In this document: piece after piece, positions 1-52,128 of the stretch
How positions within the stretch are numbered: position 1 is the first letter of the stretch
How the letters are laid out: every line of letters begins with the position of its first letter
NCBI GenBank assembly: GCA_903848905.1
Contig: CAINHP010000246.1
Coordinates: 1 to 52,128, forward strand
Reading direction: 5' to 3'
Length of the DNA stretch: 52,128 nucleotides
Source: an uncultured Pseudomonadota bacterium
GTDB lineage: Bacteria; Pseudomonadota; Gammaproteobacteria; Methylococcales; Methylomonadaceae
The notes under the pieces: generated by a model
Database searches by the model: none
Seen by the model: the letters and a program-made list of their open reading frames with translations, nothing else
Told to the model about the DNA's origin: nothing
Translations under genes and position numbers: made by a program

Positions 1-928
1 GCGGATAAAAATATCGACGTCCAAAAATACCGTTTTCTTTTAATGTTTCGTAAAGTGCATCACGATTTTTTTCTACAAAAATGGGGAAATAAGCGTAATT
101 AGCCATGTGTAAACCACTTATTGCACAGCGAATGCCGGTAATGTTTTTTAAGCCTTCACGATAGCGTTCATCAATAACTTGACGTTTAGCCAACGCATCA
201 TCAATACCTTTGAGTTGAAGCAAACCAAATGCCGCATTGATTTCGCTCATTTTGCCATTGATACCCGCTGCAACGACAGTGACTTCATCAACGAAGCCAA
301 AGTTTTTTAAATGATCAATACGACGTTTTGTTTTTTCATCAGGGCAAACGATAGCGCCACCTTCAAAGGTGTTAAACACTTTGGTCGCGTGAAAACTTAA
401 AACAGATAAATCACCATAATTTAAAATACCACCGTTTTGATTTTTTACACCAAAAGCGTGTGCTGCATCGTAAATTACTTTTAAATTGTAGTTGTCTGCA
501 ATGTCTTGAATTCGTTCAACGTCGCAAGGGTTGCCGTAGCAATGCACGGGCATAATCGCTGTGGTTTGCGGGGTAATGGCGGCTTCAATTTTGGCAGGGT
601 CAAGATTGAGTGAGATAGGATCAATGTCGACAAAAACGGGTTTAATACCGTTCCAAAGTAATGAATGGGCTGTTGCCACAAAAGAGTATGGGGTGGTAAT
701 CACTTCACCTGTAATGCGCAAAGCTTGAAGTGCCGTAATGAGTGCAATTGTGCCATTGGTAAATAACGCCAAATGTTTTACGCCCAAATAATTACACAAG
801 GCTTGTTCAAGTTGCTGATGAAATGTACCGCCATTGGTGAGAATTTTATTTTCCCAAATTTGCTCTAAATACGGAATAAATTCTTCAAGTGGTGGCAACG
901 TTGGTTGTGTGACGTAAATATTTTTCAT
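1..928 (-). CDS. DegT/DnrJ/EryC1/StrS-family sugar aminotransferase, VioA-like (partial)
   Basis: PLP-dependent transaminase of the family that aminates dTDP-4-keto-6-deoxysugars for surface polysaccharide. The ATG at 926-928 gives MKNIYVTQPTLPPLEEF, and the product continues past the left edge, so about 309 residues are visible. The PLP-lysine segment SFHATKVFNTFEGG and the cofactor-binding YDAAHAFGV are both present. The whole visible sequence resembles, from memory, VioA, the dTDP-4-amino-4,6-dideoxyglucose transaminase of O-antigen clusters. It starts 11 bases after the nirH stop and so is probably co-transcribed with heme d1 genes, which is unexpected. WecE/FdtB-type transaminases are alternatives; the family is firm, the exact sugar is not. 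Confidence 0.8.
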   Translation of the reverse strand, partial: MKNIYVTQPTLPPLEEFIPYLEQIWENKILTNGGTFHQQLEQALCNYLGVKHLALFTNGTIALITALQALRITGEVITTPYSFVATAHSLLWNGIKPVFVDIDPISLNLDPAKIEAAITPQTTAIMPVHCYGNPCDVERIQDIADNYNLKVIYDAAHAFGVKNQNGGILNYGDLSVLSFHATKVFNTFEGGAIVCPDEKTKRRIDHLKNFGFVDEVTVVAAGINGKMSEINAAFGLLQLKGIDDALAKRQVIDERYREGLKNITGIRCAISGLHMANYAYFPIFVEKNRDALYETLKENGIFGRRYFYP

Positions 929-939
929 TTTTTGAGTGA

Positions 940-1416
940 TTAAGTGGTCGTATAAACGGCGCCACGTTGTTTAAAGCAACGCGAACTAAACAAAATTTGT
1001 TTTTCAACTTCCCTTAAATTGCAATCTTCAATAAGTTGCGCGAGTTGGGCGTTTACCTTGGTTTTATTTTTACCATGAATCATGCAGTATAAGTTATACG
1101 GCCATTCTGGACGCATTGGGCGTTGATAGCATAGCGTGACAAATGAAAGTTTGAGCATTTCTTGTGCCACGAAGTCAATATCTGCTTCAGGTATACGCCA
1201 GACTATCATGGCATTAGCGCGATAACCGAGTGTTGCATGTTTGACAATAATACCTAAACGCTTAATCATGCCCATTTTTTGTAGATGAGTGATTCTTTTG
1301 ATAACTTCAGACTCACTTAAACCGATGCGCTCACCAATGACAGCGTATGGGTGTGAACAAATAGGCAACCCTTTCGCAATTTGTGTCAATAAAAGGGCGT
1401 CTTTATGATCAATCAT
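940..1416 (-). CDS. nirH: Siroheme decarboxylase subunit, NirH-like
   Basis: AsnC/Lrp-fold protein of 158 residues belonging to the NirD/L/G/H group, which decarboxylates siroheme to didecarboxysiroheme on the route to heme d1 of cytochrome cd1 nitrite reductase. An N-terminal winged-helix segment (about residues 1-55) is followed by the family core, with CYQRP, WPYNLYCMIHG and the C-terminal FKQRGA that I associate with NirH. The start codon overlaps the end of nirG by 8 bases, indicating translational coupling. It could be called NirD or NirL instead; the family is certain and the letter is less so. Confidence 0.85.
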   Translation of the reverse strand: MIDHKDALLLTQIAKGLPICSHPYAVIGERIGLSESEVIKRITHLQKMGMIKRLGIIVKHATLGYRANAMIVWRIPEADIDFVAQEMLKLSFVTLCYQRPMRPEWPYNLYCMIHGKNKTKVNAQLAQLIEDCNLREVEKQILFSSRCFKQRGAVYTTT

Positions 1417-1873
1417 TGGTTAAGTCCAAGTGAAAACTCAAATCAATAAAAAATTCTTTGATAAGAGGGAAACGCAAAACAGGGTAACCCGATTCGGTTT
1501 CGATAGAGGTGATCACATTATCTAAATGCGCGGCATTTTGGGCAATTAGCACAAACCAGAGATTCACCTCATGCTCACGCTCGTAATTGTGGTTCACTTC
1601 AGTGTATTGATTGATTTGCGCCGCAACACGTTCAATCTCATTTTCGGGAACCGACATTGCGGCAAGCGTACTCACGCCAATTTGATTGGGAGGAATAATG
1701 GCGCCAATACGACTAATACAGTGTTTTTCATCTAATTCGTTTAATGCGTCGAGTACGTCATTTTCACTCACGCCAAGTTGTTTTGCGATATCTGCGTAAG
1801 GCTTTGGCGTGAGTGGAAAATTTCGCTGAAAATCATTGAGTAACTTTTTTTGTAAATCGGACAATTTAAGCAC
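1409..1873 (-). CDS. nirG: Siroheme decarboxylase subunit, NirG-like
   Basis: Second AsnC/Lrp-like subunit (154 residues), expected to pair with NirH in siroheme decarboxylation. The start is GTG at 1871-1873, two bases after the nirF stop. Family marks are the N-terminal helix-turn-helix region, RIGAIIPPNQIGVSTLAAM near the middle, and NHNYEREHEVNLWFV, whose histidines match those of NirG-type subunits. Although the fold is that of a transcription regulator, the context makes an enzymatic role far more likely than DNA binding. The order nirF-nirG-nirH matches part of known nir operons; nirD, nirL, nirE and nirJ are not in the window. Confidence 0.85.
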   Translation of the reverse strand: MLKLSDLQKKLLNDFQRNFPLTPKPYADIAKQLGVSENDVLDALNELDEKHCISRIGAIIPPNQIGVSTLAAMSVPENEIERVAAQINQYTEVNHNYEREHEVNLWFVLIAQNAAHLDNVITSIETESGYPVLRFPLIKEFFIDLSFHLDLTND

Positions 1874-1875
1874 AA

Positions 1876-3048
1876 TTACATTCCGATTTTATGCGCTCGA
1901 GCGCTAAAGAAAATACCATTAGGCTTGTCGGCAGGCAGTCGTGTAATTTCGCTAAGCGTGGCAGTATCGTAAACAACAACTTGATTATCATCGCGTACGG
2001 CAACCCACACGTTTTCACCGCGCGGTGAAAATTCAAAATGCAGTACGGCTTTACCAGGATTGAGCGTGTTTGTGACACTTAATGAACTGGCATCAATGAT
2101 TTGAACTTTATCATTGTTGGGTAGCGCAAAATTAACCCAAATTTGCCGCCCATCAGGTCTTGCCATGACAAAAACAGGTTGCCCTAAAACGGGAATCGTT
2201 TTGACAAGTTGCCACGTGCGATTATCCACTACCAGCACTTCATGTCGTCCAATTGCTGGCACAAAGACATAATCACTTGTCATTGCCCAGCCTTCAAAAT
2301 GCGGCATTTTATAAATGGGCAGTTGCTCGTCGTCTTTGCCGTAATTTTCAAGCACCCGCTTGACGCCATTTTCGGGATGCCATAAATCCAGTAAAGCCAA
2401 GCCTTTTTCTGCAAATAATCCGGCGATGTAATAACGCCCATCTGCTGAAATCATAGCGTCATAAGGCTGTTTTCCAATGTTTTTGAATTTTTGAATTTTA
2501 GGATTCGCAATGTCGTTGACATCAATGACCCAAATTTCACCTGCATCAAATAAGCTCACGACAAAACGATGGTTTGGTGCATCGACAAGGCCAACGGTTT
2601 TGGATAATTGATTGTCCCCGTAACTGGCTGGAATATCGGCTAATAATTCCAGTGTCTCTGCCGAAAATAGTTTGACACCGGGAGGGGAATAGTTAGAAAC
2701 TGCAATAATACGGCCATCTTGAGAAATTGCACCGCCAATACTATTGCCCCCTTGAATTATTCGATGGCTGACCTCATCTTGTAGTAAATCTATTTTACTT
2801 AGGCCGCCATCGCGTCCAAAAATATAGGCAAAACGCTCATCACGAGAGAAAACAACCGAGGCGTGCGATAAATCGCCGAGGTTTTCAATTCGCGCTAATT
2901 GTGTTTTTTGCGTGGTATTCATAATGAGCACTGAATGTGCTTCACGCTCGATGACCACGCCTAAGTCGCCAGTGGGGCGCATCTCATCGGCACTCGCAAT
3001 TGGGCTTATGAGTAAACCGAGGCTTAAAAAAGAAACAAATTTGTTCAT
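1876..3048 (-). CDS. nirF: NirF, heme d1 biosynthesis protein (cytochrome d1-like beta propeller)
   Basis: Product of 390 residues with an N-terminal signal peptide (about residues 1-20, ending ASADE), so it is exported. The remainder is a run of beta-propeller blades of the cytochrome d1 type, for example VVIEREAHSVLIMNT, FSRDERFAYIFGRDGG and SQDGRIIAVSNY. In the known pathway NirF acts in the periplasm at the last stage, oxidising dihydro-heme d1. It is the first gene of the nirFGH-aminotransferase unit and is divergent from rpoH across 133 bases. I found no FNR/DNR-type TTGAT-N4-ATCAA box there. It lacks the heme c domain of NirS, so it is not the reductase itself. Confidence 0.9.
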   Translation of the reverse strand: MNKFVSFLSLGLLISPIASADEMRPTGDLGVVIEREAHSVLIMNTTQKTQLARIENLGDLSHASVVFSRDERFAYIFGRDGGLSKIDLLQDEVSHRIIQGGNSIGGAISQDGRIIAVSNYSPPGVKLFSAETLELLADIPASYGDNQLSKTVGLVDAPNHRFVVSLFDAGEIWVIDVNDIANPKIQKFKNIGKQPYDAMISADGRYYIAGLFAEKGLALLDLWHPENGVKRVLENYGKDDEQLPIYKMPHFEGWAMTSDYVFVPAIGRHEVLVVDNRTWQLVKTIPVLGQPVFVMARPDGRQIWVNFALPNNDKVQIIDASSLSVTNTLNPGKAVLHFEFSPRGENVWVAVRDDNQVVVYDTATLSEITRLPADKPNGIFFSARAHKIGM

Positions 3049-3181
3049 ATTTCGATTAATTGAACTTTAAAGTGAGTGGTTAAATTGTTCGGTCTATGAT
3101 ATCAAGAAAAATAATGAAATATTGTTTAAAAATGTTAAAATTATTCGCATTAAGATTTAACGATACACAAGGGTTTTATTT

Positions 3182-4039
3182 ATGACAAACGCTTTAGCTA
3201 TACCTGTAAATTTATCTGTTGGAACGTTTGACGCTTACTTAAATGTTGTTCGTCAAATTCCACAATTAACAGTTGAAGAAGAATACGATCTTGCTTGTCG
3301 ATTCCATGATGAAGGCGACTTGGAAGCCGCGCGTCAATTAGTGATGACAAATTTACGTTTTGTTGTACATATTGCGCGTGGCTATAGTGGCTATGGATTG
3401 TCTATGCCAGATATCATTCAAGAAGGCAATGTAGGCCTCATGAAAGCGGTGAAACGCTATGATCCCCATGTAGGTGTTCGCTTAGTGTCTTTTGCGGTGC
3501 ATTGGATTAAAGCAGAAATTCACGAATATGTGATTAAAAATTGGGGCATTGTTAAAGTTGCTACCACTAAAGCGCAACGTAAATTATTTTTTAATTTGCG
3601 CAAAGCGAAAAAAGATTTGAATTGGCTTTCACACGATGATGCAATCGCCATTGCGGATGATTTAAACGTTAATCTAAGTGATGTTTACGAAATGGAAAAA
3701 CGTTTAGGTAATCATGATGTATCGTTTGATATGTCGGGTGACGATACCGATGATGAAAATTACTCGGCCCCAGTGAATTATTTGCAAACATACCATAGCG
3801 ATCCTGCTGAATTGCTCGAGGCGTCCGATTGGAAAGGTAATGAACATGAATTGTTAACCGAAGCGCTAAAAGTACTTGATGAGCGCAGTTTAGATATTTT
3901 ATCGAGTCGCTGGCTCGTTGAGAAAAAAGCGACGCTGCAAGAATTAGCTGAAAAATACAATGTATCGGCTGAGCGTATAAGGCAGCTCGAGCAAAATGCA
4001 ATGAAAAAATTACGCAGTGCAAGTGTTTTTGTCGCGTAG
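3182..4039 (+). CDS. rpoH: RNA polymerase heat-shock sigma factor sigma-32
   Basis: Sigma-70 family protein of 285 residues, the same size as E. coli RpoH (284). Region 2 holds [21 protein letters not shown] and [19 protein letters not shown]; the RpoH box [13 protein letters not shown] follows near residue 130 and separates sigma-32 from RpoD and RpoS. Region 4 ends with a helix-turn-helix ([20 protein letters not shown]). It directs transcription of chaperone and protease genes after heat shock. The gene stands alone, divergent from nirF, and ends in a strong terminator. E. coli rpoH lies beside ftsEX; that context is absent here. Confidence 0.96.
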
Positions 4040-4064
4040 TATTTTTTAATCGTAATATTGAAAG

Positions 4065-4099
4065 CCTTCTGCGCAATTTTTGCGTAGAAGGTTTTTTTT
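4065..4099 (+). terminator. Rho-independent terminator of rpoH
   Basis: A 12-bp stem (4065-4076 with 4080-4091, one G-T pair) and a 3-base loop are followed by eight T. It lies 25 bases after the rpoH stop and separates it from the convergent rng. Confidence 0.9.
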
Positions 4100-4105
4100 A
4101 TGCCG

Positions 4106-5560
4106 CTACAATAAGACGACATCGTATTGTTCTTGGTTATAGCTGGTTTCAGAGCGGAATTTTATTTGCACATTGATAAATAATTCAAGTTCGGTGAGCA
4201 TGTCAGCTTTTTCATCAAGTAACATTTCAACGACTTCCTGCGAAGCGAGTACGAGAATTTTCTGAACATTGTATTGGCGAACTTCTCGAATAATTTCACG
4301 GAAAATTTCAAGGCAAATGGTTTCTGCAGTTTTTAATACGCCCCGTCCTCCACAAGCAGGGCAGGGTTCACATAGTATGTGTTCCAAACTTTCTTGTGTG
4401 CGTTTACGTGTCATTTCAACCAATCCTAAAATAGACACTTCCGTGATTTTGGTTTTCGAGCGATCTTTTTCCAAGTGACGCTCTAGCGCTTGCAATACTT
4501 GATCTTGATGATCGGTGCTTTTCATATCGATAAAATCAATGATGATTATGCCCCCTAAATTACGCAGTCGCAGTTGCCTTGCAATAGTTTGTGCGGCTTC
4601 TAAATTGGTTTTAAAAATGGTTTCTTCTAAATTTCGACCTCCGACATAGCTACCTGTATTAACATCAACGGTTGTCATCGATTCGGTTTGATCAAAGACT
4701 AAATGCCCCCCAGATTTCAGTAATACTTTTCGTGCTAAGGCTTTTTGAATTTCATCTTCTACGCTATAAATATCAAAAACAGGGCATTCGCCAGTGTAAT
4801 GCTCAATGACAGGAATAATTTCGGGAACAAAAATTTCAGCGAATTCAATGAGTCTTTGATAGGTTTCTTTTGAGTCAACGCGGACACGTTCAATGCCTTC
4901 ACGGTATAAATCACGCAATGTGCGAACACTGAGTGGTAAATCTTTATGTATAAATTGTTTTGGTGCAGCCGTGGCAATTTTGATGTGAATGGATTCCCAT
5001 AATTTAAGCAAAAATTCCATGTCCGCAATTAATACCGATTCCTCGACGCATTCAGCCGCTGTTCGTGCAATAAAACTACCGCAATTGTTTGCTTGTCTAA
5101 ATTGCTCTAAACAGTTTTTTAAACGTGTTCGTTCTTCGAGGCTTTCAATGCGCTGAGAAACGCCCGTATTTAACGAATAAGGCATGTAAACTTGAAAACG
5201 TGATGGAATGGATATGTCCGTTGTTAATCGGGCGCCTTTAGTCCCCAGGGGGTCTTTAAATACTTGAACAATGACATGTTGTCCTTCATGTAAGTAATGC
5301 TCAATATTGGCAGAGCCTTTTTTTTCTAACTCTTTTGGGCACAAATCAGATAAATGCAAAAAAGCGGTGCGCGGTAATCCAATATCCACAAAGGCTGCTT
5401 GCATACCAGGTAGAACGCGACAGACTTCCCCTTTGTAAATATTCCCAATTAAGCCAACTTTACAACTGCGCTCAATAATAAGCTCTTGCAATACGCCATT
5501 TTCAATGACGGCAACACGGGTTTCGGGTGGGGTGACGTTAATTAAAATTTCTTCACTCAT
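4106..5560 (-). CDS. rng: Ribonuclease G
   Basis: Single-strand-specific endoribonuclease of the RNase E/G family, which matures the 5' end of 16S rRNA and takes part in mRNA decay. The 484 residues match E. coli RNase G (489), and the protein lacks the long RNase E C-terminal scaffold. The S1-like domain is near residues 38-125 (GNIYKGEVCRVLPGMQAAFVDIG). The catalytic core has TVDVNTGS and the Asp-containing IIIDFIDMK, and the zinc-link is CPACGGRG. It overlaps the end of maf by 4 bases (ATGA), the conserved maf-rng pairing, so the two are translationally coupled. Confidence 0.96.
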   Translation of the reverse strand: MSEEILINVTPPETRVAVIENGVLQELIIERSCKVGLIGNIYKGEVCRVLPGMQAAFVDIGLPRTAFLHLSDLCPKELEKKGSANIEHYLHEGQHVIVQVFKDPLGTKGARLTTDISIPSRFQVYMPYSLNTGVSQRIESLEERTRLKNCLEQFRQANNCGSFIARTAAECVEESVLIADMEFLLKLWESIHIKIATAAPKQFIHKDLPLSVRTLRDLYREGIERVRVDSKETYQRLIEFAEIFVPEIIPVIEHYTGECPVFDIYSVEDEIQKALARKVLLKSGGHLVFDQTESMTTVDVNTGSYVGGRNLEETIFKTNLEAAQTIARQLRLRNLGGIIIIDFIDMKSTDHQDQVLQALERHLEKDRSKTKITEVSILGLVEMTRKRTQESLEHILCEPCPACGGRGVLKTAETICLEIFREIIREVRQYNVQKILVLASQEVVEMLLDEKADMLTELELFINVQIKFRSETSYNQEQYDVVLL

Positions 5561-6129
5561 GCCAGTAACTCAATGCCTTCAAGACGCAGTAATTGCGCGG
5601 TTTCAAAAAGAGGTAGCCCCATAACGCCTGAGAAACTGCCATTAATTCGCTCAATGAATAAACTGCCTTGTCCTTGAATGGCATAACTGCCCGCCTTGTC
5701 GAATGGTTCGCTACTGTTGCAGTATGCCTGTATTTCGTCTTCTAAGAGCGCTCTAAACGTCACTTGCGTTACGCTTAATGCACTGTGTGCCTTATTGCCC
5801 TTTAAAGCTATTGCAGTGAATACATGATGTGTTTTTCCCGATAATTCACGGAGCATGGCTAGTGCGTCTTCTTTATCGTTTGGTTTGCCCCTAATTTTGC
5901 CTTCTAAAACAACGACAGTATCTGCGGCAAGAACGGGAAGATGTGGATTAAATTTTTGAATACAGGCGGCTACTTTTTGATCTGCAAGGCGCTGTACATA
6001 GCTTTCGGGCGATTCGTTTAGTAAGGGCGTTTCGTCAATATCTGCAATTTGAACAATATGGGAAACATGAATTTGCTCAAGTAATTCTCGGCGGCGAGGT
6101 GAGGCGGATGCAAGAACAATTTTTGGCAT
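5557..6129 (-). CDS. maf: Maf-family nucleoside triphosphate pyrophosphatase (YhdE type)
   Basis: House-cleaning pyrophosphatase of 190 residues that hydrolyses dTTP/UTP and modified relatives to the monophosphate. It opens with the family signature ASASPRRRELLEQ, and has ADTVVVLEGKIRGKP (metal and base site) and DKAGSYAIQGQGSLFIERINGS. Position directly before rng, as in E. coli where yhdE precedes rng, supports the YhdE subgroup. Older annotation calls it a septum formation inhibitor. The start is the ATG at 6127-6129; upstream is an AT-rich 209-base gap shared with the divergent 63-residue protein. Confidence 0.93.
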   Translation of the reverse strand: MPKIVLASASPRRRELLEQIHVSHIVQIADIDETPLLNESPESYVQRLADQKVAACIQKFNPHLPVLAADTVVVLEGKIRGKPNDKEDALAMLRELSGKTHHVFTAIALKGNKAHSALSVTQVTFRALLEDEIQAYCNSSEPFDKAGSYAIQGQGSLFIERINGSFSGVMGLPLFETAQLLRLEGIELLA

Positions 6130-6233
6130 AAAAAGGCAATGAGTGAGGGTTAAATGGAGTGATTATATTAGTCTAATTATTTAATAAATAAAGTAATTTT
6201 AAAAAGCATAAAAATAATTTTTAATTTATAGCT

Positions 6234-6261
6234 TTGACATTTGTTGAGTTCATGGTAAAAA
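6234..6261 (+). promoter_or_regulatory. Sigma-70-type promoter of the 63-residue membrane protein
   Basis: A perfect -35 TTGACA at 6234-6239 is followed after 16 bases by TAAAAA at 6256-6261, preceded by TGG. The predicted start near 6268 leaves a leader of about 70 bases with a ribosome site (ACGAGG) before the ATG at 6339. Confidence 0.6.
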
Positions 6262-6338
6262 TATACCCGTCGTTTAAGGCGACCTCTTTGAAGAGAGAGA
6301 TTAACAAATAATTATAATAACGTTACGAGGATTTAGCG

Positions 6339-6530
6339 ATGACTGATACACATGAAGAAAAAGATTATTTCTGGTTCTATATTGCTGGTTTAATTGCGGT
6401 AACTATCGTTTTAGTTTTAATGTTAAAAGCTGACGAAACTAAACATTTGCAAAGCGGTGCAGTAGCACAAAGCCAAGCAGAAGTTTTTGCAAAAATTGAA
6501 AACAAGCATCGCAACAACAACACTAACTAA
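6339..6530 (+). CDS. Small single-span membrane protein, unknown function
   Basis: A 63-residue protein I do not recognise. An acidic N-terminus (TDTHEEKDY) is followed by one clear membrane helix (about residues 11-27, FYIAGLIAVTIVLVLML) and a polar C-terminal tail rich in Gln, Lys and Asn. The acidic N-terminus and basic residue after the helix do not fix the topology firmly. It has its own promoter with a perfect -35, a good ribosome site and a 16-bp perfect terminator, so it is a monocistronic and probably well-expressed gene. Size and shape would suit a small accessory subunit of a membrane complex, but nothing proves that. Confidence 0.8.
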   Translation: MTDTHEEKDYFWFYIAGLIAVTIVLVLMLKADETKHLQSGAVAQSQAEVFAKIENKHRNNNTN

Positions 6531-6582
6531 TTTCTTTATTTTAGCTATTAAGCTAAAAATAATTACATAAGTTATTTGTTTA

Positions 6583-6624
6583 TTAGCCCCACTTTTGATA
6601 ATTCAAAAGTGGGGCTAATTTGTT
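6583..6624. terminator. Bidirectional terminator between the small membrane protein and lpxD
   Basis: A perfect 16-bp stem (6583-6598 with 6603-6618) with a 4-base loop TAAT. It is followed by a T-containing tract on the plus strand and flanked by AT-rich sequence on the other side. It serves the convergent genes on either side. Confidence 0.85.
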
Positions 6625-7679
6625 TAAGGAGCTTCGTTTTTGGATTCTAATTCTGCTAGGCGCTCTTCTAATCGTTTAATCTTCTTTACTAAATCCGGTA
6701 ATTGCGCAATGGCAATTTGTTCACGATAAGCAACGCGCTTTTCTTTTGCTGGACTTCCAAATACTTGTGTTTTTGCTTCAACATCATTTGCAACCCCTGC
6801 ACGTGCCATGACTACCGCACCTTGTCCAATTTTGACATGATCTGCAATACCCGCGCTACCCGCTAAAATAGCATAATTATCGATGGTGCAAGAGCCTGAA
6901 ATACCTGCTTGACCACAAACGATAACGTGTTGACCAATCTTATTGTTATGACCAATTTGTACTAAATTATCAATTTTGCTACCTTTGCCAATCAATGTGC
7001 TCCCTAGTGCGCCGCGATCAACGCATGTATTGGCTCCAATTTCAACGTTATTACCAATGACAACATTTCCTACTTGCGGAACTTTAAGGTGGGCTCCATC
7101 GCGAAATTTATAGCCAAAACCATCTGCGCCAATAATCGCGCCCGAATGAATAATAACGTTATCCCCTAATTCAACATCATCGTAAAGCACGGCATAGGGG
7201 TAAATAAGGCAGTTTTTACCTATTTTACTGTTTTTGCCAATACACGCGCCGGTTAAAATGGATGTGTTATCACCGATTTCAACGTTTTCATCAATCACGG
7301 CAAACGCACCAATATGGACATTTCTTCCATAGGAGGTGGTTTTAGCGACCACGGCTTGGGGGGAGATTGTTGGGGTATAAACCGTTTGTGGGTGAAGAAG
7401 CGTAACGGCCTTTATAAATGCTCTTTCGGGGTCGGCGCAGCGCAGTAAAATCAATGATTCTGAAATATCTTGCGTATCAAAATCCGCTTTTATAAAACAG
7501 GCTGAGGCTCGAGTTGTTTGTGCGAAATGTCGGTAACTCGCTTGAGTTAATTGGGTTACTTGTCCTACTTGTGCCGCGGCAATATCGTTTGCTGCGGTAA
7601 TAAGAACCTTAGAATATGAATCGTTACCTTCCATGGTTGCTCCGCAAAGGGTCGCCAATTCATGAATTGTGATTGCCAT
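6624..7679 (-). CDS. lpxD: UDP-3-O-(3-hydroxyacyl)glucosamine N-acyltransferase
   Basis: Third enzyme of lipid A synthesis, adding a 3-hydroxyacyl chain to the 2-amino group of UDP-3-O-acylglucosamine. The 351 residues match the family size (341 in E. coli). An N-terminal uridine-binding domain (about 1-100) is followed by a long left-handed beta helix of hexapeptide repeats (about 105-300), with the catalytic-His region [13 protein letters not shown] and a C-terminal helical tail ([21 protein letters not shown]). The usual neighbours fabZ, lpxA and bamA are absent. It follows moaC after 30 bases, so it may be read from the moaC operon. Confidence 0.95.
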
Positions 7680-7709
7680 TTTTTTATCCTTATCTATTTT
7701 TTAATAATG

Positions 7710-8201
7710 TTAAACGTGCTCGCACGCTGACCAGTGACCCGATTGGCCCCCTGATTTTTCAAGTAATCGAACACCGTGAATGACCATGCCACGATCAACA
7801 GCTTTGCACATATCATAAATGGTGAGTAAAGCCACTTGCGTAGCAACAAGGGCTTCCATTTCTACGCCAGTTTGCCCTGATGTTTTAACGGTGACCTGGC
7901 AGCGAATACGTTGCTTTTCAATATCTGTGGTCAAATCAATGTCGACATGAGTTAGGGCAAGTGGGTGGCAGAGTGGAATTAAATTTGCGGTTTGCTTGCT
8001 CGCCATAATGCCAGCAATGCGCGCAATACCCAGTACATCACCTTTTTTATGTCCGCCTTGAAGAATTAAATCTAGGGTATTGGGCTCTAAACTAATAAAC
8101 CCTTCGGTAATAGCGACGCGTGAGGTGACGTTTTTATTGCCCACGTCAACCATGTGTGCCTCACCTGCTGCGTTGAAATGGGTAAGATGTGTTTTTGTCA
8201 T
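7710..8201 (-). CDS. moaC: Cyclic pyranopterin monophosphate synthase MoaC
   Basis: Molybdenum cofactor enzyme that converts the MoaA product into cyclic pyranopterin monophosphate. The 163 residues match the family (161 in E. coli) with full-length similarity: [14 protein letters not shown] at the N-terminus, [16 protein letters not shown], the active-site [16 protein letters not shown] and the lysine-containing [10 protein letters not shown]. moaA, moaD and moaE are not adjacent; mobA lies about 20 kb away. It follows the methyltransferase gene after 9 bases on the same strand. Confidence 0.96.
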
Positions 8202-8210
8202 GCAAGTATT

Positions 8211-8942
8211 TTAAGGTTTAACAGCAGTGACAAGTGCATTCACACCACTGCGATAGGATAAATTTATGGCCATAAATCCTGTCTCATGTAATGTTTCCAA
8301 TGCTGGCGTTTCGCGCATAATATGATTCTCCGATTCATCATTAAACAAATGAATAATCCAATGTTCTAATAAATCGAGTTTATTCTCGGCGACTAATACG
8401 CGAAAATACCCAGCAACTTCGTCTTGAGTGGTTTTGGTATGCTGTGAAATATTATCGAGTGCATAACGATCCCCATTGATGAACTTTCCACCCGGTTTTA
8501 AAACGCGATAGATTTCGGCAATGACGTCACTGCGGTAACTATTTAAAAAATTATGGAGTGTATAAGCCGATGCGATAACGTCAACACTTGCGCTTGGTAA
8601 ATAGTGTAGCGCGGAGAGTGCGTCAACAGGGGAAAACGTGAGTTGCCTCGACTCAACCCATGATTTGAGATGATTTTTGGCTTGTTCTTGCATGACGGGT
8701 TCACTATCTACGCTCAAAATACGTGTATTTTCAGCGGCATTAAGCAGAGAAAGTGTCGTGATGCCTGTTCCACCACCCAGTTCAACAACGTTGAGTTTGT
8801 CATTTTTCTTACGTGCAGCAAATTGCGCAAGGGCTTCACCGACTAAGTGACTCATTTTAGTCGCTTCTGGGCAAATTAAATTGAGTGTATCGTAATCTTT
8901 TCCAATAATGCCCGAAAATAAAGCATCGTAATTTTCACTCAT
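8211..8942 (-). CDS. Class I SAM-dependent methyltransferase, substrate unknown
   Basis: A 243-residue protein starting at the ATG at 8940-8942 (MSENYDALF), with AAGGAA 11 bases upstream inside the end of the DUF1244 gene. A longer frame exists upstream but would lie over that gene. Motif I is VVELGGGTGITTLSLL, the acidic ribose-binding residue is in ILSVDSEP, and motif IV/V is VIASAYTLHNF followed by YRVLKPGGKF. The acceptor cannot be read from the sequence. It is sandwiched between a DUF1244 gene and moaC. Confidence 0.82.
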   Translation of the reverse strand: MSENYDALFSGIIGKDYDTLNLICPEATKMSHLVGEALAQFAARKKNDKLNVVELGGGTGITTLSLLNAAENTRILSVDSEPVMQEQAKNHLKSWVESRQLTFSPVDALSALHYLPSASVDVIASAYTLHNFLNSYRSDVIAEIYRVLKPGGKFINGDRYALDNISQHTKTTQDEVAGYFRVLVAENKLDLLEHWIIHLFNDESENHIMRETPALETLHETGFMAINLSYRSGVNALVTAVKP

Positions 8943-8946
8943 AAAT

Positions 8947-9252
8947 TTAGGATTCCTTTTTTGCGTCAAATTTAGATTGGTATGCGGCAAGTTGCTCAGG
9001 TGTTGCCTGCGTTTGATGTGCTGATTTCCATTCTTCGTAGGGCATGCCATACACAATATCACGCGCTTGATCATAATTGAGTTCAATCTGTTTTTCTTGC
9101 GCAGAGGCCAGATACCACTTTGCTAAACAGTTTCGACAAAAGTCAGCTGTCAGCATTAAATCAATATTTTGTACGTCTGAATGTGCTTTTAAATGGGAGA
9201 TCAATCGTCGAAAAGCAGCTGCTTCTAATTCAATTTGTTGCGTAGGTGTCAT
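8947..9252 (-). CDS. DUF1244 family protein
   Basis: A 101-residue protein of the DUF1244 family, recognised by FRRLISHLKAHSDVQNIDLM, FCRNCLAKWY and ARDIVYGMPYEEWK. The conserved Cys pair (FCRNC) could bind metal. The family is widespread in proteobacteria and has no established function that I can state. It is the first gene of a minus-strand unit leading into the methyltransferase, moaC and lpxD, and the divergent yciB starts 169 bases away. Confidence 0.88.
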   Translation of the reverse strand: MTPTQQIELEAAAFRRLISHLKAHSDVQNIDLMLTADFCRNCLAKWYLASAQEKQIELNYDQARDIVYGMPYEEWKSAHQTQATPEQLAAYQSKFDAKKES

Positions 9253-9421
9253 GGCATTCTCGCTTTGTAAAGTTCAATAAAGTCATCTTGTGCATTCTAG
9301 CAGAATTATCTAGCCTATACATTGCAGAGCAAAGATTTTACAATAAGGTCTGAGTTTAGGCGTTATGCTTTCACTTTTTATGATGTTATCCACTCTATAT
9401 AAATTAAGCCATACCATTTTA

Positions 9422-9961
9422 ATGATAAAACAACTTGTTGAATTTTTTCCTATCCTGCTTTTTTTTATTACATTTAAACTTTACGATATTTATGTTGCGA
9501 CCGCTGTGGTGATTGTTGCAACTATTTTGCAAGTAGCTTACGCATGGTTTAAATTTCGTAAAGTAGAGACGATGCAATGGATTACGCTTGCCTTGGTTGT
9601 AATTATGGGGGGGTTAACCCTTATTTTGCATGATGAGCAATTTGTGAAGTGGAAATTATCCATTATTGAATGGTTATTTGGCGGTGCTTTTTTAGGCAGT
9701 CAATTCATTGGTAGAGCCCCTTTTATTGAACGAATGATGTCAAGCCAACTCACGTTGCCTGCTGTGATATGGAAACGATTGAATTTATGTTGGGCAGGTT
9801 TTTTTATTGGTGTGGGATGCTTAAACGTTTATGTGATGTTTAATTACAATACGAATGACTGGGTGACATTTAAAACGTTTATTGTGCCAGGGATGATGGC
9901 TGTATTTATTGTTGTACAGATGATTTTTCTCTACAAGCATTTGCCGGATAGCGAGGTGTAA
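9422..9961 (+). CDS. yciB: YciB (septation protein A) inner-membrane protein
   Basis: A 179-residue polytopic membrane protein linked in E. coli to envelope synthesis and division. I chose the ATG at 9422 (MIKQLVEFFPILLFF) because the family begins with this segment; the frame is open 19 codons further upstream without family similarity. About five membrane helices are visible. Family marks are FKLYDIYVATA near the N-terminus and FLGSQFIGRAPFIERMM in the middle. It starts the conserved cluster yciB-yciI-bolA-parvulin, with one base to the next start. Confidence 0.93.
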   Translation: MIKQLVEFFPILLFFITFKLYDIYVATAVVIVATILQVAYAWFKFRKVETMQWITLALVVIMGGLTLILHDEQFVKWKLSIIEWLFGGAFLGSQFIGRAPFIERMMSSQLTLPAVIWKRLNLCWAGFFIGVGCLNVYVMFNYNTNDWVTFKTFIVPGMMAVFIVVQMIFLYKHLPDSEV

Positions 9962-9962
9962 C

Positions 9963-10268
9963 ATGATGCTTTATGCCATTATTTGTGAAGATGTGCCTGA
10001 AAGCTTGCCAAAAAGACAGCAAGCACGCCCCGCACATTTAGCAAGATTGCAAATTTTGCAAGATGCAGGACGTCTTGTCCTAGCAGGTCCTCATCCTGCC
10101 ATTGATTGTGAGAATCCTGCTGAAGCTGGGTTTACTGGTAGCTTGATTGTTGCTCAGTTCGAATCCATTGATCATGCAAAAGAGTGGGCAAATGCCGATC
10201 CTTATCTTGACAGCGGCGTTTATGCGCATGTCACCGTAAAACCCTTTAAGCAAATTTTTCCTTCATGA
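9963..10268 (+). CDS. yciI: YciI family protein
   Basis: A 101-residue ferredoxin-like-fold protein of the YCII family. It carries RPAHLARLQILQDAGRLVLAGPHP, including the conserved His, and ends with the characteristic DPYLDSGVYAHVTVKPFKQIF. Either ATG of the tandem at 9963/9966 could be the start. It overlaps the bolA-like gene by 4 bases. The biochemical role of this subgroup is not established. Confidence 0.9.
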   Translation: MMLYAIICEDVPESLPKRQQARPAHLARLQILQDAGRLVLAGPHPAIDCENPAEAGFTGSLIVAQFESIDHAKEWANADPYLDSGVYAHVTVKPFKQIFPS

Positions 10269-10546
10269 CAAACGAAACTATCGATACCATTCGTCATTGC
10301 TTGACGACAGAATTAAAACCCTCCTTGCTGGAAATTATTGATAATAGCGCCGCGCATGCAGGTCATGCAGGTGCAAGAAAAGGCGGCGGTCACTATAATG
10401 TGACTATTGTGAGCGCAGCATTTGAAAATAAAACCTTAGTTCAACGCCATCAGGTCATCTATGCCGCATTAGGTGATATGATGAAAGAAGAAATTCATGC
10501 TTTAGGCATTAACGCACTTACTCCCACAGAAGAAAATAAAGGATAA
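10265..10546 (+). CDS. bolA: BolA/IbaG family protein
   Basis: A 93-residue BolA-fold protein. Partners of this family are monothiol glutaredoxins, with which they bind or traffic [2Fe-2S] clusters. Diagnostic residues are DNSAAHAGHAG, which contains the cluster-ligand loop histidines, GGGHYNVTIVSAAFENKTLVQRHQ and the C-terminal EEIHALGINALTP. It is coupled to yciI by an ATGA overlap and followed by the parvulin gene after 5 bases. Confidence 0.92.
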   Translation: MTNETIDTIRHCLTTELKPSLLEIIDNSAAHAGHAGARKGGGHYNVTIVSAAFENKTLVQRHQVIYAALGDMMKEEIHALGINALTPTEENKG

Positions 10547-10551
10547 ACTAG

Positions 10552-11496
10552 ATGAAACGTACGTTACCACTTTTCCTAATTGCTGGTTCAGCTTTACTTG
10601 CCGGCTGCGATCAAAAAAATACGTCTGCTCCTGCCGCACCTGCGGTGAAAAAAGCAGATGCTATCGCTGTTGTGAATGGGCAATACATTCCAAAAACGGC
10701 ATTGGAAGAGCTTGAAAAAGAAATTGCACAACGTAGCCATGGTCAAACATTCCCTAAAGAAAAGTTGGTGGATGAATTAATTCAACGTGAATTGTTAATT
10801 CAAGACGCGACAGCTAAAAAATTAGATCAAGCACCTGAATTTATTTCACGTTTAGCCGATGCAAGAAAAGCCCTGCTTTCACAATCTGAATTGCAAAAAT
10901 TCATTGCAGATCACCCCGTGACAGACGCTGAAATTAAAGCTGAATACGACAGTAAAGTGGGCGCAGAAAAAGGCGTAGAATACAAAGCGCGTCACATTTT
11001 AGTAAAAACGGAAGCCGAAGCGAAAAAACTTATTGCTGAACTTGATAAAGGCGGTGATTTTTCAAAATTAGCGAATAAGAGTTCATTAGATGGTAAAGAA
11101 GCTCAAAATGGCGGTGACTTAGGTTGGTTCTTAGCTGCGCAAATGGTTGCACCCTTCTCTGACGCTGTTGCAGCGTTAGAAGATGGTAAATACACAAAAA
11201 CACCTGTGCAAACACAGTTTGGTTTTCATGTAATTTTCCGTGAAGGATCACGCCCGCAAACACCTCCACCTTTGGATACAGTGAAAGAGCAATTAGCGCC
11301 TTATTTGCAACGTCAAAAAATTGAAAATATGCTTAAAGATTTGCGCTCAACTGCAAAAGTTGAAGTGTTAATTCCACTCACTGAAGACAAACCTAAAGCA
11401 GGAGAGCCTGCTACGATTGACTCTGTTGAACCTACTGCGCCAGCTGACTCTGCACCTGCTGCAGAAAACGCTGCGCCAGCAGATGCTGCAAAATAA
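10552..11496 (+). CDS. Parvulin-type peptidyl-prolyl isomerase lipoprotein
   Basis: A 314-residue secreted foldase. The signal peptide ends in the lipobox LLAGC (Cys19), so the protein should be lipid-anchored. A SurA/PrsA-type N-terminal chaperone helix region (about 37-120) precedes one parvulin domain (about 142-235: ARHILVKTEAEAKKLI, GGDLGWF, TQFGFHVI). The last 40 residues are a low-complexity Ala/Pro/Glu tail, probably a spacer. It closes the yciB cluster as in many beta- and gammaproteobacteria, and a terminator follows directly. Confidence 0.93.
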   Translation: MKRTLPLFLIAGSALLAGCDQKNTSAPAAPAVKKADAIAVVNGQYIPKTALEELEKEIAQRSHGQTFPKEKLVDELIQRELLIQDATAKKLDQAPEFISRLADARKALLSQSELQKFIADHPVTDAEIKAEYDSKVGAEKGVEYKARHILVKTEAEAKKLIAELDKGGDFSKLANKSSLDGKEAQNGGDLGWFLAAQMVAPFSDAVAALEDGKYTKTPVQTQFGFHVIFREGSRPQTPPPLDTVKEQLAPYLQRQKIENMLKDLRSTAKVEVLIPLTEDKPKAGEPATIDSVEPTAPADSAPAAENAAPADAAK

Positions 11497-11509
11497 TAAA
11501 TGGTCTTTT

Positions 11510-11553
11510 AAGCACACATTCACACGTTTGATACGTGAGGGTGTGTGCTTTTC
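11510..11553 (+). terminator. Rho-independent terminator after the parvulin gene
   Basis: Outer arms AAGCACAC (11510-11517) and GTGTGCTT (11543-11550) enclose a partly paired inner stem and are followed by a short T tract. It ends the yciB-to-parvulin unit ahead of uspA. Confidence 0.75.
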
Positions 11554-11598
11554 TCAATTCAATCATACTGTTTTTAAAGTAAAGTTGGAGCACTGAAA

Positions 11599-12557
<959 letters not shown>

Positions 12558-12584
12558 ACCAAATAAAATATAATTTTAAATTGA

Positions 12585-12842
<258 letters not shown>

Positions 12843-12844
12843 TA

Positions 12845-12876
12845 AAAAAAGGGCGATTACCATTTCGCCCTTTTTT
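12845..12876. terminator. Bidirectional terminator between the ferredoxin gene and proS
   Basis: Stem GGGCGA (12851-12856) with TCGCCC (12865-12870), an A run before and six T after, so it works on both strands for the two convergent genes. Confidence 0.88.
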
Positions 12877-12888
12877 GTGTGTAAAATT

Positions 12889-14598
12889 TTACAATTTGGC
12901 TTTAATAAATGACAAAATGTCCGTCATTGCAATATCTTGCGACTGCTCATCACAGCGACCTTTATATTCAACCGTTTGTGAATCAAGACCGCGATCACTA
13001 ATAACGAGGCAATGTGGAATGCCAATTAAATCCATATCTGAGAACATAAAGCCTGCACGCACTTTGCGATCATCAAATAGCACCTCAATTCCTGCGTTGG
13101 TTAAATCGAGATAAAGTTTTTCGGCATACTCTTTTAAACGCTCAGATTTGTGCATATTCATCGGGCATATAGCCACTTGGAAAGGCGCAAGGTTGACTGG
13201 CCAAATAATGCCACGGCCATCATGATTTTGCTCAATGGCGGCAGCAATGACGCGCGATACGCCAATGCCATAACAACCCATAATCATGATTTGATTTTTA
13301 CCTGCTTCGTTAATCACGCCTGCTTTCATTGCTTCGCTGTATTTTGTACCAAGCTGGAAAATATGTCCCACTTCAATACCACGCGCAATTGTCAACGTTC
13401 CTTGTCCATCGGGGCTTAAATCGCCTTCAACAACAGTGCGTAAGTCTGCAACGTGCGAAGGCAATGCCACATCACGCTCCCAATTTACGCCTTGATAATG
13501 TTTGCCATCTTGATTTGCACCGCATACAAAATCAGCCAGTATTGCCACGTTATAATCAGCAATTATAGGAATGGTTAATCCAATCACGCCAATCGATCCC
13601 GCTTTACAACCACAGGCGCTTTGAATTTCTTCATCGCTTGCCAATTGAAGAGGAGAGGCAACGCCTTCCATTTTTTCTGCTTTAATTTCGTTTAATTCGT
13701 GATCACCGCGCACAAGTAATGCAATAAGGCTGTTTTCTTCGCTACCTTTTACAATTAATGTTTTAACGCATTGTGTTGGTGAAATAGTCAAGAATGCACA
13801 AATTTCATCAATACTATGTTGATTTGGGGTGTCAATTAACGTCAACGTTTGTGTTGCTGCCGCAAGGACTTGTGTTGGCATTAACGCATTTGCTTTTTCT
13901 ACGTTTGCAGCGTATTCACTCTGAGTTGAAAATGCGATTGCATCTTCACCTGAATCAGCAAGAACATGAAATTCATGGGAAATCGCACCACCAATAGAGC
14001 CAGAGTCTGCGATCACTGCGCGGAATTTCAAGCCAAAATGGGTAAAAATAGTGGTGTACGCTTTATACATGACGTCATACGTTTCATGTAAGCTTTCTTC
14101 GGTCAAATGAAATGAATACGCATCTTTCATGATAAATTCACGTGCACGCATTACGCCAAAACGTGGGCGAATTTCATCACGGAATTTTGTTTGAATTTGG
14201 AAATAGGTAATAGGCAGTTGTTTGTAGCTTTTAATTTCGTGACGTGCTAAATCAGTAATAATTTCTTCGTGCGTAGGACCCAAGCAAAAATCACGTTGAT
14301 GACGATCTTTAAGTCGGGCAAGTTCGGCACCATATTGTTCCCAGCGCCCCGTTTCTTGCCAAAGTTCAGCAGGTTGAAGACCGGGCATTAAGACTTCGAG
14401 TGCACCAGATTTTTCCATTTCGGTGCGCACAATTTTTTCGACTTTACGCAAAACGCGCAGACCTAGAGGCAACCAAGTGTATAAGCCTGACGCAAGTTTG
14501 CGAATGAGGCCAGCGCGAATCATCAATTGATGACTGATAATTTCAGCGTCAGACGGTGTTTCTTTGACGGTATTTAGAGGGAAAGTAGACGTACGCAT
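12889..14598 (-). CDS. proS: Prolyl-tRNA synthetase (bacterial type)
   Basis: Class IIa aminoacyl-tRNA synthetase of 569 residues (572 in E. coli). Class II motif 1 is around residues 60-80 ([25 protein letters not shown]), motif 2 is [25 protein letters not shown], motif 3 lies in [20 protein letters not shown], and the anticodon-binding domain is C-terminal. The inserted editing domain, which hydrolyses Ala-tRNA(Pro), spans roughly 230-390, including CVKTLIVKG and [12 protein letters not shown]. The gene stands alone, and the terminator at 12845-12876 closes it. Confidence 0.96.
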
Positions 14599-14662
14599 GA
14601 GTTCAGTGTGTTTTAAAGTAATAAAAAGCGTTTATTTTACAACGTTAACGCAGCTCATAGGC

Positions 14663-14698
14663 AAAAAAAAGCTCTCAATGTGCTTACACATGAGAGCT
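14663..14698 (-). terminator. Terminator of the 50-residue membrane protein
   Basis: Read on the minus strand, AGCTCTCA and TGTG pair with CACA and TGAGAGCT around a short loop, with a one-base bulge, and a run of eight U follows (A run at 14663-14670). It lies 75 bases after the stop at 14774. Confidence 0.85.
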
Positions 14699-14773
14699 GA
14701 GAGGTCAAACAAGACAATGAGGAGTCGATGTTTGCTTTAAATACCAGGAGGTAGTATGTTCGGGGATTAACGC

Positions 14774-14926
14774 TTAACCGTAAAATTCACGGTTTAAATA
14801 AACATTGCTTAAAATAGCTGCCGAGGCAAATAAAACGGTTGAAATCACAAATTCGCCAGAAATGAAACCAATAATGCCAACGACAAATATCAAGCCAATC
14901 AATATATCTCTATAGAATGTATTCAT
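14774..14926 (-). CDS. 50-residue membrane protein, unknown function
   Basis: A short frame starting at the ATG at 14924-14926 and ending TAA at 14774-14776. It encodes 50 residues beginning MNTFYRDILIGLIF and ending NVYLNREFYG. Two hydrophobic segments (about residues 8-24 and 27-42) separated by SGE suggest a helical hairpin in the inner membrane. Support for it being real comes from the flanks: a near-consensus sigma-70 promoter upstream and a strong terminator downstream bracket exactly this frame, giving a transcript of roughly 310 bases. A ribosome site is weak (CTAGGT about 10 bases before the ATG). I recognise no family. Confidence 0.7.
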   Translation of the reverse strand: MNTFYRDILIGLIFVVGIIGFISGEFVISTVLFASAAILSNVYLNREFYG

Positions 14927-14980
14927 GATAATGTACCTAGGGTTGTTGTAAAAAATCTATAATTAACTCACTTGGTCGCT

Positions 14981-15009
14981 ACTATACAGATGTACCTATT
15001 GGTTGACAA
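14981..15009 (-). promoter_or_regulatory. Near-consensus sigma-70 promoter of the 50-residue protein
   Basis: On the minus strand TTGTCA (15004-15009) is followed by exactly 17 bases and TATAGT (14981-14986). The predicted start is near 14974, about 48 bases before the ATG. Confidence 0.75.
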
Positions 15010-15089
15010 TAGGGTATTTTATTGATTTATAGTTTCCTAAATAGGTGTAAATAAATGGATAAACCTGCCGATAATATAGCCGTAACGTG

Positions 15090-15127
15090 AAAAGCCGCTT
15101 TTAGAAAATACTAAAAGCGGCTTTTTT
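15090..15127. terminator. Bidirectional terminator after the pilin gene
   Basis: A 15-bp stem (15090-15104 with 15111-15125) with A and T runs on its sides. It lies 20 bases past the pilin stop, and also faces the promoter region of the 50-residue gene. Confidence 0.88.
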
Positions 15128-15146
15128 GATTAATTAATTATTAAAA

Positions 15147-15566
15147 TTAGCAAAGGCCGGCGGTAACACAGGTGCTTGCTGTATCGGTTGCCCAAATTAC
15201 TTTTCCTGTTGTTGTCGTAGGCTTGAGAACGTAGGTTTCACCAGTCAATCCGTTTGTACTAGCAGCAGTAGCTGTGATAACCCCATCAGTTGTGCTAATT
15301 GATAATAGATAGCCTGAAGCACCAACAGTATTAATACCATTTTTGGAATCATCACACTCTGTAAGTGCTGCTAAAGTTTGAAAACAAAGCTCAACTCCGG
15401 TTTTCGCAGTTGATGTTGCCATTACTACTTCAGAAAATTTGGCTTTCTTGACGTAAGTTTGATAACTCGGTACTGCAATTGACGCTAGAATGCCGATAAT
15501 GGCCACCACAATCATCAATTCAATAAGTGTGAAACCTTGTTGCGTGTTCGGTGAGGTAAATTTCAT
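15147..15566 (-). CDS. Type IV pilin (PilA/PilE-like major pilin)
   Basis: I chose the ATG at 15564-15566 because it gives a short class-IVa leader ([11 protein letters not shown]) before the prepilin peptidase site and the invariant N-methylated helix [25 protein letters not shown]. The product is 139 residues, with Glu5 of the mature protein intact. Cysteines near mid-protein and at the end (CVTAGLC) would close the C-terminal disulfide loop. The surface half is rich in Thr/Ser/Ala, as in many major pilins. It is a single gene without pil assembly genes nearby; roles include twitching, adhesion and DNA uptake. The frame is open upstream of this ATG but without leader character. Confidence 0.92.
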
Positions 15567-15667
15567 CGGGAAAGTTCCTTTGTTTATTAAATTATCGAGG
15601 AAATTCTTGATGTTACCTATCAATGATTTTTGATGCAAAAAATAAAGTCAAATATGTGACGCACTTC

Positions 15668-15683
15668 ACAGTATATTTACTGT
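15668..15683. repeat. Inverted repeat ACAGTA-N4-TACTGT in the pilin upstream region
   Basis: Perfect 6-bp arms ACAGTA (15668-15673) and TACTGT (15678-15683), about 100 bases upstream of the pilin start. It could be an operator. It does not fit LexA (CTGT-N8-ACAG), since the half-sites face the other way. Confidence 0.4.
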
Positions 15684-15694
15684 TTTAATTAAGG

Positions 15695-15725
15695 TTTGGG
15701 ACAAACATTTCATGTTTATCCCAAA
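15695..15725 (-). terminator. Stem-loop after fhcC (terminator or mRNA 3'-end structure)
   Basis: A 14-bp stem (15695-15708 with 15712-15725) and 3-base loop, fully paired in minus-strand RNA with one G-U. It begins 11 bases after the fhcC stop. No U run follows, so it may protect the 3' end or act with Rho rather than be a classical terminator. Confidence 0.5.
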
Positions 15726-15736
15726 TTTCCAGTGAA

Positions 15737-16549
15737 TTAAATTTTTACTAAAATTTCACCATGTCCAATTTCGGACATATCACCAGCAAAGCGATGCACG
15801 CGATTAAAGGCGATTGCATTGTTTGCAAAAGATGAATTTAAATGAGTAAAAGACTTAAATAGCATGGGTAAAAAGGCGAGAGTATGCTGGCCGCAATCAT
15901 TAAAGCTTGCAGATAGACTTGGTTGATTCCAAAGCAGGAGCGTACCACGGCGCATGGCATAACCAATATGTTTTCCTGTATTGCCCATCACAGCAATAGT
16001 GCCTGCAATCATGCGTGAACCGCAATAATCCCCCGCGTTACCTTCGATTAAAATTGTACCTCGTCTTAAATGATCCCCAACACGATCTCCCGCGTTCCCT
16101 TTCACTAAAATAACACCGCCTTTCATACCATTTTTATTCCCAGGAAGTGCGCCGCCTAAAAAGTCCCCCGCATCACCTGAAATTTCGAGTTGACCTTTTT
16201 TCATTTCGCAACCAGCATAAATTCCCGTATTACCTGAAATTTTAATCAAACCCGATTGCATACTGATACCACAATAAGCACCTACATCGCCTTCAACGTG
16301 AATCTCACCGCCATTGAGGTCTTTGCCAATGTAATCGAGTTTTGAAAAACTGTTTTGAATTATGATTTTTTGCGTGTCAAAACCGCTAATCGAAAATAAT
16401 TCATCGACGCATAGTTTTCGTTTGCCGCATTGCAACTCGATGGTTGCAATTTGTACAGGTTCTAAATCTGCAAGTAAATGACACGCAAGCGGTGACATAT
16501 CAACACGTTGATCGGGGCGATTTTTTAGCGTAAAAGTTAATGCGCTCAT
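15737..16549 (-). CDS. fhcC: Formyltransferase/hydrolase complex subunit C
   Basis: Subunit C of the cytoplasmic Fhc complex, homologous to formylmethanofuran dehydrogenase FwdC/FmdC. The complex takes formyl groups from formyl-H4MPT and releases formate during formaldehyde oxidation in methylotrophs. The 270 residues are mostly a right-handed beta helix made of the GltB-C-like repeats (GDVGAYCG, GNTGIYAG, GDAGDFLG, GNAGDRVG, GNAGDYCG, GNTGKHIG). It overlaps fhcD by 4 bases (ATGA). The usual upstream partners fhcA and fhcB are not in the window; only D and C are here. Confidence 0.93.
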   Translation of the reverse strand: MSALTFTLKNRPDQRVDMSPLACHLLADLEPVQIATIELQCGKRKLCVDELFSISGFDTQKIIIQNSFSKLDYIGKDLNGGEIHVEGDVGAYCGISMQSGLIKISGNTGIYAGCEMKKGQLEISGDAGDFLGGALPGNKNGMKGGVILVKGNAGDRVGDHLRRGTILIEGNAGDYCGSRMIAGTIAVMGNTGKHIGYAMRRGTLLLWNQPSLSASFNDCGQHTLAFLPMLFKSFTHLNSSFANNAIAFNRVHRFAGDMSEIGHGEILVKI

Positions 16550-17445
16550 GCCATAATCTCCTGTAAATGAAAATGGAACGGCCCTAATTTTCCGCCGTAA
16601 TTGCCCGCGCTGATTCGCATGATGCCGTTTTCTGCGCCTAAATCACAAACGGCTTGAATGCCCACACGCATGGCTTTATCAATATCTTCTTTGGTTAACC
16701 CATCAATGACGATTTCCATAACTGATTCAATATCGGGTGATAAATCGGTTTTTTTCGTAGAACCTTTTAACGTTGGACAAAAAGCGTCGTTGGTTGATGC
16801 GCCGAGGGTTTTATATTTTGAACCGACTTTTGAACCTGAACGCACAACCCCGCCTGGGAAGGGCATAATGACGTTGGGAATTTTTTTCATTTCTTCAATA
16901 GCCGCTTCACAAGCTGCTAATGCTTGAGGTTGCGATTGAGCCAGTACAAGGAAATTTCCCCCACCAACCGCATCAACTTGACCGGTTGTCGCTTCGGCTA
17001 AAAACTCGCCGTCCATCACAGGAATACGCCAGTAGCGTTTACCAGAAATGACTTTAGACGTTTGAAAGCCATCGCCAAAATAACGTAAATTTTTACCGAG
17101 TGGAATGCGAATACCGCCGTCAATGCCTGCAAACAAAGCAGACGTTGGTGAAGTTAATACGCATTGTCCAGCGCGTGTTTCAAGTTGTTTTGCAAGGCCC
17201 TTACCACCCATTGCAAAAATCATAATCGAAACACCCGGGCGCCCATCAGGCGTTTCATCTGGCGTTAACACACGCTCAATGCCCGCTTCGCAACCGCAAG
17301 CAATGACAGATGTTGCAAAACCTGTCATTGCTTGCGCGGCAATCATGGCCCATTTTTCATTTTGCGCGGTAATAATTGCCCGCGTTCCTTTCATTGGAAA
17401 CGCTTCCGCAAAGGTCGCGTCTATGGTGACACCGTTAATAATCAT
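16546..17445 (-). CDS. fhcD: Formylmethanofuran:tetrahydromethanopterin N-formyltransferase (subunit D)
   Basis: The Ftr homologue (299 residues) of the Fhc complex, moving the formyl group between 5-formyl-H4MPT and methanofuran. Full-length similarity to Ftr: MIINGVTIDATFAEAFPMKG, ACGCEAGIE, the Ftr signature ATTGQVDAVGGGNFLV, and C-terminal ISAGNYGGKLGPFHFHL. Enzyme substrates are the methanopterin-type cofactors, which makes the gene a marker of C1 metabolism in bacteria. It lies 52 bases after smpB, with AGAGGA upstream of the ATG. The fhcD-fhcC order matches other methylotrophs, but the block has lost contact with fhcA/B and mch. Confidence 0.94.
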   Translation of the reverse strand: MIINGVTIDATFAEAFPMKGTRAIITAQNEKWAMIAAQAMTGFATSVIACGCEAGIERVLTPDETPDGRPGVSIMIFAMGGKGLAKQLETRAGQCVLTSPTSALFAGIDGGIRIPLGKNLRYFGDGFQTSKVISGKRYWRIPVMDGEFLAEATTGQVDAVGGGNFLVLAQSQPQALAACEAAIEEMKKIPNVIMPFPGGVVRSGSKVGSKYKTLGASTNDAFCPTLKGSTKKTDLSPDIESVMEIVIDGLTKEDIDKAMRVGIQAVCDLGAENGIMRISAGNYGGKLGPFHFHLQEIMA

Positions 17446-17497
17446 GGGGGAGTTATCCTCTTTTTAATATTTTAAAAATTTCGACTGATAGGGTCAA

Positions 17498-17983
17498 TTA
17501 CCCTTTTTTCATAATTCGTGCTTGTTCACGTTTCCAGTCTTGATCTTTTGATGCTGCTCGTTTATCGTGAAGTTGCTTGCCTTTGGCTAAACCTATTTCG
17601 AGTTTTGCACGCCCATTTTTCCAATACATCGATAGTGGAATAATCGTGTAGCCTTTCCGTTCAACACTGCCGATTAGTTTATTGAGTTCATGGCGATTGA
17701 GCAGTAATTTTTTTCGACGCACTGCTTCGGGCTTAATATGCGTTGAAGCGGAGAGCAGGGCCGAAATATGTGCGCCAAGCAACCATGCTTCGCCTTTTTT
17801 AATGTCAACGTAACTTTCTTTAAGTTGAATTCGACCATCGCGTAAACTTTTTACTTCCCAGCCTTCAAGCACTAATCCGGCTTCAAAACGCTCTTCAACG
17901 GAATATTCAAATGTCGCTTGGCGATTTTTGGCAATGGTTGAATTTTGTCCTTCTTGTTTTTTTTTCGTGTTCTTATCTGCCAT
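17498..17983 (-). CDS. smpB: SsrA-binding protein SmpB
   Basis: A 161-residue partner of tmRNA in ribosome rescue. The N-terminus is basic; then come [26 protein letters not shown] and [18 protein letters not shown] of the OB-fold core, and the C-terminal tail with [28 protein letters not shown], which reads the decoding centre. No tmRNA gene was recognised nearby. It starts 2 bases after the M16 gene, so the two are co-transcribed. Confidence 0.96.
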
Positions 17984-17985
17984 AA

Positions 17986-19308
17986 TTATTTCGTTTTTCC
18001 AACCGTGACCGTTTGCAGATTCGCCAAATTGACACGACGTTTAAAAGCATCAGCAATATCGGTAGCCGTTATTTTTTGGATATTGTCTTGGAATGTATCT
18101 AAATAATCGAGTGGCATTTCATAAAAACCGATCATTGTGACATAGTTGGCCAATTCTTTATTGGTATCAAAACGCATCGGGAAACCACCCACAATATTAT
18201 TTTTTGCGGCTGTTAATTCAGTTTCGCTGACACCTTTTTCAATGAAATCCGCTACGGTTTGGTTTAATACGGCTAATGCTTGCTGCGTTTGATCATTACG
18301 CGTTTGCAAACTTGCCACAAATACCCCTTCTTTTAAAAAAGGCACAAACGCACTCGATGCACTATAGGCGAGGCCACGTTTTTCGCGCACTTCATCAAAG
18401 AGTTTAGACACTAAACTTCCGCCACCTAAAATATGATTCCCAACATAGAGCGAGAAATAATCTGGATCTTTTCGGTAAGTTCCTTTTAATCCCACTAAAA
18501 CGTGCGTTTGCGTTGAAGGAAACTCTATGTGCTGTGTCGTTGCATGTGTGAGCGCCGGCACATCAGACAGTGGAGAAGGTTTTTGACCTTGTGGCAAGGC
18601 TGAAACTAAGTTTTCAGCGGTTTGTTCTGCTTGATTTTTTGATAAATTACCCACAATGACCACAATAGCGTTACTTGCGTTGTAGTAAGTTTTATAAAAT
18701 TTTTCGCTGTCTTTGACGGTGAGTTTTTCAACAGTGTCTAAATTGCCTGATGTTGGGTGTGCGTAAGGGTGGTCGCCATAAATGGCTTTATAAAAAAGTA
18801 AATTCGCTTGCTCACCGGGAGATTCTTCACGCTGTTTTAAACCCGCAAGTGTACGGCTTTTTTCGCGTTGAAAATCCGCTTTTGCAAAACGCGGTTCACT
18901 TAAAATAACGCGCATGGTGTCAATGGCTTTATCAAACAACGGCTTTTCAGTCAGCGTACGTAGCGTTACGCTTGCACTGTCCATTGAACTGCTTGCACCA
19001 AAATTTGCGCCGACACTTTCAAAGCGTTGCGCAATATCTTCTGCATTCCATTTGCCCGCACCGCTATCAAGTAATCCCGCTGTGAGTGCAGATAAACCAA
19101 ATTGCGTCCCATCTCGTGCACTTCCTGCATCGAAAACAACTTGAATATCCGCCATCGGTAAACTATCTGTTGGAACAAAATACACGCGGCTGCCTTTTGC
19201 TGTTTGCCAATGTTCAATCGTGGCGGCTGCCCATGTATTTTGATTAAATAGAATGACTGCAATAAAAAAAATAACTTTTTTAGGTTTTAAAAAGTGAATT
19301 AAACGCAT
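17986..19308 (-). CDS. Non-catalytic M16 (pitrilysin) family protein, exported
   Basis: A 440-residue protein with an N-terminal signal segment (about residues 1-28, ending NTWAAA) and two M16 half-domains. The zinc motif HxxEH is missing: the matching place reads [15 protein letters not shown]. The substrate-side Arg/Tyr motif of the partner subunit is kept (REKRGLAYS). In many proteobacteria a catalytic HxxEH subunit is encoded directly upstream of such a protein and the two form a heterodimer. Here the upstream gene is waaC, so the partner is elsewhere or lost. It should sit in the periplasm. It is probably co-transcribed with smpB. Confidence 0.88.
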
Positions 19309-19377
19309 AAAAATATCGCCAAAAAGAGTAAAAAATAGGTTTAATTATTCTGGTGAGATTACCACAAATTACGTGCC

Positions 19378-20379
19378 TCACAAGTGGAATAATTCGTTTG
19401 CTAAGTCAATAATACGATTAGGGGCTATTTCGCTAATGGAATAATCCTGTTTATTGAGTTTTTTAGGATTCACTATTGACGGGGATTTGAGCGTTTTATT
19501 GATGCCAGTTTGATAAACACGACTCACGGGGGTGCACCCAAAAAGAGTAATAGAGGGAATATTCAGCCCCCATGCAAAATGTGTTGGCCCTGTGTCATTA
19601 CCAATGACTAAATCTACTTTCGAGAGCAACGCTTTGACATCATTTAAATCCAGCGCTGGCACGACTCGAATAAAATTCGAATGGCGTGCCATATTTTCAG
19701 CGGCAATGCGTTCATTTTCGTTTCCCCAAATGATAAGGCAATTTTGTTTCAGTCCATTAGCGACGTCGACAAATTTTTCCGCTGGATAATTGCGACTAGG
19801 CCATGTTGATCCAATGACAAACACAATGTTTTTTAAATCTGAATGCAAAAAAGAGTTGAAATCCACTTGCGGTGTTTTAAAGAATAAAAACAGTTCTTTA
19901 TTCAAAATAGCATCATGCGAAATGGAAAATCCTAACGGCTGTGATAAAACAGCCGCATTGCGGTCGATGGTATTTGCATCGTAAGCACTTACAATTTTAT
20001 GTGAATAAAGAAAACTGGCAAGTGGTTCACGAATGGATTTAGCATCAAACCCTGCGATATTTTTGCCTAAAAATCGTGCAGTAATCGCGGATTTTAGTAA
20101 ACCTTGCGCGTCAATGACGATATCGTAATTGTTTTTAGCATACGATTTAACGGCCTCAATTTCATTGAAAATGGCAATTTTATTTTTTTTAACCGCTTTT
20201 AAATTTATCGTTAAAATGCGATGAATATGCGGATTATGCGCTAAAACTTCAGCAAAACGCGATTCAACAAGCCAATCAATTTGACTATCAGGGAACTGTT
20301 TTTTGATAAATTGCAGCGCCACCATCGCATGGACGATATCACCTAGAGCAGACAGCTTAACAATAGCAATTTTTTTCAT
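19378..20379 (-). CDS. waaC: Lipopolysaccharide heptosyltransferase I
   Basis: GT9-family transferase (333 residues) that adds the first L-glycero-D-manno-heptose to Kdo of lipid A. It starts with the WaaC-type IAIVKLSALGDIVHAMVAL, has IDWLVE and VIDAQGLLKSAI in the N-domain, and ADP-heptose-binding LVIGNDTGPTHFAWGLNIPSITLFG in the C-domain. It overlaps waaF by 4 bases. I favour WaaC over WaaF or an extra heptosyltransferase because of the DAQGLLKSA segment. Confidence 0.93.
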   Translation of the reverse strand: MKKIAIVKLSALGDIVHAMVALQFIKKQFPDSQIDWLVESRFAEVLAHNPHIHRILTINLKAVKKNKIAIFNEIEAVKSYAKNNYDIVIDAQGLLKSAITARFLGKNIAGFDAKSIREPLASFLYSHKIVSAYDANTIDRNAAVLSQPLGFSISHDAILNKELFLFFKTPQVDFNSFLHSDLKNIVFVIGSTWPSRNYPAEKFVDVANGLKQNCLIIWGNENERIAAENMARHSNFIRVVPALDLNDVKALLSKVDLVIGNDTGPTHFAWGLNIPSITLFGCTPVSRVYQTGINKTLKSPSIVNPKKLNKQDYSISEIAPNRIIDLANELFHL

Positions 20380-21374
20380 CGTTCAATTAACGCGATCACT
20401 TGATGCGGCAAAATATCAGTTAAACATTGACGATGCCCAAGTGGACATTCACGTTTAAAACAGGGTGAACATGCTAGATTTAATGAAATGATATGCGCTT
20501 TGACGTGCAAGGGTGGCGTGAAGTGTGGGTCGGACGAACCATACAGCGCAATGACTTTTCTATCAAGCGCGGCAGCGATGTGCATCAAACCCGAATCATT
20601 AGTGACCACGGTATGCGCAAGCGATAATAAATCGACAGCTTGTGTTAAATTGGTTTTTCCTGCGAAATCGTGACATTCGTCATTACATAGTTCATTGATG
20701 GCTTGCGTGATTTTTTGATCTTTTTCCGAGCCAATTAACCACACTTGCCAACCTTTTTCGAGTTTCTGTTTAGCGAGTTGAGCAAAATGATTTTCAGGCC
20801 AACGCTTTGAACTTCCATATTCCGCCCCTGCACATAGCACCAGAACCGGTTTTTCCAATGCTAAATTGAATTTTTTAATGACGGCTTTTTGCTGGTTTTC
20901 ATTTACATGCAAAGCAGGTAGATCATAAGAAACCGATAATGGCGACTCACTTTTGTAGCCTAAAGCAACAAAGCGCTGCACAGTCATCGTTAATTGCTTT
21001 TTATCTAGCAATCGAATGTCATTTAAAAGTCCTAAACGACATTCGCCTAAAAAACCAGTGCGTTTAGGAATCTTGGCAAAAAAAGGAATCAGCGCTGATT
21101 TCCATGAATTAGGCAGCACAATACATTGGTCGTACTTCTCGTCTCGTAGTGTTTTACCTAGTGCAAAACGCGCTTTTAAACCAAATTGTCCATGCGTAAG
21201 CGGCATGACAAATGTTTGCGAAACTTCGGGCATACGTGAAAGCAAACCTTGCGACCATCCGGGCGCGAGGACGTCAATTTGACACTTAGTATGTGTGTTT
21301 TTGAGCGCAATAAATAAGCTTTGCGCCATGACCATGTCACCCACCCATGCGGGTGCAATGATGAGAATTTTCAT
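20376..21374 (-). CDS. waaF: Lipopolysaccharide heptosyltransferase II
   Basis: GT9-family transferase adding the second inner-core heptose. I chose the ATG at 21372-21374 because it opens with the family N-terminus MKILIIAPAWVGDMVMAQSLF; an in-frame start 8 codons upstream adds nothing recognisable. The product is 332 residues. WaaF marks are IVLPNSWKSALIPFFAKIPKRTGFLGE, LCAGAEYGSSKRWP and the C-terminal VVTNDSGLMHIAAAL. It is coupled to waaC by an ATGA overlap, giving an inner-core LPS pair. Confidence 0.94.
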   Translation of the reverse strand: MKILIIAPAWVGDMVMAQSLFIALKNTHTKCQIDVLAPGWSQGLLSRMPEVSQTFVMPLTHGQFGLKARFALGKTLRDEKYDQCIVLPNSWKSALIPFFAKIPKRTGFLGECRLGLLNDIRLLDKKQLTMTVQRFVALGYKSESPLSVSYDLPALHVNENQQKAVIKKFNLALEKPVLVLCAGAEYGSSKRWPENHFAQLAKQKLEKGWQVWLIGSEKDQKITQAINELCNDECHDFAGKTNLTQAVDLLSLAHTVVTNDSGLMHIAAALDRKVIALYGSSDPHFTPPLHVKAHIISLNLACSPCFKRECPLGHRQCLTDILPHQVIALIER

Positions 21375-21440
21375 TATTAACCCGTTTTTAATACTCAAAC
21401 AAAAAAAGCGCTTGTGTTAATGCATTTTATGGATAGAAAA

Positions 21441-23492
21441 TTACAATCCAAATGATTGATCTAATAAGGCATTATCAATATGACCAGCACGGAAAGTTTT
21501 ACCTGATTCAACAGCGGTGACGATAACGCTTGCAGGACTAAATAACATCGCATCAATTTTGAAAAAATCATATTCGCAGGCTTTGAAAATATCGGCAAAC
21601 GGTTTACCGTAATCTTTTGATGTTGAGCTTGGTAGCGCGTCGGCTAATTTTTTAGCCTCTTCATCACTGCCTTTGACAAAAATATGCACTTGGCCAGCAA
21701 ATAAAATCGCGTCATTTGTCCGTCCCATTGCTTTGACAAAATTGGGGTGTGGAGGGCAAATAGGGGCAAAACCACTGCCATCTACAATGTTTTCTAAAGG
21801 GAAATGCAGGGCGTGAGCTTTGTGCATGGCAACTTCTAATACACGCGCAACCACTTGAACGCCACCAGCCAAACTGCTTGTTGGCGTTACAATAATGGTT
21901 AATTTTGATGGCTCAACACCACATGCTGCAGCGACTTTTTCAATAATCGCCAAAGGCGGAATTGCATCATTTTCAATCACTAAAACAGGGCAATCACTGT
22001 CATCGTGATAGGCGAGCTCTTGATAAAGTTCTTCAACGGGCAGGGTTTGACCGTCTTTTTGCTTGGTTGCCATCGCGCGCGCAGGACCTGAACCGAGTGC
22101 GTAGTATTTTTCATGCGACAAGCTCCACCCCGCATATTGACTGCCTAAGCAGGCGAGTACAGGATTTCCTGTGTGTACATTGACGGATAGTGGCCAATTA
22201 TTTGTATATGTGCTGTGTGTAATGGTGACAGACCCCATACCGCCTAAACAAATTTCAGCAATAATACGACCCGCTTCTAATCCACCAACATGCTGAATGC
22301 CAGCATCAATGATTGTGCAGCCATTTTCTAATACTTCAACGCCAACGCGCAATTTGTCGGCTTGATCAATAAGTTGCTTGACAAGAGGGTGGGCGAGTTG
22401 ATTAACGCTTGCTTTTTGTGTCATAAGTAGAGACCTTTCTATGTGTTGTTGAATAATCGCAAATGTGCGCTGCACGTCGTGCATCGTTTTTTTGTGTGCA
22501 ATGATACTGCAAATAGGCGAATTTTGGCGAATTATTGCGTTTTGTTGGGGTAAATCGGCGCAATAAGGTGGCCATAAATAATGCTTTGGAATAATCGTAT
22601 CTTGTTTTGCGTACACAAGGTGATAACCTGAAAAATGGGTTTGTATAAACGATGTTTGATGTCGTTTTTGGCAACTTGACTCAATGTGGCGCGTGATTAA
22701 GTTTGCGTCATAGAGTTGCGCGCTTGCGGGTGGTCGTGCATTAATTTCCAAAATAAATAAAGCATCTTCGGAGGCAATAAAATCGAGTGAATGCAGACCT
22801 TTAAGTGAAAAATGACGACTTAATTGACTAATCCAATCTGAAAGGACGTCGCGTTGCAATAGTGTTAGCGACGAATAATTAATGACACTAGAAAATAAAA
22901 AATCATCTTGTGTAAATTGAGTATTAAAACCAATTACGTCAACGTCTTCACCATCGCTTAAAAACAATGCCGACCCACTGGTGCCGGATTGAAATTGTTG
23001 AAAATAGACTGGCGTTTGTGGAATTTGAACGGAAGGTTGCGATAACGGTGAAATGCCAACGCCACCTAATCCTTTCATGGGTTTAATCAACCAATTTTGA
23101 ATGGATTTTGGCGGTGAAAAAACGGTTTGAGGAAAAGGAATGTTGAGTTTTTTTAGTGACTCAAAAAAAAGTGCTTTGTCTTGAAGTTTAGCGAATGTCG
23201 CTGGGGAATTGCCTACTAACGGTAAACAAGAGGCTAAATAGTGTAGGCTGTCATTAAAATATTCAAAGCCACTGCCATAAATAGCACAGTCAATGTGATA
23301 ATTATCTAAAAAATACGAGACGGCAGGTAGTAAATCTGATTGAGAAAGTGAATCGATTTTTTTGAAATCCACTGAATAATCGAGCGTATCACAATCACCA
23401 TAACAATCTATAGCAAGCACGTGAAAGTTTTCGCACTGCGCCATTTGCGCGAGCATTCGCGCAGAGTTTGCAATAATTAGAACCGTGGTCAA
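21441..23492 (-). CDS. mch: ATP-grasp protein fused in frame to methenyl-H4MPT cyclohydrolase
   Basis: One frame of 683 residues from a TTG at 23490-23492 that overlaps the upstream CorA-type stop (TTGA). The frame is open further upstream, but only inside that gene. Residues 1-356 form an ATP-grasp domain with the phosphate loop [10 protein letters not shown] (137-146) and metal-binding EINARP (249-254). ATP-grasp proteins of this kind are known in methylotroph H4MPT gene clusters. Residues 357-683 are a complete methenyltetrahydromethanopterin cyclohydrolase, which interconverts methenyl- and formyl-H4MPT ([33 protein letters not shown]). At the junction an ATG (22422-22424) with AAAGG upstream could also start free Mch of 327 residues. 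No stop codon separates the parts. Confidence 0.88.
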
Positions 23493-24802
23493 CGCGCTAA
23501 AATTTTCTGATTTTCGATAGCAATACGTTTGATTTTTCGGCGCTCGAAAAATTGCACGCCAACGTAGGTAGACCAAGCAACAAACACTAAGCCAACGCAT
23601 AAACTACTATACGCTATTTGCCAAGGAATACCTGTTGTCATCATTGAGAATTCAGACATTCCCCCAATGCCCGCTAACACATTAAGTGGCATAAAAATCA
23701 AACTCATCACCGTCAAACGTTTAATGTCTTTATTCTGATTAACGTTAATGAAACCGACTGTCGCATCCATTTGGAAATTGATTTTATTAAACAAAAATGA
23801 CGTATGGCCATCAAGCGATTCAATGTCGCGTAAAATTTCGCGTACATCTTCGTGTTGTTCTTCAGATAAGAATTTTCCACGCATCAAAAATGATAGGGCA
23901 CGGCGCGTATCGAGTAAATTACGACGAATACGACCGTTTAAATCTTCTTCTTCAGCGATGGCGGCAAGGATTTTAGCCGCTTCTTCGTCGGTCATGTACG
24001 ATTTGAAAACTTGTCTTCCTACAAATTCGAGTTCACTGTAAATATCTTCAAGGGCATTAGCAGAATATTCAACGTCTGCGGCATATAAATCAAGCAGCAA
24101 TCCTTTTGCATCGGATACATAACCCGATTCGTTACGCGCGCGCAAACGCTGCAATCTAAATACCGGTAATTCTTCGCCACGCACGGAGAAAAGCGTGTCT
24201 TTGTTTAATACAAAGGCAACAGCGACGTTGCGAGATTCACTTTTGCGATCCAATAAAAAATCAGAATGTAAATGCACTTCGCCATTATCTTCAACGTAAA
24301 ATCGCGCACTAGTTTCTAAATCGGTTAGTTCACTTGGATTAGGCAAATCCACTCCAAAGACTTCACTTGCCCAAATTAAATGTTCTTCTTCAGGCATCAC
24401 CAAATCAATCCAAATCGGTTTTGCGTGTGCTAAATCTTCCTTGGTTTCGATAGGAATTTGACGAAGTAATCCTTCGTGTAAATCAAATACACGAATAATC
24501 ATATTTCGGTTACGTGGCTTAAAATCTGCGGCAAGTTCAACACGAGTATCATAGGACATAGCGAGCAAGATTTCTTCTTTATGCGAATCTGCAATTAAAT
24601 CCCAAATAATTTGTCGATCATCAGGTGAGAACACTTCCAGCATTTGCGCTATGGCATTTGCGTCGAGTTGATCAAGTAAACGTTGCAGTTCCACTAAATT
24701 TTGTTTTCGAACCAATTCTTCCACTAAACGATGACGCGCTAAAACACTACGTACGTTTAAAATCGTTTCTTGGTGGTTATACGTTTCTTCTTGATTGCTC
24801 AT
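23489..24802 (-). CDS. CorA-family divalent cation transporter with N-terminal MgtE-N-like domain
   Basis: A 437-residue inner-membrane channel. Residues about 15-100 are helical repeats resembling the MgtE N-domain ([34 protein letters not shown] is split across this region). The CorA cytoplasmic domain follows (about 110-370), then two membrane helices near 375-395 and 405-425. The pore-entry signature normally reads GMN; here it is GGMSEFSMM, so Asn is replaced by Ser. That, with the extra domain, leaves the ion uncertain (Mg, Co, Zn or other). It lies between a GGDEF gene and the ATP-grasp-mch gene, overlapping the latter by 4 bases. Confidence 0.85.
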
Positions 24803-24823
24803 AAGCTATTTTTCGCGTCGATT

Positions 24824-27232
24824 TTAAGGGGCAAATTGATAATTATTTTTTCCGTTTTCTTTGGCTTTATACATCGCTTTGTCTGCGCTACTGAGTAGTT
24901 TTGCATAATCACAGCAAGTGTCGGAGTAGACTGCAATACCCATACTTGGCGTCACATGGAGCGATTGATTGCCGTGAGGTAGTATTTGATGCAAGGCATT
25001 GAGCAGTTTATCGGCAACAGGGGCAATATGACTCACATCCGTTAAATGCACAAGTACCACGACAAATTCATCGCCGCCCAGACGGGCAACTAAATCTCGT
25101 TCACGCACATTTTTCATTAAACGTTCAGCGGTGGATTTTAACACTTCATCGCCTACCGCGTGACCAAGCGTATCATTAACAGCTTTAAAACCGTCTAAAT
25201 CTATAAAAAGCAATGCTAATAGTTGTTGTGTTTTTTGAACGGAAATTAACACGTTGTCCACTGCGGTTTGCAGTGCCATGCGATTCATAAGGCCGGTTAA
25301 ACCGTCATAATTAGCTAAATATTCGATTTGCTCGGTGGCTTGTTTTTGCAGGGTGATATCTGAGAAAATACCGATATAATTCACAATTTCATTTTTGGAA
25401 TTATGGATGGTTGTAATGGTTAATAGTTCAGGGAACACAGAACTGTCTTTGCGTTGATTCCATACTTCGCCTCTCCATGTTCCGTGCGTATTAATTTCAA
25501 ACCACATAGAGGCATAAAAATCATCATCTTGCTTTGCTGTACTTAAAAAACGAGGGTCTTTTCCAAATACATCATCTAATTCATAGCCGGTTATTTCAGT
25601 GAATACACGATTGATGAGCGTTATTTTATTGGTTTCGTTGGTGACAAAAATTGCATCGCCCACATGATCGAATACTTTTGCGGCTAGTTTAATTTTTGTT
25701 TCCATTTCACGTTGAAGGGTGACATCTTGCAGGGTACTGACCATGCGAATTACTTCGTCATCTTCATTGGCGTGACTTTCGATACATTGATGAATGAGTT
25801 TTCGTGCGCCGTTTTTGCCATCAATGTGGTATTCCATCTCATAATTGCCTTTTACGCAACGAGCATGAACCAGCGTTGCTGCGACATTATCGCGGTCTGA
25901 AGCCTTAATAAAACTTAAAAATTTATCGTAATTCCATTCAAGTTCCTCTTTTGTGGTATCGAAAATGAGATAAACTTCGTCGGAAAAATACCATTCATTG
26001 CATTCTAAATCCCAATCAAAATCACCTAGTTTTGCAATGCGTTGCGCGTCAGTTAAACGCATCACATTGTATTTGAGTTTATCCAAATTATCTAAAAGGT
26101 GATGGCGCATTAACTGCAATTTTGCTAATAATTGACCAATTTCATCTTCGTAAACAACGATAATGTCGTTGTCGTAATTCCCCGCGTTGATATGTTCAAA
26201 ATGCATCACAGCGTGTTTGAGTACATCTAAACGTTTTTTGATATGTCCCAAAAAGAAAATTAAGCCTAAACTCAACAACCCTGTGATAGAGAGAATGTAT
26301 GCTCTTTCAATCAATAAGGATTCAATGCGTTTAGTGAGTTGTTCAATTAAACTGTCGAAAATGGGTGGGTAGAGCGCCATAATTTGCGAAATAATTTCCG
26401 TACCCTGCACATAAAAGCTTTCATCATTGATAGAGGCGTCTTTTGTAAAACTTTGTTGCTCAGAAATGAGTAGAAATTGTTCAATATTGTGTTGTACTTC
26501 CAATGTGTTTTGTTGGAATTTTTGTTGGAATTCGGGTAGTACGTTAAATATTTTTTCTAAATCAGAATCAAATTTTCGCTGTGATAAACGCACTATATGA
26601 ACAAGTTCAATCATTTTCATTTGTTCAGATGTGCTAACAATGTGATGAGCAACCAGTGTGCCGCTTGTAAAACCGCGAAGTTGCCCAATATTTTCAGCAA
26701 GTTCAGGTAGGCTTTTTGTGATGCTATTTATCAAATAATGTGTTGGCAAATCATTATCTAAGCCTAAATGACTATTATTTGCGAGGTCTTCAATCAATAC
26801 GGAAATTTCATTAATTAAAAGCGTGTGGGTATTGAAGTTATCGCGGACACTTAGCATTAGATGCGTTGTTTTTAGTCGTTGCCAGCGTTGCTGTAAATTT
26901 TTTAACCGCTCACAAGGTAATACATCTTCAGGTAATTGACACGGAGAAACATCGGTTGCGAAATCCGAATCTATTTGTTTTTCTAACTCGTCTAACGCAT
27001 TTTCAAGTCCACGATTACCGTTGAGTAGTCGGTTTGACGTGCCACGATGCTGTGCAACCAAAATGTTGATTTGTTGCAGATGAGAAATAACGTCTACCCC
27101 CATTTTTTCTTGTTTGAGTAAATGGATATTGCGCTCTTCATTGATCAAAACCCAACTCAATACGCCAAGCACAAAGATAAATACAATACTTATCATTAAC
27201 GTGAGTAATGTTTTAATCGACCATCTACGCAT
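24824..27232 (-). CDS. Membrane-bound sensor diguanylate cyclase
   Basis: An 802-residue protein predicted to make cyclic di-GMP. The order is membrane helix about 10-32, a periplasmic helical sensor region (about 35-305) with QHRGTSNRLLNG recalling nitrate/nitrite-sensing NIT domains, a second membrane helix (about 308-328), a HAMP-like segment, PAS (about 395-510), PAS (about 515-630) and GGDEF (about 640-800). The active site GGDEF is intact, and RERD five residues before it is a product-inhibition I-site. There is no EAL domain. The CorA-type gene starts 21 bases on, so the unit is sensor-transporter-ATP-grasp/Mch. Confidence 0.92.
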   Translation of the reverse strand: MRRWSIKTLLTLMISIVFIFVLGVLSWVLINEERNIHLLKQEKMGVDVISHLQQINILVAQHRGTSNRLLNGNRGLENALDELEKQIDSDFATDVSPCQLPEDVLPCERLKNLQQRWQRLKTTHLMLSVRDNFNTHTLLINEISVLIEDLANNSHLGLDNDLPTHYLINSITKSLPELAENIGQLRGFTSGTLVAHHIVSTSEQMKMIELVHIVRLSQRKFDSDLEKIFNVLPEFQQKFQQNTLEVQHNIEQFLLISEQQSFTKDASINDESFYVQGTEIISQIMALYPPIFDSLIEQLTKRIESLLIERAYILSITGLLSLGLIFFLGHIKKRLDVLKHAVMHFEHINAGNYDNDIIVVYEDEIGQLLAKLQLMRHHLLDNLDKLKYNVMRLTDAQRIAKLGDFDWDLECNEWYFSDEVYLIFDTTKEELEWNYDKFLSFIKASDRDNVAATLVHARCVKGNYEMEYHIDGKNGARKLIHQCIESHANEDDEVIRMVSTLQDVTLQREMETKIKLAAKVFDHVGDAIFVTNETNKITLINRVFTEITGYELDDVFGKDPRFLSTAKQDDDFYASMWFEINTHGTWRGEVWNQRKDSSVFPELLTITTIHNSKNEIVNYIGIFSDITLQKQATEQIEYLANYDGLTGLMNRMALQTAVDNVLISVQKTQQLLALLFIDLDGFKAVNDTLGHAVGDEVLKSTAERLMKNVRERDLVARLGGDEFVVVLVHLTDVSHIAPVADKLLNALHQILPHGNQSLHVTPSMGIAVYSDTCCDYAKLLSSADKAMYKAKENGKNNYQFAP

Positions 27233-27277
27233 AAAATGAACCCTACATCCGTCAAAAATGTGAGAATACTACTTAAC

Positions 27278-27685
27278 TTATTTTACAAAACAGCTTTTTT
27301 CTGCAGCATCTTCTGCTTCTTTTAATTGTTTACGCAATGTTTGACCTTTTTTGGGGTCACGGAAAGCGGCGCCATTTTCACCTGCCATCGAACGTAAATA
27401 TGAAACGGTCTTTGCCGCGTCAAAGTCGTTAAAACTCAATTTTTCAGCAATTTTGTCAATTTTGCATCCGCACGCATATTGATTTATATATGTTAAGCCG
27501 CCATGTTGTGCAACACAGTTTAAAACATAATCAACTCGCTCACGCGTTGGGTATTCATTGATAAAACTCGCTACAATAGCGGGCTGTGCAGTGTTTTCAG
27601 CTAATTTTTCTGGATTATTCGCACAACCAGTGATAATAAGCGGCAGAGTAGCAGCAAGCAGTGCGATTTTTAACGTATGTTTCAT
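27278..27685 (-). CDS. Small lipoprotein, unknown function
   Basis: A 135-residue protein with a signal peptide and lipobox ITGC (Cys21), hence probably membrane-anchored in the periplasm. The mature part has four further cysteines: one in VLNCVAQHGG, a close pair in YACGCKI, and one near the C-terminus (SCFVK), so two disulfides or a metal site are possible. The end is helical and charged. I do not recognise the family. It lies 45 bases upstream of the sensor cyclase on the same strand and is divergent from mobA. Confidence 0.75.
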   Translation of the reverse strand: MKHTLKIALLAATLPLIITGCANNPEKLAENTAQPAIVASFINEYPTRERVDYVLNCVAQHGGLTYINQYACGCKIDKIAEKLSFNDFDAAKTVSYLRSMAGENGAAFRDPKKGQTLRKQLKEAEDAAEKSCFVK

Positions 27686-27736
27686 GCGACCTTTTTCCTT
27701 TAAAATGTAAAATATTTAGCCAATAGATTAACACCA

Positions 27737-28318
27737 ATGACCTCGCAAACAAAAGTAGCAGGCGTTATTCTCGCCGGTGGCAGAGCGCAACGTATGAATT
27801 TCGAAAATAAAGCCTTGATGTATTATCAAGGGGAGCCGTTGATTGCGTACTCGTTTTCTGCCATGCGTCCGCTTGTTGATGAATTATTCATTAACACAAA
27901 TATCGACGATGCGCTTTATCAAACGTGGGGTGTGGGTGTTATTGCCGATGCGACAGCCGATTTCACAGGGCCGCTTGCGGGGATTTTAGCGGCAATGAAC
28001 GCTGTTTGCGCTGATACACTAATGGTTGTGCCTTGCGATGCGCCTTTTATTTCAACAGCGCACTTAGAAAAATTACTACTTGAACATCAACTAACACACG
28101 CAGAAATTACGGTTGCTTGTTGTGGCGAGCAAGTTCACTCTGTATTTATGGTCGTGAATACGGCGTTAAAAGCCAGTTTAGAACACTATTTAGTTAATGG
28201 TGAGCGCAAAGTTAGACGTTGGTTTGTCGGGCATCAAACGCATTATGTTGATTTTGGTGAGAATGCGCGGGGGTTTGAAAATATTAATACGCTCGATGAA
28301 CTCCACACTATTTTGTAA
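27737..28318 (+). CDS. mobA: Molybdenum cofactor guanylyltransferase MobA
   Basis: Attaches GMP to Mo-molybdopterin, giving the bis-MGD cofactor of DMSO-reductase-family enzymes. The 193 residues start with the GTP-binding AGVILAGGRAQRMNFENKAL, then DFTGPLAGILAAM and the metal-binding VVPCDAPFIS. C-terminal ENINTLDEL is the typical ending. It is a single gene, and its last 11 bases overlap the convergent radical SAM gene. With moaC at 8 kb it shows that the organism makes molybdenum enzymes. Confidence 0.94.
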   Translation: MTSQTKVAGVILAGGRAQRMNFENKALMYYQGEPLIAYSFSAMRPLVDELFINTNIDDALYQTWGVGVIADATADFTGPLAGILAAMNAVCADTLMVVPCDAPFISTAHLEKLLLEHQLTHAEITVACCGEQVHSVFMVVNTALKASLEHYLVNGERKVRRWFVGHQTHYVDFGENARGFENINTLDELHTIL

Positions 28319-29156
28319 CTACCACATCAAAATTTAATAATCGAATATCGCGTGCTAAATCGTCCATAATGTCGAATGGCATGATTTGTAAATCGATAGC
28401 TTCGGGTTGTTGTGAAGGACGTGCAAGCGTGTATAGCGTAATATGTTCAATAGTTGTATGACTACGTACTTGTTTTAAGAAATCAATAAACCCCGTTTTT
28501 TCGCTCTGACTCAGTCCTTGCTGTTTATAATCAACTAAACAAATTTGTATTTTTGTTGTGCACAATTCGCTAGCAATCTGTAAATTTTTCAACACAGATT
28601 CGTTGGTTTGCGCTGAATGATTAAATTTTTTTCTTCCCTCTGGCGTGGCACTATCCATTTTAAACCAGATCTCGCCATCATACTCTCTGATGGTGCTCAC
28701 GCCTTTTTGTACGGATGAGCGGTGAATTAAACTCCCATTAGTAATCAATACAAAATGACTTTGTGGGAAAATGCCAAATTCATTAGCAATAGTGCCAATG
28801 AGATTTACAGCAAGGTCAAAGTCTTTCAAACTGGTCGGTTCGCCATTTCCCGCAATAGCAATGTCTTTAATCATACGCTGCGCAGCGTCGACTTCCATCT
28901 CGTCGTAAAAATTACCGTGTAACACCGAATTCAAAAAAAAGCGCAGTTCACTGGCCAGCAAATCCAAGTCAATTTCCGGTGCGGCCCCATTTTTTAAGTC
29001 AGGAACTTGGCAATAAATACACCGCCAATTACAGGCGTTGTTAGTATTAAAATTGATGCCAATTGATAAACCACCCGCGCGACGAGAAAGAACTGGGTAA
29101 ACATACGTTAAACCAGTGAGATTGCGATTGTGATTTGTAACGGTAAGTTTTGACAT
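28308..29156 (-). CDS. Radical SAM protein, function unknown
   Basis: A 282-residue enzyme starting at the ATG at 29154-29156 (MSKLTVTNHNRNLTG), since the extra 28 codons upstream look non-coding. The cluster motif CNWRCIYC gives Cys-x3-Cys-x2-Cys, and the SAM-binding glycine-rich part is AGNGEPTS. No second cluster-binding (SPASM) domain is visible. It resembles the broad Fe-S oxidoreductase group COG0731, in which most bacterial members have no proven reaction. It overlaps the end of mobA tail to tail, so a shared cofactor role is possible but not shown. Confidence 0.85.
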   Translation of the reverse strand: MSKLTVTNHNRNLTGLTYVYPVLSRRAGGLSIGINFNTNNACNWRCIYCQVPDLKNGAAPEIDLDLLASELRFFLNSVLHGNFYDEMEVDAAQRMIKDIAIAGNGEPTSLKDFDLAVNLIGTIANEFGIFPQSHFVLITNGSLIHRSSVQKGVSTIREYDGEIWFKMDSATPEGRKKFNHSAQTNESVLKNLQIASELCTTKIQICLVDYKQQGLSQSEKTGFIDFLKQVRSHTTIEHITLYTLARPSQQPEAIDLQIMPFDIMDDLARDIRLLNFDVVVTK

Positions 29157-29313
29157 GGTTAAAGACTTAATATGAATAGAGTCTAAGTATAGCACACGCA
29201 AAGCATGGATTTTTTGTGTGTTATACTTTACTCGATACACAGCAAGGTTTTGTTGTGTTTAATTTTTTGAAGAATCATAACAATAATAATGACAAATAAA
29301 CGAGGAAAACATC

Positions 29314-30066
29314 ATGTGTTGGAGTGGTGAAGCATCTGGGGTGCTTGCAGTAGTTGGCTTGGGAACGGCTTATTATATTGCTAAAAAGGGGGAATCAAAA
29401 GAGCTTTGGATTCCGTTAACGTATTTTGCATTGATGGAGTTATTGCAAGCATTTACTTATGTTTATATTGATTTGTGTGACAATCCCAATAATCAAATTT
29501 TAACCATGCTTGGGTATCTACACGTTGCCTTTCAGCCGTTTTTTGCTAATATGGTGGCAATGTATTTTATTCCTGAAAGTATTAAACTCAAAATTCGAAC
29601 CACGGTTTATACCATTTGCGCTGCAGGTTCGACTTTAATTTTATTTAAAATGTATCCATTTGCCTGGGCAGGGACGTGCGTTATAGGCACTGAAGGGTTC
29701 TGTGGTCCGCATATTTGCTCGGTATCGGGTGCATGGCATATTGCGTGGCAAATGCCGCTGAATGGCTTGCTTTCTCATCCTATTGAATGGTTGTTTAATT
29801 TCAATTGGGGCTTGCATGTTTTGGCTTATATTATCGTGGCTTTTATTCTGCCTACACTTTATGGTTCGTGGAAGTTTGTCTTATTTCACTATTTCATGGG
29901 GCCTTGGATTTCAGATATCACCACTGACGATCCAAATGAATATGCTGCGGTTTGGTGTTTGTTTTCAATCGCACTGTGTGTATCCGTGATTAAGTCACCC
30001 GTGAGGAAATATTTGCATGTGACGAATTGGCCGTTTTATAAAAAACATGTGGGTGATTCGCTGTAA
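29314..30066 (+). CDS. DUF5765-type polytopic membrane protein
   Basis: A 250-residue protein with about seven membrane helices, opening with MCWSGEAS, the family signature I associate with DUF5765. Conserved-looking polar and aromatic residues sit within or next to helices: CWSGEAS, FALMELLQAFTY, YLHVAFQPFFAN, and paired cysteines in TCVIGTEGFCGPHICS on a loop. The function is unknown. It has a strong ribosome site (ACGAGGAAAAC) and its own terminator. It is divergent from the radical SAM gene. Confidence 0.8.
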   Translation: MCWSGEASGVLAVVGLGTAYYIAKKGESKELWIPLTYFALMELLQAFTYVYIDLCDNPNNQILTMLGYLHVAFQPFFANMVAMYFIPESIKLKIRTTVYTICAAGSTLILFKMYPFAWAGTCVIGTEGFCGPHICSVSGAWHIAWQMPLNGLLSHPIEWLFNFNWGLHVLAYIIVAFILPTLYGSWKFVLFHYFMGPWISDITTDDPNEYAAVWCLFSIALCVSVIKSPVRKYLHVTNWPFYKKHVGDSL

Positions 30067-30118
30067 TGCTTGTTTTTTTTGCGCCATGTTTTAAAGGGTG
30101 ACGGTTTAAAACGCAAAA

Positions 30119-30147
30119 AAAAGCCTACTTGATATGTAGGCTTTTTT
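30119..30147. terminator. Bidirectional terminator
   Basis: A 10-bp stem AAAAGCCTAC (30119-30128) with GTAGGCTTTT (30136-30145), with A run before and T run after. It separates the DUF5765 gene from the convergent cupredoxin gene. Confidence 0.9.
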
Positions 30148-30165
30148 ATTTGTAAATTACATGTT

Positions 30166-31062
30166 TTATTTGTGGAGTGTATTTTGTATTTTCTTAATTA
30201 ATTGAATGGTCAATGCAATAATTGTATTGTTCGTTGTTTTAAGGAAATCTATTAAATAGGTCAAAATTTCCTCAGCGCTCATCCCTTTAAACTTATGCAC
30301 TAAAAAAGGGGCGAGTAATAATCCAAGTGCCAGTCCGATAACGGTCACACCTGAAAAAGCACTTTCTTCTTGTGTGCTCTGAGTAGAAGAAGTTGTGACT
30401 GTTGAAGTGGTTTTTTCAACCACGACGGGCTCTGCATTGGCCTCTTCGTGTGCTTTTGCTAAGAGTTCAGTCAGCGTGATTTTATAGTCGTCAGCGATTG
30501 TATTTGCCGTGACATTGGGAATGCTCGGCAGGTCACCATCTCCTTTGCCTACTTTCAATTGGGCTTTCATTCCTTTTTCCATGTGCTGCGCAATATCACA
30601 ATGAACCAAATAAGTTTTATCACCTGGCGGTAGAATTAAGGTGCCTGATATTTTTGCGGGTCCTGAAACTTCTAGGTGAAACATGCCTTTGGGATACAAA
30701 TATTTTGGCAGTCCATGCATCATCCATTGATGGCGAATATTGTCATCATTAAAAAAATGAACGGTTAACTTAGTGCAAGGCTTGAATTGAAATTCTTGTG
30801 TGTCGAAGGCAAACATTCTGCCAGGGAATTTTTCGGCATATTTATGCCCTGCATGAACGGTAATTTCTTTGGTTTCTGCAATTTTTTCGCAACCACCGGG
30901 TAATGTGTCAGGATTGTTGCCCATGACCATGCCGCCAGCCATATCCATTAAATGTCCATCACCATGGTTCATTAACATACCATCGTGATCTTGATAATCT
31001 TGAGCAAATGCCGGTAGCGAAAATAGCGCTGCCATAAAGCCTACCGATACTAATTTCATCAT
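30166..31062 (-). CDS. Exported membrane-anchored cupredoxin-domain protein
   Basis: A 298-residue protein with a signal peptide (about 1-20, ending AFAQ). A Met/His-rich stretch follows (about 24-50, with DHDGMLMNHGDGHLMDM in it), apt for loosely bound copper. A cupredoxin domain lies at about 65-175, with type 1 copper ligands His in DDNIRHQWM and Cys, His, Met in VHCDIAQHMEKGM. After a Thr/Ser-rich linker one membrane helix (about 237-257) anchors it, and an amphipathic helical tail follows. The active site should face the periplasm. It is 55 bases after the neighbouring exported gene, so both probably form one copper-related unit. The partner redox enzyme is unknown. Confidence 0.87.
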   Translation of the reverse strand: MMKLVSVGFMAALFSLPAFAQDYQDHDGMLMNHGDGHLMDMAGGMVMGNNPDTLPGGCEKIAETKEITVHAGHKYAEKFPGRMFAFDTQEFQFKPCTKLTVHFFNDDNIRHQWMMHGLPKYLYPKGMFHLEVSGPAKISGTLILPPGDKTYLVHCDIAQHMEKGMKAQLKVGKGDGDLPSIPNVTANTIADDYKITLTELLAKAHEEANAEPVVVEKTTSTVTTSSTQSTQEESAFSGVTVIGLALGLLLAPFLVHKFKGMSAEEILTYLIDFLKTTNNTIIALTIQLIKKIQNTLHK

Positions 31063-31117
31063 TCTTTTTGCCTCTTGAATAAGTAAAACGACATCCTTGT
31101 CTGAATTTGTCGCAATT

Positions 31118-31732
31118 TTATTCTTTTATTTTGCCAAGTAAACCATCGACAGTGCGTTTAAAACCAGCACTTGATAAATACGCTACATAAAGACCAGCAA
31201 ATCCAAACAGTGCGTATAAGAAGAGTTGATTTCTAGTGGTTTGTTGGCCTTTGCCTGCTTGGAAACTCATGTGAGCATCAAGGCGCTCACTTCCTGCAGA
31301 GCCCTCTTCAGGTAAGAGTGTGATGTGAATTAAATATTTGCCGGCTTCAGCCACGCCTTCAGGGAGTGACAACATAACGGTACCTGATTTGTGTTTTGCC
31401 GCTTCTTGGAAGAAAACGCGCGATCCTTCAGGTTCTTTTGTGACTTCAAACTCGACAGCTCTGTTGCGGTATTTCATGTCTTGGTAATCAAATACCAATT
31501 GAATTGACGAACCCGTGCTTGGAATATTGCCGCAAAAGTCTTCAGCTGGGAAGGCTTTAGGTTGGTAAGCTGTGTAGTGAATCCAGTGATCTTTTTCTAA
31601 TTCGAATTTACATTGATCCGTATCGGTACCCGCAGCGCCACCGTGCGCCCATAATGCCGACGAAAAAAGTAACGCTGTTAAACCGAGTGAACTTTTTTTA
31701 ATCATTTGCGCTATGTTCATAAGTCTTCTCAC
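31118..31732 (-). CDS. Exported membrane-anchored protein with mature N-terminal histidine
   Basis: A 204-residue protein. Signal peptidase cleavage after SALWA would leave His-Gly-Gly as the mature N-terminus, an arrangement that binds copper in CopC-like and histidine-brace proteins. The beta-rich periplasmic part has two cysteines (DQCKF and DFCGNIP) that may pair, and a membrane helix (about 170-187) near the C-terminus anchors it. From memory, similar proteins (HGG start, then FC-x-x-IP and a Tyr/Asp-rich strand) occur in ammonia oxidisers and methanotrophs; I could not check this. It precedes the cupredoxin gene. The start could also be the ATG a few codons in (MNIAQM or MIKK). Confidence 0.75.
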   Translation of the reverse strand: MRRLMNIAQMIKKSSLGLTALLFSSALWAHGGAAGTDTDQCKFELEKDHWIHYTAYQPKAFPAEDFCGNIPSTGSSIQLVFDYQDMKYRNRAVEFEVTKEPEGSRVFFQEAAKHKSGTVMLSLPEGVAEAGKYLIHITLLPEEGSAGSERLDAHMSFQAGKGQQTTRNQLFLYALFGFAGLYVAYLSSAGFKRTVDGLLGKIKE

Positions 31733-32160
31733 TTGAAATAGTTATTATTGTAAATGCTATTGCTTTATATCGCATCGCACGTTGCTAACTTTAACACGTC
31801 AATTGATGCAAATAAAGTAGTTAGACTACTGCATATAAAATGCCTGATTAAACAACTATTTGATATGTGGAAGATAGTGACAGAAAACAGGTGATTGTAA
31901 TTAAATAAAACCGTTTCACTGAGACATATATGGAACATTAAGTGTTTCACTGAAACAGAAAACGAAACATAAATAATGTTGAGGCGCTTTAAATGTAGGG
32001 AATAATTACAAGGTTGGGCAAGGTGCGTTTCGCAGCAAATGATAAATTGACTTAAGCTCATCATTAGAAGGAAAAAGGAACAGTGATGAGGCGTGTTATT
32101 GCTATCTGTCCTTAATTTTCGTAGACTTGGAGTAATTTTCTCAATTTGGAGTTCTGTAGC
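31733..32160. other. 428-base intergenic region without a convincing gene
   Basis: It separates the divergent copper gene and pgi. A 99-codon minus-strand frame (31765-32064) has no ribosome site, no domain and a residue mix typical of chance, so I leave it out. The region holds two operator-like palindromes (31913-31957), an inverted repeat GTAGT-TAG-ACTAC just upstream of the copper gene, and the ribosome site of pgi at its right end. Confidence 0.6.
31913..31957. promoter_or_regulatory. Tandem operator-like palindromes
   Basis: TGTTTCACTGAAACA at 31943-31957 is a perfect palindrome around ACT. A second copy, GTTTCACTGAGAC at 31913-31925, has one mismatch. Their centres are 31 bp apart, close to three helical turns, so bound dimers would lie on one face. 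The regulator and which of the two divergent genes it serves are unknown. Confidence 0.5.
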
Positions 32161-33804
32161 ATGGCATTGTTGACCGCTAAGCCCGCTTGGGCGGCATTAC
32201 AAAATCATTATGATAATATTCATAATCAAAGTTTAGTCGATAGTTTCAAAAATGATTTGCATCGACATGAAAAATTTTCGATTACGTTTAATGATATTTT
32301 GTTCGATTATTCTAAAAATCGCATCAACGATGACACCTTGCCGTTATTGATTGAACTGGCTAAAGAATCGAAGTTATCAGAAAAAATGCGTGCTATGTTT
32401 TCTGGTGAAAAAATCAATGTTACTGAGGGGCGAGCTGTACTTCATACTGCACTGCGTAATCGAAGTAATACACCTGTTTATGTTGATGGCGTGGATGTTA
32501 TGCCACAAATTAACGCCTCACTCAAAAAGATGCGTGCTTTTTCTGAGCGAGTGCGTTCAGGGGAGTGGAAAGGATATAGTGGGAAAGCGATTACCGATAT
32601 TGTGAATATCGGGATTGGTGGATCGGATTTAGGGCCTAAAATGGTCACTGCTGCGCTGCATCCTTATGCGTCATCGTCACTTAATGTGCACTTTGTGTCG
32701 AATGTGGATCAAGCAGATTTACTTGAAACCATTGAAAAATTGTCTCCTGAAACGACGTTGTTTTTGGTGGGATCAAAAACATTTACCACTCACGAAACTA
32801 TTACTAACGCTAATTCTGCGCGTGCGTGGATACTGGCAAGTGCGTCTGACAGGTCTGCTGTGGCAAAGCATTTTGTGGCACTGTCAACCAATGCGAAAGA
32901 AGTGGCTGCGTTTGGGATTGATACAGACAATATGTTTGAGTTTTGGAATTGGGTTGGTGGGCGCTATTCGCTTTGGTCGGCGATTGGGTTATCAATTGCA
33001 CTATATGTTGGTATGGATAATTTCGAGGAATTGCTCGAGGGTGCTCATGCTACCGATAAACATTTTCAAGATACACCATTTGAAAAAAATATTCCCGTCA
33101 TTATGGGATTGCTTGGTATTTGGTATAACAATTTTTTCAAAGCCGAAACCCATGCCATGCTCGCTTATGATCAATCTATGCGCTATTTCGCGGATTATTT
33201 CCAACAAGGTGACATGGAAAGTAATGGTAAAAGTGTTTCCATCGTTGGTGAAAAAGTTAATTACAGTACAGGGCCTATCATTTGGGGGCACCCTGGCACC
33301 AATGGTCAACATGCTTTCTATCAATTAATTCATCAAGGGACAAAATTAATTCCTTGTGATTTCCTTGCTCCCGCGATTAGTCATTACCATTTGCCAGAGC
33401 ATCATAAAATTTTAATTTCAAACTTTCTTGCACAGCCTGAAGCACTAATGCACGGTAAAACATCGCAAGAAGTGAAACGTGATTTAACAGAAGAAGAATG
33501 TAAAGATGATGTCTTAGTTGCGTCGAAAGTGTTTGATGGTAATAAGCCTTCAAATGCGTTTTTGTTTAAAAAATTAACGCCAAAAACACTTGGATCACTG
33601 ATTGCGCTTTATGAACATAAAATTTTTGTGCAAGGCGTCATTTGGAATATCAATTCCTATGATCAAATGGGTGTGCAACTGGGTAAAGTGCTTGCGAAAG
33701 TGATTTTGCCTGAGCTTAATAATGATGACATTATCACAAGTCATGATTGCTCAACGAATGCGTTAATTAATGCGTATAAAAAATTAGCTAAATTAGCTGA
33801 ATAA
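32161..33804 (+). CDS. pgi: Glucose-6-phosphate isomerase
   Basis: Interconverts glucose 6-phosphate and fructose 6-phosphate; in a methanotroph it connects the ribulose monophosphate cycle to sugar phosphates. I chose the ATG at 32161 ([13 protein letters not shown]), which has GGAG 9 bases upstream, over an in-frame TTG at 32146. At 547 residues it matches E. coli (549). Signatures are present: [13 protein letters not shown] (phosphate site), [20 protein letters not shown], the PGI signature [23 protein letters not shown] and the C-terminal [11 protein letters not shown] with the catalytic lysine. Monocistronic, with a terminator. Confidence 0.96.
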
Positions 33805-33825
33805 ATTTATTTTGTTTTTTAAATT

Positions 33826-33868
33826 AAAAAAGCCTTGTGCGTAAATTGCACAAGGCTTTTTATTTTTT
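33826..33868. terminator. Bidirectional terminator between pgi and the small exported protein
   Basis: A 14-bp stem (AAAAAGCCTTGTGC, ending at 33840, with GCACAAGGCTTTTT, 33848-33861), with A and T runs at its sides. Confidence 0.9.
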
Positions 33869-33886
33869 TAAGACTAAAAATGTAGC

Positions 33887-34270
33887 TTATAGAATTTTTT
33901 TCAAATCAAGAATCGCTTGGTGCGCACTTCTTAATTCTTGTTCTGCTTGTTGCGTCGCACCTTCTTTTACGTGGTTGCGAGCTGATTTGATCATGTTGTT
34001 AGCTTTTGTGCTTGCACGAAATACAGAATCGCTTGCATTGATTTCTTTTGTTGCATCAGATGCGTCTTTGATCAATTTAGATACAGTTTCAGCTTCAGTG
34101 CCAGCAGTTAATGCGTCAATAGCAACTTGAACTTTACCTGCAGTCATTTCGATGGCAGTTGTTGGGCTATAAACAATACGGCCTGGATCATCAGCAAGAG
34201 CGCTAGAAGATACTGCACCTAAAGAAGCGGTTACCATTGCAGCTAATGCGATTTTTTTTAATGCTTTCAT
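33887..34270 (-). CDS. Small exported helical protein, unknown function
   Basis: A 127-residue protein starting at the ATG at 34268-34270 (MKALKKIALAAM), with GAGG upstream; a TTG one codon earlier is less likely. The signal peptide ends SSALADD, and the mature 100 residues are mostly alpha-helical and charged, without cysteines or membrane spans (IEMTAGKVQVAIDAL, SAHQAILDLKKIL). It should be soluble in the periplasm. I recognise no family. It is a single gene with its own terminator and an operator-like palindrome upstream, which suggests independent regulation. Confidence 0.78.
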   Translation of the reverse strand: MKALKKIALAAMVTASLGAVSSSALADDPGRIVYSPTTAIEMTAGKVQVAIDALTAGTEAETVSKLIKDASDATKEINASDSVFRASTKANNMIKSARNHVKEGATQQAEQELRSAHQAILDLKKIL

Positions 34271-34318
34271 CAATGTGAATCCTCAATTGTTATTATTTTG
34301 AGTGGTAGAAAATTTAGC

Positions 34319-34333
34319 CATCGCTATGCGATG
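34319..34333. promoter_or_regulatory. Operator-like palindrome upstream of the small exported protein
   Basis: CATCGC-TAT-GCGATG, perfect 6-bp arms, 49 bases before the ATG at 34270 and next to a TTGACG element on the minus strand. Regulator unknown. Confidence 0.4.
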
Positions 34334-34405
34334 TGCTGACGTCAATTCTAAACACATTTTTGAATTTTTCAACCAATCACGCAATTAAGCCTGTTTTTTT
34401 TGCAG

Positions 34406-35236
34406 TTAATCGATCGTCCATTTAACCACTCCGCTGTAGGCAGTAATCAAAACAATCGCGCCAAAAAAGAGTCTGTACCATGCAAAAATTAAAAAATCAT
34501 GCTCACTGATGTAGCGCAAAAGTGCTTTTATGGCTAGTAAAGCACTGAAGAAAGCCGCTACTATGCCTAAAATAAAATGAGGCGCATCTGCGGCTAAATC
34601 GAGCAATTCACGGTGTTTATATAAATCATATAAACTCGCAGCGGTGAGCGTTGGAATCGCTAAGAAAAAAGAAAATTCAGTAGCGGCTTGTCGTGATAAA
34701 CCAAACAATATCCCCCCTATAATCGTGGCGCCAGAGCGGGATGTGCCAGGAATTAATGCTACAGATTGCGCTAATCCTAACTTGAACGCATCCCATTTTG
34801 AAAGTTCATCGACGGTGTTAATACGCACTGTATGCTCACGTTTTTCAGCCCAAAAAATAATCAATGCACCAATGATAAATGCCAATGCGACAGGAACGGG
34901 TTTAAATAAAATGGCTTTAATATATTTGCTAAAAAGAAATCCCAATATGGCTGCAGGTAGAAAGGCGATGACTAAGTTGATAGTAAATTGTTGCGCTATT
35001 TTTTCGCGCTTTCGTAATCCGCTAAATGTGCCATGAATTCGTTTCCGATACTCCCAACAAACCGCAAAAATCGCGCCCATTTGAATAACTAATTCAAATA
35101 ATTTGCCTTTTTCATCGTTAAAGTTAAGCAAATCGCCCACTAAAATAAGATGCCCTGTACTTGATATCGGCAAAAACTCCGTGAGTCCTTCAACAATGCC
35201 TAAAATGAATGTGTTAAGTGCGAGTAATAAATCCAT
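34406..35236 (-). CDS. uppP: Undecaprenyl-diphosphatase UppP (BacA)
   Basis: Integral membrane phosphatase that regenerates undecaprenyl phosphate for peptidoglycan and LPS synthesis; amplification gives bacitracin resistance. The 276 residues (273 in E. coli) have about eight membrane helices. The catalytic signatures are [17 protein letters not shown] near the N-terminus and [10 protein letters not shown] in the middle, both intact. It is the last gene of the minus-strand run from lysR, 28 bases after the small hypothetical gene. Confidence 0.96.
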
Positions 35237-35264
35237 AAAGCTCTGAAAAGTAAAATGAAGGGGA

Positions 35265-35603
35265 CTAGCGTTTTAAATTAATGGTAATACTCGCACCATC
35301 AACAGATTTAATTTTGTCTGCTTCAGGTTCCATTGACATGATCGTTTGGGTATCAAGCTCTAATTCGCGTTGAATTTTTTTGGGTTTTTCAATAGTAAAT
35401 TCAGGCTTGATTTGAGCGGTTTTTTTCGATCCAACGGTATTCTCAATTTGTGCTGGTAGTGATAAATCGAGAACTTTAGGTGCCGTATTCGTTGCTGCGA
35501 TGGGTTTAAGGTTCTTGTTTTTTTTTGTGCTATCGCTAAAACCGGTTAATCCTGTGAACATTAACCCTAAAAAACTGATGAGAAAAAAACGATATGTATT
35601 CAT
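35265..35603 (-). CDS. Small exported protein, unknown function
   Basis: A 112-residue protein with a hydrophobic N-terminal segment (about 5-22, [17 protein letters not shown]) that is either a signal peptide or an anchor. The rest is low-complexity, rich in Lys, Thr, Glu and Ile ([19 protein letters not shown]), with no cysteine and no recognisable domain. The final strand SITINLKR is beta-like. It starts 11 bases after fumA and is followed by uppP after 28 bases, so it is in the same transcription unit; that position is its best support. Confidence 0.65.
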
Positions 35604-35614
35604 AAATAATCACT

Positions 35615-37126
35615 TCATTGTTTAATGGAAATATCACTTATTTTCGCTTGCCACTGCATTGGTGCGAGATGGTGAATTGAGTTGCCTTTTGAGTCTACGG
35701 CAACCGTTACAGGCATATCTTCAACGACAAATTCATGAATTGCTTCCATGCCTAAATCGGCAAAAGCGAGTACTTTTGCCTGCTTAATGGCCTTTGATAC
35801 CAGATAAGCGGCTCCACCTACTGCAATTAAATAGATAGATTGATGTTTTTTGATTTGCGCAATCGCTTCGCTACCGCGCTCTGATTTACCAATCATACCC
35901 AGTAGCCCTGTTTTCTCGAGTAGCGGTGCAGTAAATTTGTCCATGCGTGTTGCTGTAGTAGGTCCTGCAGGTCCAACTACTTCATCACGTACTGCATCGA
36001 CAGGGCCGACGTAGTAGATGAATTTATTGTTGAAATCAACAGGCAGTGTTTCGCCGCGATCAAGCATCTCACAAAGGCGTTTGTGAGCCGCGTCACGACC
36101 AGTGAGCAAAGTGCCATTGAGTAGCAGTGTTTCTCCAACTTGCCATGATTGAATGTCGTCATGTGTTAGTGTGTCTAAATTGACTCTACGAGCGGTGCTT
36201 GTGTTCTGCGTAATGCTTGGGTAATCATCTAGGCTGGGGGGAGTGAATTGCGCAACGCCACTGCCATCTAAAACAAAATGTACATGACGCGTTGCCGCGC
36301 AATTTGGAATAATCGCAATGGGAAGGTTTGCGGCATGGGTTGGATAATCAAAAATTTTGATATCTAAAACTGTTGTTAACCCGCCGAGTCCTTGAGCACC
36401 TATTCCGAGCGCGTTCACCTTATCAAAAAGCTCCAAACGCAATTCTTCAAGGCGATTTGCTGCACCTTTCGCTTTAAGTTCGTGAATATCAATTGATCCC
36501 ATACACGCTTGTTTTGCTAGTAACATCGCTTTTTCTGCTGTCCCGCCAATGCCAATACCTAAAATACCTGGAGGACACCATCCAGCCCCCATGGTGGGAA
36601 CGGTTTTAAGTACCCAGTCAACAATGTTGTCAGAGGGATTTAACATGGCAAATTTGGCTTTAGCTTCCGAGCCGCCCCCTTTTGCGGCAATATCAATGTC
36701 GATTTTATCGCCTAAAACAAATTCGGTATGCACAACGGCTGGCGTATTGTCTCGCGTGTTAGTGCGCGTGCCTGCTGGGTCGCGCAAAATGGACGCGCGT
36801 AGTGGATTATCACTATTTTGATAAGCCATACGGACGCCTTCGTTTACCATTTCGTTGAGGCTGAGGGTGGTTTCCCACTGTACAGACATGCCAATTTTAA
36901 CGAATACCGTCACAATGCCAGTATCTTGGCAAATTGGACGTTTACCTTCAGCGCACATGCGTGAATTGATTAAAATTTGCGCCATAGCGTCTTTTGCAGC
37001 TGGACTTTCTTCGCGCTGGTAAGCCTCATGCAATGCGGTGATAAAGTCTTTTGGGTGATAATAGGAAATGAATTGCAGCGCTTGCGCGATGCTTTCAATA
37101 AAATCATCTTGACGAATAAGACTCAT
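35615..37126 (-). CDS. fumA: Class I fumarate hydratase
   Basis: The [4Fe-4S] fumarase of the TCA cycle, fumarate to malate, in the single-chain form with alpha and beta domains joined (503 residues). Cluster cysteines are in PICQDTG, PNCAATR and the GAGWCPPGILGIGIGG region. The C-terminal beta domain has GPVDAVRDEVVGPAGPTTATRMD split across it and GKSERGSEA. It overlaps the aminopeptidase gene by 4 bases. Being oxygen-sensitive, this class often coexists with a class II FumC elsewhere. Confidence 0.94.
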   Translation of the reverse strand: MSLIRQDDFIESIAQALQFISYYHPKDFITALHEAYQREESPAAKDAMAQILINSRMCAEGKRPICQDTGIVTVFVKIGMSVQWETTLSLNEMVNEGVRMAYQNSDNPLRASILRDPAGTRTNTRDNTPAVVHTEFVLGDKIDIDIAAKGGGSEAKAKFAMLNPSDNIVDWVLKTVPTMGAGWCPPGILGIGIGGTAEKAMLLAKQACMGSIDIHELKAKGAANRLEELRLELFDKVNALGIGAQGLGGLTTVLDIKIFDYPTHAANLPIAIIPNCAATRHVHFVLDGSGVAQFTPPSLDDYPSITQNTSTARRVNLDTLTHDDIQSWQVGETLLLNGTLLTGRDAAHKRLCEMLDRGETLPVDFNNKFIYYVGPVDAVRDEVVGPAGPTTATRMDKFTAPLLEKTGLLGMIGKSERGSEAIAQIKKHQSIYLIAVGGAAYLVSKAIKQAKVLAFADLGMEAIHEFVVEDMPVTVAVDSKGNSIHHLAPMQWQAKISDISIKQ

Positions 37127-38448
37127 AACTTAGCGTCGCTGTTAGTTGAGAAAAAATAATTCATGACGTCAATCATGGCTTTGTGATCGAAAACGCCCGC
37201 ACTTTCTCGGCAACTGTGCATGGCCCACATGGGATTGCCGACATCAACAGTGCGTAGTCCCAGTTGCGATACAATTGAGCCAATCGTACTTCCGCAAGGC
37301 AGGTCATTGCGATGCGAATACAGTTGATAAGGTACATTCGCTTTGTCGCACCAATCAATGAACATGGCTTGCGATACGCTATCTGTTGCATAACGTTGAT
37401 TGACATTGATTTTGATAACAACACCTTGGTTGATATGCACAGCATGTTGCGTATCATAGACACTCGGGAAATTGGGATGATAAGCGTGCGCCATGTCTGC
37501 GCTAATCATGAAGCTTTTTGCTAATGCACGAGAAAAATCTTGTGAATTTTGAGCGGTTGCATCGCTAATGCGTTTGAGTGTATCGCTCAAAAAATGACTT
37601 GCGGCGCCACAATGGCTGTCACTTCCCACTTCTTCGTGGTCAAAAAAGGCGCATACTAGCGTACTTTGCGTGTTTTGAAGGTTTTTTTCATCAAGTAAAG
37701 CCGTTAACACGCTATGGCACGAGGCTAAGTTATCAATTTGTCCATTAGCAAAAAACTCGTTATTCGCGCCCCAAAAATGCCCTTTTTGTGTGTCATAAAC
37801 ATTCAAATCCCATGAAAGAATTTGCTCTGCATCATTAGGTAATTCAGCTTGCAATAGTTCTGTAAAATCAGTGAATGCGCTGGGTGTCAATTGATTTGAC
37901 ATATCAGCAAATATCAACGCCAATTCATGTTGTTTTTGAAATTTCAACCCCTCTTCATTCACTCCTCGATTGAGGTGGATGGCTAAATTAGGTAAGCGAA
38001 GCAGAGGGCGCTCGAAATTAACTAAACATTGTGCGAGGTTACCCGAGTGCGTTAGGTAATTGACGCGTCCCGCTAAACTTAATTCACGATCGCTAAATGT
38101 GGCAAGAATCGCGCCCCCGTAAATATCAACGTGTAATCTGGCTAAATTTGCGGCAGTTGATTGCGGATTGGGTTTTATGCGCAAACTGGGTGAATCGGTA
38201 TGTGCGCCAATAAGCTTAAAGCCGGATGTTGCGGCAGATTCTTTGCCATGTACAAATGCAATAATCGACGAATCACCGCGCACAACGTAATAACGGCCAC
38301 TGGTTTTTAAAGCCCATATCTGCGTTTCATCTAAACGTTGAAAGTGAAAATCAGCAAGTTGCGCTTCGATGCTTTTGACGGCATGCCAAGCACTTGGGCT
38401 GCAATCAATAAAATCGAGTAACGCTTGCGCATGAATTGACGCGCTCAT
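37123..38448 (-). CDS. apeB: M18-family aspartyl aminopeptidase
   Basis: Zinc aminopeptidase of 441 residues removing N-terminal acidic residues in the cytosol. The start is the ATG at 38446-38448 (MSASIHAQALLDFI), where the family begins; the longer frame would run into msrB. Metal ligands and catalytic residues are visible: GAHTDSPSLRIKP, FFDHEEVGSDSHCGA, SADMAHAYHPN and the terminal MHSCRESAGVFD. It overlaps both neighbours by 4 bases (msrB upstream, fumA downstream), a tightly coupled arrangement. Confidence 0.93.
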   Translation of the reverse strand: MSASIHAQALLDFIDCSPSAWHAVKSIEAQLADFHFQRLDETQIWALKTSGRYYVVRGDSSIIAFVHGKESAATSGFKLIGAHTDSPSLRIKPNPQSTAANLARLHVDIYGGAILATFSDRELSLAGRVNYLTHSGNLAQCLVNFERPLLRLPNLAIHLNRGVNEEGLKFQKQHELALIFADMSNQLTPSAFTDFTELLQAELPNDAEQILSWDLNVYDTQKGHFWGANNEFFANGQIDNLASCHSVLTALLDEKNLQNTQSTLVCAFFDHEEVGSDSHCGAASHFLSDTLKRISDATAQNSQDFSRALAKSFMISADMAHAYHPNFPSVYDTQHAVHINQGVVIKINVNQRYATDSVSQAMFIDWCDKANVPYQLYSHRNDLPCGSTIGSIVSQLGLRTVDVGNPMWAMHSCRESAGVFDHKAMIDVMNYFFSTNSDAKL

Positions 38449-38813
38449 GAAGTTTCTCGTAAAAGAAGTGACGCAGAATTGACGCAATAACGAAGAAAAG
38501 TCGGTGCTGGGCCATCAGTGAAAACGTGACCTAAATGCGATTCACATTGACTGCAAACAATTTCAACTCGCCGCATACCAAAGGTGGTGTCAATGTTTTC
38601 AGTGATGCTGTCTTCGATAGACTGCCAAAAACTGGGCCATCCTGAGCCGGAATCGTATTTGGTATGCGAATCAAAAAGTGCGCGGTCACAGCATACGCAG
38701 TGATAAATGCCTATTTTTTTGCAGTTGACATATTTACCCGTAAAAGCGGGTTCGGTTGCTTTTAGGCGGCAAATATTAAACTGCTCTGGGGTGAGATCAT
38801 CGTCGTTTATCAT
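38445..38813 (-). CDS. msrB: Peptide methionine (R)-S-oxide reductase MsrB
   Basis: Repairs the R-epimer of methionine sulfoxide in proteins. The 122 residues carry both zinc Cys pairs (CVCC near residue 40 and CSQC near 88), YDSGSGWPSFW and the catalytic RYCVNSASL. The start is the ATG at 38811-38813. The lysR gene ends 9 bases upstream. MsrA is not adjacent. Confidence 0.95.
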   Translation of the reverse strand: MINDDDLTPEQFNICRLKATEPAFTGKYVNCKKIGIYHCVCCDRALFDSHTKYDSGSGWPSFWQSIEDSITENIDTTFGMRRVEIVCSQCESHLGHVFTDGPAPTFLRYCVNSASLLLRETS

Positions 38814-38822
38814 ATTTTTTAG

Positions 38823-39749
38823 TTATTTATCTGTTTGTATGTCGCGCGTCCACGAAATAGAAACGCGTGTTTCTAACCATTTTTGTAGAAAATCTAAAAA
38901 GCACCGCACTTTAGCAGATAAATATTTTCTATGCGGATACACTGCGTGGATATCAAGTGGTGGCAATGCATAGTTTTCTAAAACAGTTTGTAGTTTCCCT
39001 TTTTCAATATCACGTCGAACCACGTACGTTGCCATGACCACTAGCCCTAAACCATTTAGAGCGGCAACGCGATTAGCTTCTGCAACATTGGATTGCATTC
39101 GACCTGCTACGTTAATTGTGGTGTAGCCGGTTTCAGTTTTAAATTTCCATTTGTCTTGCGGCGCACTTGCCCAATTCACAATACAGCTATGATTCACAAG
39201 ATCTTCAGGCTTTTGTGGAATGCCATGTTGCGCGAGATAATCGGGTGACCCACATACAATCATGGATGAACTTGCTAGCTTTCGAGCAACCATGCTGGTA
39301 TCGTCTAAATCACCTAAATAAATAGCAATATCAATGCCATCGTCAATTAAGTCACTATGACTACTTTGCAATACCATTTCTACCGTCAAATCGGGATAAA
39401 GCTTTAAAAATTCAGCAACGGCACGCGTGATATGCGTTGCACCAATGACGGGTGGGGCGCTAATTTTAAGCGTGCCGCGTAATTCCGTCTGAAGGTGAGT
39501 GATGACAGTTTCCATGTCATCAATATCGAGTAATACTTGAGAGCAACGCTCTAAATACGCTGCGCCCATGTCCGTTAAACTTAAACTGCGTGTTGTCCGA
39601 TTAAAGAGTCTTGTTCTCAAATCCGCTTCAAGATGCATGATATGCTTGGTTGCCATCGCTCTTGAAATACCTAATTCACGCGCGCCACCCACAAAGCTGC
39701 CAGCTTTCGCGACACGCTCAAACACTTTCATACTTGTTAATTTGTCCAT
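38823..39749 (-). CDS. LysR-family transcriptional regulator
   Basis: A 308-residue regulator; the ATG at 39747-39749 gives the usual family N-terminus MDKLTSMKVFERVAKAGSFVGGARELG. The winged helix-turn-helix lies in residues 1-60 (ISRAMATKHIMHLEADLRTRLFNRTTRSLSLT includes the recognition helix), and the effector-binding domain is at about 90-295. It resembles the subgroup of CrgA/PA-type regulators, with no effector recognisable. Unusually for LysR it is the first gene of an operon (msrB, apeB, fumA, hypothetical, uppP) rather than divergent from its target, so it may control its own operon. Confidence 0.9.
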   Translation of the reverse strand: MDKLTSMKVFERVAKAGSFVGGARELGISRAMATKHIMHLEADLRTRLFNRTTRSLSLTDMGAAYLERCSQVLLDIDDMETVITHLQTELRGTLKISAPPVIGATHITRAVAEFLKLYPDLTVEMVLQSSHSDLIDDGIDIAIYLGDLDDTSMVARKLASSSMIVCGSPDYLAQHGIPQKPEDLVNHSCIVNWASAPQDKWKFKTETGYTTINVAGRMQSNVAEANRVAALNGLGLVVMATYVVRRDIEKGKLQTVLENYALPPLDIHAVYPHRKYLSAKVRCFLDFLQKWLETRVSISWTRDIQTDK

Positions 39750-39808
39750 TATATTGACGTCGCCCTTTGTATATTGATACCTACTGAATCTAAGTTTGCC
39801 AGATTTTA

Positions 39809-39828
39809 CGCATTTATGCACTAATGCG
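39809..39828. promoter_or_regulatory. Inverted repeat between lysR and minC
   Basis: CGCATTTATGCACTAATGCG: 6-bp arms CGCATT and AATGCG around 8 bases, 60 bases upstream of lysR. It contains the T-N11-A spacing typical of LysR sites, so autoregulation is a reasonable guess. Confidence 0.4.
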
Positions 39829-39955
39829 AATAAATTGGATATTTTAACGACTTATTTACCCTGTCAAGTCTATTTTTAAATAGAAAAATGATTTTTCTTT
39901 TAAGCAGTGTTAGAATTCAATTCAATTACTTGAATCCATGTGAATCTATCCATCG

Positions 39956-40693
39956 ATGACGCTTAACCCACAAAATAAATCTTATTCCTCGCCTGCTTTA
40001 GAATTTAAAAGCACGATGTTTTCTGTTCCAGTTTTAGGCGTAGCAAGTGATGATTTAATGCTTATTGAGCAAGTGCTCAATGAAAAAATCAAACTTGCGC
40101 CAGAATTTTTTAAGCATTCACCCGTTATTCTTGATTTTTATGATTTGAATAAAAAACAATTAACGCTTTCGCTTGATGCTTTACTTGCCTTGGTTCGCAA
40201 GGTAGGACTTTTTGTTGTTGGTGTTCGTGGTGGCAGTGAAGAACAGCATCAGCAAGCGATTGATTTGGGAATCGCAGTGACAGCGAATACGGAAATTAAA
40301 GCTGAGTTACCTAAGGCATCCAAAGTTATTGCAGCGCCCAAGGACGATGATACTATCAGTGATGAATCCACAACGGTACTCATTACTAAGCCTATTCGTT
40401 CAGGGCAGCGCATTTATTCACATGGAGACTTAATTGTGCTCGCTCAAGTAGGCGCGGGAGCTGAAATTTTAGCAGAAGGGAATATTCATGTTTACGGAAC
40501 GCTGCGTGGACGAGCTTTAGCGGGTGTTCAAGGTAATGTTGATGCACGTATTTTCTGTTCAGATTTACAAGCAGAACTGATTTCGATTGCAGGACATTAC
40601 AAAATTAGTGATGACATTCAAGGGGCGGTTTCCAATACGCCAATTCAAATTTATTTACAAAAAAATGCACTAGTTATCAAGACTATTGCGTGA
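39956..40693 (+). CDS. minC: Septum site-determining protein MinC
   Basis: FtsZ-polymerisation inhibitor of 245 residues that blocks division at the poles. An N-terminal domain (about 10-110) binds FtsZ; a variable linker follows, and the C-terminal beta helix (about 140-240) binds MinD (RSGQRIYSHGDLIVLAQVGAGAEILAEGNIHVYG and RGRALAGVQGN are the conserved turns). First gene of a minCDE operon, 37 bases before minD. Confidence 0.95.
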   Translation: MTLNPQNKSYSSPALEFKSTMFSVPVLGVASDDLMLIEQVLNEKIKLAPEFFKHSPVILDFYDLNKKQLTLSLDALLALVRKVGLFVVGVRGGSEEQHQQAIDLGIAVTANTEIKAELPKASKVIAAPKDDDTISDESTTVLITKPIRSGQRIYSHGDLIVLAQVGAGAEILAEGNIHVYGTLRGRALAGVQGNVDARIFCSDLQAELISIAGHYKISDDIQGAVSNTPIQIYLQKNALVIKTIA

Positions 40694-40730
40694 AAATGAC
40701 TGAAACAAACCTATCTTTTGGAGGATATTA

Positions 40731-41540
40731 GTGGCACGAATTATTGTTGTAACCTCAGGCAAAGGTGGCGTTGGAAAAACGACAACAAGCGCCGCGATTT
40801 CAATGGGATTGGCGAAAAAGGGGCATAAAACCGTTGTCATCGATTTTGATGTGGGCTTGCGTAATTTAGATTTAATTATGGGTTGTGAGCGTCGTGTTGT
40901 GTATGACATTATTAATGTTATTAACGGTGAAGCGTCAATCAACCAAGCGTTAATTAAAGATAAGAATTGTAATTTGTTGTCTATTCTTCCGGCGTCACAA
41001 ACACGCAATAAAGATGCGCTGACGCAAGAAGGGGTCGGTAAAATTTTGGAAGAGCTTTCAAAAGACTTTAAATATATTGTTTGTGACTCGCCTGCAGGTA
41101 TTGAGCAGGGCGCGCATTTAGCGATGTATTTTGCAGATGATGCGTTTATTGTGACAAATCCTGAAGTGTCTTCAGTGCGTGACTCTGATCGAATTCTAGG
41201 TCTGCTTTCAAGTAAATCTCAGCGAGCAGAGAAAAATGACGAACCGATTAAAGAATATTTAATTCTGACACGATATGCGCCAGAGCGAGTTAAATCTGGT
41301 GAAATGCTCAGTTTAGATGACGTGCAAGATATTTTGTCCCTAGATTTATTAGGGGTTATTCCTGAATCAAAATCAGTGCTCACCGCATCGAATTCAGGAA
41401 ATCCTGTCATTCTTGATGAAAAAAGTGATGCAGGTCAAGCTTACAGTGATATTGTTGCAAGGTATTTAGGTGAAACACGACCTCATCGATTCATTGATGG
41501 GAAGAAAGGGCTGTTTAGGAAGTTATTTGGGGGCGGGTGA
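40731..41540 (+). CDS. minD: Septum site-determining ATPase MinD
   Basis: Membrane-cycling ATPase of 269 residues (270 in E. coli). The start is GTG at 40731, with TTGGAGG upstream. The deviant Walker A is GKGGVGKTT, switch regions are DFDVGLRNLDL and CDSPAGIEQGA, and the C-terminal amphipathic membrane-targeting helix is present (GKKGLFRKLFGGG). It is separated from minE by one base. Confidence 0.97.
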   Translation: MARIIVVTSGKGGVGKTTTSAAISMGLAKKGHKTVVIDFDVGLRNLDLIMGCERRVVYDIINVINGEASINQALIKDKNCNLLSILPASQTRNKDALTQEGVGKILEELSKDFKYIVCDSPAGIEQGAHLAMYFADDAFIVTNPEVSSVRDSDRILGLLSSKSQRAEKNDEPIKEYLILTRYAPERVKSGEMLSLDDVQDILSLDLLGVIPESKSVLTASNSGNPVILDEKSDAGQAYSDIVARYLGETRPHRFIDGKKGLFRKLFGGG

Positions 41541-41541
41541 T

Positions 41542-41802
41542 ATGAGCTTACTGGATTATTTTAGATCGTCTAAAACAAGTTCTGCATCGCTTGCAAAAGA
41601 GCGATTACAGATTTTGGTGGCTTATGAGCGCTCATCAGTCAATCAGCCGCCGTATTTGCCCCAGCTGCAACAAGAGATACTGTTAGTGATACAGAAGTAT
41701 GTGAATGTAAATTGTGATGCGATGACAATTAAACTCGAACAAAGTGATAATCAAGAAACGTTAGAGTTGAATATCGTTTTACCTGATTTTCGTCGCGTAT
41801 AA
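41542..41802 (+). CDS. minE: Cell division topological specificity factor MinE
   Basis: An 86-residue protein starting at the ATG at 41542, one base after minD, because the family begins MSLLDYF; the longer upstream frame runs inside minD. The anti-MinCD helix (SLAKERLQILVAYERS) and the dimerisation domain are intact. It stimulates MinD ATPase and drives pole-to-pole oscillation. Confidence 0.96.
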   Translation: MSLLDYFRSSKTSSASLAKERLQILVAYERSSVNQPPYLPQLQQEILLVIQKYVNVNCDAMTIKLEQSDNQETLELNIVLPDFRRV

Positions 41803-41838
41803 CGGGTGTTTCATTTTGTTTTTAAATTAGGCATGACA

Positions 41839-42432
41839 ATGAAAAAAATGACACGGAACATAACATGTATTTTTTGTGTGTTTGCAGTCTTGTTGTCGAG
41901 TTGCAGTTCACGAAAACCGTTTCGTGACAATCAGCAATCTGTTTACAATGTGGCTGATCGTCGCAGTCTTGAAAGTGCTGACTATGATAAAGATATTTTT
42001 GAATCCATCAGAGAAGATATTTTAAACGACAGTGAAATAAAACGGTTCAGCCATGTGAATGTGAATGTTTATAATGGCGCCGTTTTATTGACGGGTGAGG
42101 TGATGAACGAAGCATTTAAATCGAAAATTATTGAAGCCGTTCGCATTGTCAAATATGTTAAAATTGTTCATGATAATTTAGTGGTAGATTACCCTAGTGA
42201 TAATTTGTCTCGCGCAAATGATCGACGTATTGGTCAAAATATTCGCCAAGCGTTAACGCAAATTCGGACAATACCTGATTTTGATTCATCGTTAGTGCGC
42301 GTGATTACAGAGCAAGGCACGGTTTATTTGATGGGGCGTGTTCACCGTGATGAGGGTCTTGTGGTCATCAATGTTGTTCGCACTGAGCCTGATATTCGGC
42401 AATTAATTACGGTTTTTGATTACATAGACTAA
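41839..42432 (+). CDS. Dual-BON-domain lipoprotein, DolP (YraP)-like
   Basis: A 197-residue lipoprotein. I prefer the ATG at 41839 (TTAGG 7 bases upstream) over ATG 41833. The signal peptide ends LLSSC, the lipidated Cys. Two BON domains follow at about 50-115 (VNVNVYNGAVLLTGEV) and 120-190 (VITEQGTVYLMGRVH). The arrangement and length match E. coli DolP, an outer-membrane lipoprotein binding anionic phospholipids at division sites. Position after minCDE suits an envelope or division role, but this is not proof. Confidence 0.85.
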   Translation: MKKMTRNITCIFCVFAVLLSSCSSRKPFRDNQQSVYNVADRRSLESADYDKDIFESIREDILNDSEIKRFSHVNVNVYNGAVLLTGEVMNEAFKSKIIEAVRIVKYVKIVHDNLVVDYPSDNLSRANDRRIGQNIRQALTQIRTIPDFDSSLVRVITEQGTVYLMGRVHRDEGLVVINVVRTEPDIRQLITVFDYID

Positions 42433-42564
42433 CGTCGCTGGGACAAGTTCATATATAACTTGCTCATTCTCTTTTCTTGGCATTTGTTTTTTTCTCATTT
42501 TGGTTAACGTCAAAGGGAAATAAGGCAAATGTCATTTGTCTTTCTATTGGATTGTCAGATATTT

Positions 42565-43965
42565 ATGCAAAAATCGCTTCCTAATGAATTTTTAAGCGCA
42601 CTCAAGACGATTTTCTCAACAAATGATATTTTAATTGAATCCGAAGAATGCTGGACTTACGGTTATGACAACAGTCGTCGCCACGCGTTGCCGCAGGTGG
42701 TTGTCTTTGCAACAACACATGAGCAAGTGCTTCGGGTAGTCAAATTATGCAATGAGTTTGATGTCGCCATAACAGGGCGTGGACGAGGCACGGGAACCAC
42801 TGGCGCGATAGTGCCACTGCATGGCGGACTGGTTTTGTCGCTAGAGCGAATGAATCAAGTGCTTGATTTTTCTCCTGAAAATCGCTATATCAAAGTCCAG
42901 CCCGGCATGACTAATCAAGCGGTGCAAGATTATGTCAAAAGTCGTGGTTTTTTTTGGCCACCCGATCCCACTAGTGCGGCATTTTGCAGTGTTGGGGGAA
43001 ATCTTGCTTACAATTCGGCTGGACCTAAAGCGGTCAAATACGGCACACCACGCGAAAATACATTGGGACTGCGTGTTGTTACTGGCGCAGGTGAGGAAAT
43101 GCGTGTGGGTGTTTATACCAGTAAAGGCGTTGTGGGGTATGATTTAACGCGATTGATTATTGGTAGTGAAGGCACGTTGGCTATTATTACAGAGGCGACG
43201 TTGAAATTGACGCCGCTGCCAGAAGCCGTAAAAACACTTCGTGCCATATACAAAACCGTTGGTGACGCATCGGAGGCTGTTGCGGCAATAATGTCACAAC
43301 CTGTTGTGCCTTGTGCGTTAGAGTTTATGGATGGCAATGCCATCAATATGATTCGTCATTATACGCAAACAGATTTGCCTGAAAATGCAGGAGCTATGCT
43401 AATGATTGAAGTGGATGGTCAGGCAGAAGGTCTTGAGTACGCGGCAGAAAAGGTGATGGCGGCGGCAACCAATGACGGTTTGCTGTCAATACGTCTTGCT
43501 AAAGATGCTGCTGAAGTCAAAGCACTTTGGGATACGCGTAAAGCGCTTTCGCCTGCACTTCGAAAAGTCGCACCTAAAAAAATAAATGAAGATGTCGTGG
43601 TGCCCGTCACGCAAATGCCAGCGCTTATTTCAGGTTTAGACGCACTTTCAAAACAGTATGATTTACCCATTATCAATTTTGGTCATGCGGGAAATGGCAA
43701 TATTCATGTGAATTTATTGCTTGATCCCGACGACCCTATACAAAGCAAAAAAGCACATGCGTGCTTGGATGAAATTTTTACGCTCGTTTTAACGCTCAAT
43801 GGGACGTTGTCAGGTGAACACGGTGTGGGTCTTGAAAAACGTGATTTTGTGGATCGTGAACTTGACGCGGTTTCACTCAATTTAATGCGGGCGATCAAAC
43901 GTCAATTTGATCCTAAAAATTTACTCAATCCAGACAAAATGTTGCCGCTGCAACCCCTACTTTAA
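42565..43965 (+). CDS. FAD-linked 2-hydroxyacid oxidase, GlcD-like
   Basis: A 466-residue flavoprotein starting at the ATG at 42565 (MQKSLPNEFL); a start 12 codons upstream is less family-like. The PCMH-type FAD domain has TGRGRGTGTTGAIVPLHGG, VQPGMTNQAVQDYV and GSEGTLAIITEATLKL. The C-terminal oxidase domain has INFGHAGNGNIHVNLL and TLSGEHGVGLEKRDF. It matches glycolate oxidase subunit GlcD or D-lactate dehydrogenase; without glcE/glcF beside it the substrate is open. Expected product is a 2-oxoacid with electrons passed to the quinone pool. Confidence 0.9.
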   Translation: MQKSLPNEFLSALKTIFSTNDILIESEECWTYGYDNSRRHALPQVVVFATTHEQVLRVVKLCNEFDVAITGRGRGTGTTGAIVPLHGGLVLSLERMNQVLDFSPENRYIKVQPGMTNQAVQDYVKSRGFFWPPDPTSAAFCSVGGNLAYNSAGPKAVKYGTPRENTLGLRVVTGAGEEMRVGVYTSKGVVGYDLTRLIIGSEGTLAIITEATLKLTPLPEAVKTLRAIYKTVGDASEAVAAIMSQPVVPCALEFMDGNAINMIRHYTQTDLPENAGAMLMIEVDGQAEGLEYAAEKVMAAATNDGLLSIRLAKDAAEVKALWDTRKALSPALRKVAPKKINEDVVVPVTQMPALISGLDALSKQYDLPIINFGHAGNGNIHVNLLLDPDDPIQSKKAHACLDEIFTLVLTLNGTLSGEHGVGLEKRDFVDRELDAVSLNLMRAIKRQFDPKNLLNPDKMLPLQPLL

Positions 43966-43991
43966 TATTACCTAACATCTAATTATTTTTT

Positions 43992-44924
43992 ATGTCGAAT
44001 GAAATTTTATCTACGCTAACCACGCTACGTGATTATATGCGCTGGGGAGCCAGTCGCTTTACGCAGGCGCAAGTGTGTTTTGGGCAAGGCACCACAACAG
44101 CACTCGATGAAGCCGTTGCGTTAGTGCTTCACGCCGTGCATCAACCCTACACGCTGCATTCGAGTCTTTTTCAATGCGTCTTGACAATTGAAGAGCGCAA
44201 AGTTGTATTTGACTTGATTGAGCGTCGTATTAACGAGCGTGTGCCCGCTGCATATTTAACGAAAGAATCCATTTTTGCAGGATTGCCTTTTTATGTGGAT
44301 GAGCGAGTTTTAATTCCACGCTCGCCAGTAGCAGAGTTGATTGAACAGCAATTCGAGCCGTGGATTGACGAAGACAATGTCACGCACATTTTGGATTTAT
44401 GTACAGGTAGCGCATGTATTGCCATTGCCTGTGCGTATGCGTTTCCCAATGCGATGGTCGATGCGGTGGATTTATCACCCGAAGCGCTTGAAGTCGCTGA
44501 AATTAACATTGAAAAGCATCAATTAAGCGAAACGGTAACAACCTATTATTCGGATTTGTTTAATAAATTACCGCCCAGGCAATATGACATTATTATCAGC
44601 AATCCGCCGTATGTCTGCTTGAATGAATGGGAAAATTTGCCCCCTGAATTCCATGCCGAGCCGGATATGGCCTTTAAAGGCGGCGTATCAGGATTGGATT
44701 TGGTGCTGCGCATTTTGATTCATGCAAAAAATTATTTGAGCGATCACGGTATTCTTATCGTTGAGGTGGGAAGCAGTGCAGAAACGTTGCAGACTTTGTT
44801 AATTGACGTGCCGTTTTATTGGCTCAATTTTGAGCGCGGTGGTGATGGTGTCTTTTTACTGACTGCTGATCAGCTAGCGCATTATCATGATGTGTTTGTT
44901 GCTGCATTGAAAACAAATCCCTAA
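43992..44924 (+). CDS. prmB: 50S ribosomal protein L3 glutamine methyltransferase
   Basis: N5-glutamine methyltransferase of 310 residues (310 in E. coli). The SAM-binding motif is ILDLCTGSACIAIA and the catalytic motif is IISNPPYV, which contacts the target glutamine. PrmB rather than PrmC is indicated by ESIFAGLPFYVDERVLIPRSP and by the following aroC, its normal neighbour. It modifies a Gln of ribosomal protein L3 and assists 50S assembly. Confidence 0.95.
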   Translation: MSNEILSTLTTLRDYMRWGASRFTQAQVCFGQGTTTALDEAVALVLHAVHQPYTLHSSLFQCVLTIEERKVVFDLIERRINERVPAAYLTKESIFAGLPFYVDERVLIPRSPVAELIEQQFEPWIDEDNVTHILDLCTGSACIAIACAYAFPNAMVDAVDLSPEALEVAEINIEKHQLSETVTTYYSDLFNKLPPRQYDIIISNPPYVCLNEWENLPPEFHAEPDMAFKGGVSGLDLVLRILIHAKNYLSDHGILIVEVGSSAETLQTLLIDVPFYWLNFERGGDGVFLLTADQLAHYHDVFVAALKTNP

Positions 44925-44945
44925 TTGACTAAACAGGAGTAAAAA

Positions 44946-46016
44946 ATGTCAGGAAATACGATAGGAAAATTATTCACCGTTACCACGTTTGGTGAAAGTC
45001 ATGGTGTCGCGCTTGGGTGTATTATTGACGGTTGCCCACCCAATATGACACTTAGCGAAGACGATATTCAGCATGATTTAGATCGTCGCAAACCGGGTAC
45101 ATCACGCCATACGACGCAGCGTCGTGAGGCCGATGAAGTGAAAATTCTATCGGGGATTTTTGAAGGAAAAACGACGGGAACGCCAATTGGCTTGCTGATT
45201 GAAAATACAGATCAGCGCTCAAAAGATTATTCGAAAATTTCACAAGCGTTTCGTCCAGGGCACGCAGATTTTACCTATCAGCAAAAATACGGTTTTCGCG
45301 ATTATCGCGGTGGTGGTCGCTCGTCTGCGCGTGAAACCGCCATGCGCGTGGCGGCAGGGGCGATTGCTAAAAAATATTTAAAAGAAGTCGCGGGCATTGA
45401 AATTCGCGGTTATCTGTCACAGCTTGGCCCTATTAAAATTGAAACGTTGGACTGGGATGTGGTCGAAACAAACCCGTTCTTCTGCCCTGATGAATCCAAA
45501 GTCGCGCAAATGGAAAGTTACATGGACGCGCTACGCAAAGAAGGCGAATCAATTGGTGCGCGTATTGAAGTAGTGGCAACCAATGTACCTGCCGGTTTAG
45601 GTGAGCCTGTTTTTGATCGATTAGATGCCGAACTTGCTTATGCGTTGATGAGTATTAATGCCGTTAAAGGTGTTGAAATTGGGGATGGTTTCAAATGTAT
45701 TGAAGCTAAAGGCACGCAATTTCGAGATGAAATTACGCCAGACGGTTTTTTAAGTAATCATGCCGGTGGAATTTTGGGCGGTATTTCAAGTGGGCAAACC
45801 ATCACAGCAAGTATCGCATTAAAACCAACATCTAGTCTGCGTCTGCCAGGAAAAAGTATTGATACTGAAGGTAATGTGGTTGACGTAATTACAGAAGGTC
45901 GTCACGATCCCTGTGTCGGTATTCGCGCAACGCCAATTGCTGAAGCCATGGTGGCGATTGTGTTGATGGATCATTATTTAAGGCAACGCGCACAAAACGG
46001 CGGCGCTACTATTTAA
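44946..46016 (+). CDS. aroC: Chorismate synthase
   Basis: Last step of the shikimate pathway: EPSP to chorismate, requiring reduced FMN. The 356 residues (361 in E. coli) hold all three PROSITE-type signatures: [42 protein letters not shown] split by family position, and [17 protein letters not shown]. An AGGAG ribosome site precedes the ATG. It is 21 bases after prmB. Confidence 0.97.
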
Positions 46017-46063
46017 TCGCCTATTTATTATTTTTTATTAAAACTATTTTGAGTATAGGAATT

Positions 46064-49000
46064 ATGACCCAAAAAAAAATTTCACTTGGTATTGCTGATT
46101 TTAATTACGCGGATTTATATAATACCGCGCGTTTAAATGATTTATTAGCGGTTTTTGATGAATCGGTGAAATATCATGATACAGACTTATATACCCAGTT
46201 TATTGCTTATCGCAATACACAAGGCGCAGATTTATCGCCTGAGCAACAATCAGCGATATTGGTTAAAGTAGCACCGTATGTTGGTCAATTTGTAGCAAAA
46301 TTATTTAACGTAGAATCAGAGCATCAAGCTCAAAAAAGCACCATACAAAAAGACATTGAAACCATTTTTACGTATAAAAATGAAGTTGTCGAAAAATTAG
46401 GTGTTATTTTCAAAGGTCAAACGACAGATGACTGGAAAATTCCTGATGTGTTAAATCGCTTTGATTTACTTATCGAAGCGGGTTTTCCTGAAGCCAATTT
46501 AGATAATGATCCAGAAAATCGCGTAGCGCGTGTTGGCGCGGTGGTTGGCTTATTGGCTAATCACTATAAAACGCTCGCGAAAGGCAAAGAAAGCGATTAT
46601 GAAAATGCGGATTTGCAAGCACAAGCACTGCGCGATAAATTAAAAGCGCATGAACTGGCTGCAACTGAATTTGCCGATATTATCAACGCGCCAGATTTAG
46701 CGGAATTCACTGCAGGCCTAATGGATATCGTGCAGCGCTGGAGTTTTGTTGCGCAGCTAGATAATGATATCGTCGCCGATTGGCTCAGTTTTAAATTCCC
46801 TAAAAAACGCGATTTCGATAACTTAGTTCACCATGAACTCATCGACAAAGGTGAGTTTAATGTGTGGATGGGTGAGCATCGTCGTCGTCGTGATGGATTC
46901 AAACTGACCGATCCGAGATATAACGAACGCCAAGTATTATCCGAAGTGAATCATTGTATTTACTGCCACGAACGTGATACGGATTCGTGTTCAAAAGGAA
47001 TGCGCAACAAGAAAAACAATACGTTCAAAGAAGATCCCATGGGCGTGACTACGATTGGTTGTCCGCTGGATGAGAAAATTTCAGAAATGAACATCGTCAA
47101 GCGTGGTGGCGATAATATTGGTGCACTTGCGATTGTGACTGTTGATAACCCCATGTGCGCGGGCACAGGTCATCGTATTTGCAATGAATGTATGAAAGGG
47201 TGTATTTATCAGAAAACTGATCCAGTCAACATTCCACAAATTGAAACCAATGTATTAACTGACGTACTTTTTATGCCTTATGGGTTTGAAATTTACAGTT
47301 TGCTGACTCGATGGAATCCGCTTAATGTAAAACGTCCTGTCATGTTGCCTTATAACGGCAAAAATGCGCTAGTGGTGGGGTTAGGCCCTGCGGGTTACAC
47401 TATGAGTCATTATTTGCTCAATGAAGGTTTTGCTGTTGCAGGGATTGATGGTTTAAAACTCGAGCCGCTGCCAGTTGAATTAACAGGTGATGAAAATACA
47501 TTGCCTCAGCCTATTGTTGATTTCAAAGATCTTTACGAAGAGTTAGATACCCGTGTTTTGGCAGGTTTTGGTGGTGTTGCTGAGTATGGTATTACGGTGC
47601 GATGGGATAAGAACTTTTTAAAAGTGATGTATCTCATGCTGCTACGTCGTGAAAATTTCCGTGCTTATGGAGGTGTGCGTTTTGGTGGCACACTCAATGT
47701 AGATGATGCGTGGGATATGGGATTTGATCATATTTGTATTGCGTCGGGTGCAGGTCAACCAACGATTATTGATTTAAAAAATAACTTGATTCGTGGTATT
47801 CGCAAAGCGTCAGATTTTTTAATGGCGTTGCAATTAACGGGTGCGGCGAAAGCTTCATCGCTAGCGAACTTACAAGTGCGGTTGCCGGCAGGTGTTATTG
47901 GCGGTGGTTTGACAGCGGTTGATACAGCAACTGAGTTAATGGCGTATTATCCCGTGCAAGTAGAAAAAGTGTTGCACCGTTATGAAACATTGGTGAGGAT
48001 TTATGGTCAACCTACGGTTCGTGCAAGCTACAACAAAGAAGAAATTATTATTTTAGAGGAATTTTTAGCACACGGGAAAGCTATTGTGGCTGAACGTGCA
48101 AGAGCAGAAGAAGCTGGAGAATTGCCAGATTTTCAACCGCTTGTTGAATCATGGGGTGGCGTGACGCTGTTCTATCGTAAAGGCATTAAAGATGCGCCTG
48201 CCTATCGTCAAAACCACGAAGAAATCAGTGAGGCTTTGGAAGAGGGTATTGCTCTTGCTGAATTTATGAGTCCAGTGGGAGCAAATGCGGATGAATATGG
48301 TCATTTGGTGTCTGTGGATTTCCAAAATACAGATACAAAATTGCCTGTGAATGTGCCGTTACGCAATTTATATATTGCCGCAGGAACTTCACCCAATACG
48401 ATTTATCAAAGTGAATATCCTGATACCTTTGTCATGGATAAATGGTTCTTCCAGCGTTACGAGCCTGAATTTGATAATGGCGAAATCAAATTAGTGGCGA
48501 TGAATGATGTGAAAATGCCTAAGTTAGGCAAACCTGCACCCCTTACGTCCTATCAAAAAGAGGGCAAATTTATTAGTTTCTATGGCGATAATCATCCCGT
48601 TTACGCGGGTAACGTTGTTAAAGCCATGGCGAGTGCGAAAAATGGTTATCCCTACATCGTAAAATTATTTGAGAAAGAGTTATCTACTTTAAATCCAGCT
48701 AATCAAGCCGAGCGCGATATTGCAGCAAGAAATTTATTTGCGCGTTTAGATGAAGCGTTCAAAGCGACGATTGTGGCTATTAATCGCTTAACACCCACTA
48801 TTATTGAATTAGTGGTTAGAGCGCCACTTGCGGCAGAAAAATTCGAAGCGGGTCAATTTTATCGTGTACAAAACTTTAAAGCGTATGCGCCTACTGTTGA
48901 AGGAACACTTCTTGCCTCTGAAGGGCTGGCGTTAACCGGTGCAGAAGTAAATAAAGAAAACGGTACTGTATCGCTTATTACCCTTGAAATGGGATCTTCA

Positions 49001-49723
49001 TCTCGTCTATGTGCGACATGGAAAGCGGGTGATCCTGTTGTTTTAATGGGCGTGACAGGCACCCCAACTGAAATTCCTACCGGTGAAACTGTTTTACTTA
49101 TTGGTGGTGGTTTAGGTAATGCGGTATTGTTCTCGATTGGTAAAGCGCTACGCTTGGCTGGGAATCGTGTTATTTATTTCGCTGGTTATAAAAATCCTCA
49201 AGATCGTTTCAAAGTTGAAGATGTTGAAGCGGCAGCAGATTTAGTTATTTGGACAGTGGATCCAGGTGAGGATGTTCAGCCATTTGTTCCTACACGGGCA
49301 CAAGATAAAACGTTTGTGGGAAATATTTTAGAATCCATGGTTGCCTACGGTAGTGGTGAATTGGGTGAACAACCCATTTTGCTCTCTGACGTGGATCATT
49401 TGATTGTCATTGGTTCGGATCGCATGATGGAAGCGGTGAAAAATGCGCGTTTTGATGTGCTAAAACCGTATTTAACGAAGGCACATCAGGCGATAGGATC
49501 AATTAATTCACCGATGCAATGCATGATGAAAGGTATTTGTGCACAGTGCTTGTGTAAACACGTGGATAAAGAAACGGGTAAAGAGTTCTTTGTCTATTCA
49601 TGCTACAACCAAGATCAAGACTTAGATAAAGTCGACTTCCCCAATTTGAATGCACGTTTAAAACAAAATACGGTGCAAGAAAAGTTGTCTAATCTTTGGT
49701 TAGATTATTTGTTGACGAAGTAA
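46064..49723 (+). CDS. Single-chain NfnAB-like flavin/Fe-S oxidoreductase
   Basis: A 1219-residue protein from the ATG at 46064 (AGGA upstream). Residues 1-290 are a helical region of unknown role. Residues 298-380 hold eight cysteines in two groups (C298, C301, C309, C333; C365, C373, C376, C380), fitting two [4Fe-4S] clusters of the GltD/NfnB/DPD type. A dinucleotide-binding oxidoreductase module follows from about 433, with GLGPAG at 439-444 and a second fold with VIGGGLTAVDTATEL. The C-terminal part (about 895-1219) is a PyrK/NfnA-like ferredoxin reductase: FAD region AGQFYRVQ, NAD region LLIGGGLGNAVL, and C1153, C1159, C1162 and C1164 or C1180 for a [2Fe-2S] cluster. It is likely to exchange electrons among NADH, NADPH and ferredoxin; bifurcation is inference. 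Confidence 0.85.
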   Translation: MTQKKISLGIADFNYADLYNTARLNDLLAVFDESVKYHDTDLYTQFIAYRNTQGADLSPEQQSAILVKVAPYVGQFVAKLFNVESEHQAQKSTIQKDIETIFTYKNEVVEKLGVIFKGQTTDDWKIPDVLNRFDLLIEAGFPEANLDNDPENRVARVGAVVGLLANHYKTLAKGKESDYENADLQAQALRDKLKAHELAATEFADIINAPDLAEFTAGLMDIVQRWSFVAQLDNDIVADWLSFKFPKKRDFDNLVHHELIDKGEFNVWMGEHRRRRDGFKLTDPRYNERQVLSEVNHCIYCHERDTDSCSKGMRNKKNNTFKEDPMGVTTIGCPLDEKISEMNIVKRGGDNIGALAIVTVDNPMCAGTGHRICNECMKGCIYQKTDPVNIPQIETNVLTDVLFMPYGFEIYSLLTRWNPLNVKRPVMLPYNGKNALVVGLGPAGYTMSHYLLNEGFAVAGIDGLKLEPLPVELTGDENTLPQPIVDFKDLYEELDTRVLAGFGGVAEYGITVRWDKNFLKVMYLMLLRRENFRAYGGVRFGGTLNVDDAWDMGFDHICIASGAGQPTIIDLKNNLIRGIRKASDFLMALQLTGAAKASSLANLQVRLPAGVIGGGLTAVDTATELMAYYPVQVEKVLHRYETLVRIYGQPTVRASYNKEEIIILEEFLAHGKAIVAERARAEEAGELPDFQPLVESWGGVTLFYRKGIKDAPAYRQNHEEISEALEEGIALAEFMSPVGANADEYGHLVSVDFQNTDTKLPVNVPLRNLYIAAGTSPNTIYQSEYPDTFVMDKWFFQRYEPEFDNGEIKLVAMNDVKMPKLGKPAPLTSYQKEGKFISFYGDNHPVYAGNVVKAMASAKNGYPYIVKLFEKELSTLNPANQAERDIAARNLFARLDEAFKATIVAINRLTPTIIELVVRAPLAAEKFEAGQFYRVQNFKAYAPTVEGTLLASEGLALTGAEVNKENGTVSLITLEMGSSSRLCATWKAGDPVVLMGVTGTPTEIPTGETVLLIGGGLGNAVLFSIGKALRLAGNRVIYFAGYKNPQDRFKVEDVEAAADLVIWTVDPGEDVQPFVPTRAQDKTFVGNILESMVAYGSGELGEQPILLSDVDHLIVIGSDRMMEAVKNARFDVLKPYLTKAHQAIGSINSPMQCMMKGICAQCLCKHVDKETGKEFFVYSCYNQDQDLDKVDFPNLNARLKQNTVQEKLSNLWLDYLLTK

Positions 49724-49742
49724 GTTTTTCATTTTTGGATTG

Positions 49743-49779
49743 GGTGACATTTTTATATTGAAAATGTCACCTGTTTTTT
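49743..49779 (+). terminator. Rho-independent terminator after the NfnAB-like gene
   Basis: A perfect 11-bp stem GGTGACATTTT (49743-49753) with AAAATGTCACC (49761-49771), a 7-base loop and then a T run. Confidence 0.9.
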
Positions 49780-49819
49780 CAAATATTCTAAAAAATTTCA
49801 GGCCCGTAACGGACCGACA

Positions 49820-50089
49820 ATGATTAAAATTATTCAAGCGTTTTATGTGCAAAAAAAAATTTTACGATTGTATTTTTCGGATAATTCTTACGGGGACTAC
49901 GATTTACAACCGTTAATTGATAAAGAGGCAGAATTAGTTTTGCCGCTAAATGATGAAGTTTTTTTCAAAGGTTTCTTTTTGGAATTGGGGGCAATGTGCT
50001 TGAAAAATGGTTTGGAATTATGCCCAGACAGCATTTATCAAAAATTATCTAAAAATAACAAGCTACATTTTGAAATAAAAGTGGCTTAA
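49820..50089 (+). CDS. DUF2442 family protein
   Basis: An 89-residue protein recognised as DUF2442 by its size and order: VQKKILRLYFSDNSYGDYDLQPLI, then FFKGFFLELGAMCLKNGLELCPDSIY. Such small proteins often sit beside DUF4160 partners and are sometimes viewed as toxin-antitoxin-like, but no DUF4160 gene is adjacent here and the function is unproven. No clear ribosome site; the ATG is the first in the frame. It follows a terminator and so needs its own promoter. Confidence 0.78.
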   Translation: MIKIIQAFYVQKKILRLYFSDNSYGDYDLQPLIDKEAELVLPLNDEVFFKGFFLELGAMCLKNGLELCPDSIYQKLSKNNKLHFEIKVA

Positions 50090-50272
50090 TACGAAATTAA
50101 ACTGAAACGCCCTGTTTTTTTTAAAATCAAACAGGCGTGCAGACGGCGTTTGCTTGAGTCCATTGGTGAATTATGCGTGGGTATATTTGAAAACCCAGTT
50201 TTGATATATTCACAATTTACTATTTATAAAGTTAGAAATATGTCAATTTTTTAGATTATATTTTATCAAAAG

Positions 50273-50288
50273 TGTGAACTAGATCACA
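50273..50288 (+). promoter_or_regulatory. Perfect CRP/Vfr-type binding site
   Basis: TGTGAACTAGATCACA matches the CRP consensus TGTGA-N6-TCACA at all ten defined positions. Its centre (50280.5) is about 60 bp upstream of the start predicted from the extended -10 at 50325-50333, the class I activation distance. Confidence 0.7.
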
Positions 50289-50324
50289 TTTTTAAAAAAA
50301 TTTGAGATTTAATGCGTAAATACA

Positions 50325-50333
50325 TGCTAATCT
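50325..50333 (+). promoter_or_regulatory. Extended -10 element of the Gre/HelD-like gene
   Basis: TGCTAATCT, an extended -10 with no good -35, as expected for an activator-dependent promoter. The predicted start is near 50340-50342, leaving a leader of about 134 bases. Confidence 0.5.
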
Positions 50334-50474
50334 CCAAAAATATCGAAAATTTAATAATAGATGGATATTTACTAATTTGCATCATGACGAATAAAAACCG
50401 TAGTTAAATGTAGGGCGATTAAGAAAGTTGATTAATTGTTGATGAGCATCACTGTTTGAAATTTTTAGAAAATT

Positions 50475-52016
50475 ATGAATACAGAAGATTTAAAAAAACG
50501 AGTTGATGAAGAACTTCATTCATTGAATGGGGTAATTGATTACGCTGAAAAAATGATTAGCGAAAATCGTTGGAAAGCAGATTGCGAAATACTAAAACGC
50601 CGCGCTTACGCTAAAACCGTCGTTCTTGAAACGGAGAAAAAAGGTAAATCTGTTTATAGATTAACAACAGCGTCAATTACAGACAAATTGGCATCAGGAC
50701 TTGCAACGCCTTATTCACCAATAGGAATGCTTTGTAGTGTTGCAAATGTTGGTTTTGACGGTGAATCTAAAATGTTAGGTGAATTTGAAGTGATTGAAAC
50801 TCGACTTTTTGATAGATTCGACGGTATTGGTTATTTGAACAATGTACGTAATTTTTTCAAAATGGAAATTCTAACGACAAATCATTCAGACGAAGTGATT
50901 GATTTGAAAAACTTTGTTGATGATTCACAAAAAATCATTGCAACTAAAACAATTAAAAAAATAGAAAAACCAATCGTTAAAAAAATTGAAACTATACAAC
51001 CTAAAATAGAAACGCCTATTTTTATAATTGAAGATGATGAGTTAGAAACTACATCTGAACATGAGTTCGATGATGAGGATGATGACTTTGATGATATTAA
51101 ACAAGATGACAGTTATTTTGGGCTAAATGAAGTTTTTTACGTTAACCAAACCATTCAACAACACAAAATTATTGCCCGTTCTCCTTTGGGTGCAATATAT
51201 GTTGAAGGCGTAGCAGGTTCTGGTAAAACTTCTGCTGCATTAGGCAGAACAAAAATGCTGTGCGGTTTTAATGCCGAAAATGTTTTTGAAAAATCTCAAT
51301 TTGAAGAAGTTTTAGGTGATAACTTTGATTATTGGGAAGGTAAATATGCGGGTAAATTTTCACAAGATGGTAGCATAGGTTTCGTTAGAACAGCAGAACT
51401 AATTAAATATCTGGAAGAAACGTGCAGACGAATCGATTTGCCAAACTTGCCAATTCATGAATATACAGAACTTCAAATTACCCTAAAAAATCGCCACAAA
51501 ATTACCTCATCTCAACTTCACTATGGCAATTGGAAAGGTGGAGCAACAAGAGATTCACACATAGACACCACTATGCGTTGGCTGTTTGCAGCTGATAAAA
51601 ATATAGCATATTTTTTATCAAAAAATTTACAGCATAATTTACCTAGCGTTGAATCAATTGCTAATCGTTTTGTTAAAGATGAACAATGGGTTCTAAATGT
51701 TGTAAAAAAAGCCTTTGAACATTTTAGGATTGAATTTAATCGAATTGAAAAAGAATTATGTCAATCAAATAGCCACCGACGTTTTTTACTCGATGGTTTA
51801 GCAGAAAAAGTAAATCAAGCTATAAAATTAACAAGCAAAGAGATACTCGGAAAAAATACCTTGTGGTTTTTTTATCAAAATTTTGCGTTATGTGCTAACA
51901 GTGAACGCGGTATTGCTGAATTACTTATAACAAATAATGTGCCGTTGCTTAATAAATCAGGCTCAAAATTTAAATTCGCTGACATTGATGATTTGTACTT
52001 AAAATTATTACCTTAA
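50475..52016 (+). CDS. Gre-like domain plus HelD-type SF1 helicase N-terminal half (probably interrupted)
   Basis: A 513-residue frame. Residues 1-45 are charged helix, coiled-coil in character. Residues 46-112 resemble the C-terminal FKBP-like domain of GreA/GreB: YRL at 61-63, SPIGML at 81-86 and EFEVIET at 103-109 fall where GreA has YRI, SPIARGL and EFEVIKV. A Lys/Ile linker and an acidic stretch (about 185-212) follow. Then TIQQHKII and the Walker A GVAGSGKTSAALGR (245-258) match HelD/UvrD-type SF1 helicases. Motif II (DExQ) and later helicase motifs are missing from the visible part. The frame ends at TAA 52014-52016, but the same frame continues coding-like. It is likely an RNA-polymerase-associated or defence-related helicase; that role is inference. 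Confidence 0.75.
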   Translation: MNTEDLKKRVDEELHSLNGVIDYAEKMISENRWKADCEILKRRAYAKTVVLETEKKGKSVYRLTTASITDKLASGLATPYSPIGMLCSVANVGFDGESKMLGEFEVIETRLFDRFDGIGYLNNVRNFFKMEILTTNHSDEVIDLKNFVDDSQKIIATKTIKKIEKPIVKKIETIQPKIETPIFIIEDDELETTSEHEFDDEDDDFDDIKQDDSYFGLNEVFYVNQTIQQHKIIARSPLGAIYVEGVAGSGKTSAALGRTKMLCGFNAENVFEKSQFEEVLGDNFDYWEGKYAGKFSQDGSIGFVRTAELIKYLEETCRRIDLPNLPIHEYTELQITLKNRHKITSSQLHYGNWKGGATRDSHIDTTMRWLFAADKNIAYFLSKNLQHNLPSVESIANRFVKDEQWVLNVVKKAFEHFRIEFNRIEKELCQSNSHRRFLLDGLAEKVNQAIKLTSKEILGKNTLWFFYQNFALCANSERGIAELLITNNVPLLNKSGSKFKFADIDDLYLKLLP

Positions 52017-52128
52017 TCAAACAATAAGCCTTATTTACTTTATGATGAAAATAAACTAATAGCGATTAAATTAGAACAGTTCAGAGGTTATGGAAGTCGC
52101 CAATTACTCGAATCATGGACAATTCATA
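52017..52128 (+). pseudogene. In-frame continuation of the Gre/HelD-like gene past the stop
   Basis: After the TAA at 52014-52016 the same reading frame stays open for 37 codons to the window end and reads SNNKPYLLYDENKLIAIKLE, then QFRGYGSRQLLESWTIH. The residue mix is protein-like, and CAA instead of TAA would give an uninterrupted LLPQSNNKP. This fits a nonsense mutation, a sequencing error or recoding. No start codon with a ribosome site was seen for a separate gene. Confidence 0.55.

What the first reader, a model, noticed from the sequence alone, without database searches (positions are those of the whole stretch)
50475..52128. Gre-factor-like domain joined to a HelD-type SF1 helicase
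The N-terminal 112 residues look like a transcript-cleavage (Gre) factor: a charged helix, then an FKBP-like domain with YRL, SPIGML and EFEVIET at GreA-like spacing. After an acidic linker comes a HelD-like Q-motif/Walker A (TIQQHKII...GVAGSGKTSAALGR). HelD proteins remove or recycle RNA polymerase by reaching its secondary channel with a Gre-like arm, so a true Gre domain on a helicase would be a distinct way to target stalled polymerase. The AT-rich, edge-of-island setting next to DUF2442 also allows a phage-defence role.
Basis: partly seen in the sequence, partly recalled or inferred. Interest (0 to 1): 0.75.

Follow-up and report, generated by a model that had tools for sequence, protein, structure and literature searches.

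The report
Gre-headed HelD-type motor, broken copy
A rare bacterial motor protein joins a docking head like that of Gre transcription factors to a HelD-type engine that may pull RNA polymerase off DNA; some relatives sit among anti-phage genes, and the copy in this genome is broken.

Summary
The ORF at 50475-52016 is real but broken: it stops in frame at codon 514, and its other half lies at the end of contig C159 with a further internal stop. Seven intact relatives, one a 65%-identical 930-aa orthologue in the same genus, and one decayed copy show a rare, patchy family. The motor matches HelD over 512 columns but UvrD-like helicases only locally. Residues 41-112 match the GreA C-terminal domain by profile comparison (score 50.6; best of 200 shuffles 18.1). 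Published HelD structures already have a Gre-like N-terminus, so the architecture is not new. New are a separate clade in Pseudomonadota without HelD's DWR motif, a head closer to Gre than to HelD, a longer motor insertion, and BREX or type I restriction genes beside 3 of 9 loci. Best reading: a HelD-like motor that docks on RNA polymerase by the Gre head and strips it from DNA. Polymerase binding and a defence role are inferred; structure prediction was uninformative.

The parts
50475..52016 (+). Open part of the Gre-HelD-like gene, 513 codons and an in-frame TAA
   Evidence: 64% identical over 507 codons to the intact G011 orthologue
50475..50594 (+). Short N-terminal helical segment (residues 1-40), shorter than the coiled coils of GreA or HelD
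   Evidence: alignment; the helix assignment comes from a low-confidence model
50595..50810 (+). Gre C-terminal-like domain (residues 41-112) with SPIGML at 81-86
   Evidence: profile comparison with Gre proteins
50811..51149 (+). Linker (residues 113-225) with an acidic stretch before the motor
   Evidence: sequence
51159..51161 (+). Glutamine Q229, invariant in 8 of 8 aligned members; Q motif by position (motif name recalled)
51207..51230 (+). Walker A, GVAGSGKT (residues 245-252)
52014..52016 (+). In-frame stop (codon 514) that breaks the gene
52017..52128 (+). Continuation of the same frame to the contig end; still similar to the G011 orthologue
   Evidence: the other part of the gene is at G000:C159:34234-35286

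Best explanation
The intact family encodes a HelD-type ATP-driven motor that acts on RNA polymerase. The Gre-like head docks at the rim of the polymerase secondary channel, a short N-terminal helical segment points towards it, and the SF1 motor with its long insertion pries polymerase off nucleic acid, as HelD does. The gene moves among Pseudomonadota as a lone gene or within defence islands, where removing polymerase from invading or blocked DNA could aid defence. The copy in this window has been inactivated. Shown here: the two-part architecture, motor homology to HelD, head homology to Gre, patchy distribution, defence neighbours at some loci, inactivation in this genome. Inferred: polymerase binding, polymerase removal, any role in defence.
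For: Motor: 7 intact members carry the SF1 motifs; profile match to 13 DWR-bearing HelDs E 4.4e-36 over 512 columns, against 84 and 64 columns for 13 UvrD-like helicases; best PDB sequence match is B. subtilis HelD, E 3.5e-16; NF041464 HelD is the best NCBIfam hit of 3 of 3 members scanned; motif II-to-Va spacing 178-186, HelD 157-173, UvrD-like 330-332 where measured. Head: score 50.6 against Gre, best of 200 shuffles 18.1; two disjoint subsets give 33.1 and 32.2; Gre proteins fill 15 of the first 17 places; 3 of 8 members weakly hit Pfam GreA_GreB, the family hit by most members. The family's SP falls on serine 124-proline 125 of the 158-aa G011 GreA; in E. coli GreA, also 158 aa, S121P lowers polymerase binding and S124L leaves 9% antipause activity while still binding (passages of PMC7527559). 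Setting: BREX genes at two loci, type I restriction genes at a third. dN 0.24 and dS 1.20 between the window and G011 copies, dS near saturation.
Against: No binding or activity was tested. The HelD DWR motif is absent in 8 of 8, and HelD model scores (38-72 bits) are far below the cut-off of 419. Every Pfam Gre hit is below cut-off; a PDB search with the head profile found no Gre up to E 10; the Gre HMM gives family members only E 0.46 or worse. AlphaFold models had mean pLDDT 42.5 and 47.2, and the head was not folded as a Gre domain. In the window clade only about 45 residues precede the Gre-like domain, so a deep secondary-channel arm is unlikely. 5 of 9 loci showed no defence system in what I scanned.
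Confidence: 0.55

Rival explanations
1. Ordinary recycling: a HelD-like stress or maintenance factor that frees stalled polymerase; its presence in islands is chance carriage and has nothing to do with defence.
For: HelD works so in Gram-positives (abstract and passages of PMC7749165); several loci are housekeeping surroundings: G011 between a carboxypeptidase gene and carA, the window beside a PHP-domain gene, G268 straight after mfd (carA and mfd named from their sequence).
Against: Rare and patchy (2 of 18 genomes of the genus), often lower in GC than its surroundings (6 of 7 loci measured, counting the window and leaving out L009 and L096, which were not measured), and beside BREX or restriction genes in 3 of 9 loci.
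Confidence: 0.3
2. A DNA helicase of a defence nuclease pathway, such as the UvrD-like helicase GajB, in which the Gre-like head has lost polymerase binding and serves another contact.
For: PADLOC's best, partial hits of the G844 protein are GajB helicases (E 3e-12); nuclease genes lie near some copies (GmrSD_N genes directly downstream in G844 and P. veronii; a PD-DExK/NucC-like protein in P. huaxiensis).
Against: The GajB hits cover only SF1 motif regions; the motor is HelD-like along its length, and the UvrD-type stretch between motifs II and V is missing.
Confidence: 0.15
3. A true, very divergent HelD that lost DWR, not a separate clade with its own head.
For: In a weak alignment HelD's DWR[A/S]P loop falls on the family's TPxSP; HelD's N-terminal domain is Gre-like in structure.
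Against: Head profile scores 50.6 against Gre and 14.2 against 13 HelD N-termini; in a 36-row tree the family is one group (100/100) apart from 13 HelDs (91/86), with long branches and a midpoint root.
Confidence: 0.3

Closest known systems
HelD, RNA-polymerase recycling motor (NCBIfam NF041464, NF041465; classes I-III)
   Same: SF1 motor without the UvrD-type stretch between motifs II and V, an insertion between Walker A and motif II, a Gre-like N-terminal domain before the motor
   Different: No DWR motif (0 of 8), longer Walker A-to-II stretch (323-461 against 245-319), a linker with an acidic stretch in several members, a shorter N-terminal arm in the window clade, and a head closer in sequence to Gre than to HelD
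GreA/GreB C-terminal domain (Pfam PF01272)
   Same: Profile match across the whole domain, SP motif aligned (6 of 8 members have SP, one AP, one SL)
   Different: Sub-threshold in Pfam; fused to a motor; no full Gre coiled coil in the window clade and no acidic pair shown at a tip
TPR-GreA/B-C-PIN conflict system (Kaur et al. 2021, PMC8195603, passages)
   Same: A GreA/B-C domain proposed to bring a counter-invader protein to RNA polymerase
   Different: Its effectors are PIN and other domains with TPR repeats; here the partner is a HelD-type motor, and no TPR or PIN hit appeared in the 3 full-length members scanned with Pfam
BREX
   Same: BREX core genes surround or adjoin the gene in G844 and P. 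veronii
   Different: Found beside BREX at only 2 of 9 loci; not a PADLOC BREX component

Membership tests
HelD | SF1 motor motifs with HelD-like spacing | tested here: met
   7 intact members; (motif II was found by the pattern in 10 of 13 HelDs)
HelD | Absolutely conserved DWR motif (PMC8655204) | tested here: not met
   0 of 8 family members; 13 of 15 comparison ORFs have it
HelD | Curated HelD model cut-off (NF041464, 419 bits) | tested here: not met
   61.5, 38.2 and 72.2 bits
HelD | Gre-like N-terminal domain with long secondary-channel coiled coil | tested here: inconclusive
   Gre-like domain by profile; about 45 residues precede it in the window clade, more in G1100, G829 and G044; no usable model
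HelD | Binds and recycles RNA polymerase | not testable with these tools
   needs an experiment
GreA/GreB | Homologous C-terminal domain | tested here: met
   against it: no PDB Gre hit and sub-threshold Pfam hits
GreA/GreB | Pfam PF01272 gathering score (26.9 bits) | tested here: not met
   12.1 bits for the G044 member; best E 0.046 among 8 N-termini
GreA/GreB | FKBP-like fold | tested here: inconclusive
   pLDDT below 50 over the domain
GreA/GreB | N-terminal coiled coil with catalytic acidic pair | tested here: inconclusive
   only inspected in the alignment; the window clade is too short for a full one
BREX component | Conserved presence with BREX core genes | tested here: not met
   2 of 9 loci

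The most novel reading that the evidence does not exclude
An undescribed clade of HelD-type motors in Gram-negative bacteria forms part of BREX and restriction islands and uses a Gre-derived head to seize host RNA polymerase and evict it from invading DNA: a transcription-clearing arm of anti-phage defence.
Probability: 0.28. Interest if true: 0.8.

Novelty: new variant of a known kind. Interest (0 to 1): 0.52.

Why it matters
The HelD survey could not verify HelD in Gammaproteobacteria and notes the assumption that insertions of Gram-negative polymerase would hinder it (passages of PMC8655204). A HelD-type motor clade scattered through Pseudomonadota, with a head closer to GreA than HelD's own, makes that question testable. 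Its place in BREX and type I restriction loci raises the possibility that clearing polymerase from DNA is part of some defence systems.

Tried and rejected
Scans of the window ORF alone: Pfam gave no HelD, UvrD or Gre hit, NCBIfam only a weak HelD match at Walker A (E 0.00045), PADLOC none, because most of the motor is missing. YjcQ, PP-binding_2 and DUF7229 (E 0.008-0.07) were set aside as sub-threshold; in the head alignment YjcQ and PP-binding_2 each hit one member of 8 and DUF7674 two. AlphaFold of head and full length failed for want of sequences. The Foldseek match to HelD (6wvk, E 1.9e-11) comes from a model of mean pLDDT 47.2 and is not used as proof. PDB search with the head profile: no Gre up to E 10.

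Searches without a family member: viral contigs, phage records, E. coli genomes by DNA with the G844 gene. Plasmids: one family member, P. veronii, in each of four searches; a Shinella and a Pseudalkalibacillus record matched by the helicase part only.

Read-through of the internal stops was considered and not favoured; the G268 copy is also decayed. The neighbour control (0 of 79 other SF1 loci with any of 17 neighbour proteins; 4 of 8 family loci) is biased: the 17 queries were taken from those same 4 loci, and the control loci differ in length (3 to 17 kb). In one search the script failed after the spacing tables; the linker charge count was not made, and motif II was missed by the pattern in 3 of 13 HelDs and 9 of 13 UvrD-like rows. 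The 3,712 decoys include two GreA ORFs (places 23 and 27). The paper search is useless as evidence because 'HelD' also matches the word 'held'.

Full report
What is in the window. The ORF starts at 50475 and ends at an in-frame TAA at 52014-52016. The same frame continues to the end of the window, which is the whole contig C246. A search of the same genome with the G011 orthologue finds residues 568-920 at the end of contig C159 (35,290 bases), in one frame but with an internal TAA just after motif II. A TAA at the very edge of C159 lies just outside the aligned part and may be a third. The gene is thus divided between two contig ends and has at least two internal stops. Against the intact G011 copy, the window part has dN 0.24 and dS 1.20 over 507 codons, dS near saturation; this points to purifying selection over most of the divergence and recent damage.

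Relatives. Intact: G011 (same genus, 930 aa, 65% identical to the window part), G044, G844, G829, G1100, the P. veronii plasmid LT599585 (986 aa) and P. huaxiensis (L009). Decayed: G268, with a frameshift and internal stops. Counts, own or centre genome included: 3 of 200 relatives, 2 of 369 of the class, 3 of 398 of the phylum, 1 of 116, 2 of 63, 1 of 289, 1 of 244; the sets overlap, and searches used a stricter limit (1e-30). Plasmids: 2 of 72,556 records matched, one over most of the query. Phages: 0 of 50,697 records. Viral contigs: no relative.

Motor. The intact members share G(V/I)AGSGKTS, DEVQDF(T/S)E, GDxxQ, N(L/I/F/K)RQ, KGLEFD and YV..(T/S)R. A profile of 7 members matches 13 DWR-bearing HelDs at E 4.4e-36 over 512 columns; 13 UvrD-like helicases match over 84 columns (E 2e-15) and 64 columns (E 4e-5) only. 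The II-to-Va spacing is 178-186, against 157-173 in the 10 HelDs measured and 330-332 in the 4 UvrD-like rows measured; the Walker A-to-II stretch is 323-461 against 245-319. In a tree of 36 motor rows the 7 family members form one group (100/100), apart from the 13 HelDs (91/86); branches are long and the root is a midpoint.

Head. The N-terminal 150 residues and their counterparts in 8 members, as a profile, match residues 84-158 of the G011 GreA with probability 92.8% and score 50.6; the best of 200 column-shuffled Gre alignments scores 18.1 and the reversed one 13.2. Two disjoint subsets give 33.1 and 32.2; window plus G011 give 20.2 and the window alone 22.5, so the window by itself would not settle it. 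Against 13 HelD N-terminal domains the score is 14.2. As an HMM the head ranks Gre proteins at places 1-8 and 15 of the first 17 among 3,752 sequences, with best E 0.0066. Three of 8 members hit Pfam GreA_GreB below its cut-off. Against this, the PDB profile search found no Gre, the reverse search with a Gre HMM gives E 0.46 and 0.95 for two members, and AlphaFold was unusable. The alignment puts SPIGML on GreA's SPFARA; SP is kept in 6 of 8, AP in one, SL in one. That serine is number 124 of the 158-aa G011 GreA (counted); in E. coli GreA, also 158 aa, S121P lowers polymerase binding and S124L leaves 9% antipause activity but still binds (passages of PMC7527559); that the numbering matches between the two species is assumed.

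What is known. Pei et al. 2020 (PMC7749165) and Kouba et al. 2020 (PMC7749160), both seen as passages, describe HelD's N-terminal region as GreA/B-like. Larsen et al. 2021 (PMC8655204, abstract and passages) divide HelD into three classes, call the DWR motif absolutely conserved and could not verify HelD in Gammaproteobacteria. Kaur et al. 2021 (PMC8195603, passages) propose GreA/B-C domains as polymerase-directed modules in TPR-PIN conflict systems. Searches combining HelD or Gre with defence terms or BREX returned no listing that names this family (listings only, and passages of PMC12458937, where 'GreA' matched the word 'greater'). Most subscription papers are not held, so absence from print is not shown.

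Setting. In G844 the gene lies, all on one strand, after the C-terminal part of a split PglX and before a GmrSD_N gene, a UvrD-like helicase, an NYN-LOTUS protein, PglZ and BrxL; an RT-nitrilase gene (UG5) stands between the PglX parts. On the P. veronii plasmid a GmrSD_N gene follows 25 bases downstream, and BrxL, PglZ and PglX of other subtypes begin 2.9 kb further on. The two GmrSD_N genes are not close: the G844 one did not find the other at E 1e-5. In G044 the start overlaps the end of a 309-aa gene that follows an AAA_15/21 ATPase and type I restriction genes hsdR, hsdM and hsdS. In P. huaxiensis a PD-DExK/NucC-like DUF6602 gene lies downstream, among transposase-like ORFs (transposases named from sequence). 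In G011, G829, G1100, G268 and the window I saw no known system, but not every neighbour was scanned. So 3 of 9 loci have BREX or type I restriction genes beside them, 4 of 9 with the nuclease gene.

Mechanism. The likeliest reading is a HelD-like motor that docks by its Gre head and pulls polymerase from nucleic acid with ATP. The short N-terminal segment of the window clade would not reach the active site as HelD's arm does, so it may lean more on its long motor insertion; this is inference. Whether it serves stalled host transcription or acts on transcription of invading DNA is open; the patchy distribution and the neighbours lean to mobile or defence use.

Noticed in passing
L094:11017-17761 (G844): A BREX PglX gene is in two parts with an RT-nitrilase (UG5) gene between them, itself a defence-type reverse transcriptase.
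   Followed up: partly
L031:6558-8699 (Thioalkalivibrio sp. ALMg11): A DWR-bearing HelD in a gammaproteobacterium, a class in which the HelD survey could not verify it.
   Followed up: partly
L096:7620-10554 (G268): The decayed family copy begins at the very end of an mfd-like gene (named from sequence), as if once translationally coupled to this transcription-repair factor.
   Followed up: partly
L005:1301-3193 (P. veronii plasmid): A protein with S1/CSD-like domains of TOTE conflict systems stands next to a PDC-M16A defence candidate, about 9 kb from the family gene.
   Followed up: no
L098:7197-8885 (G1100): A protelomerase-like gene (ResT/TelK catalytic domain) lies 0.75 kb before the family gene.
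   Followed up: no
window 49741-49773: A strong terminator-like hairpin follows the 1224-aa oxidoreductase-like ORF and separates it from the AT-rich stretch.
   Followed up: no
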